NCBI RefSeq assembly: GCF_016863295.1
Contig: NZ_BOOP01000021.1
Location: forward strand, 124,001 to 188,000
Direction: 5' to 3'
Source of the DNA: Planotetraspora phitsanulokensis
GTDB taxonomy: Bacteria; Actinomycetota; Actinomycetes; Streptosporangiales; Streptosporangiaceae
Length of the DNA stretch: 64,000 bases
Shown here: positions 1-64,000 of the stretch, piece by piece
How the letters are laid out: every line of letters begins with the position of its first letter
How positions within the stretch are numbered: the first letter of the stretch is position 1
The notes under the pieces: generated by a model
What the model saw: only the letters and a program-made list of their open reading frames with translations
What the model was told of the DNA's origin: nothing
Database searches by the model: none
Translations under genes and position numbers: made by a program

Positions 1-69
1 TGCATGACGTCTACGGCTCGGTTAACGAGTAGCCGCTGCTGTCCGCATGGTGGTTCGATTGCGAGGCAA

Positions 70-567
70 ATGACCACGTATGGCGCCGCTGGTGAGAGCG
101 CGCTGTTGCGGTGTCTCCTCACAGGAAGTCGGTTCCATGGCCCGGCGTACGTTCAGCTCGCCTCGGGAAGGAAGCTTGCGCTGTCGACCGTCGAGCTCTC
201 TTCCACCTACGGCGGGTTGTTGGAGGGTTACCCGTGCGCCCGGTTGAACGACAGAGTCATTTCGGGACTCGGCGGTTGGGCGCGAACGCACTACCCGTCG
301 ATGCCGTTCCACCTCATCGACCCGCCGCGGACCTACCCGGACACACAGCCCGGCCACTTCGGGCCGGTTGAGGTGTTGCCGGCCGTGAGCTGTGTGGGTG
401 TCTTCAGCGCGTCGCCGGTGAGTGAGGACAGCGACTCCGTTCTCTGCGAATCCGTGCTCGTCGTGGCGTGGTTTCAGGCCGACGTCTCGCTGCCGGTCGG
501 GGAGGATGCGCTGCCGGCGTTCCGGGAGTTGGCGTGGGAGAACCTGGCCGAAGACCGGGAGCTCTGA
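70..567 (+). CDS. conserved actinobacterial hypothetical protein
   Basis: About 165 residues with high third-position GC, as expected of a real actinomycete gene. I do not recognise a domain. The middle carries the stretch LASGRKLALSTVELSSTYGG followed by a GYPCARLN segment and FGPVEVLPAVSC; I recall similar stretches from uncharacterised Streptomyces proteins. There is no signal peptide or membrane segment. The start is uncertain: ATG at 70 has a GAGG only three bases upstream, and the frame stays open to position 4, so the gene could begin earlier. The next gene follows after 42 bases in the same direction and may be co-transcribed. Function unknown. Confidence 0.6.
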   Translation: MTTYGAAGESALLRCLLTGSRFHGPAYVQLASGRKLALSTVELSSTYGGLLEGYPCARLNDRVISGLGGWARTHYPSMPFHLIDPPRTYPDTQPGHFGPVEVLPAVSCVGVFSASPVSEDSDSVLCESVLVVAWFQADVSLPVGEDALPAFRELAWENLAEDREL

Positions 568-609
568 CGTCCTGGCCGCACTCGCCACCTGAGCGATTGG
601 TCATCAGGC

Positions 610-1080
610 ATGAAGTACGTCAATCTCAATGCCACGATCAATGGCATCGAAGGGGTGCTCGATCCCTCTGAGTACCTCCAACAGCTCCACACATTCGGTG
701 CTCTGCTGCCTGTAGGCGCTCGGACGTTCGCGATGGCTGCTGAGCACTACGACTTTTACAGTCAACGATGCACGAAGGATCTGGCTCTCGAACGAATTCG
801 CTTCGGCGAGGAGGGCGAAGAGCGGTGGATGGAACTCGGCTTCCGGCATAACTGTTGGAAGCATGAGGAAGACCTGACCATCCGCTACCTCGGTGTGTCC
901 GCGTACGCACTGGACATGTCCGAGGCCGCCGGACGTCCCGACGTAGTCATCCTCGACGAAATACTTCCGCACCCGCGCGGATGCACTCATGAGATCGCGT
1001 TGCGGCCAGGAACAATCATGGTGACCTGCCGAGACCTGACGGCCACCTGGACTGAGGCCGACTGCCCGGATAAAAGCTGA
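610..1080 (+). CDS. hypothetical protein
   Basis: A 156-residue soluble protein beginning MKYVNLNATINGIEGVLDP. I recognise no family. It is acidic, with several Trp and His residues in the middle (ERWMELGFRHNCWKHEED) and no membrane segment. It lies 42 bases after the preceding gene on the same strand. Codon use is less GC-biased at the start than in its neighbours, which fits the accessory character of this end of the window. The call rests on frame length and codon bias only; no function is offered. Confidence 0.55.
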   Translation: MKYVNLNATINGIEGVLDPSEYLQQLHTFGALLPVGARTFAMAAEHYDFYSQRCTKDLALERIRFGEEGEERWMELGFRHNCWKHEEDLTIRYLGVSAYALDMSEAAGRPDVVILDEILPHPRGCTHEIALRPGTIMVTCRDLTATWTEADCPDKS

Positions 1081-1279
1081 CGGCTGGAACACCTGGTCTC
1101 CTGCGCGGCGCGCACGCCTCGCCTCAGGCACGACCTCAGCCCATGATCAGTCGGCGAATGGCACACCGAGCGCAACGCTGTTGATCACAGGGCAGTACGC
1201 CTAGGCGCGCTTGCGGACGTAATGCAGGCAGTCGATGAATTGATGCTCGGCCCCTTCCCCTGCTCCGACCCGCCGCCGT

Positions 1280-1309
1280 GTCACGGGGTCCGGAGAGGGA
1301 CCCCGTGAC
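1280..1309 (-). terminator. strong hairpin after the 133-aa gene
   Basis: Perfect 12-bp stem (arms 1280-1291 and 1298-1309) with a 6-base loop, located downstream of the minus-strand gene 1339-1740. A closely related hairpin sits in the same place after the paralogue, at 5958-5986, so it belongs to the duplicated unit. Confidence 0.7.
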
Positions 1310-1338
1310 GAGCTGTAGCTGCGCAGGTCGACATCGGA

Positions 1339-1740
1339 TCAAGCGGCGTCGAGGGCTCCGGTGATCTTGCGGGCCATCTCCGCCATGGTGGGGCTGGGCT
1401 CGCCCTTCTGAGGCCGGGCGGATGCTTCGATGGAGACGATGACGGTGCTGCGGAAGTTGTCGGCCTCTGCCGGAGCCTGCTTCTTCAGCAGGTTCATGGC
1501 CGCCGTCAGGGCCGGCAGCACCTTGTCGGCGAGTGCGGCGGTGGACTTGCTGTTCAGGCCCTTGGGCGCCTTGGTGAGCACGTGCCCGACCAGGCCGGTC
1601 GCGGAGGCCAGGGCGATGGCGCCTTCGGTTGCGGCCTTGTGGGGCGACCCGGCGACAGCGGCGGCGGCCATCAGCGAGACGGCGCCCCACGCGGCGGTCC
1701 GCAGGGTGAACGTGTCCTGGTCGGTAAGGGTGATGGACAT
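1339..1740 (-). CDS. 133-aa hypothetical protein, paralogue A
   Basis: Starts MSITLTDQDTFTLRTAAWGA; ATG at 1740 has GAGGAG at 1746-1751. Small, Ala-rich and probably all-helical: two hydrophobic helical stretches (residues about 15-35 and 42-58) and a C-terminal amphipathic part ending MARKITGALDAA. I do not recognise the family. A clear paralogue lies at 6004-6411; they share most residues, including TLTDQD, PHKAATEG, SATGLVGHVL and EADNFRSTVIV, and the same downstream hairpin. The gene is monocistronic, with a conserved upstream element at 1787-1872. An upstream in-frame extension exists, but the ribosome site favours the chosen start. Confidence 0.75.
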   Translation of the reverse strand: MSITLTDQDTFTLRTAAWGAVSLMAAAAVAGSPHKAATEGAIALASATGLVGHVLTKAPKGLNSKSTAALADKVLPALTAAMNLLKKQAPAEADNFRSTVIVSIEASARPQKGEPSPTMAEMARKITGALDAA

Positions 1741-1786
1741 GGTGGTGCTCCTCAAATCTGGTGGGAATCCAATTGAACGGACGGCT

Positions 1787-1872
1787 GCAATCGCTGAACC
1801 GTTCATGGCATCCACCATCGCCGACCGCTCTGATGCCGGGCCGTTGTCGTGCTGACACGGCCGCTGACACAC
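1787..1872 (-). repeat. conserved upstream element, copy 1
   Basis: About 86 bp upstream of the minus-strand gene 1339-1740, nearly identical to 7988-8073. Read on the minus strand it contains two GTGTCAG units four bases apart, followed by a segment with ATGGTGGATGCCATGAACGG. It probably contains the promoter or operator of the 133-aa family gene. The second copy is separated from its gene by the inserted segment holding the 6665-7897 gene. Confidence 0.6.
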
Positions 1873-2111
1873 GACTCCGCATGATCGATGGCGAGCGCGA
1901 GGGCTGGTCGACGACGTCCTTGAGGGGTTCAGCGGCAGGCTGGAGGAGTGGCAAGGAGTGGATGCCGCTGGGCCTGGAGCGATCGCCGGCCTCGAGTACA
2001 CCGCCCTGCTCCGGGACGCCCGCCCGGCACTGCGGAGCGAGAGCGGGCCTGGCGGCCGTACGGCCACGCGGTGGCAGTCTCAGAATCGGTTGATCTCGAT
2101 CATGGAGTTAC

Positions 2112-2240
2112 CGCCAGGACAGCTCAAGGAGCTGATGACCCGCCCGTATGGGCCGCTCCAGCACGAATGCGGCCACGGTCTATCTGCACGCGGCCAAGGA
2201 CTGAGATCGTGCGATCGCGCGTATGCGCATAAGGATGATC
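2112..2240 (+). pseudogene. integrase C-terminal relic
   Basis: Decayed match to the last catalytic part of the intact integrase at 45924-47087. Shared text includes CTCAAGGAGCTGATGAC, then a slightly rearranged MGHSS region, then GCCACGGTCTATCTGCA and GCGGCCAAGGAC, corresponding to ELMTR...TVYLHAAKD. It is short, frameshifted and lacks the rest of the gene. It marks an old insertion boundary at the far left of the accessory region. Confidence 0.7.
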
Positions 2241-2336
2241 GACATGGCGCTAGGCGGGTGAACCGGGCCGGTGGTCTGGGCTTTCTTCCGCTCACCTAGC
2301 TTTGTACGTATAGGAGTTGAGGCGAGGCGGAGAGTG

Positions 2337-3563
2337 ATGGACCGAGAGGTCGACTTCAGGGCGGTGTTCAAGGCGCTCGCGGCCCCGTTGCTGGTGCTCA
2401 CGCCGGACTTCGTCATGCTGGCGGCCAATGACTCATTCCTGAAGCTGACCGGTGGGAGCGAGGCCGACCTGGTCGGCCGCTCCTTCTTCATCGTCTTCCC
2501 CAGCAATCCCAACGCTCCCGACAACCCCAACGAGGAAGGGGCGGAGGCTCTGCGCGCCTCGCTGGCCCGGGTGCTGGCCACGGGGGAACGGGACTACATG
2601 GCGTTGCAGCGCTACGACATCGAGGTCAGCGGCAGACCGGGGGTGTACGAGGAGCGGTACTGGAGCACGATCAACGTGCCCGTCCTCGGCCCGGACGGCA
2701 AGGTGAAATTGATCGTTCTCCGTACTGAGGACGTCACTGAGTTCCTCCGGCAGTTGAAGCGGTCCGGCGAAGGCGGCGTCACGGGGGCGCAGGCGGAGCT
2801 GGAGGCGATGAGATCCGACGTCTACGTTCGCGCCCGTGAACTCCATGACCTCAACGAACGGCTCCAGCGGACACACAGGCAACAGCGCGAGACCATGTCG
2901 GCCCTGCAAGCGGCTTTCGAACGGCAGCGGCGGTTTGTCTTCGACGCCTCCCACGATCTTCGCAGCCCGATCACCGGGCTGTTGACCGAGCTCGAGGTCG
3001 CAATCTCAGAACCGGATTCCGACCCGCACCAGATCCTGCGCAAGTTGATGCTGGGCTGCGAGAGGCTCAACGACATCGTCGCCGATCTGCTCGAACTCGC
3101 TCGCCTGGACGCCGCGACACCCGTCGCCACCGAGCTGGTCGACCTGGCCGACCTTGTGATGGACGAATTGGAACGCCGGACTCTGACCACCACCGTTGCC
3201 GCCCAGCTCGACCAGCGGGTGCTGGTGTGCGCCTCCCGGATCCGGCTGGTCCGGCTGCTGAACAATCTGCTCGCCAACGCTGAACGGCACACCAGGACCA
3301 CGATCGACATCGTCGTCGCGGCCGATCCGCCCGACGCGGTCCTGGAAGTCATCGACAACGGACCCGGCATCGCCCCGGCCGACCGCGAAAGAGTCTTCGA
3401 GCGGCTCTTGCGCCTGGACGACGCCTATCGCCAGGACCCCGGCGGCTCGGGTCTCGGCCTGCCCATCGCCCGCGAGATCGCCCAGAGCTACGGCGGTCAC
3501 CTGTACGCCGCCGACCACCCCACCGGCGCCCGCTTCGTCCTCCGCCTCCCGCTCGCCGCCTAG
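2337..3563 (+). CDS. PAS-domain sensor histidine kinase
   Basis: Cytosolic sensor kinase of about 408 residues. Residues 8-130 form a PAS domain (FKALAAPLLVLTPDFVMLAAN start, NVPVLGPDGKVKLIVLRTEDV end), then a coiled coil, then the phosphoacceptor helix FDASHDLRSPITGL, then an ATPase domain with N-box NNLLANAERHT, G1 DNGPGIAP and G2 GSGLGLPIA. There is no membrane segment, so the signal is probably intracellular or soluble. GTG at 2334 and ATG at 2337 are both possible starts behind GGCGGAG. No response regulator gene is adjacent, so it is an orphan kinase here. The next gene is convergent, 24 bases away. Confidence 0.9.
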   Translation: MDREVDFRAVFKALAAPLLVLTPDFVMLAANDSFLKLTGGSEADLVGRSFFIVFPSNPNAPDNPNEEGAEALRASLARVLATGERDYMALQRYDIEVSGRPGVYEERYWSTINVPVLGPDGKVKLIVLRTEDVTEFLRQLKRSGEGGVTGAQAELEAMRSDVYVRARELHDLNERLQRTHRQQRETMSALQAAFERQRRFVFDASHDLRSPITGLLTELEVAISEPDSDPHQILRKLMLGCERLNDIVADLLELARLDAATPVATELVDLADLVMDELERRTLTTTVAAQLDQRVLVCASRIRLVRLLNNLLANAERHTRTTIDIVVAADPPDAVLEVIDNGPGIAPADRERVFERLLRLDDAYRQDPGGSGLGLPIAREIAQSYGGHLYAADHPTGARFVLRLPLAA

Positions 3564-3587
3564 GAGAAGGTCGACCGCGCGCGTCAT

Positions 3588-4700
3588 TCAGGCCACGCGC
3601 AGAGAGCTGATCATGGTGTTGATGTCCGGCCAGAGCTTCTTGTGGGATTCGGGCAGGTCGACCCAGAGATAGGAGGGCCGCACGCGGCCGGTGTCGACCA
3701 CGATGACGGCCGACAGATCCATCTTCGCCTGGACTCCGGGCTTGTCGAAATGCATCTCACGGACGATCACCCAGCCCGGCCGGCCGCTCACCTTGATCGG
3801 TTGGGAGGCGATATCACGGCCCCGCACGCTTTCGTCGAAGTTGTAGATCTGCCGGCTGTCCTGCACGGCCGAGGTCAATACGCGCAACCGATCCCGTCCG
3901 GTGGCCTGATCCATGAGATCCCCGTCCACCGCTCCGGAGGCAATGAGCGCCTGCCATTTCGGTTCCGTGTCGAAGCTCTGCTGGCGGCTGAACCCGTCCA
4001 GCTGGGGGTCGGTCCGGCGACTGTCGTTCCACGCACCGCCCAGTTCCGCGTAGGACAGATGCGCATCGGGATCGGTGACCCGCCGCACGACAGGTGAGCC
4101 GGTGCCACCGTAACGCTTGACTGCGACGACCTTGGTGAGCCGGACCTCGCCCGGGAGAATCCCGGATGGAGCCGTGGTCGGGGGCACCGTCGCACCGGGC
4201 AGCGGCTTGTACTCGCCGGTGGAACCGCCGCAGCTGGCGGTGGCGTTGTCCCCGAACTCGGAGGACTGCTGTACGACCACACCGTTGGCCAGGACTGTGC
4301 ACATGACTTTCCCTGCGCCGTTACGCCAGAGGTTCTCAACCTGCACAGAGGTGTAATCCTCCCGGTGGAACCGGAACGTCACCCGGAACGGCAGTGCGGC
4401 GCCGTCCTTGCTCTCCTGGCCGTGCGGGGTTTGGTACGAGACGTCGGCGGTGCGCCTGTCACCAGTGATCAGGTACGTGATCTCGACATCACCGTCAGTC
4501 CCTTTGTCGTCGGCAATCGAGCCGGCCCGCTGTCCGGGGGTGTCATCGGCTATCGCCGGCCCGAGAATCAGAGCGGCACCCACGAAGATCTGCAACAGCG
4601 TCAGCAGGCCTCCGGCGACGCGTAGCCCCGCGGGAACGCGACCGAAGGTCCGCCGCCCGGCGGCGGAGAACGTCCTGGTTGTGTCCATGCCCGTCCTCAC
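3588..4700 (-). CDS. membrane-anchored protein with MmpS-like domain
   Basis: 370 residues. A basic N-terminus is followed by one membrane segment (about 28-50), then an extracytoplasmic part. Residues 71-158 resemble the MmpS accessory domain of actinobacterial membrane transporters: a VEITYLITGD opening, a VSYQTPHGQ strand, and a Cys pair at 134 and 157 that could form a disulfide. The C-terminal half (to IPDINTMISSLRVA-type ending) is unassigned. It overlaps the upstream gene by 4 bases (GTGA), so the two are translationally coupled. GTG at 4700 or ATG at 4688 may be the start. No MmpL-type transporter is nearby; role unknown. Confidence 0.7.
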   Translation of the reverse strand: MRTGMDTTRTFSAAGRRTFGRVPAGLRVAGGLLTLLQIFVGAALILGPAIADDTPGQRAGSIADDKGTDGDVEITYLITGDRRTADVSYQTPHGQESKDGAALPFRVTFRFHREDYTSVQVENLWRNGAGKVMCTVLANGVVVQQSSEFGDNATASCGGSTGEYKPLPGATVPPTTAPSGILPGEVRLTKVVAVKRYGGTGSPVVRRVTDPDAHLSYAELGGAWNDSRRTDPQLDGFSRQQSFDTEPKWQALIASGAVDGDLMDQATGRDRLRVLTSAVQDSRQIYNFDESVRGRDIASQPIKVSGRPGWVIVREMHFDKPGVQAKMDLSAVIVVDTGRVRPSYLWVDLPESHKKLWPDINTMISSLRVA

Positions 4701-5680
4701 GCCCGCTCTGCGGTGGGAAGGGCAAGCCCCTGCCCCGCCTGCCGTGCTTCCTCGACCGTACGGCGCAGCTGCAGCAGCCCGCTCCGTTCGGCGAGTTCAT
4801 CGATCTCGGCGACCGCGAGTTCGTCACGCACGGTGCGCGCGAGAATGTCGCGGGTGTCGTCGTTGAGTTCCTCGAGTTCTTGCACCCTCCGCCACTCGCG
4901 GTACGCCTCGTCGGCGCTCTGGGCGTATTGCGCGTACCGCTCCAAGGCGTTCACTCGCAGCACCAGCGCATCGGCCGACGTCTTCAGCGCCTGCCGCTGA
5001 GGTTCGAGGATCTCCGTCACTTGAGGGCTGGGCTTGCCGTCTCCCAGGGTCTTCCGTACCTGTCTCGCTATTCGGGTGAGCTCGGCCAGTGCCTGTGCGA
5101 TCTCCCATTCCTGCTGAGGCAGGGTCACCGCGTTGGCCGTGTCGTCCAGCAGCCCTGCCGCGTTGACCTCGGACGCGACGACAGTGGTGATGGAGGCCTG
5201 CGCCCGCTGCATCTGCGCCAGCAAGGAGACCCCGACGAACGGCCGCAAGCGCGAAGTGCCGAAGTCGGCGTCGACGTAGTAGCGGCCGTGATGGCGCCTG
5301 GCCAACTCGGCCTTCTCATCCTCCCCGCAACCGAGAATGAAGATCAACACCCAGCTCGCGGCTTGGAGAACCGTCCCCGCCAGCAGGAAGTACCCCAGGC
5401 CTCCCCACCACCAGACGGACAGCAGTCCGGCCTGAGCGATCGTTCCGAGCGCCAGCCCCACCCGCCCCAGTAGGAATGACGCGCCTACGACCGGCAGGAA
5501 GCCGCACAGCGTCGCCAGCTGAACAGCGGCTACGGCATCACCTCGAGTACGGCCTCCCCAGCGCGGGGCGGTCGGAGGGGGCGCACCCGCAGGGGTGAGC
5601 TCACCCACAGCCGATTCCAGTAGCCCGCGGTCAGCGGCGGGCAGCGATGGATCCACCACCGGCCGTAGCGTTGCTCTCAA
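4697..5680 (-). CDS. membrane protein with coiled-coil cytoplasmic domain
   Basis: 327 residues. There are two to three hydrophobic segments between residues 50 and 117 (ending ASWVLIFILGCGEDE), followed by a long charged helical region (about 180-310, rich in Glu, Arg and Ala) that should form coiled coils. I do not recognise the family. TTG at 5680 is preceded by GGGAG at a suitable distance; GTG codons a few residues later are alternatives. It is the first gene of a two-gene unit with the MmpS-like gene, so the two products may form one envelope complex. That last point is inference from coupling only. Confidence 0.65.
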   Translation of the reverse strand: MRATLRPVVDPSLPAADRGLLESAVGELTPAGAPPPTAPRWGGRTRGDAVAAVQLATLCGFLPVVGASFLLGRVGLALGTIAQAGLLSVWWWGGLGYFLLAGTVLQAASWVLIFILGCGEDEKAELARRHHGRYYVDADFGTSRLRPFVGVSLLAQMQRAQASITTVVASEVNAAGLLDDTANAVTLPQQEWEIAQALAELTRIARQVRKTLGDGKPSPQVTEILEPQRQALKTSADALVLRVNALERYAQYAQSADEAYREWRRVQELEELNDDTRDILARTVRDELAVAEIDELAERSGLLQLRRTVEEARQAGQGLALPTAERA

Positions 5681-5814
5681 ATTTCAACTCCCACGGATTG
5701 GGTGGGTTGATTGTGGCATAAAGGCGATCTTCTAGTGGAATGTTCGGTTTGGACCTCAAGGGTCGGGTTCTCCCCGCGCAACCTGGCCGATCATCGTGCG
5801 GCGCCTCGGCCCCC

Positions 5815-5935
5815 GAAAAAGATCAAGGCCCAGACCGAGAATCATCCTCTGACCTGGGCCTTCTCGCTTGGCACGGGTGACGTGGCACGAGGTCTCGGTG
5901 TCACGCCAACCGCTGACCGCCATGCATCGAGGTCA
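5815..5935 (+). repeat. decayed integrase terminator / att relic
   Basis: Contains AAAAAGATCAAGGCCCAGAC and the matching GACCTGGGCCTT arm of the hairpin that follows the integrases at 36.9, 40.9, 42.5, 43.6 and 47.1 kb, then a worn GGGTGACG of the tRNA-Gly end. It continues into a segment ending GCATCGAGGTC that is shared with 29,040-29,085. No integrase reading frame remains. Confidence 0.65.
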
Positions 5936-5957
5936 AGCGAATCCGTCACGCCGCCGT

Positions 5958-5986
5958 GTCGCGGGGTCCGGAGCGGGCCCCGTGAC
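5958..5986 (-). terminator. hairpin after paralogue B
   Basis: Arms GTCGCGGGG and CCCCGTGAC with an 11-base loop. It is the counterpart of the 1280-1309 hairpin, slightly diverged (one G-T pair), and lies just downstream of the minus-strand gene 6004-6411. Confidence 0.6.
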
Positions 5987-6003
5987 AAGAGGTCGACATC
6001 CCA

Positions 6004-6411
6004 TCAAGCGGCGTCGAGCGCTGCGGTGATCTTGCGGGTCATCTCGGCCAGGGTGGGGCTGGGCTGGCCCTGATGGGTGCGGGCGGCTGCTTCGACGGCG
6101 ACGATGACGGTGCTGCGGAAGTTGTCGGCCTCTGCCGGATCCTGCTTGTTGAGCAGGCTCATGGCCGCCGTCAGGGCTGGCAGCACCTGGTCGGCGATCG
6201 CGGCTACGGACTTGCTGTCCAGCTTCATGTCCTTTGGATACTCGGCGAGCACGTGCCCGACCAGCCCGGTGGCGGAGGTCAGGGCGATGGAGCCTTCGGT
6301 TGCGGCCTTGTGGGGCTTGCCGGCGGCATCGGCGGCGGACATCAGCGTGACGGCGCCGTAGGCGGCGGTCCGCAGGGTGAGCTTGTCCTGGTCGGTAAGG
6401 GTGACGGACAT
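6004..6411 (-). CDS. 135-aa hypothetical protein, paralogue B
   Basis: Begins MSVTLTDQDKLTLRTAAYGA and ends MTRKITAALDAA. Close paralogue of 1339-1740, with two extra residues around EYPKDMKLDSKSV. Small, Ala-rich and helical; no known family and no signal peptide. The ATG at 6411 is followed upstream by sequence matching copy A as far as about 6455 (GTTGAACGGACGG), after which the match breaks and resumes only at about 7988. The gene has therefore been cut off from its original upstream region by about 1.5 kb carrying the gene 6665-7897. It may now depend on a new promoter. Confidence 0.75.
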   Translation of the reverse strand: MSVTLTDQDKLTLRTAAYGAVTLMSAADAAGKPHKAATEGSIALTSATGLVGHVLAEYPKDMKLDSKSVAAIADQVLPALTAAMSLLNKQDPAEADNFRSTVIVAVEAAARTHQGQPSPTLAEMTRKITAALDAA

Positions 6412-6664
6412 GGGGTGTGCTCCTTTGAATCTGCTACGAAATGCAGTTGAACGGACGGGGGATGGAATGCGGTCCTGGTGGTGCCAGGGGTGTCTCGACT
6501 GCTCAGGTCGGGCCGCCCGAGGGGATCGCACCCTCGGCGACCCGGCCTGAGGCCGACAGGGGCCAGGCCCGACCCCGCGCGGAATCGTCGACGGTTCGGC
6601 CGCCAGGGGCTGACCGTCGGGTGCCGTGGATTGAGGGCTGGGTGTACCAGGCGCGGGCTCGGTG

Positions 6665-7897
6665 TCAGTCGTCGAGCGCCTGGTAGAGCGTGGTCCAGAA
6701 GTCGTTCATCAGGTGCGCCGGACTCGGCACGGAATACCCGAGCTGGCAGAGCAGGATGCCGGTGAGCTGGTTGGCCGGATCGGCGTAGGCCGAGGTGCCG
6801 CTGCCGCCGTCCCAGCCGAACTGGCCGATCGGCGCGTAGTCGCCGCGGTAGGTGCGCACCGCCATCCCCATGCCCCAGCCGCCCTGCTGCCCCTGACCGA
6901 AAGAGATGTGCACGTTGCCGGTGGCCAGGGCGGTGCGCGCGGCGTTCTGCTCGGGCGTGAGCCGGTTGGTGGTCATCAGCTCGACCGCAGCCCGGGACAG
7001 GATCCGCTTGCCCTGGTGGGTGCCGCCGTTGAGCAGCATCTGGAAGTAGGCGTGGTAGTCATCGGCGGTGGAGACCAGCCCGCCGCCGCCGCCCTGGAAC
7101 GCCGGCGGCCGGCTCCACCGTCCGCCCTTGGGCTCGTCCCAGGCGAGGAACTCGCCGGTGGCTGGGTCGGGGGCGTACAGGGTGGGCAGCCGGTCGATCT
7201 TGTCGGCGGGCACGTGGAAGCCGGTGTCCTTCATGCCCAGCGGCTCGAAGATGCGCTCGCGCAGGAACTCCTCGAACGACTGGCCACTGACCCGGGCCAC
7301 CAGCACGCCGACCAGGTCGCTGCTGATGTGGTACTGCCACTGCTCGCCGGGCTGGTACATCAGCGGCAGCTCGCCCAGGCGGCGCATCCACTCATCCGGC
7401 TCGGGCACCTCCACCGGCAGGTTGGGCGTGAGCCCCTGCTCGAAGACCGTGTTCATGATCGGCCGGCCCAGCGCCGTGAAGTCTATGCCGAGCCCGAAGG
7501 TAGAGGTCAGCACGTCCCGTACGGTGATCGGCCGCCGCGCCGGCACGGTGTCGTCCAGCGGGCCGTCGGGCCGCGTCAGCACCTGCCGGTCGGCAAGCTC
7601 CGGCAGCCACGCATCCACCACGTCATCCAGCCGCAGCCGACACTCATCCAGCAACACCATCGCCGCCGCGATCGAGACCGGCTTGGACGTGGAGGCCATC
7701 CGGAAGATCGTGTCCCGCCGCATCGGCGCGCCACCGTCATGCTGCATCGTGCCGAGCGCCTCGACGTGCGTCTGACCGCCCCGGCTGACCAGGGCGACCA
7801 GGCCAGGGATCTTCCCAGACTCGACATGCCGCGCCAGCACCTGGCGCAGTCGGCGCAGCCCTGTTTCGGAGAAGCCGCTGTTGCTTGTTCCCATCAT
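6665..7897 (-). CDS. serine hydrolase, class C beta-lactamase/esterase fold
   Basis: 410 residues of the beta-lactamase-related serine hydrolase family (esterase EstB, DD-peptidase and AmpC-like). The nucleophile motif STSK is at 69-72, the second motif Tyr is at 189 (QWQYHISSDL), and WDGGSGT at 362-368 replaces the KTG box. There is no signal peptide, so a cytosolic esterase or amidase role is more likely than antibiotic breakdown. AAGGAG precedes two tandem ATG codons at 7892-7897. The gene sits inside the broken upstream region of the 135-aa paralogue and was probably inserted there. Substrate unknown. Confidence 0.88.
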   Translation of the reverse strand: MMGTSNSGFSETGLRRLRQVLARHVESGKIPGLVALVSRGGQTHVEALGTMQHDGGAPMRRDTIFRMASTSKPVSIAAAMVLLDECRLRLDDVVDAWLPELADRQVLTRPDGPLDDTVPARRPITVRDVLTSTFGLGIDFTALGRPIMNTVFEQGLTPNLPVEVPEPDEWMRRLGELPLMYQPGEQWQYHISSDLVGVLVARVSGQSFEEFLRERIFEPLGMKDTGFHVPADKIDRLPTLYAPDPATGEFLAWDEPKGGRWSRPPAFQGGGGGLVSTADDYHAYFQMLLNGGTHQGKRILSRAAVELMTTNRLTPEQNAARTALATGNVHISFGQGQQGGWGMGMAVRTYRGDYAPIGQFGWDGGSGTSAYADPANQLTGILLCQLGYSVPSPAHLMNDFWTTLYQALDD

Positions 7898-7987
7898 GAA
7901 TCTCCTTGCGTACAGTGTTCGATCTTCAAGATCCGCCCCGGCCTCTCGCTCACGACTTCGAGGAGCGACGCATGGGTCTGCCTAGGC

Positions 7988-8073
7988 CGCAATGTCTGAA
8001 CCGTTCATGGCATTCACCATCGCCGACCGCTCTGATACCGGGCCGTTGCCGTACTGACACGGCCGCTGACACG
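7988..8073 (-). repeat. conserved upstream element, copy 2
   Basis: Nearly identical to 1787-1872 (GAACCGTTCATGGCAT through GACACGGCCGCTGACAC). In copy 1 this lies directly upstream of the 133-aa gene; here it stands upstream of the 6665-7897 hydrolase, with the 135-aa gene beyond that. If it holds a promoter, the hydrolase now sits behind it. Confidence 0.65.
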
Positions 8074-8182
8074 ACACAGCGGCCATCTGCGGGGATGCGG
8101 TTGCATACGTTCAGCGCTCTTTCGTGTACATAAAGTGATCGACTGAGAGTGGCGCCGTCCAAGCGCCATCCCAGGGGGTGGA

Positions 8183-8563
8183 TCAGGCGCCTGCCGGCGG
8201 CACCCATTCGGTGAGCTGGACGACCACGCCGTTGGGGTCGACCAGCCGCATCGCCAGCTCGCCCCAGGGCTCCCGGTAGAGCGGGACGGAGATGCCGGCC
8301 CCCTCGTTCTGCAGCCGCTCGTACTCGGCTGCGATGCCGGTGACCGCGAACGACACGATCACACCCGTTGGTCCGAAGCCGGGCGGGTCCGTCTCGGGGT
8401 CGTGCCGTACCAGGACGAGGTCGACGGCGGCGTCGTCACGGCCCAGTGCCGCGAACTCCTCGCCGATGAGGACCTCGCGGAATCCCAGGTGGGTGGTGAA
8501 GAACCGGCTGGAGGTAGCTGGATCGGTGACCTTCAGGGACACCGCGGAGGAGACGATGTTCAC
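8183..8563 (-). CDS. VOC (glyoxalase-fold) protein
   Basis: 126 residues with the beta-alpha-beta-beta-beta repeats of the VOC superfamily. The first module contains TSSRFFTTHLGFREV. The second ends WGELAMRLVDPNGVVVQLTEW, typical of the C-terminal metal-ligand strand of dioxygenase- or bleomycin-resistance-like members. The true substrate cannot be told from sequence. A LysR-type regulator gene lies upstream on the same strand, 141 bases away. The gene could be independent or the second gene of that unit. Confidence 0.85.
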   Translation of the reverse strand: MNIVSSAVSLKVTDPATSSRFFTTHLGFREVLIGEEFAALGRDDAAVDLVLVRHDPETDPPGFGPTGVIVSFAVTGIAAEYERLQNEGAGISVPLYREPWGELAMRLVDPNGVVVQLTEWVPPAGA

Positions 8564-8704
8564 TGCACGTCTGCCGCGGTGTCAGGTAGAGACATGTCCG
8601 GCTCCCTGAGCTGCTTGATTTCTCGGATGGATCAAGCATCGAGCCCGGCGGCGCGGGGAACAACGGCGACTATCGCAACGGTCGTTAACCCCGCAGTTGA
8701 CGAT

Positions 8705-9592
8705 TCAGTCGGGTAGCGGCCCCAGCTCGCGGACGACGCGGGCGAAGGCGCGGATGAGCTCGTTCTCCGACTCGCTGTGCCACACCAGGCCGTACGGCAG
8801 CGCCTCCATGTCGCGGACGGGCAGGTAGAGGATGTCGGGGCGGGGAAAGTATCGGGCCACGTGGACCGGGAAGAGCGTGACGGTCTCTCCCAGGACCGTG
8901 TGCAGGAAGATGTCCTCGATGTTGTTCACGTGGGCGCCGCGCTCGATGAGCCGGCCCCCGGGGGTGCGCTCCGGAACATAACGGTCGAACCAGTAACCCG
9001 GCACCGCATCGACACTGAGGTGCTGATAGTCGCTGACCGCCTCCACGGAGGCCGTGGACCGTCGGGCAAGAACGTGCTCGTTCGATACGGCCAGCACTCG
9101 CCGGTCTGCGAAGAGCAGGGGGCCCATGGTCAGGTCGGGCTCCTCGACGGGCAGCCAGGTGACCAGGATGTCGACATCCCCGTTCCGCAACTGGGCGAAC
9201 GGGTCGGTGAACGTCGCCGTCCGCAGGCGCAGCTCCCACTGCGGGTGGCGGGACCGGAAGCTCTCGAAGTACCGGCGCAGCTCCAAGACGTTGGCGGGGA
9301 ACAGGCTCACTCGGAGTGTGCCGGTCTTGCCTCTGGCGGCCAGCCGGGCCCGCTCCAGGCTCTGCGTCAGTCCCTGGTGTAGCTGGCGCAGGTCGTCGCG
9401 GAGCTGCTCGCCGATCGGCGTGAGCCGTACATTGCGGCTGTTGCGGGCGAAGAGGTCGACGCCGATGGCCCGTTCCTGCTTCTTGATGGCTTGGCTGATG
9501 CGGGCCACGGACACGTGCAGGCGTTCGGCCGCGCGGCCGAAGTGCAGCTCCTCCGCCAGGGTCAGGAAGATCTCGATGTCGCGCAGCTCCAC
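8705..9592 (-). CDS. LysR-family transcriptional regulator
   Basis: 295 residues. The N-terminal winged helix (residues 1-60: MELRDIEIFLTLAEELHFGR, then AAERLHVSVARISQAIKKQE) is followed by a LysR substrate-binding domain (about 90-290). The GTG start gives the canonical MELR opening. LysR proteins usually bind a small molecule and act on a divergent gene, but the upstream gene (9776-10189) is on the same strand, so the target is not obvious. It could control the VOC gene downstream. Confidence 0.9.
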   Translation of the reverse strand: MELRDIEIFLTLAEELHFGRAAERLHVSVARISQAIKKQERAIGVDLFARNSRNVRLTPIGEQLRDDLRQLHQGLTQSLERARLAARGKTGTLRVSLFPANVLELRRYFESFRSRHPQWELRLRTATFTDPFAQLRNGDVDILVTWLPVEEPDLTMGPLLFADRRVLAVSNEHVLARRSTASVEAVSDYQHLSVDAVPGYWFDRYVPERTPGGRLIERGAHVNNIEDIFLHTVLGETVTLFPVHVARYFPRPDILYLPVRDMEALPYGLVWHSESENELIRAFARVVRELGPLPD

Positions 9593-9775
9593 ATGGCCCC
9601 GTTCCGCCGTCCAGCCTCAGGCGGTGGACAAGTCTGACATATCAGGACGAATTCTAAGAGGGGGTGATCTTCCTTCATGGTGGTGCCGGCCTCGGGTGAC
9701 GGGGTGGGTTGCGGCATCAGGCGACGTTCGCCCTGTTGTCGGCTGACGGTGTCAGCCCGTGCTGAGTGGCGCGGT

Positions 9776-10189
9776 TTACTCGGCGTCGAGCTGGTGGTCG
9801 GCCCAGACGTAGCTTTCGGGTAGCAAATCGGTGATGAGGACCGTTCGGGTGCGGTCGTCATTGCCGACGATGACCTTGAGGTCGGGGAAGTAGTCGAGAA
9901 GGACCTGACGGCAGCGGCCGCATGGGGGGACGATGCCTCGGTCGCGGTCGCCCACGGCGACGATCGTGTTCAGCTCGTAGGCGCCCTGGGCGGCTGCCGT
10001 GCCGATGAGGACCAGTTCGGCGCAGGGTCCTCCCGTGAAGTGGTAGGCGTTCACCGCGGTGATGATCCGGCCGTCCTGGGCACGGGCTGCGGCTGCCACG
10101 GTGTGGTTGTCACCCCGGCAGCGAGTGCGAGCGACATGTGCTGCGGCCTGAATGAGTTCGTGGTCGACGTGGTGGGTCTGCGTGGTCAT
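9776..10189 (-). CDS. cytidine-deaminase-fold protein, blasticidin-S-deaminase-like
   Basis: 137 residues of the zinc cytidine deaminase superfamily. Cys56-x-Glu58 lies in YHFTGGPCAELVLIGTAAA, and Cys90-x-x-Cys93 in PPCGRCRQVLLD. By recall this is closer to the Aspergillus terreus blasticidin-S deaminase BSD than to housekeeping CDA: it shares the YHFTGGPCAELV block, the RGI-x-x-PCGRCRQVLLD block, and a LLP-x-x-YVW ending that places Tyr127 and Trp129 where BSD has its C-terminal Tyr and Trp. It probably acts in the cytosol on cytidine or a cytosine nucleoside antibiotic. Plain cytidine deaminase remains the alternative. Confidence 0.85.
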   Translation of the reverse strand: MTTQTHHVDHELIQAAAHVARTRCRGDNHTVAAAARAQDGRIITAVNAYHFTGGPCAELVLIGTAAAQGAYELNTIVAVGDRDRGIVPPCGRCRQVLLDYFPDLKVIVGNDDRTRTVLITDLLPESYVWADHQLDAE

Positions 10190-10258
10190 CTTCTCTGCCT
10201 TCGTCAGCTGTCAGGCGATGGTGGCGAGTGACGACGGTGATGATCCGCCACTCATCGA

Positions 10259-10353
10259 ACTAATCTGGCACGCGAGTAGCCCCAAAGAGATCAAGGCTCT
10301 AATGGGAATCGTGTCCCTGACCTGGGTCTTTGCTCGTGGAGCGGGTGACGGGA
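10259..10353 (+). repeat. decayed integrase terminator / tRNA-Gly att relic
   Basis: Has AATCTGGCACGCGAGTAG and AAAGAGATCAAGG, a worn terminator hairpin (CTGACCTGGGTCTTTG arm), and then GGAGCGGGTGACGGGA, the outermost 16 bases of the tRNA-Gly 3' end. The match stops at 10353, where unrelated coding-like sequence begins, so this looks like one junction of an old insertion. Confidence 0.75.
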
Positions 10354-10537
10354 TGCGTCCCGCGGTCGAGTGGCGGACCCGGTCGGGAACCGGCCCGAAC
10401 GCGCTCGCGGGCTCGGCCGAGGCGGCCCGCTTCGGCTTCGAGACCATGCCGCAGACCCAAGGCGTGCACGAGTACGTGGTGGCCGAGGCGCTCGACGCGA
10501 GCGGCACCGCGCGGGGCGCCTCTGTGTCGATCCCGGT
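10354..10537 (+). pseudogene. possible truncated C-terminal coding fragment
   Basis: An open stretch translating as RPAVEWRTRSGTGPN...GVHEYVVAEALDA, with strong actinomycete codon bias but no start, joined directly to the tRNA-Gly relic. The ending resembles the C-terminal beta-sheet tail of secreted arylsulfotransferase-like proteins, but this is a weak recollection. It appears to be the end of a gene cut by an insertion. Confidence 0.4.
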
Positions 10538-10553
10538 GCACGTCAGATCGACG

Positions 10554-10610
10554 TTGACAGGCTTGGCTAATTGGATTAGCTTAAAGCTAACGAAGTTAGC
10601 CAATTGGAGA
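10554..10610 (+). promoter_or_regulatory. promoter with nested palindromic operators
   Basis: TTGACA (10554-10559) is a good -35, with TAGCTT (10577-10582) 17 bases on as a possible -10. Two inverted repeats overlap it: TTGGCTAA (10563-10570) with TTAGCCAA (10596-10603), and inside them the perfect TTAGCTT-A-AAGCTAA (10576-10590). A GGAGA ribosome site follows at 10606-10610. The likely binder is the TetR protein encoded at 11442-12008, which would repress its own operon. Confidence 0.7.
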
Positions 10611-10615
10611 TTGCA

Positions 10616-11449
10616 ATGACCGAGTACCTGACCATCGACGGTGGCACCCTCGCCTACGAGGTGACCGGCGATTCCGGGCCGCTCCTCGTGCTCGCCCACG
10701 GCATTGGCGACAGCCGCGAGGCATACCGCTTCGCCGCACCGGCCCTGGCGGCGGCCGGATACCGGGTCGCCGCCGTGGACCTGCGGGGCTGCGGTGAGTC
10801 CAGCGTGGGGTGGGCGTCCTATACGCGTACGGACATCGCGGATGACCTGATCGCCCTGGTGAACCACCTGGGTGGCCCGGCGGTGCTGGTCGGCCACTCC
10901 TTCTCAGGCGGCGCCGCCACGATCGCCGCGGCGAAGGCCCCGTCGCTGATCACCGCGGTGGTCGAGCTGGCGCCCTTCACCCGCAAACAGCAGATCTCGC
11001 TCGGCGACCTGCGGGTGACCCGCTATCGTCGCGGCACGTTCCGCTTGCTCGGCACCGGCCTGTTCGGCAGCGTCCGGCTCTGGAAGAAGTACCTGGACAT
11101 CGCGTACCCCGGGCCGAAGCCGGCGGACTGGAACGCGCGCCTCGACCGGATCGAAGCGATGATGCGCGAGCCGGGCCGGATGAAGGCTCTGCAGATGATG
11201 GGCCGGTCCGCTCCCGTGGACGCCGACGCCCAACTGGGCAACGTCCGGTGCCCGGTGCTGGTCGTGGAAGGCACGCTCGACCCCGACTGGGCCTCGCCGC
11301 AGGCCGAGGGCGAGGCGATCGTGGCCGCGCTGCCGTCCGGTCTGGGGCGCCTTGAAATGATTCCCGGCGCGGGGCACTACCCGCACGTCCAATTCCCCTC
11401 ACAGGTGGTCACCATGGTGCAGTCGTTCCTGGGCTCCGTCCGTGCCTAG
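10616..11449 (+). CDS. alpha/beta hydrolase
   Basis: 277 residues starting MTEYLTIDGGTLAYEVTGDS. Alpha/beta-hydrolase fold: oxyanion LAHGIGD, nucleophile elbow GHSFSGG, acid near VEGTLDPD, and His in GAGHYPH. The family includes esterases, haloperoxidases and epoxide hydrolases; the substrate is not evident. It is first in an operon with a TetR regulator whose GTG start overlaps its end by 8 bases. A paralogue lies at 20553-21419, sharing GPLLVLAHGIG-like and SGGAATIAAA stretches. Expression is probably repressed by that TetR protein through the operators at 10563-10603. Confidence 0.88.
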   Translation: MTEYLTIDGGTLAYEVTGDSGPLLVLAHGIGDSREAYRFAAPALAAAGYRVAAVDLRGCGESSVGWASYTRTDIADDLIALVNHLGGPAVLVGHSFSGGAATIAAAKAPSLITAVVELAPFTRKQQISLGDLRVTRYRRGTFRLLGTGLFGSVRLWKKYLDIAYPGPKPADWNARLDRIEAMMREPGRMKALQMMGRSAPVDADAQLGNVRCPVLVVEGTLDPDWASPQAEGEAIVAALPSGLGRLEMIPGAGHYPHVQFPSQVVTMVQSFLGSVRA

Positions 11450-12008
11450 GGCCGGCCTGGACGCGGCGGCGGTCGTCGCGGCCGGCGCGGCGCTCGCCGA
11501 CGAGGTCGGCTTCGCGGGCCTGACCATGGGTCTGCTGGCCGAGCGGGTCGGTGTGCGGACGCCGTCCCTCTACAAACACATCGACTCCCTGGAGGCGCTC
11601 CGGCACGGCATCTCCGTCCAGGCCAAACGCGAACTCGGGAACACACTGGCCCGGGCAGCCGCCGGCCGGTCCGGCCCGGACGCGGTCCACGCCATCGCCG
11701 ACGCCTACCGCCGCTGGGCCCTCGACCACCCCGGGCGCTACGTCGCCACCGTCCGTGCACCCGCAGCCGATGACGAGGAAGACCGCAGCGCCAGCGACGA
11801 GGCCTTGCAGATCCTCCTTGACGTCCTCTCCGGTTTCGGACTGAGCGACGCCCGCGCCATCGACGCCGCCCGCACGCTGCGTTCGGCGCTTCACGGCTTC
11901 GTCAGCCTCGAAAGCGCCGGTGGCTTCGGACTGCCCCGCGAGGTCTCCCGCAGCTACCGCTTCCTCGTCGACACCCTGATCGCCGGCCTGCGGTCCGACC
12001 AGCCCTGA
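11442..12008 (+). CDS. TetR-family regulator (WHG-type C-terminal domain)
   Basis: 188 residues. The N-terminal helix-turn-helix is LADEVGFAGLTMGLLAERVG with SLYKHIDSLEAL. The C-terminal part (about 80-185) fits the WHG-type TetR ligand domain, with the conserved LRSALHGFVSLESAGGFG stretch. The GTG start at 11442 lies inside the hydrolase gene, giving an 8-base overlap and likely translational coupling. It probably senses a small hydrophobic molecule and represses the hydrolase operon. Only the linkage supports that target. Confidence 0.88.
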   Translation: MPRAGLDAAAVVAAGAALADEVGFAGLTMGLLAERVGVRTPSLYKHIDSLEALRHGISVQAKRELGNTLARAAAGRSGPDAVHAIADAYRRWALDHPGRYVATVRAPAADDEEDRSASDEALQILLDVLSGFGLSDARAIDAARTLRSALHGFVSLESAGGFGLPREVSRSYRFLVDTLIAGLRSDQP

Positions 12009-12037
12009 CCACTCCACGCCCCCGAAGAAGGACCGCC

Positions 12038-12505
12038 ATGACCGCCGCCGACCCACTCCTGGGGACCACGAAGCCGCCCGCTGACGCGAAGACCCCAGCC
12101 CTGGCCTCGCCCGACGCCACCTCTGGAACGCCGGGCGTGGTCAATGGCCGACCACTGACCTGGCTGCGGATCGAAGGTCTGGCCGTCGCAGGAGCCGCTC
12201 TCGTCATCTTCGCCACCACCGGGCATTCCTGGTGGCTGATCCCGGCGCTGGTCCTCGTCCCCGACCTGTCCTGGCTCGCCTACCTCGCAGGCCGGCAGGT
12301 GGGCGCCTGGACCTACAACCTCACGCACACTGCGCCACTGCCGCTGGCACTGCTCGCCGCGGGAGCCGGATGGCACATCGGCGCGCTCACCGTCGCCGGT
12401 GCCGTCGGCTTGCTCCACCTCGGCCTCGACCGCCTCATGAAGTACGGCGTCAAGTACGACCACAGCTTCGGCATGACGCACCTGGGCGTGCACGGCGGCC
12501 ACTGA
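12038..12505 (+). CDS. DUF4260 membrane protein
   Basis: 155 residues. After a Pro/Ala/Thr-rich N-terminal tail (1-40) come about four hydrophobic segments (WLRIEGLAVAGAALVIF, WWLIPALVLVPDLSWLAYL and two more), ending in GLDRLMKYGVKYDHSFGMTH and LG, the signature ending of DUF4260 proteins. Function unknown. It follows the TetR gene by 29 bases with GAAGGACCGCC before the ATG, so it is probably the third gene of the hydrolase operon. Confidence 0.8.
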   Translation: MTAADPLLGTTKPPADAKTPALASPDATSGTPGVVNGRPLTWLRIEGLAVAGAALVIFATTGHSWWLIPALVLVPDLSWLAYLAGRQVGAWTYNLTHTAPLPLALLAAGAGWHIGALTVAGAVGLLHLGLDRLMKYGVKYDHSFGMTHLGVHGGH

Positions 12506-12711
12506 ACGACCGGCTCGGCACCGGCCGCTCTCTGCGGGCGGACCATGGGCAACACCACCCGACGAAACACGAACTCCGTACAGACCTCTCGCCTGCCCCG
12601 GTCGATGGGGCGGCGGGTGCAGGGATAAATGCCTTGCCGTCGATGGTGTGGCCCCGTGTATGGTCGCGCGGCAAAGCGTCACAAGGCGCGTTTGTCCAGT
12701 GAGGAGTGTGC

Positions 12712-13263
12712 GTGACCACCTTCGATGTTCCCGTTCGGTTGGAGACCGAGCGCCTTGTGGTACGGCCACACAAACCAGTCGATCATGACCAGGTAGCCGC
12801 GCTCGTCATGAACGGGGATGCGTCTAGTGCCCTTCCGCCGGGCTGTCCCTCTGCTGTTGAGGAAGTCAAGGAGTGGCTCGCTGACGGCGTTCATGGATTG
12901 CGACGCTCCGGCAAGGGCGTGCAGCTAGCGATCTTCACCAAGGACGGCGAACTGGTCGGCGGGATCAGCCTGCATGGAACCGACTGGAACACCGGGATCA
13001 CTCAAGTGGGCTACGGCGTGGGTCCCAAGTCTCGCGGACAGGGCATCGCACCCGAGGCGGTTCGCGCGGTTACGCGTTGGGCTTTCTCACTGGGCCTCCA
13101 TCGGGTGGAGCTACGCACCACTCTCGAGAATGAGGCGTCCCAGCGTGTCGCGGCCAAGGCCGGATTCACCTACGAGGGCACGTTGCGACAGGCGCAGCGC
13201 GGACATGACGGCATGCACGATCTGCTCGTATTCAGTTTTCTCGCGGACGAAGTCGTCGCTTGA
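12712..13263 (+). CDS. GNAT N-acetyltransferase, RimJ/RimL-like
   Basis: About 183 residues. It opens LETERLVVRPHKPVDHDQVA, typical of the RimJ/RimL class, with the acetyl-CoA loop GPKSRGQGIAPEA and a C-terminal LENEASQRVAAKAGF stretch. It acetylates an amino group on a protein N-terminus or a small molecule; the substrate is not predictable. GTG at 12712 is chosen because GAGGAG at 12701-12706 gives correct spacing; GTG at 12706 would overlap it. The gene stands alone. Confidence 0.85.
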   Translation: MTTFDVPVRLETERLVVRPHKPVDHDQVAALVMNGDASSALPPGCPSAVEEVKEWLADGVHGLRRSGKGVQLAIFTKDGELVGGISLHGTDWNTGITQVGYGVGPKSRGQGIAPEAVRAVTRWAFSLGLHRVELRTTLENEASQRVAAKAGFTYEGTLRQAQRGHDGMHDLLVFSFLADEVVA

Positions 13264-13447
13264 TCCCGTGCCCGGCGCGAGGGCACTGACGCACGGGCAG
13301 AGTGGACGGCACCAACCCGGAGAGCACCGGAGGCGCCGTGCCGCGATTGGAGCCGGCGGCCCGAGCGACCTGGCGCGGTGTGCCGATGGCCGACGAGTTG
13401 GTTCGGTACGGCGCGGTGTACCTACGGCGATGCCCTGCGTGGCGCTC

Positions 13448-13477
13448 GCGCTGCGACCGGCTCCCAGGTCGCAGCGC
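13448..13477 (+). terminator. GC-rich hairpin
   Basis: Perfect 11-bp stem (13448-13458 with 13467-13477, GCGCTGCGACC and its complement) and an 8-base loop, with no T-run. It sits in the 356-base gap between the acetyltransferase and the VOC gene. It may end transcription from 12712-13263 or be the trace of a lost element. Confidence 0.4.
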
Positions 13478-13514
13478 AGCGCGGGGACGCTGACGCAGAG
13501 CCAGCACGCGGTCC

Positions 13515-13605
13515 GGGGCCGCGGACAAGGCGATCACGGATGCGATCGACAAGCACATCAGCAGGTCTGACGATGACGAGGGCGGGTCGACAGTCGGTCG
13601 TCGGT
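13515..13605 (+). pseudogene. integrase 3'-end relic
   Basis: Near match to 42,350-42,425, the tail of an integrase fragment: GCGATCACGGATGCGATCGA, then CAAGCACATCAGCAGG and GATGACGAGGG. It encodes DKAITDAIDKHIS-type text. No upstream integrase sequence or tRNA end is present. It is another boundary scar of the same element family. Confidence 0.7.
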
Positions 13606-13619
13606 CGCGACGTCGCCGG

Positions 13620-14339
13620 TCACCAGGTGAAGCAGAACGGCTTGCCGAACGGGTCGGCGTAGACCCGCCAGTTGTCGCCCTCGCCGAGCAGCCTCGTCGC
13701 GCCGATGGCCAGGGCCGCCCGCTCCGCCGCGTCGATCTCGGACTCGTCGACCAGCAGGTCGAGGTGGGCCTGCTGCGGGTGGGCCGGATCCGGCCACTGC
13801 GGCGCGCGGTAGTCCTCGATCTGCTGGAACAGGATCGGCTGCCGGCCGTCCTCGCCGATCATCGCGACCCCCATGTCCGCGTCCAGGAACGTCACCGGCT
13901 TACCGGTCAGCTTGAAGTAGAAGTCGCTGGCCGCCGCCGCGTCGGGCACGTCCAGCATCACGCCCATCAGTGTGGTGTTCGGGTCGTCCTCCTTGAGGCA
14001 CAGGTCGAACGGGTGCCCGGCCGGATCGGCGAGCGTGTGCCACCGCTCGTTGCGGCGCAGCAGGGAGGCGCCGAGATCGACGGCGCGGTCGGCTGCCGTG
14101 TCGATGTCCGGTACGCGCAGGTCGAGGTGGGCCTGCTGCGGTGCGGTCGGGTCGGGCCACCGCGGCGGCACGTGGTCCGGAGCGAGTTGGAACGCGATGC
14201 GCCAACCGTCGTCGGTCAGCATCGTGATCCATTCCTCTTCTTCGTATGACTGCTTCCAGCCAGCCAGCGCGGCGTAGAAGTCGGCCAGCGCCTTGATGTC
14301 CCTGGCGTCGAACGCGACCGTCTTCAGCTTCGCGATCAT
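13620..14339 (-). CDS. two-domain VOC protein
   Basis: 239 residues made of two similar VOC modules (about 1-115 and 122-239). Both have the PQQAHLDL core and a Trp-Pro-Asp-Pro loop, and the modules end AGHPFDLCL and FGKPFCFTW. This is typical of the glyoxalase-like/bleomycin-resistance-like VOC proteins common in actinomycetes. Substrate unknown. It appears to be a single-gene unit. A single-module relative is encoded at 29125-29520, which shares YRAPQWPD and the HPFCL-type ending. Confidence 0.85.
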   Translation of the reverse strand: MIAKLKTVAFDARDIKALADFYAALAGWKQSYEEEEWITMLTDDGWRIAFQLAPDHVPPRWPDPTAPQQAHLDLRVPDIDTAADRAVDLGASLLRRNERWHTLADPAGHPFDLCLKEDDPNTTLMGVMLDVPDAAAASDFYFKLTGKPVTFLDADMGVAMIGEDGRQPILFQQIEDYRAPQWPDPAHPQQAHLDLLVDESEIDAAERAALAIGATRLLGEGDNWRVYADPFGKPFCFTW

Positions 14340-14523
14340 GTTTGCCCCCTCGTCCGGTAACCCGCCCCATCCTCGCGCACGGGTCCGACATCCGCCGGGA
14401 ATGCCGGCTGGCCACTGGAGCCTGCTCCGGAATCAGGGCGGCGGGCGCCGTGGCGCTCGCCGTACACAGCGCCCGGGTGCCGACAAGGAGTGCAGGCTCG
14501 TGGGCGTTCGCCTCGAAGTCGAC

Positions 14524-15315
14524 TCAAGCGTGGCGGCGCAGGATGGTCTCGGTTTGCTCGTCGGCAGGAAAGAACAGCTCGATTGACAGGTCGGACAGGG
14601 TGACGTCCATCGGGGTCCCGAATGTGCTCAGGACGGTGAACATCGACACTTCCTCGCCGTCGAGCTCCAGCCGCCATGACAAGACCGGGTCGTCCGCTTC
14701 GTCTGGAAAAAGGCTGCTCCACGTGTGGCGTTCCGGGATTGCGGGCCAGGTCGCGATCTCGTCGGCGAGTGCCGCAAGGCAGGGGTCTTGGGTCCGCACC
14801 ACGGCCCGGTCGAGCCGGCGCAGCAGGTAGGCGGACCATTGCGGGAAGTTTCTGGTACGGCCGGCGAGTCCGGCGGGGTGCAGGGCCATACGGAAAACGT
14901 TGGCCGGCACGCCGAGCACTTCCTCGGAGATGCCGGAGACCAGTCGGCGCGCAGCGTGGTTGCTGAGCTGCACATTCCACTGCCTGTCGATTGCGATGCC
15001 GGGGAACGGGTCGTGCGTGTCCAGCAGGGCCTGCAACGAGGCCCGGACCCGGGAAAGAGCCGACTCGGTCAGGGGCGTTTCCGGATAGCGGGGAGCGTAT
15101 CCGGCCGCCAGAAGCCAGTCGTTCCGCTCCCGCAGCGGCAGATCCAGATGCTGGGCGATCTTCATCAGCACGTCGGGACTCGGCTTCGACTTGCCCAGCT
15201 CGACGAAGCTCAGGTGGCGGGGCGAGATGCCGATCTCATGCGCCAGATCCATCTGGCTACGCCGGGCCAGTCCCCGTTGCCGGCGGATCAGGTGACCGAC
15301 GTTCGTAGGTGTCAC
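14524..15315 (-). CDS. XRE-type regulator with MmyB-like ligand domain
   Basis: 263 residues. Residues 5-65 are an XRE helix-turn-helix (LARRSQMDLAHEIGISPRHL, then SFVELGKSKPSP). Residues 100-255 match the MmyB-like C-terminal domain found with it in actinomycetes, which has a PAS-like fold and may bind fatty acid. GTG at 15315. The regulator is divergent from the small ORF/patatin unit (15435-16471), separated by 119 bases, and probably controls that shared region. Confidence 0.88.
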   Translation of the reverse strand: MTPTNVGHLIRRQRGLARRSQMDLAHEIGISPRHLSFVELGKSKPSPDVLMKIAQHLDLPLRERNDWLLAAGYAPRYPETPLTESALSRVRASLQALLDTHDPFPGIAIDRQWNVQLSNHAARRLVSGISEEVLGVPANVFRMALHPAGLAGRTRNFPQWSAYLLRRLDRAVVRTQDPCLAALADEIATWPAIPERHTWSSLFPDEADDPVLSWRLELDGEEVSMFTVLSTFGTPMDVTLSDLSIELFFPADEQTETILRRHA

Positions 15316-15434
15316 GAGACGTCACGATAGCCGGGGCGGCACGCGCCAGAACGAGTACCTGCCAGGTAGTCGCATCCGTGTCCACCAAGCGCGCAGGATG
15401 GCGACGTTCCCTCAAGTCGTGAAAGGAACCGAGA

Positions 15435-15524
15435 ATGCCGCTCCTCGTCACCACGGATGGAACCCGACTCTCACTGCTCGCCGCCGATCTCGGCGTCACA
15501 CAAGAAAAGAAGGTGGAACGGTGA
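15435..15524 (+). CDS. 29-aa small ORF coupled to the patatin gene
   Basis: ATG at 15435 with GAAAGGAACC ten bases upstream. It encodes MPLLVTTDGTRLSLLAADLG plus nine charged residues and ends TGA, overlapping the GTG start of the next gene (GTGA, 15521-15524). This arrangement is typical of translational coupling. It could be a leader, a small partner protein, or the stump of a longer gene. No relative is recognised. Confidence 0.5.
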   Translation: MPLLVTTDGTRLSLLAADLGVTQEKKVER

Positions 15525-16471
15525 CCGCCACTGTCCTTCAGTTGCTACGTGACCGCAAGCAACAAGGAAGTGCTCCCGGAAATCGCAGCGACGACGCGCG
15601 CCTGGTACTACTGGTCGAAGGCGGAAGCTCTCGTGGTGCGTACTCGAGCGGTATGACGATTGCCATCGAACAACTGGGGCTGTTGCCGATGTTCGATGCC
15701 GTCTACGGCAGTTCCGCGGGAGCGCTGAACGCAGCGTGGCTGCTGTGTGGTCGCGCAGAAAGCAGCATGCACGCATGGTGGGATCCGATCATCATGCGGA
15801 CGACCATCGACCCAAGGCGCGCACTGCTCCGGCGGCCGGTCGTGGACACTCGTTTCCTCGTCCACACCGTGTACACCGAGATCTTGCCGATGGGGTTTCA
15901 GGAGATCCTCGACAGCACCGTTGAATTCCACCCGATCGCCACAGACGCCCTCACAGGCCAGGCCGTCGATCTGCACGAGCAGATCCGTGACCAAGCAAGC
16001 TTGCAGGCCGCACTCCGCGCGTCGAGTGCGATGCCACTTCTCGCAGGCGAGCCGATCGAGATCGACGGGCGGCCGTTCGTCGACGCCGGGGTGAGCGAGG
16101 CGATCCCCGTACGGACGGCACTGGCTCAGAGGGCCACGCACGTCGTCGCGCTTCGCACTCGACGTATTGACGAGACCGCGTCGGCTCCGTCCCGAGGCGA
16201 ACGCCTGTTGTTGTCGCGATGGTTCGCCCGGCGCGCACCAGGAGCCCGCGAGACATGGCTGCGCCGCGAGGCCATCAGAGCGGAGGAAGAGGGGCTTCTG
16301 GCGTCGCACCCCGCGACCTTGCAGATCCGCCCGCCGATGGGCAGCGCGAAGATCGGCCGTACCGAACGGCGCCCAGACTTGCTCCGCGCAGCCGTCGACA
16401 CAGGTCGGCAGGCGGCGTTGAACGAACTGCGCTGCGTCGAAGACGCCTCTATGAGGTTCGCCCCGAGGTGA
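15521..16471 (+). CDS. patatin-like phospholipase
   Basis: About 316 residues from GTG 15521, which has AAGAAGGTGG upstream. Patatin fold: the oxyanion loop GGSSRGAYSSGM, the nucleophile elbow YGSSAGALNAA (G-x-S-x-G) and the catalytic Asp in VDAGVSEAIP together make the Ser-Asp dyad. It probably hydrolyses acyl ester bonds of lipids in the cytosol or at the inner membrane face. No signal peptide. It lies downstream of and overlaps the 29-aa ORF, and is divergent from the MmyB-like regulator that may control it. Confidence 0.88.
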   Translation: MTATVLQLLRDRKQQGSAPGNRSDDARLVLLVEGGSSRGAYSSGMTIAIEQLGLLPMFDAVYGSSAGALNAAWLLCGRAESSMHAWWDPIIMRTTIDPRRALLRRPVVDTRFLVHTVYTEILPMGFQEILDSTVEFHPIATDALTGQAVDLHEQIRDQASLQAALRASSAMPLLAGEPIEIDGRPFVDAGVSEAIPVRTALAQRATHVVALRTRRIDETASAPSRGERLLLSRWFARRAPGARETWLRREAIRAEEEGLLASHPATLQIRPPMGSAKIGRTERRPDLLRAAVDTGRQAALNELRCVEDASMRFAPR

Positions 16472-16494
16472 CATCGATCCCCGAGGACGCCCGC

Positions 16495-16608
16495 ATGCTC
16501 GACACAGCGCTTGGCACCGGCAAGACCGTGGCCTTGCCCCGCGGCCGGCTCGCCTACACCGAGCGCGGCTCCTCGGTCATGGACGCCAACGATCACAGAT
16601 GGGCTTGA
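16495..16608 (+). pseudogene. alpha/beta hydrolase N-terminal stump
   Basis: Open frame of 37 codons with TVALPRGRLAYTERGSS, the usual first strand pair of an alpha/beta hydrolase, stopping after VMDANDHRWA. The rest of the gene is gone and the end overlaps the convergent TetR gene. A real gene was probably cut here by insertion of the TetR/oxidoreductase pair. Confidence 0.5.
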
Positions 16609-17255
16609 TCCGGATTCCACCCTTGGTGCTCTGCTGCCTGCAGGCGTGGAGCCGGCGGCAGCGGCGCAGGCGCTCCCGTCTCTGGTACGGCACGGAACGC
16701 CTCGATCACGTAGGCGGCGAAGCGGCGGGAGGCAGTGAGCCGGGCGGCACGCGGCGCGTCTTGGACACCCCGGTGGGCCATGAGCATCAGCATCAGGTCG
16801 TCGATGACGAAGCCGGGGCGCAGTTGTCCGGTTTTCTGGGCGCGGCGGGCCAGTTCGGCGACCGCGCGCAGGGTCCGCTCTCGGTCGGCTGTGAAATCCA
16901 TGGCCTCGGGGAATGCCGTCATGAAGGCGTCGGCGAAGCCCCGGCTGTAGGCGTGGAGTTCGAAGATCCGCTCGACCAGGCTCCCGAATCCGTGCCACGG
17001 GTCGGAGTCCGCGAGCGCGTCGCGGACGAGGGCGTGGCAGGCTCGCCGTTGCTCGGCGAAGGTTTCCACGATCAGGTCACGCTTGGTCGGGAAGTGCCGG
17101 TACAGCGTGGCAGGGCCGACGTCGGCGTGCCGGGCGACCTCGCGCATGGGCGCACTCAGGCCCTCCTCGCCGAACACAGCGCGGGCAGCGTCCAGGATGC
17201 GGGCTCGGTTGTCGCGGGCGTCGGAGCGCACAGTGTGAGGCAAACGAGCGGTCAT
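16593..17255 (-). CDS. TetR-family regulator
   Basis: 220 residues. HTH at residues 15-60: RILDAARAVFGEEGLSAPMR, with VGPATLYRHFPTKRDL. The C-terminal part resembles the SbtR-like class (PGFVIDDLMLMLMAH). The ATG at 17255 is 166 bases from the divergent oxidoreductase gene, and the palindrome at 17276-17291 lies between them. It is probably a repressor of both. Last residues LQAAEHQGWNPDQAHL are unremarkable. Confidence 0.9.
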   Translation of the reverse strand: MTARLPHTVRSDARDNRARILDAARAVFGEEGLSAPMREVARHADVGPATLYRHFPTKRDLIVETFAEQRRACHALVRDALADSDPWHGFGSLVERIFELHAYSRGFADAFMTAFPEAMDFTADRERTLRAVAELARRAQKTGQLRPGFVIDDLMLMLMAHRGVQDAPRAARLTASRRFAAYVIEAFRAVPETGAPAPLPPAPRLQAAEHQGWNPDQAHL

Positions 17256-17275
17256 TGCTTCTCACTTTAGCTAAG

Positions 17276-17291
17276 CGGACGGATGCGTCCG
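17276..17291. promoter_or_regulatory. TetR operator candidate
   Basis: CGGACG-GATG-CGTCCG, a perfect 6-bp inverted repeat extended weakly by flanking bases, 21 bases upstream of the TetR start in the divergent intergenic space. This is the usual place and shape for a TetR autoregulatory site. Confidence 0.6.
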
Positions 17292-17421
17292 TTACGGTCC
17301 GATGGCGGTGGCGCCGCCCCGTCCCGGCACTTCGCCGGTGATGTCTCGGCTGTGGGAGCCGGTTCGCCGCCCACGGCCGTCGCAGCTGTGACCCGTCCCT
17401 CCACGGACCCGAGGAGTGCAA

Positions 17422-18387
17422 ATGAAAGCCGTCTTGATCAGGACATTCGGAAACCCCGACGGTCTGGAGGTGGTCGACCTGCCCGTGCCCGTTCCTGCCG
17501 CCGGGCAGGTGCGGATTGCCACGGAGGCGATCGGGGTAGGCGGCGTGGACGCCGTGATTCGCCGGGGAACCCTCGCTGCCTACGGCTTCCGGGAGGGCCA
17601 TCTCCTCGGCAGCGAGGTCGCGGGAAGCGTCACCGCCGTGGGAGACGGCGTGGACGCCTCGTGGATAGGTCGGCGGGTGTGGGCGTTCACCGGTCTGTCC
17701 GGTGGGTACGCCGAGCAGGCCGTCGCCGCGGTTCAGGACGTCCTTCCGCTGCCCGACGGCCTGACCGGCGCCGACGCGGTGACTCTCGGCGGCTCCGGCG
17801 TGGTCGCCCACTTCGCCCTCGACCGCGCTCGTTTCGCGCCCGGCGAGGCGGTTCTCGTGCGCGGTGCGGCGGGGAGCATCGGGATCACGGCGGTCCAGCT
17901 CGCAGCCAGGGGCGGCGCGGGCGCGGTGGTGGTGACCACCTCATCGGCGGAGCGCGGCGCCCGCCTGAGGGACCTGGGCGCGACTCATGTCCTCGACCGC
18001 TCCGGCGAGGGCGGCGGCTCGGACGCACCGTCGGGCTTCGACGTGGTCATCGATGTGGTGGGCGGTCCCCAGCTTCCCCTTTTGCTGGACAGGTTGAACG
18101 CCAACGGGCGGTTCGTGGCCGTCGGCGTAGTCGGCGGGCAGCCGCCGGCGGACTTCGGCATGCGACTGATGGATGCCTTCCGCAAGTCGCTGTCGTTCGC
18201 CACCTTCAGCTCCGATAGCGTGCCCGCCCCCGACAGGCAGGCCGTGCGGTCGTCCCAGTTCGCGGATGCCGTACATGGGGACCTGCGCACGGTCGTGCAC
18301 GAAGTGCTGCCGCTGGACCAGGCGGTGCTGGCCCACCGGAAGATGGATGCGGGTGAGGTGTTCGGCCGGGTCGTGCTGGCCCCCTGA
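17422..18387 (+). CDS. zinc-independent quinone/NADPH oxidoreductase (MDR family)
   Basis: About 321 residues. It opens MKAVLIRTFGNPDGLEVVDL, as in quinone oxidoreductases. The nucleotide fold has VRGAAGSIGITAVQLA and a GATHVLDR segment, and the protein ends AHRKMDAGEVFGRVVL. The Cys/His zinc ligands of alcohol dehydrogenases are absent. It reduces quinones or other enones with NADPH. GAGGAG at 17411-17416 supports ATG 17422. The divergent TetR gene and its palindrome suggest induction by an electrophile or quinone, which is inference. Confidence 0.9.
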   Translation: MKAVLIRTFGNPDGLEVVDLPVPVPAAGQVRIATEAIGVGGVDAVIRRGTLAAYGFREGHLLGSEVAGSVTAVGDGVDASWIGRRVWAFTGLSGGYAEQAVAAVQDVLPLPDGLTGADAVTLGGSGVVAHFALDRARFAPGEAVLVRGAAGSIGITAVQLAARGGAGAVVVTTSSAERGARLRDLGATHVLDRSGEGGGSDAPSGFDVVIDVVGGPQLPLLLDRLNANGRFVAVGVVGGQPPADFGMRLMDAFRKSLSFATFSSDSVPAPDRQAVRSSQFADAVHGDLRTVVHEVLPLDQAVLAHRKMDAGEVFGRVVLAP

Positions 18388-18400
18388 ATCGAGCGGTTGA

Positions 18401-19318
18401 TCAGCGATGGGCGGTTGCGATGAGGCGTCGCAGTGTGGCGTGGGCGGGTGGGCCCCACGTGGCCTTGCCGCCTGGGCGGCCGCGGACGCCGGCTTCTCCG
18501 ATATGGATGCCGCCGAGGGCGCGGCGTACCGCCCATCCGCGGGCGCGGCGCAGGGTCGCGGCGTCCGGGGCCGGCTGGTAGGTGTCATAAAAGCGGTCGG
18601 CGGCGCCGTCCGGCAGCAGGCTCCAGGCGGCGGCGAGGTCGCCGGCCGGATCGCCCGCGAAGAGGTCGCCGAAGTCGATCACGCCGCAGATGGTGCCGTC
18701 CGCGGTGAGGACGTTGGCCGGATGCAGGTCGCCGTGGAGCCATAGCGCCGGGCCGGCCCAGTCCGGCGCGGCGACGGCGTCGTCCCAGACCGCGCGGACG
18801 GCGTCCGGGTCGGGGATCAACCCCATCTCGGTGGCCGACGCGAGCCCCTTGACGAACCCCTCGGAGTAGTCGGCCAGCGGCCCTCCGCGGTCCCGGCCAG
18901 CAGGCGCCTGATCGGGGGCGGGTTGGTGCAAAGCCGTCAGGAAGGCGGCCAGGACGTCGGCCGCCTCGGCAGCGCGCGTCACGGGGGCGCGGTCGGCAGG
19001 CTCCCCCGGCACCCACGTGGTGACGATCCAGGGTCGTGGAAACAGAGCGGAGGGCTCGCCGAGACGCTGCGGGACCGGAACCGGCAGAGGAAGGCGCGGG
19101 GCGAGGACGGGCAGCCAGGTGTGCTCTTTACGCAGCAGCGCGTCCGCAGACTGCGTCGCCCAGGGCAACCGGACGGCGAGGTCGTCACCGAGCCGCCAGA
19201 GCTGGTTGTCCCAGCCACGTGCGCCGAGCCGCAACGGGCGATCGGCCAGGTCGGGGTGCTGGTCGCGCAGCAGATCCCGGACGAGCTCCGCGCTGATCTC
19301 GATCTCGGTGTGGGTCAT
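18401..19318 (-). CDS. aminoglycoside-phosphotransferase-family kinase
   Basis: About 305 residues. The catalytic loop LWLHGDLHPANVL and the DFG-like IDFGDLFAGDP are both intact. The N-lobe has LRLGARGWDNQLWRLGDDLA in the adenine-binding region. The family contains antibiotic kinases but also sugar, choline and unknown small-molecule kinases, and this subgroup is common in actinomycetes without proven resistance. ATG at 19318 is chosen; ATG at 19327 is three codons earlier, and neither has a strong ribosome site. The end is convergent with the oxidoreductase. Confidence 0.85.
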   Translation of the reverse strand: MTHTEIEISAELVRDLLRDQHPDLADRPLRLGARGWDNQLWRLGDDLAVRLPWATQSADALLRKEHTWLPVLAPRLPLPVPVPQRLGEPSALFPRPWIVTTWVPGEPADRAPVTRAAEAADVLAAFLTALHQPAPDQAPAGRDRGGPLADYSEGFVKGLASATEMGLIPDPDAVRAVWDDAVAAPDWAGPALWLHGDLHPANVLTADGTICGVIDFGDLFAGDPAGDLAAAWSLLPDGAADRFYDTYQPAPDAATLRRARGWAVRRALGGIHIGEAGVRGRPGGKATWGPPAHATLRRLIATAHR

Positions 19319-19452
19319 GCGGAGCAACGGTAGCCGGATGGCGGCCGCCCATTCCGGTTGCCGGAGAGGGAACCAGTTCGTGAAAGGCGTGCGCCGAGCA
19401 GCCCTTCCTGCTCCGGGCCATGGGAATCAGAGCACTCGATATTGCGCCGTGG

Positions 19453-20436
19453 TCAGGTCGAGGCGTTGTTCGAGAAGTGTTGCCGATATCGCTCCGGGGT
19501 GGTGGTCAGGTGCCGGGCGAAGACCCGGTGCAGTGTCTCGCCGTGTTTGTAGCCGACCGTCCTGGCGATGACGCCGACGGTCAGGTCCGTCGTCTCCAGC
19601 AGGCGGCGGGCCGCTTCGACACGCAGGCTTTCCACGAAGGCGCCCGGGGTGCTGCCGGTTTCGGCGCGGAAGGCACGGGCGAAGCTCCGCTCGCTCATTC
19701 CCGCCCGTCGTGCCAGCACGGCCACGCTCAGATCTTCTCCCAGGTGGTCGGGCAGCCATTGCTGTACAGCCCGGATCGCTGGGGTCCGTGCGGGCTGCGC
19801 ACGCAGTTGGGTACTGAACTGTGCCTGGCCCCCGGGCCTTCGCGTGAAGACGACGAACCAGCGGGCGATCAACTGTGCCACCTCGGTGCCGTGGTCGTCC
19901 TCGACCAGGGCCAGCGCGAGATCGATGCCGGCGGTCACCCCCGCCGAGGTCCACCGGTTCCGGTCGCGCACATAGATCCGGTCCGGTTCGACGAGCACGC
20001 GTGGGAAACGCTCGGCGAGCAGCCGGGTCGACTGCCAATGTGTCGTCGCACGGTAGCCGTCGAGCAGCCCGGCCGCGGCCAGGAGCAGTGAGCCTGCGCA
20101 GACCGAGGCCACGCGGCGCGACCGCCGAGCGAGTGCCGGAAGCTCCCGGACCACCTCGGCGGACACCGTCGGGTCGAAGACCCCGTTGCCGCCGATCACG
20201 ATCATCGTGTCGATCTCGTCGTTGCCGGACGCCATCTCCCGCAGTGAGTGCTCGACCTGCACCGTCAGGCCATTGTCGACGGTGACGACACCGGCACGCG
20301 GCGACGCCGTCACCAGACGGTAGACCGTGGTTCCGGTCGCGGTGTTCGCCGCACCGAAGATGTCCATCGGGCCGGCCAGCTCGATCAGCTGAATGCCGTC
20401 GTAGACCACGAGGACAACGGTGCGAAGCGCTGGCAT
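19453..20436 (-). CDS. GlxA-type regulator: DJ-1/PfpI domain plus AraC HTH
   Basis: 327 residues from ATG 20436. Residues 5-185 are a DJ-1/PfpI-like domain (VVLVVYDGIQLIELAGPMDI start; ASVCAGSLLLAAAGLL with the nucleophile-elbow Cys). Residues 225-325 are an AraC pair of helix-turn-helices (LARRAGMSERSFARAFRAET and GYKHGETLHRVF). These regulators usually sense a metabolite through the DJ-1 domain. The frame stays open upstream to 20556, but MPALRTVVLVVYDG is the normal family start. The neighbouring hydrolase 20553-21419 is a plausible target. Confidence 0.9.
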   Translation of the reverse strand: MPALRTVVLVVYDGIQLIELAGPMDIFGAANTATGTTVYRLVTASPRAGVVTVDNGLTVQVEHSLREMASGNDEIDTMIVIGGNGVFDPTVSAEVVRELPALARRSRRVASVCAGSLLLAAAGLLDGYRATTHWQSTRLLAERFPRVLVEPDRIYVRDRNRWTSAGVTAGIDLALALVEDDHGTEVAQLIARWFVVFTRRPGGQAQFSTQLRAQPARTPAIRAVQQWLPDHLGEDLSVAVLARRAGMSERSFARAFRAETGSTPGAFVESLRVEAARRLLETTDLTVGVIARTVGYKHGETLHRVFARHLTTTPERYRQHFSNNAST

Positions 20437-20552
20437 GTCCCTATTTTGGTGGTTATCAAGGGCTTTGCCGTAATCCGGCATGACTGTCGCACGCGTGTGA
20501 TCGTGGTGGAACAGCTCACCCGGTGAATCACGAGACCGGTAGGCCGGGCCGA

Positions 20553-21419
20553 TCACCCAACCTGCCGCACCGGCTTACCGGCATGATTCCGCAGGAAGGG
20601 AATGATCAATTCGGCGACTTGATCGCCGAACTGCGAGTGTGGGTAGTGCCCGCCGTCGACGACGGCGACCCGGCCGATGCCGGGAGGCATGGCCGCGACG
20701 ATCGCCTCGCCTTCGGCCACCGGGTCAGGGAAGTCCGGGTCCTCGGAGCCCATGATCACTAGCGCGGGACACCGTACCCCAGGCAGATGCGCCTCGGCGT
20801 CGGCCGGAGTGGTCTTGCCGGTCTTCATGAACTCCTCCCATCGGCCGGGCTGTCGGAGTGCCGTCATCAGGCCGTCGATATGACGACGGCACTCATCCGG
20901 CTTGCCGGGATAGGCGACATCGAGGTAGCTGCGCCACGACCTCGGGGACTTCAACAGCAGCGTCCCCATCAACCGCGTCACACCCCGGCGGTACCGCCGA
21001 ACAGTGAACAACGCGCCGACATCCAGCCGCTGGGACTTGGTGACCGGGTTGATCTCCACGATCGCGGTGACGAGTTCCGGCGCCTGAGCCGCGGCGATGG
21101 TGGCGGCGCCGCCGGACAACGAGTGCCCGACGATCACCGCGGGTCCGCCGAAGTACCGGATGACCCCGAGCAGGTCACCGGCGACATCGGTGCGGCCGAT
21201 GGCGGCCTTCCCGGTCACCGACGGCCAGTCGAGGCTGGACTCTCCGTGCCCGCGCATGTCCACGTTCACCACGCGGTAGCCCGCGGCGGCCAGCAACGGT
21301 ACGAGATGGCGATAGTCGTGCCGCCCGCTACCAATGCCATGCGAGAGCACCACCAATGGGCCATCACCGATCACATCGCAGGCGATCCGCCCGCCGTCGA
21401 GAGTCACAAACTCGGTCAT
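20553..21419 (-). CDS. alpha/beta hydrolase, paralogue of 10616-11449
   Basis: 288 residues. Motifs: LSHGIGSGRHDY, nucleophile elbow GHSLSGG, acid region IMGSEDPDFPD, and His in GGHYPHSQF. It shares most of its core with the hydrolase at 10616-11449, including DGGRIACDVIGDG-like opening, LAAAGYRV, SGGAATIAAA and YRRG. Esterase- or haloperoxidase-like chemistry is likely; substrate unknown. It lies upstream of the GlxA-type regulator on the same strand with a 116-base gap. Confidence 0.88.
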   Translation of the reverse strand: MTEFVTLDGGRIACDVIGDGPLVVLSHGIGSGRHDYRHLVPLLAAAGYRVVNVDMRGHGESSLDWPSVTGKAAIGRTDVAGDLLGVIRYFGGPAVIVGHSLSGGAATIAAAQAPELVTAIVEINPVTKSQRLDVGALFTVRRYRRGVTRLMGTLLLKSPRSWRSYLDVAYPGKPDECRRHIDGLMTALRQPGRWEEFMKTGKTTPADAEAHLPGVRCPALVIMGSEDPDFPDPVAEGEAIVAAMPPGIGRVAVVDGGHYPHSQFGDQVAELIIPFLRNHAGKPVRQVG

Positions 21420-21818
21420 CTGCCGTACCTTCCTGGCGCTCCATCAGCCGCGACATCCGCGACACGTCGATTGAACGCCGGAGGACCCCCGACGGGACAA
21501 CCGCGGGCAGGATCGGTCAGACAGACAGCCGCTCCAGTCAGAGGCTGACCCGAACGGCATGCCGGCCACGTCGCGGGCCTGACCACGAGGTCGAGACAGG
21601 GGTGTTCACAAGTAGGCCTGGTCAGGCATCGAGGCGCCGACGGGTGTCATCTATTGGAACCGGTACGGCGGTGCGGCCTGCTTGCATGCGGCTTTGGACA
21701 CCATCACTGAACTGCCCGAACCGGCTTAGCGTGCGATCCGGTTTCGTTGCGGGCCCAACCCCCTACCCAATGATCCGTCGGCACCCCGTGGGTAGGCGCC
21801 GGCCCGCTTTGGAGATCG
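21420..21818. other. gene-free stretch
   Basis: About 400 bases between two minus-strand genes. No frame with credible codon use, no RNA gene and no clear hairpin seen. It should contain the promoter of the 20553-21419 hydrolase. The 21,640-21,780 part is less GC-biased and may be a trace of lost sequence. Confidence 0.4.
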
Positions 21819-22727
21819 CTACAGGTGCAGGGTTCCGCTGCGGGCGCGGTGCTCAAGCGGTGAGTGTCCGTGCAGGCGGCGGAAAGCCGTGCTGAAGGCG
21901 CGGACGTCGGGATAGCCGCACGCCCTGGCCACCTCCGTCACCGTGGGACCCGTGTCCAGCAGCAGGGCGGCGGCCAGCTCGAGCCGCATCCTGCGCAGGG
22001 TCGCCATCAGGGACGCGCCTGTCTGCTCGCGAAACAGCCGCTCGGCGTGCCGTTCGGACAGGTGGACGGTGGCGGCCACATCCCTGACCCTGACCGGCCG
22101 GCACAGGTTGTCGGCGAGGTGCCGCCGCATCGCCGCCACCACCACCTGGGACGGCCGGTCCCTGGGAGGCGGCTCGACCTGCAGGTCGTCCTCGTTCGCG
22201 AACGCCCTGGCGGTGTCCACTACCAGCGCGGCGCCGAGACCGGCCAGGCCGGCGTCGTACCCGGACCGCACCGGGTCGGCGTACCCGGCGAGTGCGGTGA
22301 CGACCTCGGCCAGCGAGCCGGTACGGCGCGACACCACGGGACCGGCGGGGTCGGTGAGGCCGGACCACCAGCCACGCTCGTCCGGACCCGGAGCCTCCCG
22401 GCCGCCCCGCAGAGTGAAGCCCCAGAAGGCGATGCCGAGCGGGTCCTCCCGGCTCGACTCGATCTCGTGCACATCACCCGGCCTGGCCAGGAACACCTCA
22501 CCGGTGCCGACGTCATGGTGTTCCCCGCCGACGCTGAACCGGCCTGCACCGGTGTAGGCCAGGCAAACCTCGTGGAAGGAGTGCCGGTGCCAGTAGTTGC
22601 GCCAGGCGGGCTTGGTGTAGAACCCCCAGCTGACGAAGTCAGCCCTGAACCCTCCGACCTGGCAGGTGTCCAGCAGGCCGGTCAGGTCGGGCAGCCGACC
22701 GGCACCGGCCACGTCCGCCAAGCTCAA
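21819..22727 (-). CDS. AraC-family regulator with cupin sensor domain
   Basis: 302 residues. The N-terminal cupin-like arm-and-barrel (residues 25-110; WHRHSFHEVCLAYTGAG, GEVFLARPGDVHEI) is followed by a C-terminal AraC DNA-binding domain (about 195-295: VAATVHLSERHAERLFREQT and ACGYPDVRAFSTAFRR). It overlaps the upstream dioxygenase gene by 4 bases (ATGA), so the regulator is the second gene of that operon. Tandem 20-bp repeats upstream of the operon are the likely binding sites. Confidence 0.9.
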   Translation of the reverse strand: MSLADVAGAGRLPDLTGLLDTCQVGGFRADFVSWGFYTKPAWRNYWHRHSFHEVCLAYTGAGRFSVGGEHHDVGTGEVFLARPGDVHEIESSREDPLGIAFWGFTLRGGREAPGPDERGWWSGLTDPAGPVVSRRTGSLAEVVTALAGYADPVRSGYDAGLAGLGAALVVDTARAFANEDDLQVEPPPRDRPSQVVVAAMRRHLADNLCRPVRVRDVAATVHLSERHAERLFREQTGASLMATLRRMRLELAAALLLDTGPTVTEVARACGYPDVRAFSTAFRRLHGHSPLEHRARSGTLHL

Positions 22728-23488
22728 GCCTGTCTCCTGCCTGTCGGGTCCACTCCCGACAGCATCATGCCCTGCCCCAGTGACGAGTCGTGCGCCTGGA
22801 TCGCCGGCGGGTCGGCCGGGTCGCGGAACTGCACCAGCCAGGTGGTCCTGGCCTCGTCGCTGACGTTCACACCCGAGCCGTGAACGGTCAGGTAGGAGAA
22901 GAACAGCACGTCCCCCGCCTCCGCGGGCAGTGGCATCGCGGCCTCGAACGGTACGTCGGTGAGGTGATGGCCATCCTCGGGGTCGTGCTCCCGCGGCCCC
23001 TGGAGGTGGCTGCCCGGCACGACGCGGACGCAGCCCTTGTGCTCCGGCGCGTCGTCCAGGTGGAATATCGCGGCGCCGACCCGATGATGGGTGTGGGGGA
23101 AGAAAGGGTGGTCCTGGTGCAGCGGGAACGGCGAGCCGTTCTCCGGCGGTTTCACGAACAGTTTGGTGTGGTGCAGCTGTACGTTCGGCACCCCCAGCAC
23201 GGCCGCGGCGACGGAGGTGAACCGCTCATCCACCAGCAACCGGGAGAACGCCGCCGCGTAGAACTGCGCGTCATGCAGGTGCTGCAGCCGCGTCGGCGCA
23301 CCGGCCGCGAGCTCAGCCGCCGAACCCCAGGTCGGGTCCTCGTCTCGGTCCTGCTGCTCGAGCAGGTCATGGGCGACCCGGCGGTACGCCGCCGCCTCAT
23401 CCCTGGTCAGAAGGCCCTTCACCAGGACGTACCCGTGCTCGGCGTAGTGGCCGGCGAGGGTTCGCAGATCGATCGTGGTCACGGTCAT
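22724..23488 (-). CDS. phytanoyl-CoA dioxygenase (PhyH)-family oxygenase
   Basis: 254 residues of the Fe(II)/2-oxoglutarate oxygenase fold. The metal ligands are His124-x-Asp126 (FPLHQDHPFF) and His203 (TVHGSGVN), with a probable 2-oxoglutarate Arg at 214. The family hydroxylates acyl-CoA or other small molecules; here the substrate is open. ATG at 23488 has AGGAGG upstream. First gene of a two-gene operon with an AraC regulator, preceded by tandem repeats at 23501-23540. Confidence 0.9.
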   Translation of the reverse strand: MTVTTIDLRTLAGHYAEHGYVLVKGLLTRDEAAAYRRVAHDLLEQQDRDEDPTWGSAAELAAGAPTRLQHLHDAQFYAAAFSRLLVDERFTSVAAAVLGVPNVQLHHTKLFVKPPENGSPFPLHQDHPFFPHTHHRVGAAIFHLDDAPEHKGCVRVVPGSHLQGPREHDPEDGHHLTDVPFEAAMPLPAEAGDVLFFSYLTVHGSGVNVSDEARTTWLVQFRDPADPPAIQAHDSSLGQGMMLSGVDPTGRRQA

Positions 23489-23500
23489 CGCGTCCTCCTG

Positions 23501-23540
23501 TCGTGATCGAAATCGACACTTCGTGGTCGACATCGACACT
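23501..23540 (-). promoter_or_regulatory. two tandem 20-bp repeats, AraC operator candidate
   Basis: TCGTGATCGAAATCGACACT (23501-23520) is followed directly by a second unit that differs at two bases (23521-23540). Tandem direct repeats of about two helical turns are the classic AraC-family binding arrangement. They begin 13 bases upstream of the PhyH-family start codon, so binding would overlap the transcript start or leader. Confidence 0.65.
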
Positions 23541-23855
23541 AGGAAGCCGGTGCTCGCCGCGACATGCTCACAGCGGACAGCGATGTTCGTAAAACGGACA
23601 AGCGATCGGCACCTGCTCCGACCTGCCGAGGCGTCAGGCGGCGGCAAGGTCGAGCACGGGGAGGATCCACCCCGGCCGGACAAAGCACCTGGGCCACGGC
23701 CGGTCCCGGACGAGGTCTACGCGCCGATCGTGGGCGAGTTTCTCCCCGGGTTCGCCGCGCTCCCGCCGTCCGCGTTCAGGGATTCGGCCGACGTGGCCGA
23801 CGCGATCGACGGCATCCGGGCCGCGCTTGAGTCCCGGCCGGCCGAGCTGGAGAAG
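23541..23855 (+). other. gap with a doubtful coding-like stretch
   Basis: 315 bases between the PhyH operon and the sigma gene. A plus-strand frame encodes VPDEVYAPIVGEFLPGFAAL and then SAFRDSADVADAID with reasonable codon use, but no convincing start, and it runs into the end of the opposing sigma gene. It may be a remnant. Nothing else seen. Confidence 0.3.
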
Positions 23856-25067
23856 TCAGCCCAGCGTGGCCGCCTTGCGCAGCAGCACTGAGCGTTCGCG
23901 CTGGTTGGCGCACAGCCGGGCCGCCAGCTCCAGCTCGGCGCGCGCCTCCGGTCGCCGTCCGAGCCGGGCCAGCAGTTCACCGCGTACGGTCGGCACCAAA
24001 TGCGAACCGGGGAGCCGGTCCGAGGCGATCAGCTCGTCCACGATGGCCAGGGCTTGCGCCGGTCCCGAGGCCATGGCCACCGCGACGGCCCGGTTGAGCT
24101 CGACCACCGGCGAGGGCGCGACCCGGCCGAGTGCCTCGTAGAGCACCACGATCCGGTCCCAGTCGGTCGCCTCGACCGAGGGCGCCGACGCGTGGGTGGC
24201 GGCGATCGCGGCCTGCAGGCCGTAGGCGCCGAGGCCGCGAGTCGATGCCTTGGACAGCGCGGTCAGCCCACGGCGGATCGCCGAGATGTCCCACCGCCGC
24301 CGGTCCTGGTCCTCGAGCAGGATCGGCGAGCCGTCCGGGCCGGTCCGGGCCGGGAAGCGCGCGGCCGTCAGCTCGCACAGCGCGAGCAGGCCGTGCACCT
24401 CCGGCTCGGCCGGTTGCAGCGCGGCCAGCGTGCGGGCCAGCCGGATCGCCTCGTACGCGACGTCGGGGCGTAGCAGCCGGTCGCCCGACGTGGCCGTCGA
24501 CCCCTCGGTGAAGATCACGTAGATGACGCTGAGCACGCCGCCCAGCCGCTCCCGGCGCTCGGCGGCCGGCGGCAGCTCGAACGGCACCCCGGCCGCCGCG
24601 ATCGTCTTCTTGCCCCGGGTGATGCGGGCCTGCACGGTCGGCACGGATACGAGGAACGCGCGGGCGATCTCCTCGCTGGACAGGCCGGCGACCACGCGCA
24701 GGGTCAGCGCCACCCGGGCCTCGGGGGAGAGCACCGGGTGGCAGCTGATGAACATCAGCGCCAGCACGTCGTCGATCTTGTCGGGATCGATTTCTTCGTC
24801 GACCGCCGAGTCGGCCGCCAGCAGGGCGTATCGGTCATGGAGGGCGGTCCGGCGGCGGATCGCGTCGATCGCCCGCCGCCGGGCCGTGGCCATCAGCCAG
24901 CCGGCCGGATTCGCCGGAGAGGCGAGCGGCCACGACACCAGCGCCTCGGCCACCGCCTCCTGGGCCGCGTCCTCGGCCAGCCCGAAATCGCCGGTGAACC
25001 GGGTCAGCGCGGCGACGATCCGCGCCGACTCGATCCGCCAGACGGCCTCGACATCGGCCGTACCCAT
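23856..25067 (-). CDS. ECF42-type RNA polymerase sigma factor
   Basis: 403 residues from ATG 25067. Residues 8-75 are sigma region 2 (FTGDFGLAEDAAQEAVAEAL, WLMATARRRAID). Residues 110-165 are region 4 (LTLRVVAGLSSEEIARAFLV). A long C-terminal helical extension (about 190-400, TPR-like, DUF6596 class) replaces a separate anti-sigma factor. This layout, next to a DGPF/YCII-type gene, defines the ECF42 group. The DGPF gene lies 43 bases upstream on the same strand. Regulation is probably through the C-terminal extension and its own promoter at 25531-25558. Confidence 0.92.
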   Translation of the reverse strand: MGTADVEAVWRIESARIVAALTRFTGDFGLAEDAAQEAVAEALVSWPLASPANPAGWLMATARRRAIDAIRRRTALHDRYALLAADSAVDEEIDPDKIDDVLALMFISCHPVLSPEARVALTLRVVAGLSSEEIARAFLVSVPTVQARITRGKKTIAAAGVPFELPPAAERRERLGGVLSVIYVIFTEGSTATSGDRLLRPDVAYEAIRLARTLAALQPAEPEVHGLLALCELTAARFPARTGPDGSPILLEDQDRRRWDISAIRRGLTALSKASTRGLGAYGLQAAIAATHASAPSVEATDWDRIVVLYEALGRVAPSPVVELNRAVAVAMASGPAQALAIVDELIASDRLPGSHLVPTVRGELLARLGRRPEARAELELAARLCANQRERSVLLRKAATLG

Positions 25068-25110
25068 CAGATCTGGCCGTTGCTCTCGTGCCCGGTCCGG
25101 TCCTTGATGA

Positions 25111-25482
25111 TCACTCGTCGACCTGCGGGACCTCGTCGCTCTCGGGCACCCGCCGGACCTCGATCTTGGACCCGGGGGCCGCCGGGACCCGCTTGGCCCA
25201 CTCGACCGCCTCCTGTTTCGAGGCGACATCGAGCAGGAAGAAGCCCCCGAACAGTTCCTTGGTCTCGCCGTACGGCCCGTCCGTGACCACCGGGGTCTCG
25301 CCGCTGAAGTCGACCACGACGCCCTGGCCCGGATCGTCCAGCCCTTCCGCCGCGAGGAGAACGCCGGCCTTGACCATCTCCTCGATGAACTGGCGGGTCG
25401 TGGCCATCATCTCGTCGATGTCGGCCATCATGGCCGCGTTCGACTCGTCGGTGCCCCGCATGATCAGCAGGTACTTCGGCAT
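25111..25482 (-). CDS. DGPF-domain (YCII-related) protein, ECF42 partner
   Basis: 123 residues. It opens MPKYLLIMRGTDESNAAMMA and has the hallmark TDGPYGETKELFGGFFLLDV. The YCII-related fold is a small ferredoxin-like domain; in ECF42 loci one or more of these proteins are the sigma factor's main targets, with unknown chemistry. It is the first gene of the sigma operon, behind GAGGAGAACGCG. The C-terminal tail is acidic (PESDEVPQVDE). Confidence 0.9.
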   Translation of the reverse strand: MPKYLLIMRGTDESNAAMMADIDEMMATTRQFIEEMVKAGVLLAAEGLDDPGQGVVVDFSGETPVVTDGPYGETKELFGGFFLLDVASKQEAVEWAKRVPAAPGSKIEVRRVPESDEVPQVDE

Positions 25483-25530
25483 CGCGTTCTCCTCGTCCGG
25501 CGGGGCCGCCTCTCGGCCCTCGCACCCACA

Positions 25531-25558
25531 CGTCGAACGAGCGGCCCGCGGATCGACA
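25531..25558 (-). promoter_or_regulatory. ECF42-type promoter candidate
   Basis: On the minus strand TGTCGA (25558-25553) and CGACG (25535-25531) are separated by exactly 17 bases, about 50 bases upstream of the DGPF gene. TGTCGA is the -35 element I recall for ECF42 factors, so autoregulation is likely. The remaining intergenic stretch to 25,850 shows no gene. Confidence 0.6.
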
Positions 25559-25856
25559 CGGCCCCGGAGAAATCTCTCGCTGCGACGCAGCCGATCCCTC
25601 CGACCCGCGTTTCGCCCGTCAGAGCGGCCCCTGAGCGATGGCTGACGCGGACGCCCTGCTGATCAGAAAGCTTATGTCGCATCTTTGGAAGGCGGCGATG
25701 CTCACACAGATCTGGGGAAAAGCATTCGGGACGCGCTCAGTGATTTCTTTCCGCTACCGGGCTGAAGAGAGCGCGACGGGAATCTGTAGCGGCATTTAGC
25801 CCGCGACGCACTCTCGTGCCGCCACCGGGCGTTACAGAGTCGCGGCGACCCCGACT

Positions 25857-25895
25857 GCCAAGGCAGAACCCGGCACAGCCGTTTTCTGCCTTGGC
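25857..25895 (-). terminator. terminator-like hairpin after the DUF1062 gene
   Basis: Perfect 12-bp stem: GCCAAGGCAGAA (25857-25868) with TTCTGCCTTGGC (25884-25895), and a 15-base loop. It is located 27 bases after the stop of the minus-strand gene 25922-26482. Confidence 0.6.
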
Positions 25896-25921
25896 GGAGA
25901 GCATCGCACCGACACCTGGAC

Positions 25922-26482
25922 CTACTGAACCGACCACACCAGGACGAATGAGAAATCCAGTTTCGTCCTGCGGTTCAGCGGGATATCGATCTTTACTCTG
26001 CGAGCGATCTCATTGCGGCTGATGCCTAATCCATGAGCGATGAGCCGCTCGGGACGGACTGGCACGGGATCGTCGAAGATGACCGTGATCTGAAGAGGCC
26101 ACGGATCCTCGGGAACGGGAGGTGCGTGGAGTTCCCAGCACCCGTCCCAATCGAGCGTGAACCGGTTGCGCCGGGCGATCAACGTGTCGAGAAGGGTATC
26201 CACGACGAGGGAAGGCGAGTTGGCCGAGTAACCGGCCAGAAGGTCAGCGGGCAGTGAGCGGACCGGGACGCGATCGTGGACGGTGAGCTTGCTGGTCCAG
26301 CCACAGGAAACGCAGTTGACCAGGAGCCAGACGTCGAGAAGTTTGCCGTTGGCGTTGATGCGGAATCTGCCGTTGCCGATGGTGGCGCGGCCGGAAGGGC
26401 AGGCCACGCACCGGAGGGCGAGCAGAGGCAGGCGGGTGCGCCGCACCGCCCAGGGCAGCACGATATGAGGATGTGAAGACAT
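25922..26482 (-). CDS. DUF1062-family protein
   Basis: 186 residues. Two Cys pairs, RCVACPSGRA near residue 25 and VNCVSCGWTSKLTVHDRV near 56, suggest a small zinc-ribbon-like fold, with FRINANGKLLDVWLLV between them. These are the features of DUF1062 proteins, which are widespread in Streptomyces relatives and have no known role. The C-terminal part (LGISRNEIARRVKIDIPLNR) looks like a helix-turn-helix, so a DNA- or RNA-binding role is possible. Single-gene unit. Confidence 0.78.
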   Translation of the reverse strand: MSSHPHIVLPWAVRRTRLPLLALRCVACPSGRATIGNGRFRINANGKLLDVWLLVNCVSCGWTSKLTVHDRVPVRSLPADLLAGYSANSPSLVVDTLLDTLIARRNRFTLDWDGCWELHAPPVPEDPWPLQITVIFDDPVPVRPERLIAHGLGISRNEIARRVKIDIPLNRRTKLDFSFVLVWSVQ

Positions 26483-26788
26483 GATCTCTCTGAAGACCTG
26501 ACGAAGAGCATGGGAAACAGAGCCGACGGCGTCGTCGGCGACCGATGCGCAGGGAAGTGTCAGGTCTAAAGAGCAGGCGGCGTCATGCGCGCGAAGTCCT
26601 CACGTTTGGGGTGAGAACCCAAGCTAGGCGACCACCATCCACAAGATCCACCCGTTTTCCGCGACCGCCGTCAGCAGGAGGGTTCAGGAACTGGATCGGA
26701 TGTTCGGCCGATGACGAATAGCGCCGAGTCTGTCCGTGGGGGGCTGTTGCACCGTGGGTCTGCTCATACGGGTGGGCAGTGCGACGCC

Positions 26789-27076
26789 ATCCGCGAATAC
26801 CCCGACGGCTGGGGCCTGGCCTTCCGCCCACAGGACATGGTCACCTCCGTCGGCCAGGTCAACGGCAACCACTGGGACGACTGGCTGGCGACCGACTGCC
26901 CCGCCCTGCTCATCCACGGCACCCGAAGCGACACACTCACCGCGGAACACGCCAAGGAGATGGCAGTCCGCCGTCCCAACACCCACCTCGATGAACTCGC
27001 GACCGGACACACCGTGCACGAGACCGATCCCGCCGGGTTCGCTGCAACGGTGCGCGCATTCCTCGACACGCTGTGA
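26789..27076 (+). pseudogene. alpha/beta hydrolase C-terminal fragment
   Basis: Encodes IREYPDGWGLAFRPQDM, then CPALLIHGTRSDTLTAEHAK and ATGHTVHETDPAGFAATVRA. This is the acid and His end of an alpha/beta hydrolase. The N-terminal half with the nucleophile elbow is absent, and the sequence before 26789 does not fit the family. A truncated gene next to an integrase-terminator relic, so probably cut by an insertion. Confidence 0.7.
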
Positions 27077-27082
27077 CTTGAG

Positions 27083-27150
27083 TCAAGGGCAACTGATCTG
27101 GCACGCGAGTGAGAAACAGCCTCAAAGAGATCAAGGCCCACTCACCCACG
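27083..27150 (+). repeat. integrase 3'-flank relic
   Basis: CAACTGATCTGGCACGCGAG, then TGAGAAACA and AAAGAGATCAAGGCCCA, matching the sequence right after the stop of the intact integrase (47,083-47,140). The tRNA end is missing; the match stops at the first terminator arm. Confidence 0.75.
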
Positions 27151-27283
27151 AGTCGTCGGCCTGCCGCGTTCAGCCCGATGCTGCCGCCTCGCCGGCCCGC
27201 CACCAAGCGATGGCGATCGTGGTCCAGGTCCAGGTCCAGGTCCACAAGGTCGAAGGCCGACTTCGATCGCTACGATGCCGATC

Positions 27284-27796
27284 ATGGAAAAACTGGATCC
27301 CCGCCGCACCGCATTGCTCCTTATCGACCTGATGACACGCATCGTTGAGCAGCCCACGGCACCACATTCCGGACCTACCGTGGTCGCCCGCTCCCTCGCT
27401 CTGGCCGACGCAGTGCGAAAGGCGGGCGGTCTGGTCGTCTCCGTGCGGGTCGAGCGGCCAGGCGTTGCGGAGCAGCCACCGGGCAGCGAGCTGGTGGAAG
27501 GGGTACTCGGCGACCTGGAGATCGTGAAGCGCACCTGGGGTGCATTCCACAACACCGGGCTGGAGGAGGCGCTGCGTAAGCACACCATCGACACCCTGAT
27601 CATCACCGGGATCGCCACGAACTTCGGCGTCGAGCAGACCGCGCGTTTCGCCGACGAGTTCGGCTTCAAGGTGATCCTGCCCGAGGACGCTGTCACGGCA
27701 CTCGACGCGCGCGCCCATGAGTTCGCCTTCGACTACATCTTCCCGCGTATCGCTACCGTCTGTACGACGGCCGAGGTCGTGGCAGCGCTGGACTGA
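27284..27796 (+). CDS. isochorismatase-family hydrolase
   Basis: About 170 residues with the isochorismatase fold: the catalytic Asp in ALLLIDLMTRIV, the Lys in VKRTWGAFHNTGLEEAL, and the loop IITGIATNFGVEQTARFADE. Cysteine-type members have Cys where this protein has Gly (GIATNFGVE). That matches the isochorismatase/EntB-like arrangement and argues against a thiol amidase. The start is uncertain (ATG 27275 or 27284; no good ribosome site). It lies directly after the integrase-flank relic, so its native upstream region may be lost. Confidence 0.85.
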   Translation: MEKLDPRRTALLLIDLMTRIVEQPTAPHSGPTVVARSLALADAVRKAGGLVVSVRVERPGVAEQPPGSELVEGVLGDLEIVKRTWGAFHNTGLEEALRKHTIDTLIITGIATNFGVEQTARFADEFGFKVILPEDAVTALDARAHEFAFDYIFPRIATVCTTAEVVAALD

Positions 27797-27906
27797 GATA
27801 ACTGTGAGTCCGCGTGGGACACCGCTGATCACCGGCAATCTGGCACGTGATCTAGTAACGCATCAGGCAGGGTCGCCCACGCACGCCTCAAGAAGGAGCT
27901 GTTCTC

Positions 27907-28791
27907 GTGCCGAGCGAACTCGTGGAATTGGCGCTACGAGAATTTCGCGTGGTCGCCGAGCGATACGACGCGCGGGTCGAGTCCCGGTCCGGCGCCGGTG
28001 TCCATGTCGTGCGGACGATCAACGGCGAGGCCGCGTACCTCAAGGCGACTCCGGCCACGCTGGGTGCTCAGGCGCTGGCGGCTGCCCGGCGGGAGCTGCG
28101 CTTCTACCGGTACCTCGCACCGACCGCCCCCGTGTGCACCCCACGCCTCCTCAACTTTCTGGACACCGAGGAGGGCGTGGCCGTACTTCTCGCGGCGGCG
28201 GGCCAGCCTCAAGACGCCCCGTCATGGACGCCGGGCATGTGGACCAGCCTGGGCAGGCACCTGGCGGCCCTGCACAGCATGCCTCTGCCGACAGCTGGCG
28301 ACTGGAACCGGCCCGATGCGCTGCTGGAGGCCCTCGCCACCCCGAACCTCACGGAGATCACCGCCTTCTGGGCGGCCCCGCTTCCCCAGCTTTCCGAGCT
28401 CATCGCCCGTCGTGCCGAACTCCGGGATCAGATCAGTGCGCTACCGCCGGTCTTCGTCCATGGGGACTGCCACACCGACAACATCGTGTACGCCGCGGGC
28501 TCGCCGGTCTTTTGCGACTGGCAGTCGGCCGGAGTCGGCCGGCCTGTCTCCGACCTGGCCTTCCTCAGTGTGCGCGCAACCCCCTCAGGCACGGTCGTGC
28601 CCCGGGTGCTGATCGATGCCTACTTGGACCATCGCCCCGGCGACCGCGGCCTTCTGGAACGCGCCCTGGTGGCGGAAGAACTCGCCGTCCTGGTCTTCCT
28701 CTGGCCGCCCTACGCCGCGTTCAACAGCCCGACGGGGATCGCTCGCGTCCGCTCCAGGGCACGCGAACTCGCAGAGCGGCACTCCAATTGA
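27907..28791 (+). CDS. aminoglycoside-phosphotransferase-family kinase
   Basis: 294 residues. Kinase-like fold with catalytic loop FVHGDCHTDNIV and metal loop FCDWQSAGVGRPVSDLAFL. GTG at 27907 follows AAGAAGGAG. The substrate may be an antibiotic or a cell metabolite and cannot be told from sequence. Only distantly similar to the kinase at 18401-19318. It ends just before a tRNA-Gly relic, so it looks like cargo of one of the inserted segments. Confidence 0.85.
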   Translation: MPSELVELALREFRVVAERYDARVESRSGAGVHVVRTINGEAAYLKATPATLGAQALAAARRELRFYRYLAPTAPVCTPRLLNFLDTEEGVAVLLAAAGQPQDAPSWTPGMWTSLGRHLAALHSMPLPTAGDWNRPDALLEALATPNLTEITAFWAAPLPQLSELIARRAELRDQISALPPVFVHGDCHTDNIVYAAGSPVFCDWQSAGVGRPVSDLAFLSVRATPSGTVVPRVLIDAYLDHRPGDRGLLERALVAEELAVLVFLWPPYAAFNSPTGIARVRSRARELAERHSN

Positions 28792-28829
28792 GTAACAACC
28801 GCTGCGACGCCAGTGAGCGCTCGAAATGG

Positions 28830-28930
28830 CGTCAGAAAAGATCAATACTCGGGTCGGGAATGCTCCCTGCCTGGGCATTCGTGTGTGGTGCGGCCGACGG
28901 GAATTGAACCTGCGCTTGTCAGCTTGGGAA
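28830..28930 (+). repeat. decayed terminator plus tRNA-Gly 3' relic
   Basis: CAGAAAAGATCAATACTCGG and TCGGGAATGCTCC, then CCTGGGCATTC, are a worn copy of the integrase terminator. 28887-28930 is a diverged copy of the 43-bp tRNA-Gly end (GGGAATTGAACCTGCG, then CTTGTCAGCTTGGGAA). The following TCGGCTAGTGATC flank is shared with the fresher copy at 43,650, which suggests the same kind of element in both places. Confidence 0.8.
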
Positions 28931-29124
28931 TCGGCTAGTGATCTTCCCCCGTGACCTGGAAAACGGGTCTGCAGCTCTGCGATCGTGGAGTGACCGTGAG
29001 TCCCCGCTGATCGCCGTTCGATCTGGCACGCATCTGGCACGAAGTCTCGATGTCAAGACACCGCTGACCGCAATGCATCGAGGTCCGAACGTACCGTCCA
29101 TTGATCTTGTGCCAAGATCGCGGG

Positions 29125-29520
29125 ATGCTGCAACTCACCGATTTCATCATCGACTGCCCGGACACGATGAAGCTGGCGGCCTTCTACTCCGAGGTGACGG
29201 GCCGCCCGATCAAGGAAGGCAGCCACGAGAACTGGGCCGGCATCAAGTTCGGTGAGGTCGAGCTGGCCTTCATCCGGGTGGACGACTACCGCGCTCCGCA
29301 GTGGCCCGACAGCGAGCACCCCAAGCAGTTCCACCTCGACTTCGAAGTGGACGAGATCGAGTCCGAGCAGCGCCGCGTCCTCGACCTCGGCGCGACGCTG
29401 CAGCAGGACTTAATCGGTACCGACGGCTACGGCTGGCGGGTCTACACCGACCCGATCGGCCACCCCTTCTGCCTGTGCCGCAACAAGGGCGTCATCTGGA
29501 CCGACCAGGGCCTGATCTAG
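29125..29520 (+). CDS. VOC (glyoxalase-fold) protein
   Basis: 131 residues from ATG 29125. Single VOC unit: TDFIIDCPDTMKLAAFYSEV at the start, FHLDFEVDEIESEQRRVLDL in the middle, and VYTDPIGHPFCLC at the end. It resembles each half of the two-domain VOC protein at 13620-14339 (YRAPQWPD is common to both). Substrate unknown. It sits between two element scars, so probably cargo. Confidence 0.83.
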   Translation: MLQLTDFIIDCPDTMKLAAFYSEVTGRPIKEGSHENWAGIKFGEVELAFIRVDDYRAPQWPDSEHPKQFHLDFEVDEIESEQRRVLDLGATLQQDLIGTDGYGWRVYTDPIGHPFCLCRNKGVIWTDQGLI

Positions 29521-29606
29521 CCCCGGCGTAGCCATGCCGGGCCGGGTGGTCCCGCGAGTGAAGTCACCGCCCCTGCTCCATAAGTCACAAGTTCCTGCCA
29601 ACCTCC

Positions 29607-29706
29607 CATCCCGCTTGCCGTCGACCCACTGCGGAGCGGCAGCGGGCCGGCGACGGAGGGGGCAAGCTCGGCTTGACGTGTCCCTGCGCCTTGGCACATT
29701 CCATGG
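29607..29706. repeat. 100-bp dispersed repeat, copy 1
   Basis: Matches 35,247-35,345 with scattered changes; for example TGCGGAGCGGCAGCGGGCCG against CGCGGAGCGGCAGCGGGCCG, and CGGCTTGACGTGTCCCT in both. No coding meaning recognised. Both copies stand next to broken genes (integrase/UTRA here, aldo-keto reductase there), so the repeat may be part of the element family's cargo boundary. Confidence 0.6.
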
Positions 29707-29708
29707 TG

Positions 29709-30071
29709 TTCGTGCTCGCCGCTGCGGTTCCTCCCCGATTTCGCGCCCTGGTCCTCCTCGCAACCTTTCGGCAGTCGGAGATGACAGCGCGGCTCCGCGT
29801 TGAGCCTGATGAGATCAGGGTCCGCGGGAGTCTGAAGACAGAGCCTCACATCCAGGGGCGCAACGGTGTCCGCTTTGACCACGTGATCGAGCAGATCACT
29901 GCGCGGATGCCGACGGCTGACGAGGCCAAGCGGCTGGGCATGCCCAAGAGCACGCCCGTCCTCGACGTCTGTGCGGCCGTACGGGACCCGGGAAGGTGTC
30001 CCTTTGCCGTGCTGGCCGTCGTGCTGCCCGCCGACCGTCACGAGCGAGAAGACGCCTATCCGATCGGCTAG
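29709..30071 (+). pseudogene. integrase fragment fused to GntR/UTRA fragment
   Basis: The first 80 bases (VLAAAVPPRFRALVLLATF) match integrase residues 184-202 of the intact gene at 45924. The frame then runs into QITARMPTADEAKRLGMPKS, then TPVLDVCAAVRD and VVLPADRHE, which looks like the effector (UTRA) domain end of a GntR-type regulator. Neither part is complete. This is a scrap joint created by insertion or deletion; the in-frame fusion is probably accidental. Confidence 0.55.
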
Positions 30072-30144
30072 GGAGTGTTGAGAAAGGCCTCTCCACCTAC
30101 GAGCGTGGGCCCAGATGGATGCGGTGCTCGCTCATATCGGGTGG

Positions 30145-30504
30145 TCACGCTGACGCCTGCGGCGTTTGGGCGGCGAGGCGTTTGCGTCGCTCGGTGCCCC
30201 ACGCGCCCAACGGGCGAAGGGCTTCGTTGAGTGACCTGCCGTACTCGGTCAGGGAGTACTCGACCCTGGGCGGGACTTCACGGAATACCTCGCGGTGGAT
30301 CAGCCCGTCTTCCTCCATCTCCCGCAGGTGCTGAATGAGCATCTTTTCGCTGACGCCGGGCAGGCCGCGTCTGAGCTCGCCGAAACGGCGGGTGCCGTGG
30401 TTGTTCAACTCCCAGAGGATCAGCGACTTCCACTTCCCCGACACCACGTCCATGGCGGCGTCGATGCCACAGATGTATGGGCCGCGCCGTGCGCTGGATG
30501 TCAT
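30145..30504 (-). CDS. HxlR-family regulator
   Basis: 119 residues with the HxlR winged helix: CGIDAAMDVVSGKWKSLILW, then GLPGVSEKMLIQHLREMEED and VEYSLTEYGRSL. A single Cys at 12, in the position used by redox-sensing HxlR members. It is divergent from the two imine-reductase-like genes with a 140-base shared region holding a perfect palindrome. It probably represses itself and that operon, with release by an electrophile, oxidant or substrate; the trigger is inferred. Confidence 0.9.
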   Translation of the reverse strand: MTSSARRGPYICGIDAAMDVVSGKWKSLILWELNNHGTRRFGELRRGLPGVSEKMLIQHLREMEEDGLIHREVFREVPPRVEYSLTEYGRSLNEALRPLGAWGTERRKRLAAQTPQASA

Positions 30505-30522
30505 CCAATCCTCCTAAATTCT

Positions 30523-30567
30523 AATACTTACAAATTAGTAAGTATTGCACAAATTAGTGAGTACTTG
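30523..30567. promoter_or_regulatory. HxlR operator region
   Basis: AATACTTAC (30523-30531) and its exact complement GTAAGTATT (30538-30546) form a 24-bp palindrome. A second half-similar site, CAAATTAGTGAGTACTTG (30550-30567), repeats the right half. The AT-rich composition stands out in this GC-rich DNA. The palindrome is 19 bases upstream of the HxlR start and about 100 bases upstream of the reductase operon. Confidence 0.75.
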
Positions 30568-30644
30568 TCGATTGGAATGTACTCGCGGAGGATGACGAGC
30601 GGCGCGCCAACCAGACCCAACGCATGAAGCGAAGGAAGATCCGA

Positions 30645-31514
30645 ATGAACACCAGAACCACGTTCCTGGGATTGGGAGCGATGGGCACCGCGCTGGCGGC
30701 TGCGGCACTCGACGCCGGCCACTCGATCACCATCTGGAACCGCACGCCGCATCGATCACAGGCCCTCGGAGAGAGCGGCGCCACCGTTGCTGACACGGTC
30801 AAAGAGGCGGTCGCAGGCGACGGAGTGATCGTCGCCTGCCTGTTCGACCACCGGTCGGTGCATGACGTACTGGATCCGGCCACCGCTGGCCTCTCCGGGC
30901 GTACCGTGATCAACCTGACCACCACGACGCCGAAACAGGCTCGCGAGCTCGCCTTGTGGGCCGCCGAGCGCGGCATCACCTACCTCGACGGCGCGATCAT
31001 GGCCGTCCCGCAGATGATTGGCAGTCCTGGTTCAGCGATCCTTTACAGCGGCTCGGCCACCGCCTTCGAGGAGCACCGGGCACTGCTCGACCTCTGGGGT
31101 GAGAGCAGCTACTTCGGGTCCGACGCCGGCATGGCCTCGCTCTACGACATGGCGCTTCTCGCCGGCATGTACACGATGTTCGCCGGCTTCATGCACGGCG
31201 CGGCGATGGTCGGCTCGGAGGGTGTGTCGGCAACGGAGTTCGCGACATGGGCGACTCCGTTTCTCGCCGCCATGACCGGGGGGCTCGCTGGTTTCGCCGC
31301 CGTCATCGACGCCAAGGACTATGCGGGCGAGGGCCAACAGAGCCTGGAGTTCACCGAAACCGCTCTCGCCGCTTTGACACGGGCGAGCATCGACCAAAGC
31401 GTCAACGTCGAAGTGCTCAAGCCTGTGCACGACATCGTTCGCCGGCAGATCGCCGCTGGGTTCGGCAAGCAAGGAACCGCCCGCATCTTCGAGGACCTGA
31501 GGAGCACCCGATGA
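30645..31514 (+). CDS. imine-reductase-like NAD(P)H oxidoreductase, Asp type
   Basis: 289 residues of the beta-hydroxyacid dehydrogenase/imine reductase superfamily. Rossmann motif GLGAMG at 9-14; WNRTPHR at 31-37 suits NADPH. The inter-domain helix reads ASLYDMALLAGMY, with Asp168 at what I take to be the catalytic position known to be Asp in many (R)-selective imine reductases. The Lys of true hydroxyacid dehydrogenases is absent. GAAGGAAG precedes ATG 30645. The end overlaps the next reductase by 4 bases (ATGA). It probably reduces cyclic imines or related C=N/C=O bonds. Divergent HxlR control is likely. Confidence 0.85.
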   Translation: MNTRTTFLGLGAMGTALAAAALDAGHSITIWNRTPHRSQALGESGATVADTVKEAVAGDGVIVACLFDHRSVHDVLDPATAGLSGRTVINLTTTTPKQARELALWAAERGITYLDGAIMAVPQMIGSPGSAILYSGSATAFEEHRALLDLWGESSYFGSDAGMASLYDMALLAGMYTMFAGFMHGAAMVGSEGVSATEFATWATPFLAAMTGGLAGFAAVIDAKDYAGEGQQSLEFTETALAALTRASIDQSVNVEVLKPVHDIVRRQIAAGFGKQGTARIFEDLRSTR

Positions 31515-32419
31515 GCAGCACCAGCCGTCTCGCTCCCGTGACGGTAATCGGCCTCGGCCCGATGGGTAGGGCGATGGCCGCCACCCTGATGAAGGCCGGG
31601 CATCCCGTTACCGTGTGGAACCGTACGCCGAGCCGCGCCGACGAACTCGTCGCAGAGGGCGCCCAGCGGGCGGTCACACCCGCGGCCGCGGTTGCTGCCG
31701 GCGAGCTGACCATCCTCAGCCTCACTGACTACCAGGCGATGTACGACATCCTCGGCCCGGTTGTGGAAGACCCGCAGCAGGCCGGTGTCCTAGGGGGCAA
31801 GGTCCTCGTCAACCTCAGCTCGGACACGCCTGATGCCTCCCGCGAGGCGGCGGCCTGGGCCGCCAAACACGGCGCAAGCTTCGTGACGGGTGGCGTGATG
31901 GTGCCCGCTCCCGCGGTCGGCACACCACACGCTTACGTGTTCTACAGCGGGCCCAAGGAGGTGTTCGACGTGCACGAACCGGTGCTGAGGATGATCGGCA
32001 AGCCGCGATACCTCGGTCACGATCCGGGACTGGCCCAGCTCTTCTACCAAGCCAACCTCGACGTGTTCCTCACCGCACTGTCGAGTCTGCTCCACGCCAC
32101 GGCGCTCATCACCGCGGCCGGCGTGCCGGCGGCGAAGTTTCTGCCCGGTGCCCTGACAACGCTTACCGGTATCCCGGCAATGATCGGCGACGGGCTGGAG
32201 CTGGCCCGCCGGCTGGAGGCGGCCGACCACCCGGGCGAGCTCAGCACGGCGGCAATGATGGGTGCCACGGCGGACCACATTCTGCGGACCAGTAAGACGG
32301 TCGGCATCGACGTCGAACTGCCGAACGCGGTTAAGTCGCACTACGACCGCGCGATCGCCGCAGGTCACGGCAGCAAGAACTGGACAGCCCTCTACGAAGT
32401 GATCAAGTCGCGGAGCTGA
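31511..32419 (+). CDS. imine-reductase-like NAD(P)H oxidoreductase, Tyr type
   Basis: 302 residues, a paralogue of the preceding gene. GLGPMG at 14-19 and WNRTPSR at 36-42. The inter-domain helix reads AQLFYQANLDVFL, putting Tyr179 where the partner has Asp168. In imine reductases Asp and Tyr at this point go with different stereochemical preference, so the two enzymes may act on the same substrate class with different outcome, or form a mixed dimer (these enzymes are domain-swapped dimers). Start overlaps the preceding stop, so expression is coupled. Confidence 0.85.
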   Translation: MSSTSRLAPVTVIGLGPMGRAMAATLMKAGHPVTVWNRTPSRADELVAEGAQRAVTPAAAVAAGELTILSLTDYQAMYDILGPVVEDPQQAGVLGGKVLVNLSSDTPDASREAAAWAAKHGASFVTGGVMVPAPAVGTPHAYVFYSGPKEVFDVHEPVLRMIGKPRYLGHDPGLAQLFYQANLDVFLTALSSLLHATALITAAGVPAAKFLPGALTTLTGIPAMIGDGLELARRLEAADHPGELSTAAMMGATADHILRTSKTVGIDVELPNAVKSHYDRAIAAGHGSKNWTALYEVIKSRS

Positions 32420-32532
32420 CGGAGACACGTAGGACTCGTTTCGCTGAATCACTTACGATCCGTGTCGGATGTGTCCGCCGTCGGGGAAAGGCCCGCCCTG
32501 CGTTGTTGGTCGCCTATGTCAGAGTGAGCAGC

Positions 32533-33453
32533 ATGCTTGCGATCACGGTAGAGACTGAGGACGGGCAGCGGCACGTCCGGATAGCCGCACAGGAGCTGGC
32601 CGGCCTCGTCCGCCGGATTGGGGGCGAGGACGACAAGTTCCTCGTTGTTCAGCGGATCCCCGATCTGCCCGATGTCTTCATCCAGGTGTGGCACCAGGCA
32701 GGGGGCGACTACACGCTGGAGTACCGCGACGGCGCGCCCGACCGGCACTTCGAGGTGATGCTCGACGGACCAGAGCCGGTGATCGTGGCGATGACCGGCT
32801 GGGTTCGCGCGGACCGCGGCTGGGACTCTGGGTTGGACTGGGTGCCGGTGGATTTGGGGCCGGCACCGGATCCGGTGCCCCCGCTCGAACTCGACGAGGG
32901 CCAGCGTGAGCAGCTTGAAAAGCGCGTCCGTGAGGTGCTGGTTGGCGGCTATGTCACGCGAGCACAGCTTTCCGAGATCGCGCAGGACTATCTCGTCTCT
33001 GGAGACTACCGGCCGGTCTCGCCCGAGCAGGCGCGGGCATTGGCCGACCGGATGTGGTTGGAGCGCGTTGAGGAACAAGCCGCCTGGGAGGGCGAGACGG
33101 ACCCGGAGCGGCTCACCCGGGCTTTTACGGCACTGGAGACGGCCGGCATCACGGCACGGGAGGACTTCACCTGTTGCCGTTCGTGTGGTCAGGAGGAGAT
33201 CGGCGGAGTGGGCTCTTCGGACGCCCGTGGCTTCGTCTACTTCCACTCCCAGTGCACAGACGCGGCTGCGGGCGGCCATGGGCTGATGCTCTTGTACGGC
33301 GGATTCGACGGTTCACCGGAGACGACGGCAACTATCGGCCGGGAGGTCGTGGCGGCGCTTGAGGGGAGCGGGCTGTCGGTGGAGTGGAATGGCGAACCCC
33401 AGCAAGCCATCACGATCACGCCGCTGGACTGGCGCAGACGACTTGTCGGCTAG
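32533..33453 (+). CDS. DUF6891-containing protein
   Basis: 306 residues from ATG 32533. The N-terminal half is acidic and unassigned (LVRRIGGEDDKFLVVQRIPD). The C-terminal half fits the actinobacterial DUF6891 type: LTRAFTALETAGITAREDFT, the CCRSCGQEEIGG cysteine cluster, ARGFVYFHSQ and LMLLYGGFDG. It may bind a metal through the clustered Cys. Role unknown. It appears to stand alone, 113 bases after the reductase operon. Confidence 0.75.
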   Translation: MLAITVETEDGQRHVRIAAQELAGLVRRIGGEDDKFLVVQRIPDLPDVFIQVWHQAGGDYTLEYRDGAPDRHFEVMLDGPEPVIVAMTGWVRADRGWDSGLDWVPVDLGPAPDPVPPLELDEGQREQLEKRVREVLVGGYVTRAQLSEIAQDYLVSGDYRPVSPEQARALADRMWLERVEEQAAWEGETDPERLTRAFTALETAGITAREDFTCCRSCGQEEIGGVGSSDARGFVYFHSQCTDAAAGGHGLMLLYGGFDGSPETTATIGREVVAALEGSGLSVEWNGEPQQAITITPLDWRRRLVG

Positions 33454-33784
33454 GGGCGCGTGGCTTCCGGCTTCGCCTGGGACCTGGCCCGTCTTGAGTT
33501 GGCGGCCCGAGTTGCCGGCGGCCGGGACCGGCCCCCAGGCCGCATGCCCGGCCGCCGAGCGGGCGTAGGGCCGCGAGGCGGTGCGAAGCGCCGCCCTTGA
33601 TCTCTATAAGCACAATTCGGCAAGACAAGCCCGTGCCCGGTGTCCTGCTTCGGATGATGCTTGATACTGCGGCCTCGGTTGATGGTTGACGTGATCAACC
33701 CGGAGTCGTGCCGGGTGTGCGACTCGCGGCGGATGAGTGCGCGTCCGCGCCTCGGTGCCTGACCGCACCCGGCGATCGCGTTGA
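33454..33784. other. gene-free stretch
   Basis: 331 bases between convergent genes. No credible reading frame or RNA gene seen. Around 33,600-33,670 the base composition drops (TCTATAAGCACAATTCGG), suggesting foreign or degraded sequence. Confidence 0.4.
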
Positions 33785-34525
33785 TCAGGCCGCGCTGGTC
33801 TTCAGCGTGGTGGCGGCGGCGGACAGCAGGGCCTGTAGCCGGTTGTGCGGAAAGTGATCCGCCCCGGCTGCCGGTTCCACGCGGGTGCTGTAGAAGTCCG
33901 CCTCGTGGTCGTCTTCCTGACGGGCCCACAGGTTGCCGGCTTCGTCGCGCTGCCAGACCACGTTCTGACCGCGGAAATCCGCACGCTCGAGCCAGTCGGT
34001 GCCACTCGGCCAATAGCCGTCCCACTTCTGCGGGCGTAGCGAGGCGAACGCCGCGTCTACGGCGGCGAGGGCGCCGTCCACGTCGTCGTCCTCGAAGACT
34101 GCGGCGAACCGGCAGAGCAGCGCCAGCGGCGCCCCGGGGTGATGCAACTGTGGGTCGAGGGCTGCGACCGCCCGGCAGATCAGGTCGAGTTCTACCCAGC
34201 GCAACGCGTAGGGGTGCCAGTGCGCAAGGTCGTCCCAGCCCAACTCCGTGGTGTCGGCCGAGTCCGGGGCGGCGACAGCCAGGGTGTAGGAGTCGGCCGA
34301 GCCGTCGACAGTCAGCAGCACGCGGTGGCCGCCGCCGACATAGAACTCCACATCGAGCGCCGTATCGTCCGAATCCTGGTCGCCTTTGTCGTCGAGGTCA
34401 TCGCCGAGCAGTTCTTCGAGGTCGCCGAGCCGATCGGCTCCGGGGCCGTCCTCATGGGCGAACATGTATCGCGCCCAGAACACTGGACTATGCAATGACT
34501 CGCGCAGGGGTGGTGGAATGGCCAT
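33785..34525 (-). CDS. hypothetical protein
   Basis: 246 residues from ATG 34525, opening MAIPPPLRESLHSPVFWARY. Acidic, with a stretch of Asp residues at about 40-55 and several Trp (WPSGTDWLERADFRGQNVVW). No signal peptide or membrane segment; no family recognised. The frame stays open further upstream, but that part is Arg-rich and lies over an integrase relic, so the later start is preferred. Single gene. Confidence 0.55.
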   Translation of the reverse strand: MAIPPPLRESLHSPVFWARYMFAHEDGPGADRLGDLEELLGDDLDDKGDQDSDDTALDVEFYVGGGHRVLLTVDGSADSYTLAVAAPDSADTTELGWDDLAHWHPYALRWVELDLICRAVAALDPQLHHPGAPLALLCRFAAVFEDDDVDGALAAVDAAFASLRPQKWDGYWPSGTDWLERADFRGQNVVWQRDEAGNLWARQEDDHEADFYSTRVEPAAGADHFPHNRLQALLSAAATTLKTSAA

Positions 34526-34589
34526 CCTGTAATGATCGCTTGCATCCCGTGGTGCCGGGTATGCGGCCGCTGTGGCGGGCCGACCTACT

Positions 34590-34860
34590 CGCCGTCGGCG
34601 TCTCGATCTCCGTAGCGGCCAAGGCATATCGGTTGCTTCGGGCGGTGTTGATGACGGCGGCGGAAGACGACAACATCATTTCGACCAACCGTGCCGAATC
34701 CGCGGGGCCGGCGACGAGCACGCTCAAGAACGTCCGGTGCTCACCGTCGCCCAGGTCTTCGACCTCGATGATCGTGTGGGTCGCCGTCCTGTCGGCAACG
34801 TCCAGAAGCTCACCAACGGGACCTATCGGTTGCGGGTCCAGCGGTACGGCGAGATGCGCA
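34590..34860 (+). pseudogene. integrase middle-region relic (frameshifted)
   Basis: One frame gives VAAKAYRLLRAVLMTAAEDD, like VAKAYRLLRAILNTAIQDD of the intact integrase. A second frame continues ERPVLTVAQVFDLDDRVG, then VQKLTNGTYRLRVQRYGEMR, wording typical of Streptomyces-type tyrosine integrases at the arm between the core-binding and catalytic domains. At least one frameshift; no catalytic residues remain. Confidence 0.75.
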
Positions 34861-34905
34861 CTCGCCGCTGGAATGCTCCGTCCCGGCCTGGACCTATCGC
34901 AGGCC

Positions 34906-35133
34906 CCGCCTGGCATGGCTCCCTCCGCCGAGCAGTTCGCCGCGCTCGACGAGATCGCCCACCGGTATGGCGCTACCCGAATTCAGGTGGCGCTCGCCTG
35001 GCTGCTCGGCCATTCACCGGTGACTCTGGCCATCCCGGGCACCTCCTCACTCGCCCACCTGGAGGAGAACATGGCGGCGGCCGATCTGGTCCTTTCGGAC
35101 GAAGACCTCGTCGCTGTGAATAAGCTCGCCTGA
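34906..35133 (+). pseudogene. aldo-keto reductase C-terminal fragment
   Basis: Encodes the last 75 residues of an aldo-keto reductase: FAALDEIAHRYGATRIQVAL, AWLLGHSPVTLAIPGTSSLA, HLEENMAAADLVLSDEDL. The barrel and catalytic Tyr/His are missing. It is joined to the integrase relic just upstream. Confidence 0.8.
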
Positions 35134-35246
35134 TTTGGCGGCGGGGCCCTCTGTTTGGCGAACGCGCGGCAGGCCGGGTGAGCGGTCTGGCGGCAGGGGG
35201 GTGCCGCAGTAATTCCTCCCTGCCCTGATCTCCTCGATCCCTTGTT

Positions 35247-35345
35247 CATCCCGTTTGCCATCGACCCACCGCGGAGCGGCAGCGGGCCGGTGACGGAGGG
35301 GCAAGCCCGGCTTGACGTGTCCCTACGCTGTGCACCTTCCACGGT
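35247..35345. repeat. 100-bp dispersed repeat, copy 2
   Basis: Counterpart of 29,607-29,706. It begins 114 bases after the truncated aldo-keto reductase and ends about 100 bases before the sigma factor gene. The sequence shares CGACCCAC, GCGGAGCGGCAGCGGGCCGG and GGCTTGACGTGTCCCT. Confidence 0.6.
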
Positions 35346-35447
35346 GATTGGACGCCAACGGTCGCCGCCGGGCTTGCGGCGGCGCGCAGCTTGGGTGTGG
35401 TGCTTCCGAGACGCCGTGGCCGCCCAGGTAAAGGGATCCGGGCCTTC

Positions 35448-35981
35448 ATGCGTTATTGGGGCGTGGAACAAAGAGGACAAGAATTCACCAAGTTCTACAC
35501 CGCCTCCAAGGATGACTGCCTGCGGATCGTGCTGATCAATGTCGGCGACGGGCAGCTCGCCGAGGACCTGGTGGCGGAGGCGTTCACCCGGGCCTGGATG
35601 TCCTGGCGCAAGGTGCGCGAGCACCCTGTGCCACGCGCCTGGGTGGTGCGGACAGCGCTGAACGCCCACGTGTCCTGGTGGAGGCGCCGCCGGCGCGAGC
35701 TGACAGTGGGTGATCCAACAGCGTTGACAGGCCTGGAGGGCAGCCAGTTGGCGCGTTCGGCGGACCTGGGCCTCGACCAGGCGCTGGTTGCGGCGCTCCG
35801 GTTGCTTCCGCTCAGGCAGCGCGAAGTGATCACGCTAAGGGTCTTCTTCGACCTGGATACCGATGCAACGGCGAAGCTGCTCGGCATCTCCCCGGGGACC
35901 GTTGGCGCGCACCTGCACCGGGCGCTGGCCACGCTCCGCACGCAAACACAATCCTTCAGCGACCAGGAGGTCACCTCATGA
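35448..35981 (+). CDS. ECF sigma factor (SigE-family type)
   Basis: 177 residues from ATG 35448. Region 2: FTKFYTASKDDCLRIVLINV, LAEDLVAEAFTRAWMSWRKV. Region 4: ALRLLPLRQREVITLRVFFD, LDTDATAKLLGISPGTVGAH. It is coupled by a 4-base ATGA overlap to a membrane-spanning partner (35978-36622) that probably holds it as an anti-sigma-like protein. Signal and targets unknown. Longer upstream frame rejected because it runs through the repeat. Confidence 0.88.
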   Translation: MRYWGVEQRGQEFTKFYTASKDDCLRIVLINVGDGQLAEDLVAEAFTRAWMSWRKVREHPVPRAWVVRTALNAHVSWWRRRRRELTVGDPTALTGLEGSQLARSADLGLDQALVAALRLLPLRQREVITLRVFFDLDTDATAKLLGISPGTVGAHLHRALATLRTQTQSFSDQEVTS

Positions 35982-36622
35982 ACGACGACGACATGCTGGC
36001 GGCGATGCGAAGCTCCCTCACCGGCACCAAAGATGCCCTCACCCACGTGCACATGGACCGGCGGCCCGAAGCGATCATGGCCCGGGCCCGCGGACGCCGG
36101 CTGCGCGGCGTGGCGGGGGTGGGTACGGGCGGCCTGGCCCTAGCAATTGGCTTGGCGCTGTCCTTGTCCGGCGGTACGTCTGTAGCTTCCGGCGGCCACC
36201 CTGGCGCTCCCAGCAGTTCGTCTGCCACCCGGGCGGTCCACGTCAACCTGGCCGCATGGTCGGTCAATACGTCGCCGAACGGCTTGGTGGAGGTGACGAT
36301 CCGCGAGCTGAAGGACCCAGCGAGGCTGGCCAAGACCCTGGCTGACGCCGGCGTCCCCGTGGTGCTGACGTCCGGCCCCGTGTGCGCATCCTCCGACGGC
36401 CAACTGGAACTGCAGGTCTCCCAGGTGGTGCGCAAGCTGCCCGGGCCCGGCGGCCTTGTGATGAGCATCAACCCGAAGGCGATGCCAGCCGGAACGGAAC
36501 TGGTGATCGGGATCGGCACCCTCCGGATCGGGTCCCAGCAGGGGCCTGCTGCAGCGTTCGACCTGCAAAAGAAGGGGTCCCCGCTGAACTGCCCCGGAAA
36601 GCCCAAAGCAGCTACCAACTAG
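35978..36622 (+). CDS. putative anti-sigma-like membrane protein
   Basis: 214 residues. A short cytosolic N-terminus (about 1-42, with ARARGRRLRGVAG before the membrane) is followed by one membrane segment (about 43-65, GVGTGGLALAIGLALSLSGG) and an extracytoplasmic domain with two Cys. The layout and the ATGA overlap with the sigma gene fit an anti-sigma partner, although no zinc-binding HxxxCxxC motif is present. Alternatively it is a secreted-domain protein controlled by the sigma factor. Confidence 0.65.
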   Translation: MNDDDMLAAMRSSLTGTKDALTHVHMDRRPEAIMARARGRRLRGVAGVGTGGLALAIGLALSLSGGTSVASGGHPGAPSSSSATRAVHVNLAAWSVNTSPNGLVEVTIRELKDPARLAKTLADAGVPVVLTSGPVCASSDGQLELQVSQVVRKLPGPGGLVMSINPKAMPAGTELVIGIGTLRIGSQQGPAAAFDLQKKGSPLNCPGKPKAATN

Positions 36623-36769
36623 CTCCCATCCCACTGGCCGCAAGCCAGAACGGCCGACCACACGACGGCCTGAACCGTGAACCCCGTGCCAGCGGGCTCA
36701 CGGTCCAGGCCGCGGCCACCTAGTGCGCCGACCACCAACCTTGGCCGGGGTTGATCATGCAGTCTTGGG

Positions 36770-36880
36770 CCGGGGTCAGCCCCAGCGTTGTTGGCGTTCG
36801 GGCCATCGCCGACGCGCTGGGCAGGCTCGCCACGGAGGCGCTGAACAAGCAAGATCACGACGGATCGGGCACGTAAGGGG
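36770..36880 (+). pseudogene. integrase C-terminal relic
   Basis: Retains GCCATCGCCGACGCGCTGGG, AGGCTCGCCACGGAGGCGCT and GGATCGGGCACGTAA, matching the last 40 residues of the integrase fragments at 40.8 and 43.5 kb (AIADALGKPAKEALSKEDPD). Everything upstream is lost. It is directly followed by the terminator and tRNA copy. Confidence 0.8.
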
Positions 36881-36904
36881 CACGGAAGATCGAAATGGCG
36901 CCGA

Positions 36905-37000
36905 AAAAGATCAAGGCCTGGGTCGAGAAACTATCTCTGACCTGGGCCTTTTCGTGTGGAGCGGGTGACGGGAATCGAACCCGCGCTGTCAGCTTGGGAA
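36905..37000. repeat. integrase terminator plus tRNA-Gly 43-bp att copy 1
   Basis: Hairpin AAGGCCTGGGTC ... GACCTGGGCCTT (36913-36952), then 36958-37000, an exact copy of the tRNA-Gly 3' 43 bases (GGAGCGGGTGACGGGAATCG through CAGCTTGGGAA). The downstream flank (GTGTATGGATTACG onward for about 90 bases) is shared with copy 3 at 40.9 kb, so these two came from the same element type. Confidence 0.85.
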
Positions 37001-37506
37001 GTGTATGGATTACGGCTCCTAGGGGCGCTGAGCTGGGCTTCGGGTCGGTCATGAGTGACCGTGGTTGACCCCTCTTCACCCTGGTTAATGGCGCGCTAAT
37101 GGCCCGGCGGTCATGCCGTGTCTCCGATGCACGAGGCCCCCGCACGTAGGGAAGGGCTAGTCCCTGTCGTGTCTGGCCGAGGGGGGTCGGAGGCGGCCGG
37201 ATATTCGCCCGGAGGGCATCGATGACCCAGGCGTGCTGCGCGCGAAGCCCCCAGCGGTCAGCTGGTCGCGGATGGGTCCGCACCAGCGTGGCCACCCATG
37301 CCGCGCCGTGCCCATGACAGCGCATCTGAGTGCGGTGTTCGCGCCTCGTAAGACCTTCGGAGCCGAAGCTCGGCGATCTCAAGGTAAGAACCGCGGTCCG
37401 GCGGATGCTAACGATGCGGAGGTCCGGGTGGGGCCGTGCCCTTCCGCCGTTTGTCTGCCAGCCGTGCCGGTCGCGACCCGGCGTGGTGCGACCTTGAGGA
37501 GCCCTC
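37001..37506. other. gene-free stretch
   Basis: About 500 bases. The first 90 match the flank of the 40.9-kb att copy. The rest holds no frame that looks coding and no RNA gene. Several short pieces are AT-richer than the surroundings. It appears to be debris between two insertions. Confidence 0.4.
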
Positions 37507-37695
37507 ATGACCGTCCTGAACCCCGACGACCGGTTCCCGGAGCTGACCGTCTCGCTGTCTAGGGGCGCCGAACTCACCCTGCCCGACGCGCTGTCGGGCG
37601 ACTACGGCGTGCTGCTGGACTACCGGGGCGCGTAGTGCCCGTACTGCAACACCCAGCTGCGGGCGACACCTGTCACATATGTGCCTCACGTTGAA
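37507..37695 (+). pseudogene. AhpC/TSA-type peroxiredoxin N-terminal remnant
   Basis: Translates as MTVLNPDDRFPELTVSLSRG, then TLPDALSGDYGVLLDYRGA, stop, CPYCNTQLRA. The redoxin-fold opening and the CPYC active site are clear, but the codon just before CPYC, usually Trp, is TAG, and the gene ends soon after. A broken gene rather than a selenoprotein, since the stop is TAG and no body follows. Confidence 0.75.
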
Positions 37696-37794
37696 CCAGT
37701 GATGTTTTGAGAGCCGCGTTCGGGTTTCGCTGGCCGCCACCGGTCTGCCGTTGCTGCAGCACTTGATTCCTTCGATTACTCACAGAGGATGAAC

Positions 37795-38310
37795 ATGACG
37801 TTTTACATCTCCCCAGAAGCGGATGACCTTGCCACCACTCCCGGAGGCATCTATGTACCCGTCAACGGCGGGCGTACCAAGTGGTTTTCCGGCGACGTCT
37901 ATTCGGTGAAGCTGACGGCCGCGCAGACGAAAGGATCGCTGGGTGTCGTGGAAGCCTCCGTTCCGCCAGGCGGCGGCCCGGTAGCACACACCCATGCCGA
38001 CCAGGACGAGACGTTCTACCTGCTTGCTGGAGAACTCGAGTTCCTGGACGGTGATAGGACGTTCACCGCAGGGGTCGGTGACCTGGTCCACTGCCCGCGC
38101 GGCGTGCGCCACCGCTTCAAGAACGTCGGACTCCACACAGCCAGGATGCTGTTCTTCTACACACCTGGAGGCTCCGAGGGATTGTTCTTGGACGGCGGCG
38201 ACGACCCGGAGCCGGGCGTCCAGGTCCCGACCTGGGGCCCAGAACGCTTCCAAGGGCACGTGCTCGACCTCTTCGCGAAGTACGGCCTGGAGGCGTTGCC
38301 TGAAGGCTGA
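37795..38310 (+). CDS. cupin-domain protein (quercetin-dioxygenase-like)
   Basis: 171-173 residues. Cupin barrel with motif 1 HTHADQDETFYLLAGELEFL (two His, Glu ligands) and motif 2 GDLVHCPRGVRHRFKN. These residues would hold Fe, Mn or Ni; members include quercetinases and sensor-type cupins. The end PTWGPERFQGHVLDLFAKYG is helical. ATG 37795 has AGAGG seven bases upstream; ATG 37789 is two codons earlier. Stand-alone cargo gene between two scars. Confidence 0.85.
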   Translation: MTFYISPEADDLATTPGGIYVPVNGGRTKWFSGDVYSVKLTAAQTKGSLGVVEASVPPGGGPVAHTHADQDETFYLLAGELEFLDGDRTFTAGVGDLVHCPRGVRHRFKNVGLHTARMLFFYTPGGSEGLFLDGGDDPEPGVQVPTWGPERFQGHVLDLFAKYGLEALPEG

Positions 38311-38334
38311 ACGTCCCCGCGGAGCATGGTGACG

Positions 38335-38660
38335 TCCCCTGGGGTGGTGTAACTCCAAGCTGGTGAAGCAGCCCCGGACATGGGGCGAGCCATCGTGTGA
38401 CGGTCAGCGAGTTCCCGACCAAAGGTTCTCGCGGAGGACACCACACGATGGCTCTGGATCAGTCTGCCCTGCTCGACCTGTTGGAGTCTTTGAAAGCCGC
38501 CGACGCCGACGATGCCATCCGCCACGCTCTGTAAGCAGTGCTGTAAGCGTTGATCGAGGCGGAGGCGACCGCTGTGATCGGCGCCGCCTCGCACCAGCGC
38601 ACCGATCAACGCATTACGCACCGCAACGGGCACCGAGACCGGCTGCTTGCAATATAGGTG
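38335..38660 (+). mobile_element. IS256-family transposase relic
   Basis: CCTGGGGTGGTGTAACTCCA at the left looks like an IS256-family end. ATG at 38448 begins MALDQSALLDLLESLKAADA, followed by stops, then ALIEAEATAVIGAASHQRTD and THRNGHRDR, the N-terminal zone of an IS256-type (mutator) transposase. The catalytic DDE part is gone, and at least two stops interrupt what is left. Inactive. Confidence 0.85.
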
Positions 38661-38737
38661 CGAGATCTTGGTGGCGGGACCCGGCGCGCAGGGCATGTGG
38701 CAGGTCAGGATCTATGAGCGGACGGGAAAGGTCACGT

Positions 38738-38790
38738 GCTGTAAGACCGTCGGCTCAGCCTACGCAAGTTCGAACCTTGCACCTGCCACA
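38738..38790 (+). repeat. tRNA-Tyr 3'-half relic
   Basis: CTGTAAGACCGTCGGCTCAG holds a GTA anticodon and the start of the variable arm, then GCAAGTTCGAACCTTGC is a perfect T-arm, then ACCTGCCACA. The 5' half (acceptor, D-arm) is absent, so it is not a functional gene. It is what a tRNA-Tyr-directed integrase would carry as its att site. Orientation is opposite to all tRNA-Gly relics. Confidence 0.7.
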
Positions 38791-38798
38791 CCAGCCAA

Positions 38799-38842
38799 AA
38801 GAGGCCCCTGATCAGCAGAGATGCCGGTCGGGGGCTTCTTTG
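38799..38842 (+). terminator. hairpin after the tRNA-Tyr relic
   Basis: AAGAGGCCCC and GGGGGCTTCTTT pair across a loop with inner pairing. It lies right after the tRNA-Tyr piece, as in elements whose integrase gene ends next to att. Confidence 0.55.
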
Positions 38843-38989
38843 TTCATGATCCGTGAGTGACCGTGATTCCCCGCTGTTTCCCGTGGGATATGGCACGCCT
38901 GTGGCACGTGATCAAGCTCGTACCCACGCGCGAGAGGTGCTCCGTGAGCCTTCTGTTTACAAGGTCCCCAAACGATCTCCAACGGAGTC

Positions 38990-39526
38990 CTACCAGCCGG
39001 CACCGGTCTGCCAGCGCTGAACCCATTCGATGAAGCCGATGGCTTCTGGACCGGGGTAGGGGGAGGCGCCGACGTCGGCAACAAACCAGATCTTCCCGCG
39101 TTGCGTGCCGGTGAGCACCAGGAGCCAGTATGAGAGCTCATCGTCTGTGCCCAAGACGATGGAGCCGTGGTTGTAGACGTCGGCGATGCGTTGGTCGGAA
39201 TCAGGTATGGAGTCGATTTCGTCCTCCCAGTGCCATGCGTGGTCGAGAGGGAAGGCGGCCCCCGGGATGCGATCTCCCTGGTCAGGCCAACCCGGTGGAA
39301 GCCAGCCGAGGGGCAGGAGGCCGCCATCCTCAGGGGGGCCCAAGGAGGAACCATTGGCGACCTCGGCGATGAACGTGCGATAGGGCTCAGGCAGGCGGGC
39401 ACCGTTCTCGCCCTCCCAGGCTGCAACGCCTTCTAGTCCTAACGGGGGCTCTCGCCACTCAGCGGGAAACGCGGCCTGAAGCGCTTCGAGGTCCCCGGTA
39501 AGGGACGCGTCATTGGTTGCATCCAT
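38990..39526 (-). CDS. SMI1/KNR4-family protein
   Basis: 178 residues from ATG 39526. It has the SMI1/KNR4 pattern: WREPPLGLEGVAAWEGENGA, LPEPYRTFIAEVANGSSLGP, PLGWLPPGWPDQGDR and GIWFV-like KIWFVADVGASPYPGPEAIG. In bacteria this fold is often the immunity protein of a contact-dependent toxin, but no toxin gene is seen nearby. Stand-alone, between two att scars, so it is probably cargo. Confidence 0.8.
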   Translation of the reverse strand: MDATNDASLTGDLEALQAAFPAEWREPPLGLEGVAAWEGENGARLPEPYRTFIAEVANGSSLGPPEDGGLLPLGWLPPGWPDQGDRIPGAAFPLDHAWHWEDEIDSIPDSDQRIADVYNHGSIVLGTDDELSYWLLVLTGTQRGKIWFVADVGASPYPGPEAIGFIEWVQRWQTGAGW

Positions 39527-39634
39527 GGCCCAGTGGTACCAGATGCCTCTGCGGGACGCCTCATGGGACCAAGCGCCGACAACAAGCAGTGTCCGGGTCG
39601 CGAGACCACCCCTGACCTGGTCTTTCGCGATGAT

Positions 39635-39675
39635 GGCGGGTGACGGGAATCGAACCCGCGCTGTCAGCTTGGGAA
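39635..39675. repeat. tRNA-Gly att copy 2
   Basis: GCGGGTGACGGGAATCGAAC through CAGCTTGGGAAG, matching the 43-bp tRNA end except the first bases. The hairpin before it is worn (CCCTGACCTGGTCTTTCG) and no integrase is attached. The following flank (TCTTTCAACACCATGCGG onward, about 120 bases) is shared with copies at 42.5 and 44.6 kb. Confidence 0.85.
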
Positions 39676-39879
39676 GTCTTTCAACACCATGCGGTCTGAG
39701 CTGGGAAAAGGCTGACCTGGGCGTAGGCGGGTCGAGTGACCGTGAGTCCCCGTGATTCCCTGTGGGTTGCCGACCGTACGGGCACGCAACGGGCACGGCA
39801 GCAGCGATCAGCGCCCTTTGACGCCAGAAGGTTTCGTTCCGTGATGGGCTGACCGGGTACGGCCCAGCATCAGGACCGT

Positions 39880-40347
39880 CTATGCCATGTCCGGCCGATC
39901 ATGCTCCTGCGAGGGAACCAGCAGGATGTCGCCCAGGTCCCCGCACCTGCGGTGCCACCACGGCCAGGTCTTCGGGGCGTGCGGGTTGGGCAGGGTGCGC
40001 GCCAGGAAGTCACAGTCGAGGTCTTTCACGATTGACGCGATTTCCCGAGCTGCCCGTCTGTCGAGGGCAGCGATGGCGCAATCGATGAGAAGTCGGTCGT
40101 CCCAGAGGTCGTATCCGGGGAGGTGAGGTTTCGGCAGGTAGAGTAGCCGCCCAGGATGACGTAGGAAGAGTCGCCAGCGGACGATGGCATCGGCGATCCG
40201 CCGGGCAGGCAGGCCGCGTTCAGCCTCGAAGCGAGCAACTTTGCGACGCGTGTGAGGTGAGAGTTCCGATGGTCGGCGCCGATATTCCCGCAGGTGGGAT
40301 CGGCAGATGGCATCCAGACGTAGAGCAGCCGCCGACTTGCGGGGCAT
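39880..40347 (-). CDS. hypothetical protein beside an integrase stump
   Basis: 155 residues from ATG 40347, which has GAAGAG upstream. It is basic at the N-terminus (MPRKSAAALRLDAICRSHLR) and Trp-rich at the end (KTWPWWHRRCGDLGDIL). No family recognised. Its upstream end lies only about 45 bases from the start of the truncated integrase on the other strand, so the gene or its segment seems to have replaced the integrase's 5' half. Confidence 0.5.
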   Translation of the reverse strand: MPRKSAAALRLDAICRSHLREYRRRPSELSPHTRRKVARFEAERGLPARRIADAIVRWRLFLRHPGRLLYLPKPHLPGYDLWDDRLLIDCAIAALDRRAAREIASIVKDLDCDFLARTLPNPHAPKTWPWWHRRCGDLGDILLVPSQEHDRPDMA

Positions 40348-40392
40348 GACTCTTCTTTCGCGGGTAGTGATCTCCGTCGAAAATTCTACTGT

Positions 40393-40819
40393 GAAGCCCA
40401 CCGCGGAGCGGCAGCAGGCTGGCAAGCGCATCGTCTCCGTGCCCGAACTCCTCCTGCCGGATTTCCGGACGCACCTGAACACGTACGCGGGGGAGGGGGA
40501 TGAGGGCCTGGTGTTCATCGGGCCGAAGGGCGCCCAGCTACAGCGGACGAACTTCACCCGGACATGGAGCAAGGCGATCAGCGCAGCCAAGCTCACGGGC
40601 TTCCACTTTCATGATCTGCGGCACACGGGAAACACCTTCGTCTCGCAATCCGGTGCGACTCTGCGAGAGCTGATGAACCGCATGGGCCACTCGACCACAC
40701 GGGCCGCGCTGATCTACCAGCACACCGCCATGGAGCGCGACCGGGCCATCGCCGATGCGCTGGGCAAGCCCGCCAAGGAGGCGCTGAGCAAGGAAGATCC
40801 AGATGGATCGGGCACGTAA
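40393..40819 (+). pseudogene. integrase C-terminal fragment
   Basis: About 142 codons of a tyrosine recombinase catalytic domain. It contains KRIVSVPELLLPDFRTHLNT, the HDLRHTGNTF box, MGHSTTRAAL and IYQHTAMERDRAIADALGKP, so the second Arg, both His and the Tyr are present, but the first catalytic Arg and the DNA-binding half are missing. It cannot work alone. Its last 150 bases are nearly identical to 43,370-43,525. Confidence 0.85.
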
Positions 40820-40849
40820 CGGGCACGGAAGATGGAAAAGGTGTCCAAA

Positions 40850-40943
40850 AAGATCAAGGCCCGGGTCGGGAATCGTCCGCTGACCTGGGCCTCTGTGTGT
40901 GGAGCGGGTGACGGGAATCGAACCCGTGCTGTCAGCTTGGGAA
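40850..40943. repeat. integrase terminator plus tRNA-Gly att copy 3
   Basis: AAGGCCCGGGTCGG ... CTGACCTGGGCCT hairpin, then 40901-40943 with one change from the tRNA (CCCGTGCTG for CCCGCGCTG). The flank GTGTATGGATCACG is as in copy 1. Confidence 0.85.
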
Positions 40944-41147
40944 GTGTATGGATCACGCCTCCTGGGAGCGCTGAGCTGGGCTTCGGGTCGGTCATGAGTG
41001 ACCGTGGTTGACCCCTTGTCCCCCTGTGTAATTGCACGCTAATTGCACGACGATCAGGCGGTTCACCCGCGGCTTGACGTGCGTAGCTGCTGCTCAACTC
41101 CCACACCGCGGGCCAGTGGTTGATGAGCGCAGCCCTTCCCTACCGGG

Positions 41148-41594
41148 TCAGCGGTCGAACCACGCTTTGGCAGAGGGTAGGAGCAACAGAAGGAGTACGA
41201 CGACGGGCAGGACCAGGCTGTACATGTTGGGAGGGGGGTCGAGCGTACGTCCGGAGACATAGGTGAGAGCCATGAGGCACTCGAGTCCAAGCGCGGCGAT
41301 CCTGACCCGTCTTCTCCGCGAGATCCACTTGCCTGCCCACCAGCCGATCAGCACTGCGATCACAACGCTGAGGCCGAGAACCAGTGATGTCAGGACATCA
41401 CCTTTGCCGCCCAATGCCGCTAGCGGAGCGATAAGCAGCACGCCGGACAAGAGTCCCAGCGCCCCTTGGACGATCATGATGAACTGGGCGCTTTTAACCG
41501 CGAGCGACATACGCTCGTTCTTCTCTGCCTCAGCCACAGGACCTCTTGGGGGCGCAGTCTGCCTAGGCACTGGGCGTCTGGTCGTGTGCCTCAT
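41148..41594 (-). CDS. small integral membrane protein
   Basis: 148 residues, or 120 if the ATG at 41510 is the start. Four membrane segments: FIMIVQGALGLLSGVLLIAP, VLGLSVVIAVLIGWWAGKW, IAALGLECLMALTYVSG and YSLVLPVVVLLLLLLP. A basic loop follows the second (RRRRVR). No family recognised. Lies between att copy 3 and another integrase stump, so it is cargo of one insertion. Confidence 0.65.
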   Translation of the reverse strand: MRHTTRRPVPRQTAPPRGPVAEAEKNERMSLAVKSAQFIMIVQGALGLLSGVLLIAPLAALGGKGDVLTSLVLGLSVVIAVLIGWWAGKWISRRRRVRIAALGLECLMALTYVSGRTLDPPPNMYSLVLPVVVLLLLLLPSAKAWFDR

Positions 41595-41946
41595 AAGGAC
41601 TGTAATGGTGATCAGAGCCTACTTCCTGTGAGGCTGCGGTTCCGTCCCGGATGTCACCGCGTGCCTGTGACTCCTGCTCTGAACCTCATGCCTAGTAAGA
41701 ACCGCCCCGGAAATACATGCTCTAGTGTGGCCGCGGACGGTCGCGGCGCTCATGTGCGACGTCAGACCGGTCGGCAGGCGCCGACCGCTTGGCTAGAACT
41801 CGCAGCCTCTCCAAGCCGGCGAGGACATCAGAGCGATTGCCAGACCTCTTCATCCATCGTGGCAATCGCGCGAACATGGCCATCGTCGGCCGAGCAACGC
41901 CACGCTCACGTAACCGGGCGCCAACGTAGGCCGCCAGCTCGTTGAC

Positions 41947-42453
41947 GTGCTCGTCGCGGGTACGGTCCGAATCCGGGCGGCCTTCGTCGAACGGTCAACG
42001 GGTGAGCTGGTCCTCGGCGCTCCCAAGTCCAAGGCGGGCCGGCGGATTGTCGGCATCCCGCAGGCCATTGTCCCCGCGCTGCGAGAGCACCTGAACACCT
42101 ACGTTCAGGACGAGCCGGGCGCGTTGCTCTTTCCCGGGGCCAAGGGCGGTGCCTTGCGGCGGAGCGGATTCAACACGCGTACGCGCTGGGTGGACGTGGT
42201 CAAAGACATGGGGCTGCCCGGCCTGCACTTCCACGATCTTCGGCATACGGGCAACATGCTCGCCGCCGAGTCCGGCTCGGCTCTCAAGGACCTGATGACC
42301 AGGATGGGGCACGACAACGTCCGGGCGGCGATGATCTATCAGCATGCGGTCCGGGGTGCCGATAAGTCGATCACGGATGCGATCGACAAGCACATCAGCA
42401 GGGCTGATGACGACGAGGGTGGTTCGGCCGTGGTCCTGGTCCCCGTGAGCTAA
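41947..42453 (+). pseudogene. integrase C-terminal fragment, second type
   Basis: Catalytic half of a tyrosine recombinase: GAPKSKAGRRIVGIPQAIVP, FHDLRHTGNMLAAESGSALK, DLMTRMGHDNVRAAMIYQHA, ending DKHISRADDDEGG. It differs enough from the other fragments to be a separate integrase lineage, and it matches the 13.5-kb scar. First catalytic Arg and N-terminal half absent. Confidence 0.83.
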
Positions 42454-42489
42454 TTGCACGTTAATTGCACGGAAGATCGAAAAGGTGTC

Positions 42490-42586
42490 CAAAAGATCAA
42501 TTCCCGGGTCGGGAATCATCCTCTGACCTCGGCCTTTGTGTGTGGAGAGGGTGACGGGAATCGAACCCGCGCTGTCAGCTTGGGAA
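42490..42586. repeat. integrase terminator plus tRNA-Gly att copy 4
   Basis: AAAAGATCAATTCCCGGGTC ... CTGACCTCGGCCTTTG hairpin, partly decayed, then 42544-42586 with GGAGAGGGTG for GGAGCGGGTG. The flank is TCTTTCAACATCATGC, as in copies 2 and 6. Confidence 0.85.
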
Positions 42587-42881
42587 GTCTTTCAACATCA
42601 TGCCGGGTGACCTGGGGAAACGGTGACCTGCGCGTATGCCGGTCGAGTGACCGTGAGTCCCCGTGATTCCCCGATGCTTGCCGACCGTACGGGCACGCAA
42701 CGGGCACGCCGAACGCTTCTCGTGTGCCGAGCACGAAGACGCCGTCGAAGAGTAGTACGGCGTCTGCGGGGGCGGTCGTGGCCGGCTCGTCGGACTCGGC
42801 ATCCTTGTGCACGGGTGGATCGAATCGTGTCAGACTCAACTGGCGTGATCAGGGCGCCTTACAGACAAGGCAGGACACCCG

Positions 42882-43301
42882 ATGGCAGCCGACGACCAGC
42901 CTCCCGTGATTTCGCTGATGCTCGCCGTGCCTGACGCCTCAGCCGCAGCGCGATGGTATGCCCAGGCGCTTGGGGCCATCGAGTTGTGGAACCTTGGCGG
43001 CGTGGTGGGACTGACCGTCGAGGGCGCCCCATTCTTTCTCGGCGAACCTACGAACAACAAGTGGGACACCCCTGCCGTCCTCGGCTCCAGAACGGTACGT
43101 GTCGAGGTCTTCGTGGATAATCCCGACAGCTTCATCGAGCGCGCCGTTGCGGCCGGAGCGGACGGCAGTGTTGACGAGATTCGCGACCACGAGGCGCCAT
43201 GGGGCGTTCACCGGCAGGGCGGCTTCATCGACCCGTTCGGCCATCTGTGGCTTGTCGGCGACAGATCCCCGCTCAGGAAACACGACATCCGGAACGGCTG
43301 A
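42882..43301 (+). CDS. VOC (glyoxalase-fold) protein
   Basis: 139 residues. Typical VOC layout: SLMLAVPDASAAARWYAQAL, then FVDNPDSFIERAVAAGADGS and GGFIDPFGHLWLVGDRS, which has the C-terminal Glu/His-type metal loop (here DPFGHLW). Related proteins are often called PhnB-like or bleomycin-resistance-like without proof. Cargo gene between two att copies. Confidence 0.85.
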   Translation: MAADDQPPVISLMLAVPDASAAARWYAQALGAIELWNLGGVVGLTVEGAPFFLGEPTNNKWDTPAVLGSRTVRVEVFVDNPDSFIERAVAAGADGSVDEIRDHEAPWGVHRQGGFIDPFGHLWLVGDRSPLRKHDIRNG

Positions 43302-43354
43302 CTGGTCACAGGGTTGGTGGAGGTACAGAGGTCGAGCGCTGTCGCGCTGGATTG

Positions 43355-43525
43355 ATCGAGAACAGCGGAGGCGAGCTGATGAACCGCATGGGCCACTCGA
43401 CCACGCGGGCCGCGCTGATCTACCAGCACACCGCCATGGAACGCGACCGGGCCATCGCCGATGCGCTGGGCAAGCCCGCCAAGGAGGCGCTGAGCAAGGA
43501 AGATCCAGATGGATCGGGCACGTAA
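43355..43525 (+). pseudogene. integrase C-terminal fragment
   Basis: Only the final 50 codons: GELMNRMGHSTTRAALIYQH through KPAKEALSKEDPDGSGT. Nucleotide sequence is almost the same as 40,669-40,819, so one is a recent copy of the other or both came from near-identical elements. Retains the last His and Tyr only. Confidence 0.85.
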
Positions 43526-43555
43526 CGGGCACGGAAGATCGAAATGGCGCCAGAA

Positions 43556-43649
43556 AAGATCAAGGCCCGGGTCGAGAAACTATCTCCGACCTGGGCCTTT
43601 GTCGTTGGAGCGGGTGACGGGAATCGAACCCGCGCTGTCAGCTTGGGAA
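43556..43649. repeat. integrase terminator plus tRNA-Gly att copy 5
   Basis: Hairpin AAGGCCCGGGTCGAG ... CGACCTGGGCCTTTG, then 43607-43649 identical to the tRNA end. Flank TCGGCTAGTGATCTACCC, shared with the older relic at 28.9 kb. Confidence 0.87.
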
Positions 43650-43828
43650 TCGGCTAGTGATCTACCCTCTATGAGCTGGGAGACAGGGGGTGCAGCTCAG
43701 GCGTGGTCGAGTCCCCGTGACTCCCCGTCAGTCCCCGCTGATCGCCGTTCAATCTGGCACGCATCTGGCACGCGATCAAGATCTCCGTGTCGTGGCGCTG
43801 TCGGCCCAGCCTGGCATCATGCACCGTC

Positions 43829-44404
43829 GTGGATATCGATGAATTCTGGCTCTTCCTTCAACGGTCCCGACAGGTGACTAGTGATCCCAATGAGCGTCTG
43901 CGGTGGCTCGCCCTCCACCTCGCACAGCGTCCGCCGACCAAGATCGTCGACTTTCAGATCCTCCTCAACCAGGTACGCCGGCGATCCGACACCTACGACA
44001 TGTGGGAAGCCGCCAACCTCATCGGCGGTGGCTGCTCCACCGACGGCTTCTGGTACTTCCAGGCGTGGCTGATTGGGCTCGGCCGCGACATTTTCGAGCG
44101 TGTCGTGGCCGACCCCGACAACCTGGCCGAGGTCCCGGAGGTGCAGCGGTTGGCAGAGCGCCCGATGGGCGGGTGGGCCGATGACGAGTGGCCGGGATGG
44201 GAGGCGCTGAGCTACGTGGCCGCCGACGCATACGCAGAGGTGACCGGTGAAGAGGAGGGTGTCTACGATGCCATGGAAGAACGCGGGCACACCGACCAGA
44301 GCGATCCCCAGCCTTCAGGGCTTCCGTGGAGACTCCGCGACCCCGAAGCGGTGGCTCAGAGGTTGCCCCGGTTGAGCCGCATGTTCCAACGAGATGAATC
44401 GTGA
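43829..44404 (+). CDS. DUF4240 protein
   Basis: About 191 residues from GTG 43829 (an ATG at 43787 is in frame). It fits DUF4240: DIDEFWLFLQRSRQVTSDPN, LLNQVRRRSDTYDMWEAANL, GGGCSTDGFWYFQAWLIGLG and FERVVADPDNLAEVPEV. This domain occurs beside WGR/SMI1-like proteins and in possible toxin-immunity settings; function unproven. No ribosome site is obvious. Cargo between att copies 5 and 6. Confidence 0.78.
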   Translation: MDIDEFWLFLQRSRQVTSDPNERLRWLALHLAQRPPTKIVDFQILLNQVRRRSDTYDMWEAANLIGGGCSTDGFWYFQAWLIGLGRDIFERVVADPDNLAEVPEVQRLAERPMGGWADDEWPGWEALSYVAADAYAEVTGEEEGVYDAMEERGHTDQSDPQPSGLPWRLRDPEAVAQRLPRLSRMFQRDES

Positions 44405-44568
44405 TCCGATGCAGGGAGACGCGGTTACGCACCTGCGTGCACTCCGCCCCTGCTCATCCCGTCTGCCGTGGACCCACCCGCAGGGGAAGCGGATCAGGGC
44501 TAGGCGGTCCCAGAAGCCAAGAACCGATCTGGCGCTGGATCCCTGTCCTGAGCTGGGCCTTCGCTATT

Positions 44569-44611
44569 GGAGCGGGTGACGGGAATCGAACCCGCGCTGT
44601 CAGCTTGGGAA
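44569..44611. repeat. tRNA-Gly att copy 6
   Basis: Exact copy of the 43-bp tRNA end, preceded by a partial terminator arm (CTGAGCTGGGCCTTCG) but no integrase. It is the last copy before the element with the intact integrase. Confidence 0.85.
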
Positions 44612-44966
44612 GTCTTTCAACACCATGCGGCCTGAGCTGGGAAAACGCTGACCTGGGCGTATGTCGGTCGAGTGACCGTGAGTCCTCGTGAATCCCCGCC
44701 GGTCGCCGTCCGTACGGGCACGCAACGGGCACGCCGAACGCTTCCCGTGTGGAGGGCGCCCTGAGTGCCCGGGGACGATCTACGACCTGTGACGGAGATG
44801 GCTCCGCAGAGGTGCCTGCGGTCGTGGAGCTGGGCAGCGGGGGCGCTCGTGGTTTGTCGAGGGCGTGGAAGATTGGCCCGATGTCATACTCACGGCTTGC
44901 CGTCACCCCAACGCTGTAGTCCGTCCCGGCGCCTGTTGTGGGCGCGATGGCGACGCGGTAGATGTA
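44612..44966. other. gene-free stretch
   Basis: 355 bases. The first 130 or so match the flanks of att copies 2 and 4 (TCTTTCAACACCATGCGG, then GTGACCGTGAGTC and GGCACGCAACGGGCACGCCG). No gene seen in the rest. Confidence 0.5.
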
Positions 44967-45275
44967 TCACTTTCTACTTAATTCAACGCAATCGTTTCTC
45001 CCGATGGTAAGCCAGTTAAGGATGTCAAGCGGGTTGGAGGAATGTCGGCAGCGGCATGTGAGCGAGACGGTTTCACTTTCGCGGACTTCAATATCCAATA
45101 CGCGGCTACCACACCAATCAATAACGCATCGAACTTGATGCGTGCCCGGCGAAACGGCAATAATTGCAGTTTGCCCTTGTTTTAGCCGAGCAACATCGCG
45201 ACCGTCCACGCGTACTTTTAAAGTGCGAAGGGATCCACTAAGACTCCTTTCGCGAGAGATCTCAATCTGCGCCAT
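44967..45275 (-). CDS. small protein with atypical base composition
   Basis: 102 residues from ATG 45275, opening MAQIEISRERSLSGSLRTLK. A repeated strand pattern (VRVDGRDVARLKQGQTAIIA, VSPGTHQVRCVIDWCGSRVL) suggests a small beta-sandwich like PEGA-type domains. The gene is clearly lower in GC than its neighbours, with many A/T-ending codons, so it is likely from a different host. It lies just upstream of, and divergent from, the replication-initiator remnant in the youngest element. Confidence 0.6.
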   Translation of the reverse strand: MAQIEISRERSLSGSLRTLKVRVDGRDVARLKQGQTAIIAVSPGTHQVRCVIDWCGSRVLDIEVRESETVSLTCRCRHSSNPLDILNWLTIGRNDCVELSRK

Positions 45276-45353
45276 GTTGCACCAGGCCAATCTGTCAGGC
45301 GATGAGCATCCGGTGTGCACTCATACATCGGCGGCATGGCGGTTGTCGTTTCA

Positions 45354-45649
45354 TGGCCCGCCGCTACTCCACCACCTTCGCCGCCCTACGCGGAGCACGC
45401 GTGCTGTACCGCCGTACCCAGCAGGTCGGTCGCGAGTACGACCCGGACGCGATTCAGCGTCAAGGCGACCTTGACGACGAAACGACGCTCATCATCGGCG
45501 ACCTGTCCTATGCCGGATCCGGGTGGAGAACCACCGGAGACGCGCTCCTGGCCAACACCGCCGCCGACCAAGCCCGCAAACGCCGCGTCGCCGGCCGCGA
45601 AGAGATCGCCCACCAACTCGCCACAGAAGAAACGCCGATCGCTGCCTGA
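45354..45649 (+). pseudogene. replication initiator 3' fragment
   Basis: Encodes MARRYSTTFAALRGARVLYR, then LIIGDLSYAGSGWRTTGDAL and LANTAADQARKRRVAGREE, which I recognise as the C-terminal end of the replication initiator of pSAM2-like actinomycete integrative elements. The Rep domain is gone. It is followed after 23 bases by the excisionase gene, the usual rep-xis-int order. Confidence 0.7.
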
Positions 45650-45672
45650 CCGCAATTGATAAGGAGGAACCG

Positions 45673-45924
45673 ATGGCACATCCACGAGAACAAGAGCGTT
45701 CCGCTGACCGCCTCCTGACGGTTGCGGAAGTAGCGGAACGGCTCGGCACCACCGAACGATTCCCCCGGCGGCTCATAGAAGAGCGGCGCATCGCCTTCGT
45801 CCGTCTCGGTCGCAAGGTACGCATCCCGGAATCGGCCCTTGACGCCTTCATCGCTGAGGGCTTGGTCCAGCCCATCACTGCGGCTACAGAGCCGACGCGT
45901 GCGGGAAAGAGGAGGGCTGCCTGA
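45673..45924 (+). CDS. xis: excisionase (MerR-type HTH)
   Basis: 83 residues. DNA-binding helix-turn-helix: LLTVAEVAERLGTTERFPRR, LIEERRIAFVRLGRKVRIPE. It is the small basic protein that directs the integrase towards excision. AAGGAGG precedes ATG 45673. The stop overlaps the integrase start (TGATG), so both are translated together. FPRR in place of the more common YVRR/FVRR after TTER may slightly alter the recognition helix. Confidence 0.87.
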   Translation: MAHPREQERSADRLLTVAEVAERLGTTERFPRRLIEERRIAFVRLGRKVRIPESALDAFIAEGLVQPITAATEPTRAGKRRAA

Positions 45925-47087
45925 TGGGCGGGAACACCAAGGGTTACCGGCGTCGGTTCGGCGCTGTTCGTAAGCTGCCGTCTGGGCGCTACCAGGCGCG
46001 CTACGTCGGACCCGATGAGATTGAACGCACGGCTCCTCAGACCTTCACCAGCAAGAGGGATGCAGAGGTCTGGCTGGGCAAGAAGGAAACCGAGATCCTG
46101 GGGCAGGAGCGGACCGACCCGCTCGCCGGGAAGATCGCATTTCACGACTACGCGGCGGCTTGGATGGCTGAGCGGACGCTCACACCTAAGACGGCTCAGC
46201 TCTATGAGGGTCTGCTGATACTGCACATCAACCCCACACTCGGCAGCAAGCCGCTCGCCGAGATCACCAGCCGGCACGTCCGGCAGTGGCATACAAGGCT
46301 CGTCGAGAGGAGTCCTGGTGCGTCTACCGTTGCGAAGGCATATCGGCTGCTCCGCGCGATTCTCAACACCGCAATACAGGATGACCTGATCAAGAGGAAT
46401 CCGTGTCAGATCAAGAACGCGGGGGTTGAGCGCCCTGAGGAACGACCAGGGCTGACCGTGCCCGAGGTGTTCGTACTGGCCGCTGCCGTGCCTCCCCGAT
46501 TCCGCGCCCTGGTGCTCCTCGCCACTTTCGGCAGTCTGCGTTGGGGCGAATTGGCGGCCCTGCGCCGGCACAACCTCGATCTGGAAGCACGGACGGTCAA
46601 GGTTGAGGCTTCGCTGTCGGAGATGAAGACGGGCGAGCTGATCACGGGGCGTCCTAAGTCGGATGCGGGTGCTCGGGTGGTCGCGCTACCGGAGGTGATC
46701 ATCGGTGATCTCGCCTGGCACCTTCAGCGCTTCAGTGAACAGGCACCCGATGGTCTGGTGTTCGTGGGGGAGAAGGGCGCCCAGCTTAGGCGCAGCAATT
46801 TCACGAAGGTCTGGGCGAAGGCACTGGCCAAGACGGGACTCCCGAAGATCCACATCCATGACCTTCGACACACAGGTAACACACTCGCGGCTGCGACGGG
46901 CGCGACGCTCAAGGAGCTGATGACTCGCATGGGCCACTCCAGCACGAAAGCTGCCACGGTCTATCTGCATGCCGCCAAGGACAGGGATCGTGCCATTGCC
47001 GACGCTATGGGGGAGATCGTCAAGCAGGGGCTCGGCGCGAAGGACGGTGGCGATGATTCGCCCCACGTCGGAGCCAAGATCAACTGA
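45924..47087 (+). CDS. int: tyrosine integrase, full length
   Basis: 387 residues. Arm-binding N-terminus (about 10-60), SAM-like core-binding domain (about 70-160) and catalytic domain (about 175-365). Catalytic residues: Arg206 (GSLRWGELAALRR), His312-x-x-Arg315 (IHDLRHTGN), His338 (MGHSS) and Tyr347 (TVYLHA). All are present, so the enzyme may be active. It lies one terminator away from the intact tRNA-Gly, its likely target. The cognate left att is probably copy 6 at 44,569, giving a residual element of about 2.7 kb. Confidence 0.92.
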   Translation: MGGNTKGYRRRFGAVRKLPSGRYQARYVGPDEIERTAPQTFTSKRDAEVWLGKKETEILGQERTDPLAGKIAFHDYAAAWMAERTLTPKTAQLYEGLLILHINPTLGSKPLAEITSRHVRQWHTRLVERSPGASTVAKAYRLLRAILNTAIQDDLIKRNPCQIKNAGVERPEERPGLTVPEVFVLAAAVPPRFRALVLLATFGSLRWGELAALRRHNLDLEARTVKVEASLSEMKTGELITGRPKSDAGARVVALPEVIIGDLAWHLQRFSEQAPDGLVFVGEKGAQLRRSNFTKVWAKALAKTGLPKIHIHDLRHTGNTLAAATGATLKELMTRMGHSSTKAATVYLHAAKDRDRAIADAMGEIVKQGLGAKDGGDDSPHVGAKIN

Positions 47088-47130
47088 TCTGGCACGAATC
47101 TGGCACGCGAGCGAGAAACAACCCCCACAA

Positions 47131-47173
47131 AGATCAAGGCCCGAGCCGAGAAACTACCTCTGACCTGGGCCTT
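47131..47173 (+). terminator. integrase terminator
   Basis: AAGGCCCGAGCCGAG ... CTCTGACCTGGGCCTTTG: a stem of about 7-10 bp closing with a T-rich end, 45 bases after the integrase stop. The same hairpin accompanies most tRNA-Gly copies in the window, so it is part of the element family. Confidence 0.75.
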
Positions 47174-47182
47174 TGCTGTTGG

Positions 47183-47253
47183 AGCGGGTGACGGGAATCG
47201 AACCCGCGCTGTCAGCTTGGGAAGCTGATGTTCTGCCATTGAACTACACCCGC
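47183..47253 (-). tRNA. tRNA-Gly(CCC)
   Basis: Reading the minus strand: acceptor GCGGGTG pairs with CACCCGC, a D-arm with TAGTTCAATGGCAGAA, anticodon arm TCAGC-TTCCCAA-GCTGA with CCC anticodon, and T-arm GCGGGTTCGATTCCCG. CCA is encoded (47182-47180). It is the only complete copy; the 3' 43 bases are the repeated att sequence. It decodes GGG. The gene's 3' half may have been supplied by the integrated element. Confidence 0.93.
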
Positions 47254-47431
47254 GTGAGGCCGACCATGAACGGTGACCGCGTCCCTACTGTAGCGGAAAC
47301 TCGGCGTACTCCTGCAGTCCCCAGGCGTCATTGATCCGCCGGGCCCGGGCGCACCGGCCCTCCAGGGGGCGGTCTCGGCGCCTTGTGGAACACGTCGTAA
47401 CGTGCGCGGCGGCGCCCATTAGCCTTGCACC

Positions 47432-48007
47432 GTGCTGCTTTCCGATCGTGACATCCGTACAGAGATCGAATCGGGGCGGGTCAAGCTGGACCCCTTCGAC
47501 CCCGAGATGATCCAGCCGTCCAGTGTCGACGTGCGTCTGGACCGCTACTTCAGGGTCTTCGAGAACCACCGCTACCCGCACATCGATCCGGCTACGGAGC
47601 AGCCTGACCTCACCCGGGAGGTCGAGCCGCACGGCGATGAGCCGTTCATCCTCCACCCCGGCGAGTTCGTCCTGGCCAGCACGTACGAAGTGATCAGCCT
47701 GCCCGACGACATAGCGTCACGGCTCGAGGGCAAGTCGAGCCTCGGCCGGCTGGGGCTGCTCACCCACTCCACGGCCGGCTTCATCGACCCCGGGTTCCAG
47801 GGGCACGTCACCCTCGAGTTGTCCAACGTCGCCACGCTCCCGATCAAGCTGTGGCCCGGCATGAAGATCGGTCAGCTCTGCATGTTCCGGCTCAGCTCGC
47901 CGGCCGAGTTCCCTTACGGCTCCGGCCGGTACGGCTCCCGCTACCAGGGGCAACGTGGTCCGACGCCGAGCCGCTCGTACCTCAACTTCCACCGCACCCG
48001 GATCTGA
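47432..48007 (+). CDS. dcd: dCTP deaminase
   Basis: 191 residues, opening [20 protein letters not shown]. The active-site region reads [34 protein letters not shown], with the catalytic Glu in TLELSN and the Arg/Ser nucleotide contacts. It makes dUTP from dCTP for dTMP synthesis. In actinobacteria, as in M. tuberculosis, such enzymes may also hydrolyse dUTP to dUMP. The GTG start has no strong ribosome site. First core-genome gene to the right of the tRNA. Confidence 0.95.
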
Positions 48008-48174
48008 GGCCGCCCCGGCGACCCGGCGCCCCAAAACGTGTCAACAGCGGACAAGAGGGCAACCGCAAGGGGAAGAGCAGGTTACAAGTAGGTGTGCGAT
48101 ACCTTAAGTTCGCATTTCCACTGGTAGGCCGTACTCTTCTCTGCGGACCATTCCCGCACTTCTGGAGAAACGAC

Positions 48175-48792
48175 GTGCGACTGCGTCTCACGCCCCGTGA
48201 GGACAGCTACTACGAGTTGTTCGCAGACTCCGCGAACAACCTCGTCACCGCGTCCCGTCTGCTGGTCGAGATCATCGGCGACGACTCGGACAGGGAGGCC
48301 CTGGCCGAGAAGATGCGAGCCTGCGAACACGCGGGCGACGAGCGCACTCACGCGATCATGAATCGTCTGAATGAGAGTTTCATCACGCCGTTCGACCGCG
48401 AGGACATTTATCGCCTCGCGTCGAACCTCGACGACGTGATGGACTTCATGGAAGCAGCCGCGGACCTGATCGTGCTTTATCAGATCGACCACCTGCCGAA
48501 GGAGGTCGTCCGTCAGGTCGAGGTCCTCGAGAGGGCCGCCGAGCTGACCGCGGACGCCATGCCGAGGCTGCGGTCGATGCAGCACCTCAACGAATACTGG
48601 ATCGAGATCAACCGGCTGGAGAACCAGGCCGACCAGATCTATCGCCGACTGCTCGCGAAGCTGTTCAGCGGGGAGTTCGACACGCTCACCGTCATGAAGA
48701 TGCGTGAGGTGATCGAGCAGTTGGAAGCGGCCGCCGACGCCTTCGAGCACGTGGCGAACACGATCGAGTCGATCGCGGTCAAGGAAAGCTAA
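48175..48792 (+). CDS. PhoU-like accessory protein of the phosphate transporter
   Basis: 205 residues, all helical: RLTPREDSYYELFADSANNL, DDSDREALAEKMRACEHAGD, RTHAIMNRLNESFITPFDRE and DIYRLASNLDDVMDFMEAAA, typical of the DUF47/PhoU-like partners of Pit transporters. It probably binds metal-phosphate clusters and controls the transporter. GTG 48175 follows GGAGAAACGAC. The transporter's GTG starts immediately after the stop, so the pair is one operon. Confidence 0.92.
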   Translation: MRLRLTPREDSYYELFADSANNLVTASRLLVEIIGDDSDREALAEKMRACEHAGDERTHAIMNRLNESFITPFDREDIYRLASNLDDVMDFMEAAADLIVLYQIDHLPKEVVRQVEVLERAAELTADAMPRLRSMQHLNEYWIEINRLENQADQIYRRLLAKLFSGEFDTLTVMKMREVIEQLEAAADAFEHVANTIESIAVKES

Positions 48793-49791
48793 GTGGATCT
48801 CGCTATTGTCATCGGCGTCATCGTCGTCGCGTTGGCGTTCGACTACACCAACGGCTTCCACGATGCCGCCAACGCGATCGCGACCTCCGTCTCGACGCGG
48901 GCGCTGACGCCCCGGACCGCGCTTCTCATGGCCGCGGTCATGAACTTCATCGGGGCGCATCTCGGGTTGTCGGTGGCTCAGACGGTCGGCAGCGGGATCA
49001 TCGACGCCCCTCAGGGGCGGCATGGCCTGGTGGTCGTGGGCGGCGCGCTGGCCGGCGCCATCGTCTGGAACCTCATCACGTGGTACTTCGGGCTGCCCTC
49101 CTCCAGCAGCCATGCCCTGATCGGCGGGCTGGTGGGCTCCGCCCTGGCTGCGAGCGTCTCGGTGCACTGGAAGGGCGTGCTCGACAAGGTCGTCATCCCG
49201 ATGGTCCTTTCCCCGGTGGTCGGCTTCCTCCTGGGCGGGATCATCATGATCGCCATCTTGTGGATCTTCCGCAGGTCGAACCCGCACAAGACCAGCCGCG
49301 GGTTCCGGTACGCCCAGACGGTCTCGGCGGCGGCGATGGCTCTCGGGCACGGTCTGCAGGACGCCCAGAAGACGATGGGTGTGATCTTCCTCGCCCTGGT
49401 CGTCGGGGGATACGTCTCGCCGACGGCCGGCATCCCGGAATGGGTCATCACCGCGTCGGCGGCGGCGATCTCGCTGGGCACGTACGCCGGCGGCTGGCGC
49501 ATCATGCGCACTCTCGGCCGCCGCATCATCCACCTGGACCCGCCGCGGGGCTTCGCGGCCGAGTCCGCCGCGGCGACCGTCCTCTACACGGCGGCGATCG
49601 CATACGGCGCGCCGATCTCGACGACGCACACGATCACCACGGCGATCATGGGCGTGGGGGCCACCCGGCGCCTGTCGGCGGTGCGGTGGGGCGTCGCCGG
49701 AAGCATCGTGACCGCGTGGGTCCTCACGATTCCGGCGGCCGCCCTGGTCGCGGCGATCTCCTACTTCATTCTGAACGCGATCATCGGCTAG
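48793..49791 (+). CDS. Pit-family inorganic phosphate transporter
   Basis: 332 residues, about nine membrane segments. The duplicated signature is seen as FDYTNGFHDAANAIATSVST near the start and ALGHGLQDAQKTMGVIFLAL in the middle, with the further GLPSSSSHALIGGLVGSAL and ISTTHTITTAIMGVGATRR. It imports phosphate with protons as a metal-phosphate complex at low affinity. Operon with the PhoU-like gene. Its stop abuts that of convergent mshD (49791/49792), leaving no space for a terminator. Confidence 0.95.
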   Translation: MDLAIVIGVIVVALAFDYTNGFHDAANAIATSVSTRALTPRTALLMAAVMNFIGAHLGLSVAQTVGSGIIDAPQGRHGLVVVGGALAGAIVWNLITWYFGLPSSSSHALIGGLVGSALAASVSVHWKGVLDKVVIPMVLSPVVGFLLGGIIMIAILWIFRRSNPHKTSRGFRYAQTVSAAAMALGHGLQDAQKTMGVIFLALVVGGYVSPTAGIPEWVITASAAAISLGTYAGGWRIMRTLGRRIIHLDPPRGFAAESAAATVLYTAAIAYGAPISTTHTITTAIMGVGATRRLSAVRWGVAGSIVTAWVLTIPAAALVAAISYFILNAIIG

Positions 49792-50709
49792 TCACCGGCT
49801 GTACATGACGTCGGTCTTCCACCTGCCGAAGCCCAGCGACTCGTAGAGCCTGACCGCCGCGTGGTTGTCCTCGTCCACGTAGAGCATCACCTGGGGCAGG
49901 CCGAGCGAGCGCAGATGGGCGAGGCCCGTGAGCGTCAGGGCCCGGCCCAGACCCGTCCCCTGCTCGGCGGGGTCCACCCCGACCACGTACACCTCGCCGA
50001 CGGGCTCCCGCTCGCCGTCCTCGCCTTCACGGTGCACCTTCGTCCAGTGGAAGCCGGCCAGCGTGCCGTCGCGCCGTTCGGCGAGGAAGAACCCGTCCGG
50101 GTCGAACCAGGGCTCCTGCTCCCTCTGCTCGATGTCGTCGATCGTCCACGCGCCCTGCTCGGGGTGCGTGGCGAAGGCGAGCGCGTTGAGCGCCACCCAT
50201 GCGTGCTCGTCCTTGCCCGTCTCGAACGTGCGCAGCCGTACGCCGGCGGGCATCACCGGGTCGGGCGTGGGCGTGTCCAGCGGCCGGCGCATCTGCCACA
50301 ACGACCGGCTGCGGGTCAGACCTGCCGACGCCGCCAGCCGGGACGCGGCCGGGTGGTCGCCGTGCGCCCACAGCCGGATCCGGCCGCCGCTCTCCTCGAG
50401 GACCGCATCGAGCAGCCGCCGTCCCAGGTCGCGGCCGCGGAACGCCGGGTGGACGACCAGTTCGCCGCTCGGCCCCTCGTCCGGGCGGGCGGGGTCGGCC
50501 GGGTCCAGGTGCGCGAATCCGGCGAGGTCCGCGCCCTCGCGGATCAGTACGGCTCTCGCCCCCGTCGCGCCCCCGTGGCGCAGCCGCAACGTCGCCTGCT
50601 CGTTGAGCGGGCGGACGCCGTCCGTCTCCGCCGCCGCCTCCACGAGGGACAGCACGGCCGCAACCGTCTCTTCATCCAGCCGTTCCATGACATCCACGCG
50701 CACGTTCAT
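49792..50709 (-). CDS. mshD: mycothiol synthase
   Basis: 305 residues with two GNAT domains (about 1-140 and 150-305), as in MshD. The second has the acetyl-CoA loop GVDPAEQGTGLGRALTLTGL and the ending YVDEDNHAAVRLYESLGFGR. It acetylates the cysteinyl amine in the last step of mycothiol synthesis. The first domain (HPAFRGRDLGRRLLDAV) binds acetyl-CoA structurally. GTG/ATG choice is simple: MNVRVDVMERL at 50709. Mycothiol use places the host in the actinobacteria. Confidence 0.93.
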   Translation of the reverse strand: MNVRVDVMERLDEETVAAVLSLVEAAAETDGVRPLNEQATLRLRHGGATGARAVLIREGADLAGFAHLDPADPARPDEGPSGELVVHPAFRGRDLGRRLLDAVLEESGGRIRLWAHGDHPAASRLAASAGLTRSRSLWQMRRPLDTPTPDPVMPAGVRLRTFETGKDEHAWVALNALAFATHPEQGAWTIDDIEQREQEPWFDPDGFFLAERRDGTLAGFHWTKVHREGEDGEREPVGEVYVVGVDPAEQGTGLGRALTLTGLAHLRSLGLPQVMLYVDEDNHAAVRLYESLGFGRWKTDVMYSR

Positions 50710-50833
50710 GCCCTGAACGTTAGGTGACCTCCGTCATCTCGGCACGCTCGGGTTCTGGCAATGTTCGCCATCTCAGGCCCCCCTGAATCGTTACCTTCGA
50801 GCCATTTGATGTGTAGATCACGGCTTTACTGTC

Positions 50834-52657
50834 GTGGCCATGACCCCTGCATCTCTCACGCGTCTGGCCCTCGTAGGAGTCGCCGCGGTGAGCCTTACGG
50901 CGCTCGCCGTCGCACCGGCCGGCGCGACATCCTCACATCATCCTTCGCACCACCAACCCAAGCCGAAGACGGTGCCCGTCCGGCTGCTGTCCATCAACGA
51001 CTTCCACGGCAACCTGGAGGCACCGACCGGCTCCAGCGGCCGGATCGCCGACGAGAACGGCGTGTTCGTCCAGGGCACCGGAGGCGCGGCCACCCTGGCC
51101 ACCGCCATCAAGAAGAGCTGGGCCGCGGGCCAGACGCAGGTCGTCGCCGCGGGCGACCTCATCGGCGCCTCGCCGCTGCTCTCGGCGGCCTACCACGACG
51201 AGCCCACCGTCCAGACGCTGGGCGAGATGGGGCTGGACGTCTCGTCGGTCGGCAACCACGAATACGACGAGGGCATGGCGGAGCTGCTCCGCATCCAGAA
51301 CGGCGGCTGCAACCCCACCGACGGCTGCTCTCCGGCCGGCAAGTGGAAGGGCGCCGAGTTCCAGTACCTCGCCGCCAACGTCGTCGACAAGAACGGCAAG
51401 CACCCGCTGCCCCCAGTCGCCATCCGGGTGGTCAACGGTGTCAAGATCGGCTACATCGGCCTGGTCACCAAGAACACGCCGAACATCGTGACCCCGGCCG
51501 GCGTCGCGGGTCTGACGTTCCAGGACGAGGTCGAGGCGGGGAACCGCGCCTCGCAGTGGCTCACGCGGCAGGGCGTCAAGGCTCAGGTCGTGCTCGTTCA
51601 CGAGGGCGACTCGGTGTCCTCGGGCGCCAGCCCCGACGCATGCCCGCTGACCACCACGGTGGGCAAGACGATCGCTACGAACCTGGACGCCGCGGTCGAC
51701 GTGGTCATCATGGGCCACTCGCACCAGGCCTACGTCTGCACCACGACCGACCCCAAGGGCCAGACCCGCTACTTCACGCAAGGTTCGTCCTTCGGCAGGG
51801 TGCTCACGCAGATCGACTTCAAGGTCGACCTCAAAACCAAGGACGTCGACAGGTCCTCGGTCAAGGCTGACAACAAGGTCGTCGCGGCCACATCCGCCTT
51901 CATCACCAACGCTGCGGGCTCCGTCAACTCGGGTCCCTATACGGGCGCCACATACGCTGCCGACACCAAGATCAACAACTTGGTGAACTACTGGAAGGAC
52001 GCGGTCTCCGAGAAGGCCGACGCGCCCATCGGCAAGATCACGGGGGACATCAGCAACACGTCGGCGTCCGCGTCGCCGGCCGGTGAGCTTCCGCTCGGCA
52101 ACCTCATCGCCGACGCTCAACTCGCCGCGGCGAAGAGCGACGGCGGGAACGCCGACATCGCGCTGATGAACCCCGGCGGCATCCGTACCTCCCTCACCTA
52201 CGCGCAGAGCGGGTCCGAGGGCGACGGCGTCGTGACGTACGGCGAGGCCTTCGCGGTCCAGCCGTTCAACAACCTGCTGCAGGCGGTGACGTTGACGGGC
52301 GCCCAGCTCAAGACGGTGCTGGAGCAGCAGTTCTACACCGGATCGCTGGTGGCGCGGTCGCCGCTGATCCTCCAGCCGTCGTCGAACCTCACCTACACCT
52401 ACAGCGCGAGTGCGCCGCTGGGTGGGAAGGTCTCCAACATCGCGATCAACGGGGTGCCGGTCACGGACACCCAGTCGGTCCGTGTGGCGGCCAACAACTT
52501 CCTGGTCGGCGGAGGTGACACCTTCCCGGCGTTCACCCTCGGCACCGACCTGTGGACGTGGAGCGGCGGCTTCGACGTCGACGCCTTCACCAAGTACCTC
52601 GGGGCCAACAGTCCGGTCTCCCCGCCGGCTCTGACCCACATCACCAAGGTCAGCTGA
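50834..52657 (+). CDS. secreted 5'-nucleotidase (UshA-like)
   Basis: About 607 residues. Sec signal peptide at 1-32 (LALVGVAAVSLTALAVAPAG, cleavage near ATS), then a His-rich linker. Metallophosphatase domain (about 45-350): LLSINDFHGNLEAP, AAGDLIGASP, VGNHEYDEG, VVIMGHSHQAYV, which hold the two metals. C-terminal 5'-nucleotidase domain (about 390-600): FNNLLQAVTLTGAQLKTVLE and RVAANNFLVGGGDTFPAF. It removes phosphate from extracellular nucleotides. GTG 50834 or ATG 50840 is the start. Its closeness to the phosphate-transporter genes is suggestive only. Confidence 0.93.
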   Translation: MAMTPASLTRLALVGVAAVSLTALAVAPAGATSSHHPSHHQPKPKTVPVRLLSINDFHGNLEAPTGSSGRIADENGVFVQGTGGAATLATAIKKSWAAGQTQVVAAGDLIGASPLLSAAYHDEPTVQTLGEMGLDVSSVGNHEYDEGMAELLRIQNGGCNPTDGCSPAGKWKGAEFQYLAANVVDKNGKHPLPPVAIRVVNGVKIGYIGLVTKNTPNIVTPAGVAGLTFQDEVEAGNRASQWLTRQGVKAQVVLVHEGDSVSSGASPDACPLTTTVGKTIATNLDAAVDVVIMGHSHQAYVCTTTDPKGQTRYFTQGSSFGRVLTQIDFKVDLKTKDVDRSSVKADNKVVAATSAFITNAAGSVNSGPYTGATYAADTKINNLVNYWKDAVSEKADAPIGKITGDISNTSASASPAGELPLGNLIADAQLAAAKSDGGNADIALMNPGGIRTSLTYAQSGSEGDGVVTYGEAFAVQPFNNLLQAVTLTGAQLKTVLEQQFYTGSLVARSPLILQPSSNLTYTYSASAPLGGKVSNIAINGVPVTDTQSVRVAANNFLVGGGDTFPAFTLGTDLWTWSGGFDVDAFTKYLGANSPVSPPALTHITKVS

Positions 52658-52673
52658 CTCCGAACCGCTGAAC

Positions 52674-52702
52674 GGGGCTCGCATCCACCAGGTGCGGGCC
52701 CC
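52674..52702 (+). terminator. terminator of the 5'-nucleotidase gene
   Basis: GGGGCTCGCA (52674-52683) pairs with TGCGGGCCCC (52693-52702) with one mismatch and a 9-base loop, 17 bases after the stop. Confidence 0.75.
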
Positions 52703-52844
52703 GCCCATTTTCGGCATGGCTTTATAGCCTTATGCGGACAGCCATTCTGACTCTGTCATTTGAATTTCACGACATGTTCTGTTGATTCAGCGCGATCTTC
52801 TGCCTAGCCTCAGGTCAATCGGACATATCGGGGAGAAGGTGGCC

Positions 52845-54545
52845 ATGGGTAGAAGCTCGGCAATTCGCACCATAACCGTGCCAATGGTGGTGCTCTTAGT
52901 GGTGCTCTGTTCGGTGCTCGGCGTGCGGGCACCGGCACGGGCCGCCGCCGACGTGGGAGACCGGGTCCTCTACTGGAACGACGTGCTCCTCGAGGCGTAT
53001 CGCCAGGTGGGTGGGGCTCCGGGGCCGCTGTCTCGGGCCGGCGCGATGGTGCACCTCGCGATGTACGACGCCGCCAATTACACCCAGTGCTACAAGCAGG
53101 GGCGTGATTTGCGGCCGGACGACTGCATCGGGGGCATTTACAATCCGGGGATCAGTATGAGCCCCAAATCGGCCAATCCTGACACGCAGACCGCAATCGA
53201 CTACGCCGCGTTCAAGGTGCTCACCTCGGTTTTCCCCGCAGTCGATTTCAGTACTTTCTTCGCCCAAGCCGAACCGGCAGCGCCTGCGACCGACGCGGAG
53301 AAGGCGGGACGGAGCATCGGTGAGCAGGCCGCCACTGTCATGATCGCTACGCGGACCGGTGACGGCTCGACCGACACCACGGCCTACGTGCCGAGCACGG
53401 CCCCCGGCCAATGGCGGCCCACGGGATCCGGGGACGCGGCCACCCCGAACTGGGGGAAGGTGCGCAGATTCAGCCGGTTCGGTTCCCCCCAGCCGCCCCC
53501 CGACTTCAGCTATCCCGTCGACTACCGCGCCAACGGAACGCTGGACCGGAGCCCGGTCTCCTCGTCATCCGCCCGGCCGCAGCTTCCCGGAGGGTTCTCC
53601 AACATCACCACCATGCTGGCCAGTCAGGCGTACGCCGACCAGGTCAACGAGGTGAAGGAGCTCGGCAGGGTCGACAGCACCACCCGGACGGCCGAGCAGA
53701 CACAGATCGCCTGGTTCTGGGCCAACGACCTTAACGGCACCTACAAGCCGCCAGGACAGCTCCTCGACATGACCCGTGACGTGTCCGTGCAGCGTGGCCT
53801 GGGAGAACTGCAGAACGCGAAGCTCTTCGGGAGCGTCAGTCTCGCGCTGGCCGATGCCGGCATCGCGTCCTGGGACTCGAAGTACCAGACTCCGATCGAC
53901 CTGTGGCGGCCCGAGACCGCGATCCGCCTCGCGGCCGACGACGGCAACGCGAACACCGTCGCCGATCCTTCATGGCAGCCGCTCTCCGCGGACACCGCGG
54001 GGGTCCACTTCAGCCCGGCGTTCCCCGCGTACGTCTCGGGGCACGCCACCTTCGGCGGCGCCTGGGCCGCGTCGATGAAGGCGTATTTCGGGACGGACTC
54101 GATCAGCTTCACCGCCGAAACGGAAGACCCGCATGCCGTCGACGCGGCCGGAAATTTCCTGACGCGTTCCTTCACGAGCTTCAGCCAGGCGGGCATCGAG
54201 GATGCGCGAAGCCGGATCTATCTTGGCGTTCACTACTCCTGGGACGGCGACTACGGATACGCGACCGGGCAGAAGCTCGTCGGCAACGGCGGTGAGCTGC
54301 TCGCGGACGGAACCCGGACGCACACGACCCTCGGCGTCACCACGGGGTACACCTATCCGGCTCCGTCGTCGACAGCCGCCCCTTATTACACGTACTCGCC
54401 TGACCTGTCGCGAGACGACTCCATCAGGGACGCGTTCAACCAGTGCGACTACGACGGCGCCGACATGGTCCAGGGGCAGCGACTGGGCAACTCCTGGGCC
54501 TGCAACGTCCAGTACGACGGCAAGATCTTCCTCTACATCTTCTAG
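52845..54545 (+). CDS. secreted vanadium-haloperoxidase-like (PAP2 superfamily) protein
   Basis: 566 residues. Signal peptide at 1-33 (VPMVVLLVVLCSVLGVRAPA, then RAAA). C-terminal half carries the vanadate/phosphate site in three parts: DLWRPETAIR, PAFPAYVSGHATFGGAWAAS and SRIYLGVHYSWDGDYGY. The last His and the SGH box are present, as in bacterial vanadium-dependent haloperoxidases and related phosphatases. GGGAGAAGG precedes ATG 52845. A second secreted protein follows after 14 bases. Whether it halogenates or dephosphorylates cannot be told. Confidence 0.88.
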   Translation: MGRSSAIRTITVPMVVLLVVLCSVLGVRAPARAAADVGDRVLYWNDVLLEAYRQVGGAPGPLSRAGAMVHLAMYDAANYTQCYKQGRDLRPDDCIGGIYNPGISMSPKSANPDTQTAIDYAAFKVLTSVFPAVDFSTFFAQAEPAAPATDAEKAGRSIGEQAATVMIATRTGDGSTDTTAYVPSTAPGQWRPTGSGDAATPNWGKVRRFSRFGSPQPPPDFSYPVDYRANGTLDRSPVSSSSARPQLPGGFSNITTMLASQAYADQVNEVKELGRVDSTTRTAEQTQIAWFWANDLNGTYKPPGQLLDMTRDVSVQRGLGELQNAKLFGSVSLALADAGIASWDSKYQTPIDLWRPETAIRLAADDGNANTVADPSWQPLSADTAGVHFSPAFPAYVSGHATFGGAWAASMKAYFGTDSISFTAETEDPHAVDAAGNFLTRSFTSFSQAGIEDARSRIYLGVHYSWDGDYGYATGQKLVGNGGELLADGTRTHTTLGVTTGYTYPAPSSTAAPYYTYSPDLSRDDSIRDAFNQCDYDGADMVQGQRLGNSWACNVQYDGKIFLYIF

Positions 54546-54559
54546 ATCGGGAGAAGAAG

Positions 54560-55015
54560 GTGCACATTCCCCACAGATATCGCGTCGCGGCCCTCGTCGC
54601 AGGCCTTCTCGCCCTGGTAGTGGCCACGCTGTACGCCGTCAGTCCCGCGTTCGCCGATCGAGCGACACCGGGCGTTCCCGCCGCGCCGCGAATTCAGACC
54701 GACGCGTTCACGCCGAACCAACTCTGTAGCGCCGGCACTCCAGGCGTGTCCACGAAGGACACGATCGTCCTCGCTGCCAGTCCCACGCCCTTCGGCAAGC
54801 ACCCGACAATGCGCGCGACGTTCGAAATCAGCGGTGCGGGAGGAGAGCCGCTGATCACCAGGACCAGCCGAATCTGGCCGAGCGGCCGGGTGCTGGCCCT
54901 CACCCTCGATCCCAACGCGCTGGCTCCGGGGACATACAGGTTCCGGCTGCGGGCCGAACAGGGCAACGCAGTCTCGGGGTGGACCACCTGGTGCGGGTTC
55001 GCCGTGAACGGCTGA
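54560..55015 (+). CDS. small secreted protein
   Basis: 151 residues from GTG 54560 (GGGAGAAGAAG upstream). Signal peptide at 1-32 (VAALVAGLLALVVATLYAVS, then PAFA). The mature part has two Cys (LCSAGTPG and TWCGF) probably bridged, and an immunoglobulin-like beta pattern (GTYRFRLRAEQGNAVSGWTT). No family recognised. Operon with the haloperoxidase-like gene, so perhaps a partner. Followed by a very strong terminator. Confidence 0.78.
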   Translation: MHIPHRYRVAALVAGLLALVVATLYAVSPAFADRATPGVPAAPRIQTDAFTPNQLCSAGTPGVSTKDTIVLAASPTPFGKHPTMRATFEISGAGGEPLITRTSRIWPSGRVLALTLDPNALAPGTYRFRLRAEQGNAVSGWTTWCGFAVNG

Positions 55016-55038
55016 CGCAGGAAAGACGCAGGAAACAC

Positions 55039-55073
55039 GTACGGCTCACGCCCTTCCCGGGCGTGAGCCGTAC
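55039..55073. terminator. bidirectional terminator
   Basis: Perfect 15-bp stem (GTACGGCTCACGCCC, 55039-55053, with its complement 55059-55073) and 5-base loop, between the convergent small secreted gene and glnR, serving both. Confidence 0.88.
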
Positions 55074-55083
55074 CGCGAAAAGA

Positions 55084-55797
55084 TCAGCGGCGGGCCGGCT
55101 CGGCCTCCTCCGCATGCTCGCCGCCACGGTCGGGGACGAACCGGTAGCCGACGTTGCGTACGGTGCCGATGAGGGCCTCGTGCTCCGCGCCGAGCTTCGC
55201 CCTCAGGCGGCGGACGTGGACGTCGACGGTGCGGGTGCCCCCGAAGTAGTCGTAACCCCAGACCTCCTGCAGCAGTTGGGCCCGGGTGAAGACCCGGCCG
55301 GGGTGCTGCGCGAGGTACTTGAGCAGCTCGAACTCCTTGAACGTCAGGTCGAGCGCGCGGCCGCGCAGGCGCGCCGTGTAGGTGGCCTCGTCGATCGACA
55401 GCTCACCGCTGCGGATCTCGTCGGGCACCTCCTCGGCCGCCGCGAGCGACCGCCGGCCGACGGCCATGCGGAGCCGGGCCTCGACCTCGGCGGGGCCGGC
55501 CGTGTCGAGGAGCACGTCGTCGAGCCCCCATTCGGCCGTCATCGCGGCCAGGCCGCCCTCCGTGACGATCACCATGAGCGGGCAGTCGATCCCGGTGGTC
55601 CGCAACAGCCGGCACAGGCTCTTGGCCTGGGCGAGCTCGCGGCGCGCGTCGACCAGGACCGCGTCGGCGGGCGCGGTGTCGATCAGCGCGGACGCCTCGG
55701 CGGGCGCCACCCGCACCGAGTGGAGGAGTAGTCCGAGCGCCGGGAGAACCTCCGCGGAGGGCTCCAAAGCATTGGTCAGCAGGAGCAGGTTGCTCAC
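55084..55797 (-). CDS. glnR: GlnR-type OmpR-family nitrogen regulator
   Basis: 237 residues from GTG 55797 (GGAGGCGGAAA upstream). It begins [20 protein letters not shown], like Streptomyces GlnR. The atypical receiver domain (1-115) has [40 protein letters not shown]. The winged-helix domain (130-225) has [40 protein letters not shown], identical in style to GlnR. It has no paired kinase and controls nitrogen assimilation genes. A longer upstream frame is not credible. Confidence 0.9.
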
Positions 55798-56040
55798 TTT
55801 CCGCCTCCTTGCCACCTCGATCGGCTTGTCCGCTGCTTCGGATGAAACCTGCGCCAGCCGTACAAACACGGAAGGACCCGGGGGCCACGCTGCCCAGGTC
55901 CATAATCCGTAGGCTAGCTCACAGCACATTGAGGTCCAATGTGGGTCCATCGTGTGAACACCATGTCACGTGGTTTACCACCGTAACCTGGCGCTCACAT
56001 TCGGTGGTCGCCCGCGTGGCGGAAGGGGGCTGGGAAGCCG

Positions 56041-56289
56041 ATGGCAACCGGGACGGTCCGCTATTGGGCGGCGGCCAAGGAGGCGGCCGGAGTCGCGGAG
56101 GAACCGTTCGACGCGGAGACCCTGAAGGATCTGCTCGCCGCGATCGGAGGCAGGCCGGAGCTCGAGCGGGTGCTGAGGCGATCGTCCTTCTTGATCGACG
56201 GTCATCCGGCGGGCACACGCGATCCGGGCGTCGTGCTCCTCCCTGAAGGTGCGATTGTCGAAGTTTTACCGCCTTTTGCCGGGGGATGA
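56041..56289 (+). CDS. MoaD/ThiS-family sulfur-carrier protein
   Basis: 82 residues, opening MATGTVRYWAAAKEAAGVAE and ending VEVLPPFAGG. The ubiquitin-like beta-grasp fold and terminal Gly-Gly are typical of sulfur carriers for molybdopterin or other sulfur-containing products. The adenylating partner (MoeB/MoeZ-like) is not in the window, although a sulfurtransferase is encoded at 59488-60327. Divergent from glnR, with 243 bases between. Confidence 0.88.
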   Translation: MATGTVRYWAAAKEAAGVAEEPFDAETLKDLLAAIGGRPELERVLRRSSFLIDGHPAGTRDPGVVLLPEGAIVEVLPPFAGG

Positions 56290-56330
56290 GGCGCTAGTCT
56301 CGACGGCAGGCGAGCCCCCGAAGGAGCCGA

Positions 56331-57008
56331 ATGCGCAAGCTGGTCGTCACCCTGATCGTGCTTGCCGTCCTGCTCGCCATCGTGGACAGGGTCGCGGTCA
56401 CCGGCGTGCAGAGTGAGATCGCCAAGCAGGTCGCGGCGAAGTACGACCTCACGACGCCTCCCACGGTGGAGATCAAGGGCATCCCCTTCCTCACTCAGGC
56501 GCTTCTCGGGCGGTACGACGAGATCGCCGTCGGGATCGGCCCGATGACCGTCGAGGACGTCAAGCTGTCGAAGATCGACGCCACCCTGGCCGGAGTGACG
56601 GCCGCCCTGGGCGACCTCATCCAGGACCCCTCGAAGGCCGACATCCGGGCCGAGAACGTGTCCGGCACCGTGGTGATCTCCTGGGACACCATCGCCGAGC
56701 GGGCCCCGCGCGGCATCGAGATCGACGGCGCGGGGGACAAGGTGCGGGTGTCCGGCACCATCAAGGCGCTGGGACGCTCCGTGCCGGTCACGGCCGACAT
56801 GAAGATCGCCGTCGCATCCGGGGCGGTGAAGCTGACACCGGTCGGCGTGAAGGTCGCGGGCGGCCTGTCCGTCCCGAACCCGGAGAGGTTCATCAGCTTC
56901 ACCGTGCCTGTCAAGGACCTGCCACTCGGCCTTAAAATCACCAGCGTGAAGACGACCCCCGAGGGGCTCGCGGTCGAGGGCTCCGCCTCTGATGTCCCCC
57001 TCCGGTGA
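56331..57008 (+). CDS. lmeA: DUF2993 / LmeA-like envelope protein
   Basis: 225 residues. An N-terminal membrane anchor or signal (KLVVTLIVLAVLLAIVDRVA) is followed by VTGVQSEIAKQVAAKYDLTT and a long beta-rich domain with IPFLTQALLGRYDEIAVGIG, the hallmark of DUF2993. The mycobacterial member LmeA takes part in lipomannan elongation, and its gene neighbours glnR there as here. The symbol is given by this similarity and position. Starts 42 bases after the MoaD-like gene, so probably one operon. Confidence 0.82.
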   Translation: MRKLVVTLIVLAVLLAIVDRVAVTGVQSEIAKQVAAKYDLTTPPTVEIKGIPFLTQALLGRYDEIAVGIGPMTVEDVKLSKIDATLAGVTAALGDLIQDPSKADIRAENVSGTVVISWDTIAERAPRGIEIDGAGDKVRVSGTIKALGRSVPVTADMKIAVASGAVKLTPVGVKVAGGLSVPNPERFISFTVPVKDLPLGLKITSVKTTPEGLAVEGSASDVPLR

Positions 57009-57573
57009 CCTGGAACACACTCCTGAACCCGACGGCCCGGCCGTACGTGATGAGGGTGTGAGTCCAGCCGGAACCGCCGCCGCCGACGAGCTCATGCGCG
57101 CGCTGGTGGAAGATCACGGCGGGCCGCTGTACGGCTACGTGCTCCGCCTGACCGGAGACCCGGGCAGGGCGGAGGACGTCGTGCAGGAGACGCTGCTGCG
57201 AGCCTGGCGCCATCCGTCCGTGCTCGGGGGGCGGCCCGTGCGCGCGTGGCTGTTCACCGTCGCCCGCAACCTGGTCGTCGACCAGCACCGGGCCCGCCAG
57301 TCCCGGCCGCAGGAGACGGGCGACGAGGCCCTGGCCGTGGTTCCCGCGGACGACGAGCTGGACAAGGCCGTCGAGTCGTGGGCGGTGGCGGAGGCGCTGG
57401 CCTCGCTCAGGCCGGAGCATCGCGAGGTGCTCCGGGAGACGTACTACCGGGGGAGATCGGTGAAGGAGGCGTCAGCGGTCCTCGGCATACCGGCCGGCAC
57501 GGTCAAGTCGCGGACCTACTATGCGCTCCGAGCGTTGAAGCTCGCCCTGGAGGAACGGGGGCTTGCGCCATGA
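56992..57573 (+). CDS. ECF sigma factor (SigL-like)
   Basis: 193 residues if ATG 56992 is used (overlapping lmeA by 17 bases); GTG 57058 would give about 171 residues. Region 2: LMRALVEDHGGPLYGYVLRL, TGDPGRAEDVVQETLLRAWR. Region 4: LASLRPEHREVLRETYYRGR, SVKEASAVLGIPAGTVKSRT. The downstream gene overlaps (ATGA) and encodes a zinc anti-sigma factor. The pair looks like SigL-RslA of actinobacteria, where the signal is envelope or redox stress. Confidence 0.9.
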   Translation: MSPSGDLEHTPEPDGPAVRDEGVSPAGTAAADELMRALVEDHGGPLYGYVLRLTGDPGRAEDVVQETLLRAWRHPSVLGGRPVRAWLFTVARNLVVDQHRARQSRPQETGDEALAVVPADDELDKAVESWAVAEALASLRPEHREVLRETYYRGRSVKEASAVLGIPAGTVKSRTYYALRALKLALEERGLAP

Positions 57574-58337
57574 CCTGCGACGACGCGCGCATGTCGCTCG
57601 GGGTCTACGTCCTGGGCGCGTTGGAGGACGACGAGATCGCCGAGGTGGAGGCCCATCTCGACGGATGCCCCGAGTGCCGGGCCGAGCTGGCGGAGTTGTC
57701 CGGGCTGCCGCCCGTGCTCGCGCTCGTCTCGGAAGACGACATCCGGCACGCCGCCGCGCCCCCGCGGGCCGTGCTCGAGCGGCTGGTGGCCACCTCGGTC
57801 CGGCGCAGCCGCTGGTCGCGGGCCCTTCTGTCCCTGGCCGCGTCCGTCGTGGTGGCGGCGCTCGGCGGTACGGCCTGGCTGGCGGTCGACCGCGGCACAC
57901 AGGACACGGCGTCGACGACGTCCCAGAACGAGGTCGCCGCGGGCAGGCAGAGCACCCCGGCCGCCGCGTCGGCGGGCGACGGCAGCGCCGCGGCCGCCCC
58001 CAAGATCGCCTCCGGCGCTCCGCAGGTGGAGGACGCGGGGGCGACGGTGAGACGAGAGGTCACGCAGGGTGACGTGCGGCTCGGCGTCCGGCTCACCACC
58101 GAGAACGGCGGCACGAAGGTCGTGGCCTGGGTCCGCGGCGTCCCCGCGGGCACCGTGTGCCGGTTGTACGCCATCGGCAGGGACGGCACCAGGTCGCCTG
58201 CCGGGAGCTGGGAGGTCCCCCCGGGGGGCTATCGCCCCGGCCAGGGGTACGACGGCTCGACGGAGCTCCCGGTGGGGAAGATCGCACGCTTCGAGCTGAC
58301 CACCTCCGACGGGGGACTCGTGACCCTCACCGTGTGA
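57570..58337 (+). CDS. zinc-finger anti-sigma factor (RskA/RslA-like)
   Basis: 255 residues. Residues 1-40 form the ZAS domain, with Cys3 and His29-x3-Cys33-x2-Cys36 (EAHLDGCPECRAEL), which holds zinc and the sigma factor. One membrane segment at about 90-110 (LLSLAASVVVAALGGTAWLA). The extracytoplasmic part ends in an RskA-type domain (AWVRGVPAGTVCRLYAIGRD). Coupled to the sigma gene by a 4-base overlap. Release is likely by oxidation at the Cys pair or by proteolysis. Confidence 0.9.
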   Translation: MTCDDARMSLGVYVLGALEDDEIAEVEAHLDGCPECRAELAELSGLPPVLALVSEDDIRHAAAPPRAVLERLVATSVRRSRWSRALLSLAASVVVAALGGTAWLAVDRGTQDTASTTSQNEVAAGRQSTPAAASAGDGSAAAAPKIASGAPQVEDAGATVRREVTQGDVRLGVRLTTENGGTKVVAWVRGVPAGTVCRLYAIGRDGTRSPAGSWEVPPGGYRPGQGYDGSTELPVGKIARFELTTSDGGLVTLTV

Positions 58338-58444
58338 CCTGTCGCCGTGACTGGTCGCCCTGTGGGAAACCGGTGTGACGGACGTTCGTTCTCGGGTAGG
58401 CATGACGGGAATGAATCCGCGGGGAAGGCGGGTTGCACAGCACG

Positions 58445-58909
58445 ATGGCCGGAATCGTGGTCCTGGGCGTGACGCTCGTCGTCGGCGTGATCATCGGATT
58501 CCTGATGAGGCGCCGCGACGGGAAGGTGCGTGCCGTGAAGCAGGTGGTCTCCGGGACCCGCCCGGTGGTGACGAGGGACGATCTCGGCTCGGCCCTGGGT
58601 GAGCGCGCCACCCTCGTGCAGTTCTCCACCGCCTTCTGCCAGCCCTGCCGGGCGACCAGGCGCGTCCTCCACGACGTGGCGGAGATGGTGCCCGGGGTCC
58701 GGCACGTCGAGATCGACGCCGAGTCACGGCTCGATCTCGTCAGGCGGTTCGACGTGATGCGGACGCCGACGGTCCTGGTCGTGGACGGTGCCGGAAACGT
58801 CGTGAAAAGGGCCTCCGGCCTGCCCAGGAAGGCCGACGTCATCGCGGCCCTCGGCGCGGCGGTCGACGGCTCGTCTCATGATTCGTCTCATCAATCGGAC
58901 AGCGTGTGA
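58445..58909 (+). CDS. membrane-anchored thioredoxin-like protein
   Basis: 154 residues. An N-terminal membrane segment (3-21, GIVVLGVTLVVGVIIGFLM) is followed by RRRDGK, so the thioredoxin domain (about 42-145) is on the cytosolic side by the positive-inside rule. The active site is CQPC at 65-68 (STAFCQPCRATRRVL), and cis-Pro lies in MRTPTVLVV. It probably keeps thiols reduced. In mycobacteria a similar gene (thiX) sits between the sulfurtransferase and LmeA genes, as here. Confidence 0.87.
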   Translation: MAGIVVLGVTLVVGVIIGFLMRRRDGKVRAVKQVVSGTRPVVTRDDLGSALGERATLVQFSTAFCQPCRATRRVLHDVAEMVPGVRHVEIDAESRLDLVRRFDVMRTPTVLVVDGAGNVVKRASGLPRKADVIAALGAAVDGSSHDSSHQSDSV

Positions 58910-58934
58910 CAGATGGCGAGACGGCAGGTACTGT
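58906..58934 (+). promoter_or_regulatory. promoter of the cysteine-leader operon
   Basis: GTGACA (58906-58911), 17-base spacer, TACTGT (58929-58934). The ATG of the leader ORF begins 7 bases after the -10 box, so transcription should start at or next to the ATG, giving a leaderless message. The -35 overlaps the stop of the thioredoxin gene. Confidence 0.65.
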
Positions 58935-58941
58935 CGTGGTC

Positions 58942-59025
58942 ATGACTCCCACGACAGAGCTGCTCACGAAGCGGCGCGCGGTGGACTTCTGCCGCGTGGC
59001 CACATCGCTCTGTCGCATGGCCTGA
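58942..59025 (+). CDS. 27-aa cysteine-containing leader peptide
   Basis: MTPTTELLTKRRAVDFCRVA, then TSLCRMA. Two Cys codons spaced six residues apart (each followed by Arg) lie in the second half. Short leaders with this R-R-x-VD-x-CRVAS-x-CR pattern precede sulfur-assimilation genes in actinomycetes, and leaderless cysteine-rich small ORFs act as cysteine-responsive attenuators before the corresponding mycobacterial operon. It probably senses Cys-tRNA supply by ribosome stalling and controls DUF4395, sulfurtransferase and DUF1416 expression. No ribosome site is present, consistent with leaderless translation. Confidence 0.72.
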   Translation: MTPTTELLTKRRAVDFCRVATSLCRMA

Positions 59026-59029
59026 GGGT

Positions 59030-59062
59030 GATTCCCGCGGCTTTCGCCGCATTCCGTGAATC
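59030..59062 (+). promoter_or_regulatory. nested hairpin between leader and DUF4395 gene
   Basis: GCGGC-TTTC-GCCGC (59037-59050) with an outer GATTC/GAATC pairing (59030-59034 with 59058-59062). It ends four bases before the AGGAG ribosome site (59067-59071) of the DUF4395 gene. It starts five bases after the leader stop, so a ribosome stalled at the Cys codons or finishing the leader could change its folding. Confidence 0.45.
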
Positions 59063-59080
59063 GTTCAGGAGCATCCCGCG

Positions 59081-59491
59081 ATGCAAATCGACCCTCGAGG
59101 CCCCCGGTTCGGTGCGGCCGTCACGACCCTGGTTCTCGCGATCACTCTGGTGACGCGCAGCCCCTGGCTGCTGGCACTGCAGGCGATCGTGTTCGCGTTC
59201 GGCGCCTTCGACGCCTCGCCGTACGGGCTCCTTTACCGGAGGCTGGTGCGGCCGAGGCTGGGACCGCCGGGCGAACTGGAGGACGCCGCGCCGCCGCGCT
59301 TCGCGCAGGGCGTCGGGTTCGGGTTCGCGATCGTGGGGTTGATCGGGTTCGCGGCAGGAATCACTCCGCTGGCTCTGGGTGCGACAGCAGCGGCACTGCT
59401 GGCCGCCTTTCTCAACGCCGCCTTCGGCTTCTGCCTGGGCTGCGAGATGTACCTGATCATCCGCCGTCTACAACCTGGGAGAACACAATGA
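59081..59491 (+). CDS. DUF4395 membrane protein
   Basis: 136 residues. It opens MQIDPRGPRFGAAVTTLVLA and has about four hydrophobic segments, ending FGFCLGCEMYLIIRRL with a C-x-x-C pair. These Cys could carry persulfide or take part in sulfur transfer at the membrane. DUF4395 genes are often next to thiosulfate sulfurtransferases in actinomycetes. AGGAG at 59067-59071 is correctly spaced. Overlaps the sulfurtransferase start (ATGA). Confidence 0.87.
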   Translation: MQIDPRGPRFGAAVTTLVLAITLVTRSPWLLALQAIVFAFGAFDASPYGLLYRRLVRPRLGPPGELEDAAPPRFAQGVGFGFAIVGLIGFAAGITPLALGATAAALLAAFLNAAFGFCLGCEMYLIIRRLQPGRTQ

Positions 59492-60327
59492 GCCGCTCCG
59501 CCGTCCTGGTGGATGCCGACTGGGTCGAGGCCAACCTCGACACGCCGGGTGTCGTGCTCGTCGAGGTCGACGAGGACACCAGCGCCTACGCCAAGGGCCA
59601 CATCCGTGGCGCCGTGAAGATCGACTGGCGTCAGGACCTGCAGGACCCGGTCCGCCGCGACTTCGTCGACAAGGCGGGCTTCGAGGCCCTGCTGTCGGCC
59701 CGTGGCATCGCCAACGACGACACCGTCGTCCTCTACGGTGGCAACAACAACTGGTTCGCCGCCTACGCGTACTGGTACTTCAAGCTCTACGGCCACGAGA
59801 ACGTCAAGCTGCTCGACGGTGGCCGCAAGAAGTGGGAGCTCGACTCCCGCGAGCTGGTCGAGGACGTGGCGCCCCGTTCCGCCACCACCTACACCGCCTC
59901 GGAGCAGGACCTGTCGATCCGCGCCTTCCGCGACGACGTCGTCGCCGCGATCGGCAAGCAGAACCTGGTCGACGTCCGCTCGCCCGACGAGTTCACCGGC
60001 AAGCTGCTCGCCCCGGCCCACCTTCCGCAGGAGCAGGCGCAGCGCGCGGGCCACGTGCCCACCGCCCGCAACATCCCGTGGTCGAAGGCGGCCAACGACG
60101 ACGGCACCTTCCGCTCCGACGACGAGCTGAAGGACCTCTACGCGGGTGAGGGTGTCGACTTCGGCAAGGACACCATCGCCTACTGCCGCATCGGGGAGCG
60201 CTCGGCGCACTCGTGGTTCGTGCTGCACGAGATCCTCGACCAGGCGAACGTCAAGAACTACGACGGCTCGTGGACCGAGTACGGCTCGCTCGTGGGCGTG
60301 CCGATCGAGTTGGGGGAGGCCCGCTGA
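59488..60327 (+). CDS. thiosulfate sulfurtransferase (CysA2/SseA-like)
   Basis: 279 residues, two rhodanese domains. The first (about 5-125) is inactive. The second (about 150-279) holds the active Cys233 in AYCRIGERSAHSW, with the CRIGERS loop typical of this actinobacterial group (CysA2/CysA3 of M. tuberculosis). It moves sulfane sulfur from thiosulfate to thiol acceptors. Overlaps DUF4395 upstream and DUF1416 downstream (TGATG), giving a tightly coupled operon. Confidence 0.93.
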   Translation: MSRSAVLVDADWVEANLDTPGVVLVEVDEDTSAYAKGHIRGAVKIDWRQDLQDPVRRDFVDKAGFEALLSARGIANDDTVVLYGGNNNWFAAYAYWYFKLYGHENVKLLDGGRKKWELDSRELVEDVAPRSATTYTASEQDLSIRAFRDDVVAAIGKQNLVDVRSPDEFTGKLLAPAHLPQEQAQRAGHVPTARNIPWSKAANDDGTFRSDDELKDLYAGEGVDFGKDTIAYCRIGERSAHSWFVLHEILDQANVKNYDGSWTEYGSLVGVPIELGEAR

Positions 60328-60632
60328 TGTCCGTACAAGCTCAAGGATGCGCAGCTCCGGAGCAGACCGTCGCGCTGCCGGCAGGCATCGACCTGTCCAC
60401 GCAGGCCGTGATCCAGGGCGTCGTCTCCGGCGCCGGTACCGCCTACGCGCGGCTGCTCGACCACTCCGGTGAGTTCACCGGTGAGGTCGTCGTCTCCGAC
60501 GAGGGTGTCTTCCGTTTCTTCGCGGCCCCCGGCCAGTGGACCGTCCGCATCATCGCGGGCGGAGGCGTCACGAAGGACGTCTCGGTCGAGGCCAAGATCG
60601 GCGAGGTCTCCCAGCTCGCCGTCGCCGTCTGA
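60327..60632 (+). CDS. sseC: DUF1416 protein (SseC-like)
   Basis: 101 residues, opening MSVQAQGCAAPEQTVALPAG. Beta-rich, like a transthyretin/Cna-B type sheet: IDLSTQAVIQGVVSGAGTAY, FTGEVVVSDEGVFRFFAAPG. M. tuberculosis has the same gene (sseC2) after cysA2. One Cys at 8 near the N-terminus. Role in sulfur metabolism is suggested by linkage only. A strong terminator follows. Confidence 0.88.
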   Translation: MSVQAQGCAAPEQTVALPAGIDLSTQAVIQGVVSGAGTAYARLLDHSGEFTGEVVVSDEGVFRFFAAPGQWTVRIIAGGGVTKDVSVEAKIGEVSQLAVAV

Positions 60633-60649
60633 CCCTCGCGTCACCGCAG

Positions 60650-60676
60650 GGCCGGCACTCTCCTCGAGTGCCGGCC
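60650..60676 (+). terminator. terminator of the sulfur operon
   Basis: GGCCGGCACTC (60650-60660) with its exact complement (60666-60676), 5-base loop, then TTTC. Confidence 0.85.
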
Positions 60677-60756
60677 TTTCGCATTCTCGGCGGCGCCACT
60701 CCCGTGACGGTCTCCCCGCTGCGGCAGGGTGCTCAGCGCCGATCGAACCCGATAGC

Positions 60757-62064
60757 ATGCGGCAGATGTCCGGAACGTCCGCGCCCCCTGTCCCGGCCCA
60801 GGCTGCCGCCGCCCCCAAGGCGACCTGGACACTGTCGCCATACGCACTCCCGCTGCACACGCTGCGCATCGCGGCGAGTTGCGCTCTGCCGCTGATCATC
60901 TGGTTCTCGGCCGGGCGGCTCGTACGGTGGGCGTTGCTGCTGTTGGCGGCGACCCTCTCGCACGGTTCGTGGTACCAGGTGCGCCTGGTCGTCGTCGTGT
61001 TCCTGTTCACACTCGTTGTGATGACGTCGCTCGCCACGACGGTGGGCATGCTGTACGTGATCCGGGGCGCGCTGATGGAGACCCGGGCGCGCAGGACGGG
61101 TGACGAGGCCAAGGAAGGCCTGTTCGGAGCTCTCAACCGGACCGCACTGGTCTTCTCGGGCATCTACATGACCTGGAGCTTCATCGACCAGGACGTCCGC
61201 GATTTCATGAACATCGACCTCTTTCGCAAGCCGGACGCGTTCGCGGTCGACGCCTTCGCCGGTCAGGACAGCGGGGTGATGGCAGGCCTGGTCAATCTCG
61301 ATTTCAAGGTCTCCGTCGCCGCGGCCGTGGTGGCGTACCTGCTGAAGACGCTGTTCGGCCGGCGGCACGAGGCGGGACAGGGCAGGTTCTCGGGGATCAT
61401 GGCGACCTTCGGGGAGCTCGCGTTCGTCTTCTACGGGCTCAACGCCGTCTGGACGCTGGGGGGTGCCCGCTCCGCCTGGATAGGCGACCGGGCCGTCGTC
61501 GCGGGCGGCGAGAAGCTGTGGGGGGACGCGCAGGCGGCCATTCCCGGGTGGGAATGGTTCTGGTCGGACGTCTGGCCTCATGTGATCTCCGGACTCGCCC
61601 TTCCCCTGGCGTGGCTCACCGTCGGCATCCTCGTCTACGGGGCCTACGCGGAGGACACGCAGACCACGATCAGGGGCACGCCTCTCGAGACGGCGGCCGC
61701 CCGGCTGCAGGACACCCACAGCCTGACCCGGCGTGCCCTCTCCAAGCTGACGGCGGGATGGACCGAGCGCTGGATCCCCCTGCTCAACTCCCTCCGGCTG
61801 ACGGTGAGAGGAGGGGCCCCGCTCTTCGGCCTGTTCGCGCTCTGCTACGTCGGTCTGCAAATCGGCGGCGACTACCTCGGCAGGGCGGGGCAGTACCTGC
61901 TGGCCAGTGACGAGCCGTACTTCTACTTCGTGACAGACGTTCCGGTGTTCTTCGTCGCCGAACTGCTGGTCACGACCCTGACCATGTGCCTCATCGCCGC
62001 CACCTTCGACCTGGCCGCCACCCGTGACCGGCTTCGCCGTCCGCGGGTCAGCGGACGAACCTGA
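60757..62064 (+). CDS. polytopic membrane protein, unknown
   Basis: About 435 residues from ATG 60757, or ATG 60766. Pro/Ala-rich N-terminus, then seven to eight membrane segments (for example RIAASCALPLIIWFSAGRLV, LVVVVFLFTLVVMTSLATTV, VFFVAELLVTTLTMCLIAAT). Two large extracytoplasmic loops carry many Trp. I do not recognise the family. GATAGC just before the first ATG could be a -10 for a leaderless message. Its end overlaps the convergent next gene by 17 bases; the two following genes also encode membrane proteins. Confidence 0.75.
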   Translation: MRQMSGTSAPPVPAQAAAAPKATWTLSPYALPLHTLRIAASCALPLIIWFSAGRLVRWALLLLAATLSHGSWYQVRLVVVVFLFTLVVMTSLATTVGMLYVIRGALMETRARRTGDEAKEGLFGALNRTALVFSGIYMTWSFIDQDVRDFMNIDLFRKPDAFAVDAFAGQDSGVMAGLVNLDFKVSVAAAVVAYLLKTLFGRRHEAGQGRFSGIMATFGELAFVFYGLNAVWTLGGARSAWIGDRAVVAGGEKLWGDAQAAIPGWEWFWSDVWPHVISGLALPLAWLTVGILVYGAYAEDTQTTIRGTPLETAAARLQDTHSLTRRALSKLTAGWTERWIPLLNSLRLTVRGGAPLFGLFALCYVGLQIGGDYLGRAGQYLLASDEPYFYFVTDVPVFFVAELLVTTLTMCLIAATFDLAATRDRLRRPRVSGRT

Positions 62065-62935
62065 GCACCTGGTCGCTCTTCTCCTCGGTCGTGACCGACT
62101 CCTTCATCATGTCGGCCACCGACTGGCCGGGCACGTCGCGGGAGATGCTGGGCCGCAACAGGACCTCGACCTGGCCGGCGACCGACGGCGGCACCACACC
62201 CATCAGGTCGATCTGGTACGGCGTGCCGATCTTGTTCGCTTGGGGCTCGTTCGGTGTGGTCTCGTTGACGACCTCGGCGAGCCAGAGACGGCCTGACTTG
62301 TCCGTCAGCCGTACTTCGGGCGGGTAGTGCCGGATGGTCCCCTCCTCGTCCAGAGCCGTCCTCGTCACCACGACCTTCATCCACTGGCGCGAAGCGTCCG
62401 GCTTCGCACTCGGGACCGGATCGGGGATGGGTGCCAGACTGACCTTCCACGACACGTGTTGCCAGGTCGCGGCTTGGCCGGGCTTGACGATGTGGATGTG
62501 GTCGCTCGGCCGGCCGTACTGATAGACCCCGTAGGCGAACCAGCCGGGAAGGGCGACGGCGGCCACCACCGAGAGGAACGCGCCGGATCCCAACAGCGCA
62601 CGGCGTTTGCCGCGCGACATCGACGTGCGCGGGGGAGGAGCGGGCGCGGCCGCCTGAGAGGGCCGCCGGTAGTGGGCCGGCAGTTCGACGCGGGTGCCCG
62701 GGACGGCGGGGAAGGGCACCGTCATGGTGTGCTCCTCCTCCGACGGAGCCGGCCAGACCCGCAGGTCCCCGACAGGCCGGAGCGTTCCCGGAATGGGGAT
62801 CGAGGGAGGCTGGGGCGGCGGGCCCGTGTAGGTGATGTCCATGTCCGCAGGCTGGTCCAGCGGAGGGGCGAACCAGTCCCGGGAGTCCGGAGAGCCGGGG
62901 CCCGGCCGGCCTCCGCCCGTAGGCGTCTCGCTCAC
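62048..62935 (-). CDS. single-pass membrane protein, unknown
   Basis: 295 residues. Residues 1-110 are Pro-rich and cytosolic (DITYTGPPPQPPSIPIPGTL). One membrane segment at about 114-135 (LLGSGAFLSVVAAVALPGWF), then an extracytoplasmic domain with beta character (KVSLAPIPDPVPS, VRLTDKSGRLWLAEVVNETT). No family recognised. Third gene, in transcription order, of a minus-strand row with 62991-63662 and the partial gene at the window edge. Confidence 0.75.
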   Translation of the reverse strand: MSETPTGGGRPGPGSPDSRDWFAPPLDQPADMDITYTGPPPQPPSIPIPGTLRPVGDLRVWPAPSEEEHTMTVPFPAVPGTRVELPAHYRRPSQAAAPAPPPRTSMSRGKRRALLGSGAFLSVVAAVALPGWFAYGVYQYGRPSDHIHIVKPGQAATWQHVSWKVSLAPIPDPVPSAKPDASRQWMKVVVTRTALDEEGTIRHYPPEVRLTDKSGRLWLAEVVNETTPNEPQANKIGTPYQIDLMGVVPPSVAGQVEVLLRPSISRDVPGQSVADMMKESVTTEEKSDQVLRFVR

Positions 62936-62990
62936 GTCAGAACCTCGCTCAGGGACGTCTGTCTGTCGGGTGCGTTCCGGTTCCGTCGGC

Positions 62991-63662
62991 TCATGGGGTC
63001 TTGTTCACCAATGAGACGTAGGCCGGGGTATGTGAGATCAGCTTGGCCGCGGCACTGGGGGTGAGCCCCAAGTCGATCTCCGCTTCGGGAGTCGAGGTGT
63101 CCACGGGGATCGCGCCGGCGGACGGGGCGAAGACGAAACGGGCTCCCGCCACGGCATTCTTCGGCACTTCGTAGGCGAGGACGCCGCTGGACCACAATCC
63201 CGGTTGGAATCGCTTGCTCAAGAGGGTGAGACTCTGGTCGACCCTGTCGGTGGGGTTGTAGCGCCGGCCGTCCGCGGCGAGCAGAACGGGCGGGCTGGAC
63301 ACGCTCAGATCCATGGGCCGGCGAACGGTGGTCGCTGAGACGTTCACGAGAAGGAACAGGTAGGCGGCCTTCACCTTGAGCGTCTGGCCGCTGAAGTTCT
63401 TGGTGTCCACCGCCAGGGCGGATGACACCGAGGTCACCTTGACGCTGTAACGGTTCGTCTCCACCACCTGGCCGATCCTGCCCGTGGTGGTGAGGAAGGA
63501 GACGCGCTCCTCGTACGGCATGGCGTTCGTCTGCGCCCAGACCGCCGCCGCCGCCAGAGCGATCCCGGCCGCGATTCCCGTGATACGCCTAACGATGCTC
63601 CCGTGGACCTGCGGCCTTGGCGCGGGCCGCGGCGCGCTCGCCGGTCCTGCCACCGCCATCAC
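62991..63662 (-). CDS. single-pass membrane or secreted protein, unknown
   Basis: 223 residues. One membrane segment at about 27-43 (ITGIAAGIALAAAAVWA), the rest extracytoplasmic and beta-rich (VSFLTTTGRIGQVVETNRYS, YLFLLVNVSATT, PPVLLAADGRRYNPTDRVDQ), which resembles DUF4352-like immunoprotective folds, but this is tentative. It overlaps the upstream gene by 4 bases (ATGA), so the genes are coupled. Probably works with its neighbours at the envelope. Confidence 0.75.
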   Translation of the reverse strand: MMAVAGPASAPRPAPRPQVHGSIVRRITGIAAGIALAAAAVWAQTNAMPYEERVSFLTTTGRIGQVVETNRYSVKVTSVSSALAVDTKNFSGQTLKVKAAYLFLLVNVSATTVRRPMDLSVSSPPVLLAADGRRYNPTDRVDQSLTLLSKRFQPGLWSSGVLAYEVPKNAVAGARFVFAPSAGAIPVDTSTPEAEIDLGLTPSAAAKLISHTPAYVSLVNKTP

Positions 63663-64000
63663 CCGCGCTCCTGCGTGACGGGCAGGGTGACCTCCGCGGC
63701 CACGGTCGGGACGAACGTGTCGCCGTCGTCGTCGCCGACGAGTTGCCAGTAATGCGCCTGGTCCCGAATTCCGAGTTGTTCGTAGACGAACCGGCCCACG
63801 TCCACGGTCACCGTCGAGGGTGCGGTGGCCGCGGGGTCGAGCTCGTACTTCAGCACCACGTTCTTCATCAGGTCGGGCAGGAGTTGCTTGCTCTCCATGC
63901 CGAAGCTCATGACGCTGATGTCAGGGCCGTACTTGGTCTTGGGCTCGGGTCGCACGCGCAGGATGGAACCGGCGAAGCTGAAGGGAATCTGCATGACTTT
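63659..64000 (-). CDS. partial membrane/envelope protein, 3' part
   Basis: The frame runs off the window edge. The last 113 codons include LLPDLMKNVVLKYELDPAAT, VDVGRFVYEQLGIRDQAHYW and QLVGDDDGDTFVPTVAAEVT. An ATG at 63994 is present but has no ribosome site and the text reads like the interior of a larger protein, so the gene probably begins outside. Family not recognised. Coupled to the next gene by overlap. Confidence 0.6.
   Translation of the reverse strand, partial: KVMQIPFSFAGSILRVRPEPKTKYGPDISVMSFGMESKQLLPDLMKNVVLKYELDPAATAPSTVTVDVGRFVYEQLGIRDQAHYWQLVGDDDGDTFVPTVAAEVTLPVTQERG

What the first reader, a model, noticed from the sequence alone, without database searches (positions are those of the whole stretch)
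36770..47253. Seven copies of the tRNA-Gly(CCC) 3' end, five trailing integrases or integrase stumps
A 43-bp segment of the intact tRNA gene recurs at 36958, 39635, 40901, 42544, 43607 and 44569, always in the same orientation. Most copies are preceded by the 3' end of an integrase gene and a conserved terminator. Each interval holds one to three unrelated small genes (cupin, SMI1/KNR4, membrane protein, VOC, DUF4240). This is a record of repeated integration at one tRNA gene. It may behave like a gene-capturing array in which each new element pushes older cargo away from the target.
Basis: seen in the sequence. Interest (0 to 1): 0.72.

Follow-up and report, generated by a model that had tools for sequence, protein, structure and literature searches.

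The report
tRNA-anchored array of decayed mobile elements
Next to one glycine tRNA gene, soil bacteria of this family have piled up the ends of many self-moving DNA elements, most now reduced to one to three passenger genes between copies of the tRNA tail, and at least one such small unit appears to have travelled between species.

Summary
One intact tRNA-Gly(CCC) gene (47180-47253, minus strand) and six 41-45 bp copies of its 3' part lie in one orientation (none in 100 shuffles). Five of the seven sites follow an integrase or integrase 3' stump. The tRNA-proximal unit is a remnant of a pSAM2-type actinomycete integrative and conjugative element (AICE): RepSA C-terminal piece, excisionase, full-length integrase. 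In three relatives, units with integrase, RepSA and an FtsK-type protein lie at or next to the tRNA. The genus is Planotetraspora or very near. Of 200 family genomes, 81 hold three or more core copies, at most 14. Short repeats beside the sites go with the integrase clade (25 of 26). Cargo shared between sister species keeps orientation (40 of 43) but is partly reordered. One cassette without a usable integrase is 99.0% identical in two species whose tRNA flanks are 81.6% identical. Best reading: serial AICE accretion at one tRNA, decay to cassettes, and exchange of some cassettes. Accretion and decay are known; the depth, spread and cassette exchange were not seen in the papers listed by six searches. 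Mobility is inferred, not tested.

The parts
47180..47253 (-). intact tRNA-Gly(CCC); its 3' 45 nt (47180-47224) are the present attachment core
   Evidence: ARAGORN
36957..37001 (+). att core copy 1 (45 bp, 100%)
39636..39676 (+). att core copy 2 (41 bp, 100%), no integrase or clear hairpin on its left
40900..40944 (+). att core copy 3 (45 bp, 97.8%)
42543..42587 (+). att core copy 4 (45 bp, 97.8%)
43606..43649 (+). att core copy 5 (44 bp, 100%); left end of the CTGG-arm unit predicted to excise
44568..44612 (+). att core copy 6 (45 bp, 100%), no integrase on its left
28896..28930 (+). older degraded att core (91% over 35 bp) followed by a CTGG-type right arm
10224..10353 (+). similarity to a site of G001 (75% over 150 bp) ending in 17 bp of core: probable remnant of an older site
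45924..47087 (+). full-length tyrosine integrase, 387 aa
   Evidence: Pfam PF00589 1.5e-17
45673..45924 (+). excisionase (HTH_17 / TIGR01764 excise)
45302..45649 (+). C-terminal remnant of RepSA (pSAM2 replication initiator)
   Evidence: PF20199 3.7e-12, profile 377-437 of 438; NCBIfam RepSA far below its cut-off, as expected of a piece
40304..40819 (+). integrase 3' stump, third clade
   Evidence: tblastn
41950..42453 (+). integrase 3' stump, 95% identical to the full-length integrase of sister G003
43373..43525 (+). integrase 3' stump, third clade (about 50 aa)
36799..36876 (+). integrase 3' stump
   Evidence: DNA similarity to stump-bearing sites
47089..47107 (+). left arm repeat CTGGCACG x2, 11-bp period
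43754..43772 (+). right arm repeat CTGGCACG x2, matching 47089-47107
40809..40827 (+). left arm repeat CGGGCACG x2 (pairs with right arm 39779-39797)
39779..39797 (+). right arm repeat CGGGCACG x2
42453..42471 (+). left arm repeat ATTGCACG x2 (pairs with right arm 41031-41049)
41031..41049 (+). right arm repeat ATTGCACG x2
43515..43533 (+). left arm repeat CGGGCACG x2 (pairs with right arm 42690-42708)
42690..42708 (+). right arm repeat CGGGCACG x2
44715..44733 (+). right arm repeat CGGGCACG x2, not matched by the next left arm (CTGG)
37088..37106 (+). right arm repeat ATGGCGCG/ATGGCCCG (one mismatch); no left arm found at the next site
47128..47180 (-). hairpin, probable terminator, between integrase and tRNA 3' end
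   Evidence: -21.6 kcal/mol, z -3.4 on the minus strand; z -2.1 on +
37789..38310 (+). cargo: cupin protein
   Evidence: PF07883 4.2e-17
38990..39526 (-). cargo: SMI1/KNR4 (SUKH-1) protein, start chosen by eye
   Evidence: PF09346 3.3e-7
39880..40347 (-). cargo: ORF without a family, start chosen by eye
41148..41594 (-). cargo: small protein, no family above cut-off, membrane-like by eye
42882..43301 (+). cargo: VOC/glyoxalase-like protein
   Evidence: PF18029 4.5e-6
43787..44404 (+). cargo: DUF4240 protein (scanned from 43820)
   Evidence: PF14024 5.8e-39
44967..45320 (-). cargo: DUF2846-like protein (weak, below cut-off)
   Evidence: PF11008 E 0.005

Best explanation
The locus is an accretion array of pSAM2-type AICEs at the 3' end of tRNA-Gly(CCC). 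Each AICE inserts at the intact tRNA site, restores the tRNA with its own copy of the 3' part plus a hairpin, and leaves the older copy one interval further out. Most AICEs then lose an internal stretch (transfer genes, RepSA, excisionase, 5' part of the integrase), leaving [att core - right arm - one to three cargo genes - integrase 3' stump - left arm - hairpin - att core]. Some of these decayed units remain exchangeable: carried with, or acted on by, integrases that recognise the arms, or swapped by homologous recombination between the conserved site modules. Shown: anatomy, AICE identity, sister and family distribution, arm-to-integrase association, cassettes more alike between species than the tRNA flank in 8 of 10 genome pairs. 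Inferred: that insertion was at the tRNA and deletion followed; that integrase or RecA moves the cassettes; that 43606-47180, with CTGG arms at both ends and xis and int of full length, can still excise.
For: RepSA piece, xis and int beside the tRNA. Int + RepSA + FtsK_SpoIIIE in G145 (18.2-kb interval at the tRNA), G003 (at the tRNA, contig begins inside the element) and G102 (11.5-kb interval one site from the tRNA). 125 same-orientation core sites in 21 stretches of 16 genomes: 35 have an integrase fragment within 400 bp; 5 are near full-length by query cover, 3 of them at the tRNA, 1 at the next site, 1 (G074) split into two ORFs in a stretch without the tRNA; 104 intervals, median 2.0 kb, far below the 11-18 kb units. 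Left arm kind goes with integrase clade in 25 of 26 (shuffle mean 9.0, largest 19 of 20000). Of 46 cargo blocks shared between or within Planotetraspora arrays, 15 left ends lie at an att module (random 3.2, 0 of 1000 as high) and 9 right ends (random 4.1, P 0.014). Orientation kept in 40 of 43 inter-genome blocks while 26 of 76 order comparisons are discordant. TetR cassette with the same cargo/integrase-remnant junction in G001 and G004: 99.0% over 1548 bp against 81.6% in the tRNA flank. Cargo of the two tRNA-proximal intervals: no match over 130 bp in 4 sisters; distal ones in 4, 1, 3, 2 of 4.
Against: Right and left arms of one interval match exactly in only 8 of 23 testable intervals (shuffle mean 5.2, P 0.12): 6 of 10 below 2 kb, 2 of 13 above. 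With one mismatch allowed, 11 of 23 against a shuffle mean of 10.7. The intervals that hold the G145 and G102 elements are among the mismatched. So many intervals are fused from two elements, or arms need not match. Core decay against distance is not significant when pooled (rho 0.17, P 0.19), and G145 has ten perfect cores 20-47 kb from the tRNA. 50 of 76 order comparisons are concordant, so part of the array may be inherited or moved in blocks. In 2 of 10 genome pairs the shared cargo is less alike than the flank (G002-G003 92.5 against 96.2%; G001-G003 89.5 against 90.6%, one block), and blocks under 80% or 350 bp were not counted, which lifts the cargo means. The arm-clade association can reflect common descent of stump and arm rather than binding, and its groups were set after seeing the list. 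The 99% cassette differs from its twin in the hairpin beside the core, and its left end in G004 is a contig end. No excision data.
Confidence: 0.82

Rival explanations
1. Integron-like system: the 1-2 kb units are native cassettes that integrases move in trans, with AICE integrases as the recombinase and the tRNA 3' end as the recombination site.
For: Median interval 2.0 kb over 104 intervals; fixed orientation with partial reordering; an integrase-less cassette with one junction in two species; arm kinds that go with integrase clades.
Against: Units carry integrase 3' stumps cut at many different places, which fits decay and not a native cassette form; AICE gene sets at or next to the tRNA; only 8 of 23 intervals keep matched arms.
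Confidence: 0.15
2. Same accretion and decay, but the shuffling is by RecA-dependent recombination between the conserved hairpin-core-arm modules, not by integrase. (Compatible with the accretion part of the best explanation; the odds are for this being the main route.)
For: The modules are conserved over 100-300 bp; the TetR cassettes of G001 and G004 differ in the hairpin just left of the core, so the exchange point may lie outside the core; the same cargo follows different arms (G001a:44425 and G004a:22418, 97.1%).
Against: Nothing here separates it from integrase action; the two routes predict the same orientation and similar edges.
Confidence: 0.4
3. One ancestral island, inherited vertically and eroded differently in each species.
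For: G003 keeps 36906-41631 almost colinear; 50 of 76 order comparisons are concordant; in 2 of 10 pairs the cargo is not more alike than the flank.
Against: In 8 of 10 pairs shared cargo (pair means 87.8-98.2%) is more alike than the flank (81.4-90.5%); different neighbours on one or both sides; proximal cargo not found in the four sisters.
Confidence: 0.06
4. Prophage remnants or duplications of a tRNA fragment, unrelated to AICEs.
For: Tyrosine integrases and tRNA sites are shared by phages (general knowledge).
Against: RepSA and FtsK-type genes, and no phage structural family among the 20 proteins scanned; most copies carry arms or stumps beyond the tRNA part.
Confidence: 0.03

Closest known systems
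AICE accretion and decay in a Streptomyces population (Choufa et al. 2022, PMC9513070; passages and the whole of section 14 seen)
   Same: 1-3 AICEs or defective AICEs at one tRNA-Arg between direct repeats; decayed sites with a partial integrase, cargo and two direct repeats; cis-mobilization proposed.
   Different: In what I saw, one to three elements per site; here up to 14 core copies in a genome, median interval 2.0 kb in the stretches examined, across many genera of one family, with evidence of cassettes exchanged between species.
Tandem AICEs of Frankia and S. avermitilis (Ghinet et al. 2011, PMC3218068; passages seen)
   Same: Tandem AICEs in one tRNA gene; the Frankia pair excises singly and together.
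   Different: Two-element tandems; it was called unclear there whether AICE number is limited by inability to form tandem arrays at one site.
Dehalococcoides ssrA islands (McMurdie et al. 2011, PMC3146451; passages seen)
   Same: Multiple tandem islands beside one RNA gene, marked by repeats of its 3' end (40 aligned positions); some suggested to be cis-mobilizable.
   Different: Serine recombinase, 20-bp repeat, other phylum, a different six-gene integration module.
CIMEs and tandem accretion of ICESt1 relatives in Streptococcus (Pavlovic et al. 2004, seen only as a cited title; rest recalled)
   Same: att-flanked units without recombination genes that can move in cis.
   Different: Different element family; small arrays (recalled).
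Chromosomal integrons (recalled)
   Same: Ordered cassettes of small unrelated genes between repeated sites read by a tyrosine recombinase.
   Different: Integrase not of the IntI family by score; sites are tRNA 3' ends with arms; units carry integrase stumps. attC-like folds not tested.

Membership tests
pSAM2-type AICE (tRNA-proximal unit) | tyrosine integrase beside a tRNA att site | tested here: met
   45924-47087, att at 47180
pSAM2-type AICE (tRNA-proximal unit) | excisionase next to integrase | tested here: met
   45673-45924, TIGR01764
pSAM2-type AICE (tRNA-proximal unit) | replication initiator (RepSA) | tested here: not met
   only a C-terminal piece remains: a remnant, not an AICE
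pSAM2-type AICE (tRNA-proximal unit) | TraB/FtsK transfer gene | tested here: not met
   none among the five ORFs of 43606-47180 scanned; present in the G003, G145 and G102 elements
Accretion array (tandem elements at one site) | several att copies in one orientation, elements with one integration specificity | tested here: met
   7 sites in the window; stumps of three integrase groups beside the same core
CIME (cis-mobilizable unit without recombination genes) | both att sites kept, no complete integrase | tested here: met
   e.g. 42543-43606; TetR cassette of G001
CIME (cis-mobilizable unit without recombination genes) | excises or transfers with a helper | not testable with these tools
   only indirect: 99.0% cassette in two species
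Integron | IntI integrase | tested here: not met
   29 bits against integrase_gron, cut-off 265
Integron | attC folded sites and attI | not tested
   no attC or attI model run

The most novel reading that the evidence does not exclude
Streptosporangiaceae keep a tRNA-anchored cassette reservoir: AICE integrases of three clades share one core (tRNA-Gly 3' end) and are told apart by clade-specific arm repeats, and they move small integrase-less cassettes within and between species in fixed orientation, so the locus works like an integron built from AICE ends and a tRNA gene.
Probability: 0.22. Interest if true: 0.82.

Novelty: new variant of a known kind. Interest (0 to 1): 0.58.

Why it matters
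In the papers seen, AICE accretion and decay were described as one to three units per site. Here one tRNA gene has served many genera of an actinomycete family as a landing site, leaving deep, partly ordered records of elements and passenger genes. It gives a natural test of whether integrase-less remnants still move, and of how arm repeats might sort integrases that share one core. If they move, this is a route of small-gene exchange in a group rich in natural products.

Tried and rejected
Single ancestral block: disfavoured by neighbours and identities in sister genomes, though 2 of 10 pairs do not show the excess. Simple age clock from core decay: positive sign in 8 of 8 genomes, one below P 0.05, pooled not significant, so used only as weak support. 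Arm matching within each interval as proof of single elements: 3 of 4 in the window, but family-wide 8 of 23 exact (P 0.12) and 11 of 23 with one mismatch (no excess). Left limit of the zone: an empty-site genome (G088) shared only the dcd side, so the limit is unknown. Range outside the family: hairpin, core and CTGG-type right arm (221 nt) searched in 296 class genomes with at most 2 candidates scored in each; by the listing order 28 are of the same family, 16 of them matched (several only in hairpin and core); 16 of the other 268 matched, each only up to query position 112, so none in the arms. With that cap, absence of arms elsewhere is not proven. A 37-nt core search cannot see families whose tRNA differs. 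The first Python scan missed sites 40907 and 43613 of the window and was replaced by blastn. Three fetched stretches (L041, L052, L053) were left out of the site tables from then on because each held only isolated copies.

The family is the tool's (GTDB) family; NCBI places Planotetraspora in Streptosporangiaceae.

Literature: six searches of the open PMC library, of which only the listed best 20, 15, 12, 15, 10 and 2 papers were seen; none of these titles or abstract starts reports a tRNA-Gly array in Streptosporangiaceae. Subscription journals are mostly not held.


Full report
What is there. The window (contig C21:124001-188000 of a 9.17-Mb genome) holds one intact tRNA-Gly(CCC) on the minus strand and six copies of its 3' part, 41-45 bp, all in one orientation over 10.2 kb. 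None is expected by chance. Left of the core lies a hairpin (folds of five sites; degraded at 39636 and 44568), left of that, at five sites, a pair of 8-bp repeats with an 11-bp period (one of the five imperfect), and left of that the 3' end of an integrase gene, at 5 of 7 sites. Right of each of the six partial cores lies a second pair of repeats, one of them imperfect. Older, degraded sites lie further left, to C21:120389, so the zone is at least 50 kb.

What the elements were. The unit beside the tRNA carries a C-terminal piece of RepSA, an excisionase and a full-length integrase, the AICE order. RepSA is cut and no transfer gene was found among the five ORFs scanned, so it is a remnant with a full-length integration module. 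In sister G003 the tRNA-side unit has a GntR regulator, an FtsK_SpoIIIE protein, RepSA 537 aa and integrase 444 aa; its far end is off the contig. In G145 (another genus) the 18.2-kb interval at the tRNA holds an FtsK_SpoIIIE protein, RepSA 513 aa and an integrase 75% identical to the window's; in G102 an 11.5-kb interval, one site from the tRNA, holds the same set. Named relatives with an integrase of this kind at tRNA-Gly(CCC): Streptosporangium violaceochromogenes JCM 3281 (residues 1-387, 78%) and Nonomuraea harbinensis CGMCC 4.7106 (1-370, 78%).

How wide. The genus is Planotetraspora or very near it. All 5 held genomes of the genus have many partial copies. In 200 genomes drawn from the family, 177 hold at least one match to the 37-nt core with up to 3 mismatches (the tRNA gene itself counts, and copies may lie anywhere in the genome), 112 at least two, 81 at least three, 39 at least five, 7 at least ten, maximum 14. 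In 21 stretches of 16 genomes (5 of the genus, 11 chosen for many copies) there are 125 sites in one orientation and one inverted, and 104 intervals with median 2.0 kb. 35 of 125 have an integrase fragment within 400 bp; 5 are near full-length by query cover (G000, G003, G145 at the tRNA; G102 at the next site; G074 split into two ORFs, tRNA not in the stretch). Detection used four integrases, so distant or short stumps are missed, among them the one at window 36799.

Arms. The left arm falls into three kinds, CTGGCACG, CGGGCACG and AT(G/T)GC(A/C)CG with single-letter variants. For the 26 sites with both an integrase fragment and a left arm, the kind goes with the integrase group in 25 (shuffle mean 9.0, largest 19 of 20000). 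The groups (70% identity cut, first letters of the arm) were set after seeing the list, and stump and arm are inherited together, so this is an association, not proof of binding. The exception is a 42-residue stump of 43% identity. I take these repeats to be the arm-type binding sites of the integrases, as known for pSAM2 (recalled). All three groups share one core. In the window three intervals have matched arms; the last interval (44568-47180) is mismatched, but 43606 has the CTGG right arm that matches the intact integrase at 47180. I predict that 43606-47180 is the unit still able to leave. Family-wide the arms of one interval match exactly in 8 of 23 (shuffle mean 5.2, P 0.12), and the intervals with the G145 and G102 elements do not match, so many intervals are fusions or the rule is loose.

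Sister comparison, interval by interval (at most 40 candidates per genome were scored in the three searches). The first cargo interval (cupin, SMI1/KNR4) is wholly or partly in 4 of 4 sisters: cupin side in G002 (97%), G004 (96%) and most of it in G003 (98%); only the SMI1/KNR4 stretch in G001 (89% over 557 bp). The second is in G003 (98%). The third (small membrane-like protein) is in G002, G003 (two copies) and G004. The fourth (VOC) is in G001 and G004. For the fifth (DUF4240) and sixth (DUF2846-like) no cargo match above 130 bp was found in the four, the longest being 127 bp at 72% in G004, although that search had the laxer threshold. The share falls towards the tRNA, as expected if new units enter there. 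G003 is colinear with 36906-41631 apart from two indels (317 bp and about 42 bp). In the VOC case the same cargo is joined to different integrase stumps in the window and in G001.

Exchange. Between and within the Planotetraspora arrays, 46 cargo blocks (at least 350 bp, 80% identity) average 92.3%. In 8 of 10 genome pairs the cargo mean (87.8-98.2%) is above the flank right of the tRNA (81.4-90.5%); in G002-G003 (92.5 against 96.2%) and G001-G003 (89.5 against 90.6%, one block) it is not. The cut at 80% lifts the cargo means. 15 left ends lie at an att module against 3.2 in random placements and 9 right ends against 4.1. 40 of 43 inter-genome blocks keep their orientation relative to the sites; in the 8 stretch pairs with three or more blocks, 50 order comparisons are concordant and 26 discordant. 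The strongest single case is a 1.7-kb cassette of G001 (C31:1460-3178): core, CTGG right arm, TetR regulator (PF00440), a 159-aa protein without family, about 15 last codons of an integrase (by eye), CTGG left arm, hairpin, core. It is 99.0% identical over 1548 bp to G004 C53:1-1546, with the same junction of cargo and integrase remnant, while the tRNA flanks are 81.6% identical over 10.1 kb. Beyond the core the two differ. I infer that the integrase was lost before the transfer, so an integrase-less unit moved between species. Five of its 16 differences lie in the hairpin next to the core, which leaves open whether the exchange point was the core; in G004 the contig starts inside the cassette, just after the right arm.

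Mechanism and known relatives. Insertion at the tRNA, internal deletion, and exchange explain these facts; which enzyme moves the decayed units is not known. Choufa et al. 2022 (PMC9513070, section 14 read, other passages seen) describe the decayed state (partial integrase, cargo, two direct repeats) and propose cis-mobilization; Ghinet et al. 2011 (PMC3218068, passages) report tandem AICEs that excise singly and together; McMurdie et al. 2011 (PMC3146451, passages) describe tandem ssrA islands in Dehalococcoides. The kind is known; the depth, the spread through a family and the evidence for exchange of decayed cassettes are the new part, as far as the listings can tell.

Limits. Draft assemblies break in the arrays; flank identity is from at most 14 kb beside the tRNA and is not a genome-wide value; the arrays outside the genus were chosen for many copies; block statistics treat related blocks as independent; orientation is relative to the sites because most array contigs lack the tRNA; the genome searches score a capped number of candidates; nothing was tested at the bench.

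Noticed in passing
window 38739-38790 and 38890-38908: 52 bp of the 3' end of a tRNA-Tyr(gta) (98% to own contig C10:32906) followed by the same style of arm repeats (by eye), inside the tRNA-Gly array; a similar piece lies about 1.3 kb from the cupin cassette on contig C10 of sister G004. Elements or cassettes of two tRNA sites may have mixed.
   Followed up: partly
window 38328-38647: Stretch with copies (about 90-91%) on other contigs of G001, G003, G004 and in Microbispora L106; by eye part of a transposase.
   Followed up: no
window 1-36000: Long run of small unrelated genes (hydrolase-, regulator-, VOC- and acetyltransferase-like ORFs by eye) with site remnants; many blocks recur in sister arrays in other order, so much of the window's left half seems to belong to the same zone.
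   Followed up: partly
L109 4006-4623 (Planotetraspora silvatica NZ_BOOQ01000068.1): A tRNA-Gly core copy with an integrase stump lies on a contig with tRNA-Phe/Asp/Glu genes about 1.7 kb away, not beside tRNA-Gly(CCC).
   Followed up: no
G000 C1:116885-117047: A core copy plus CTGG-type arm (93% over 162 bp) on a different contig of the own genome.
   Followed up: no
window 41060-41956 in G002 C40:57253-58152 and G004 C27:35070-35969: The third cassette recurs at 95-97% on contigs not known to join the tRNA-Gly array, each about 0.1 kb from a core copy: secondary arrays, or distant parts of the same one.
   Followed up: no
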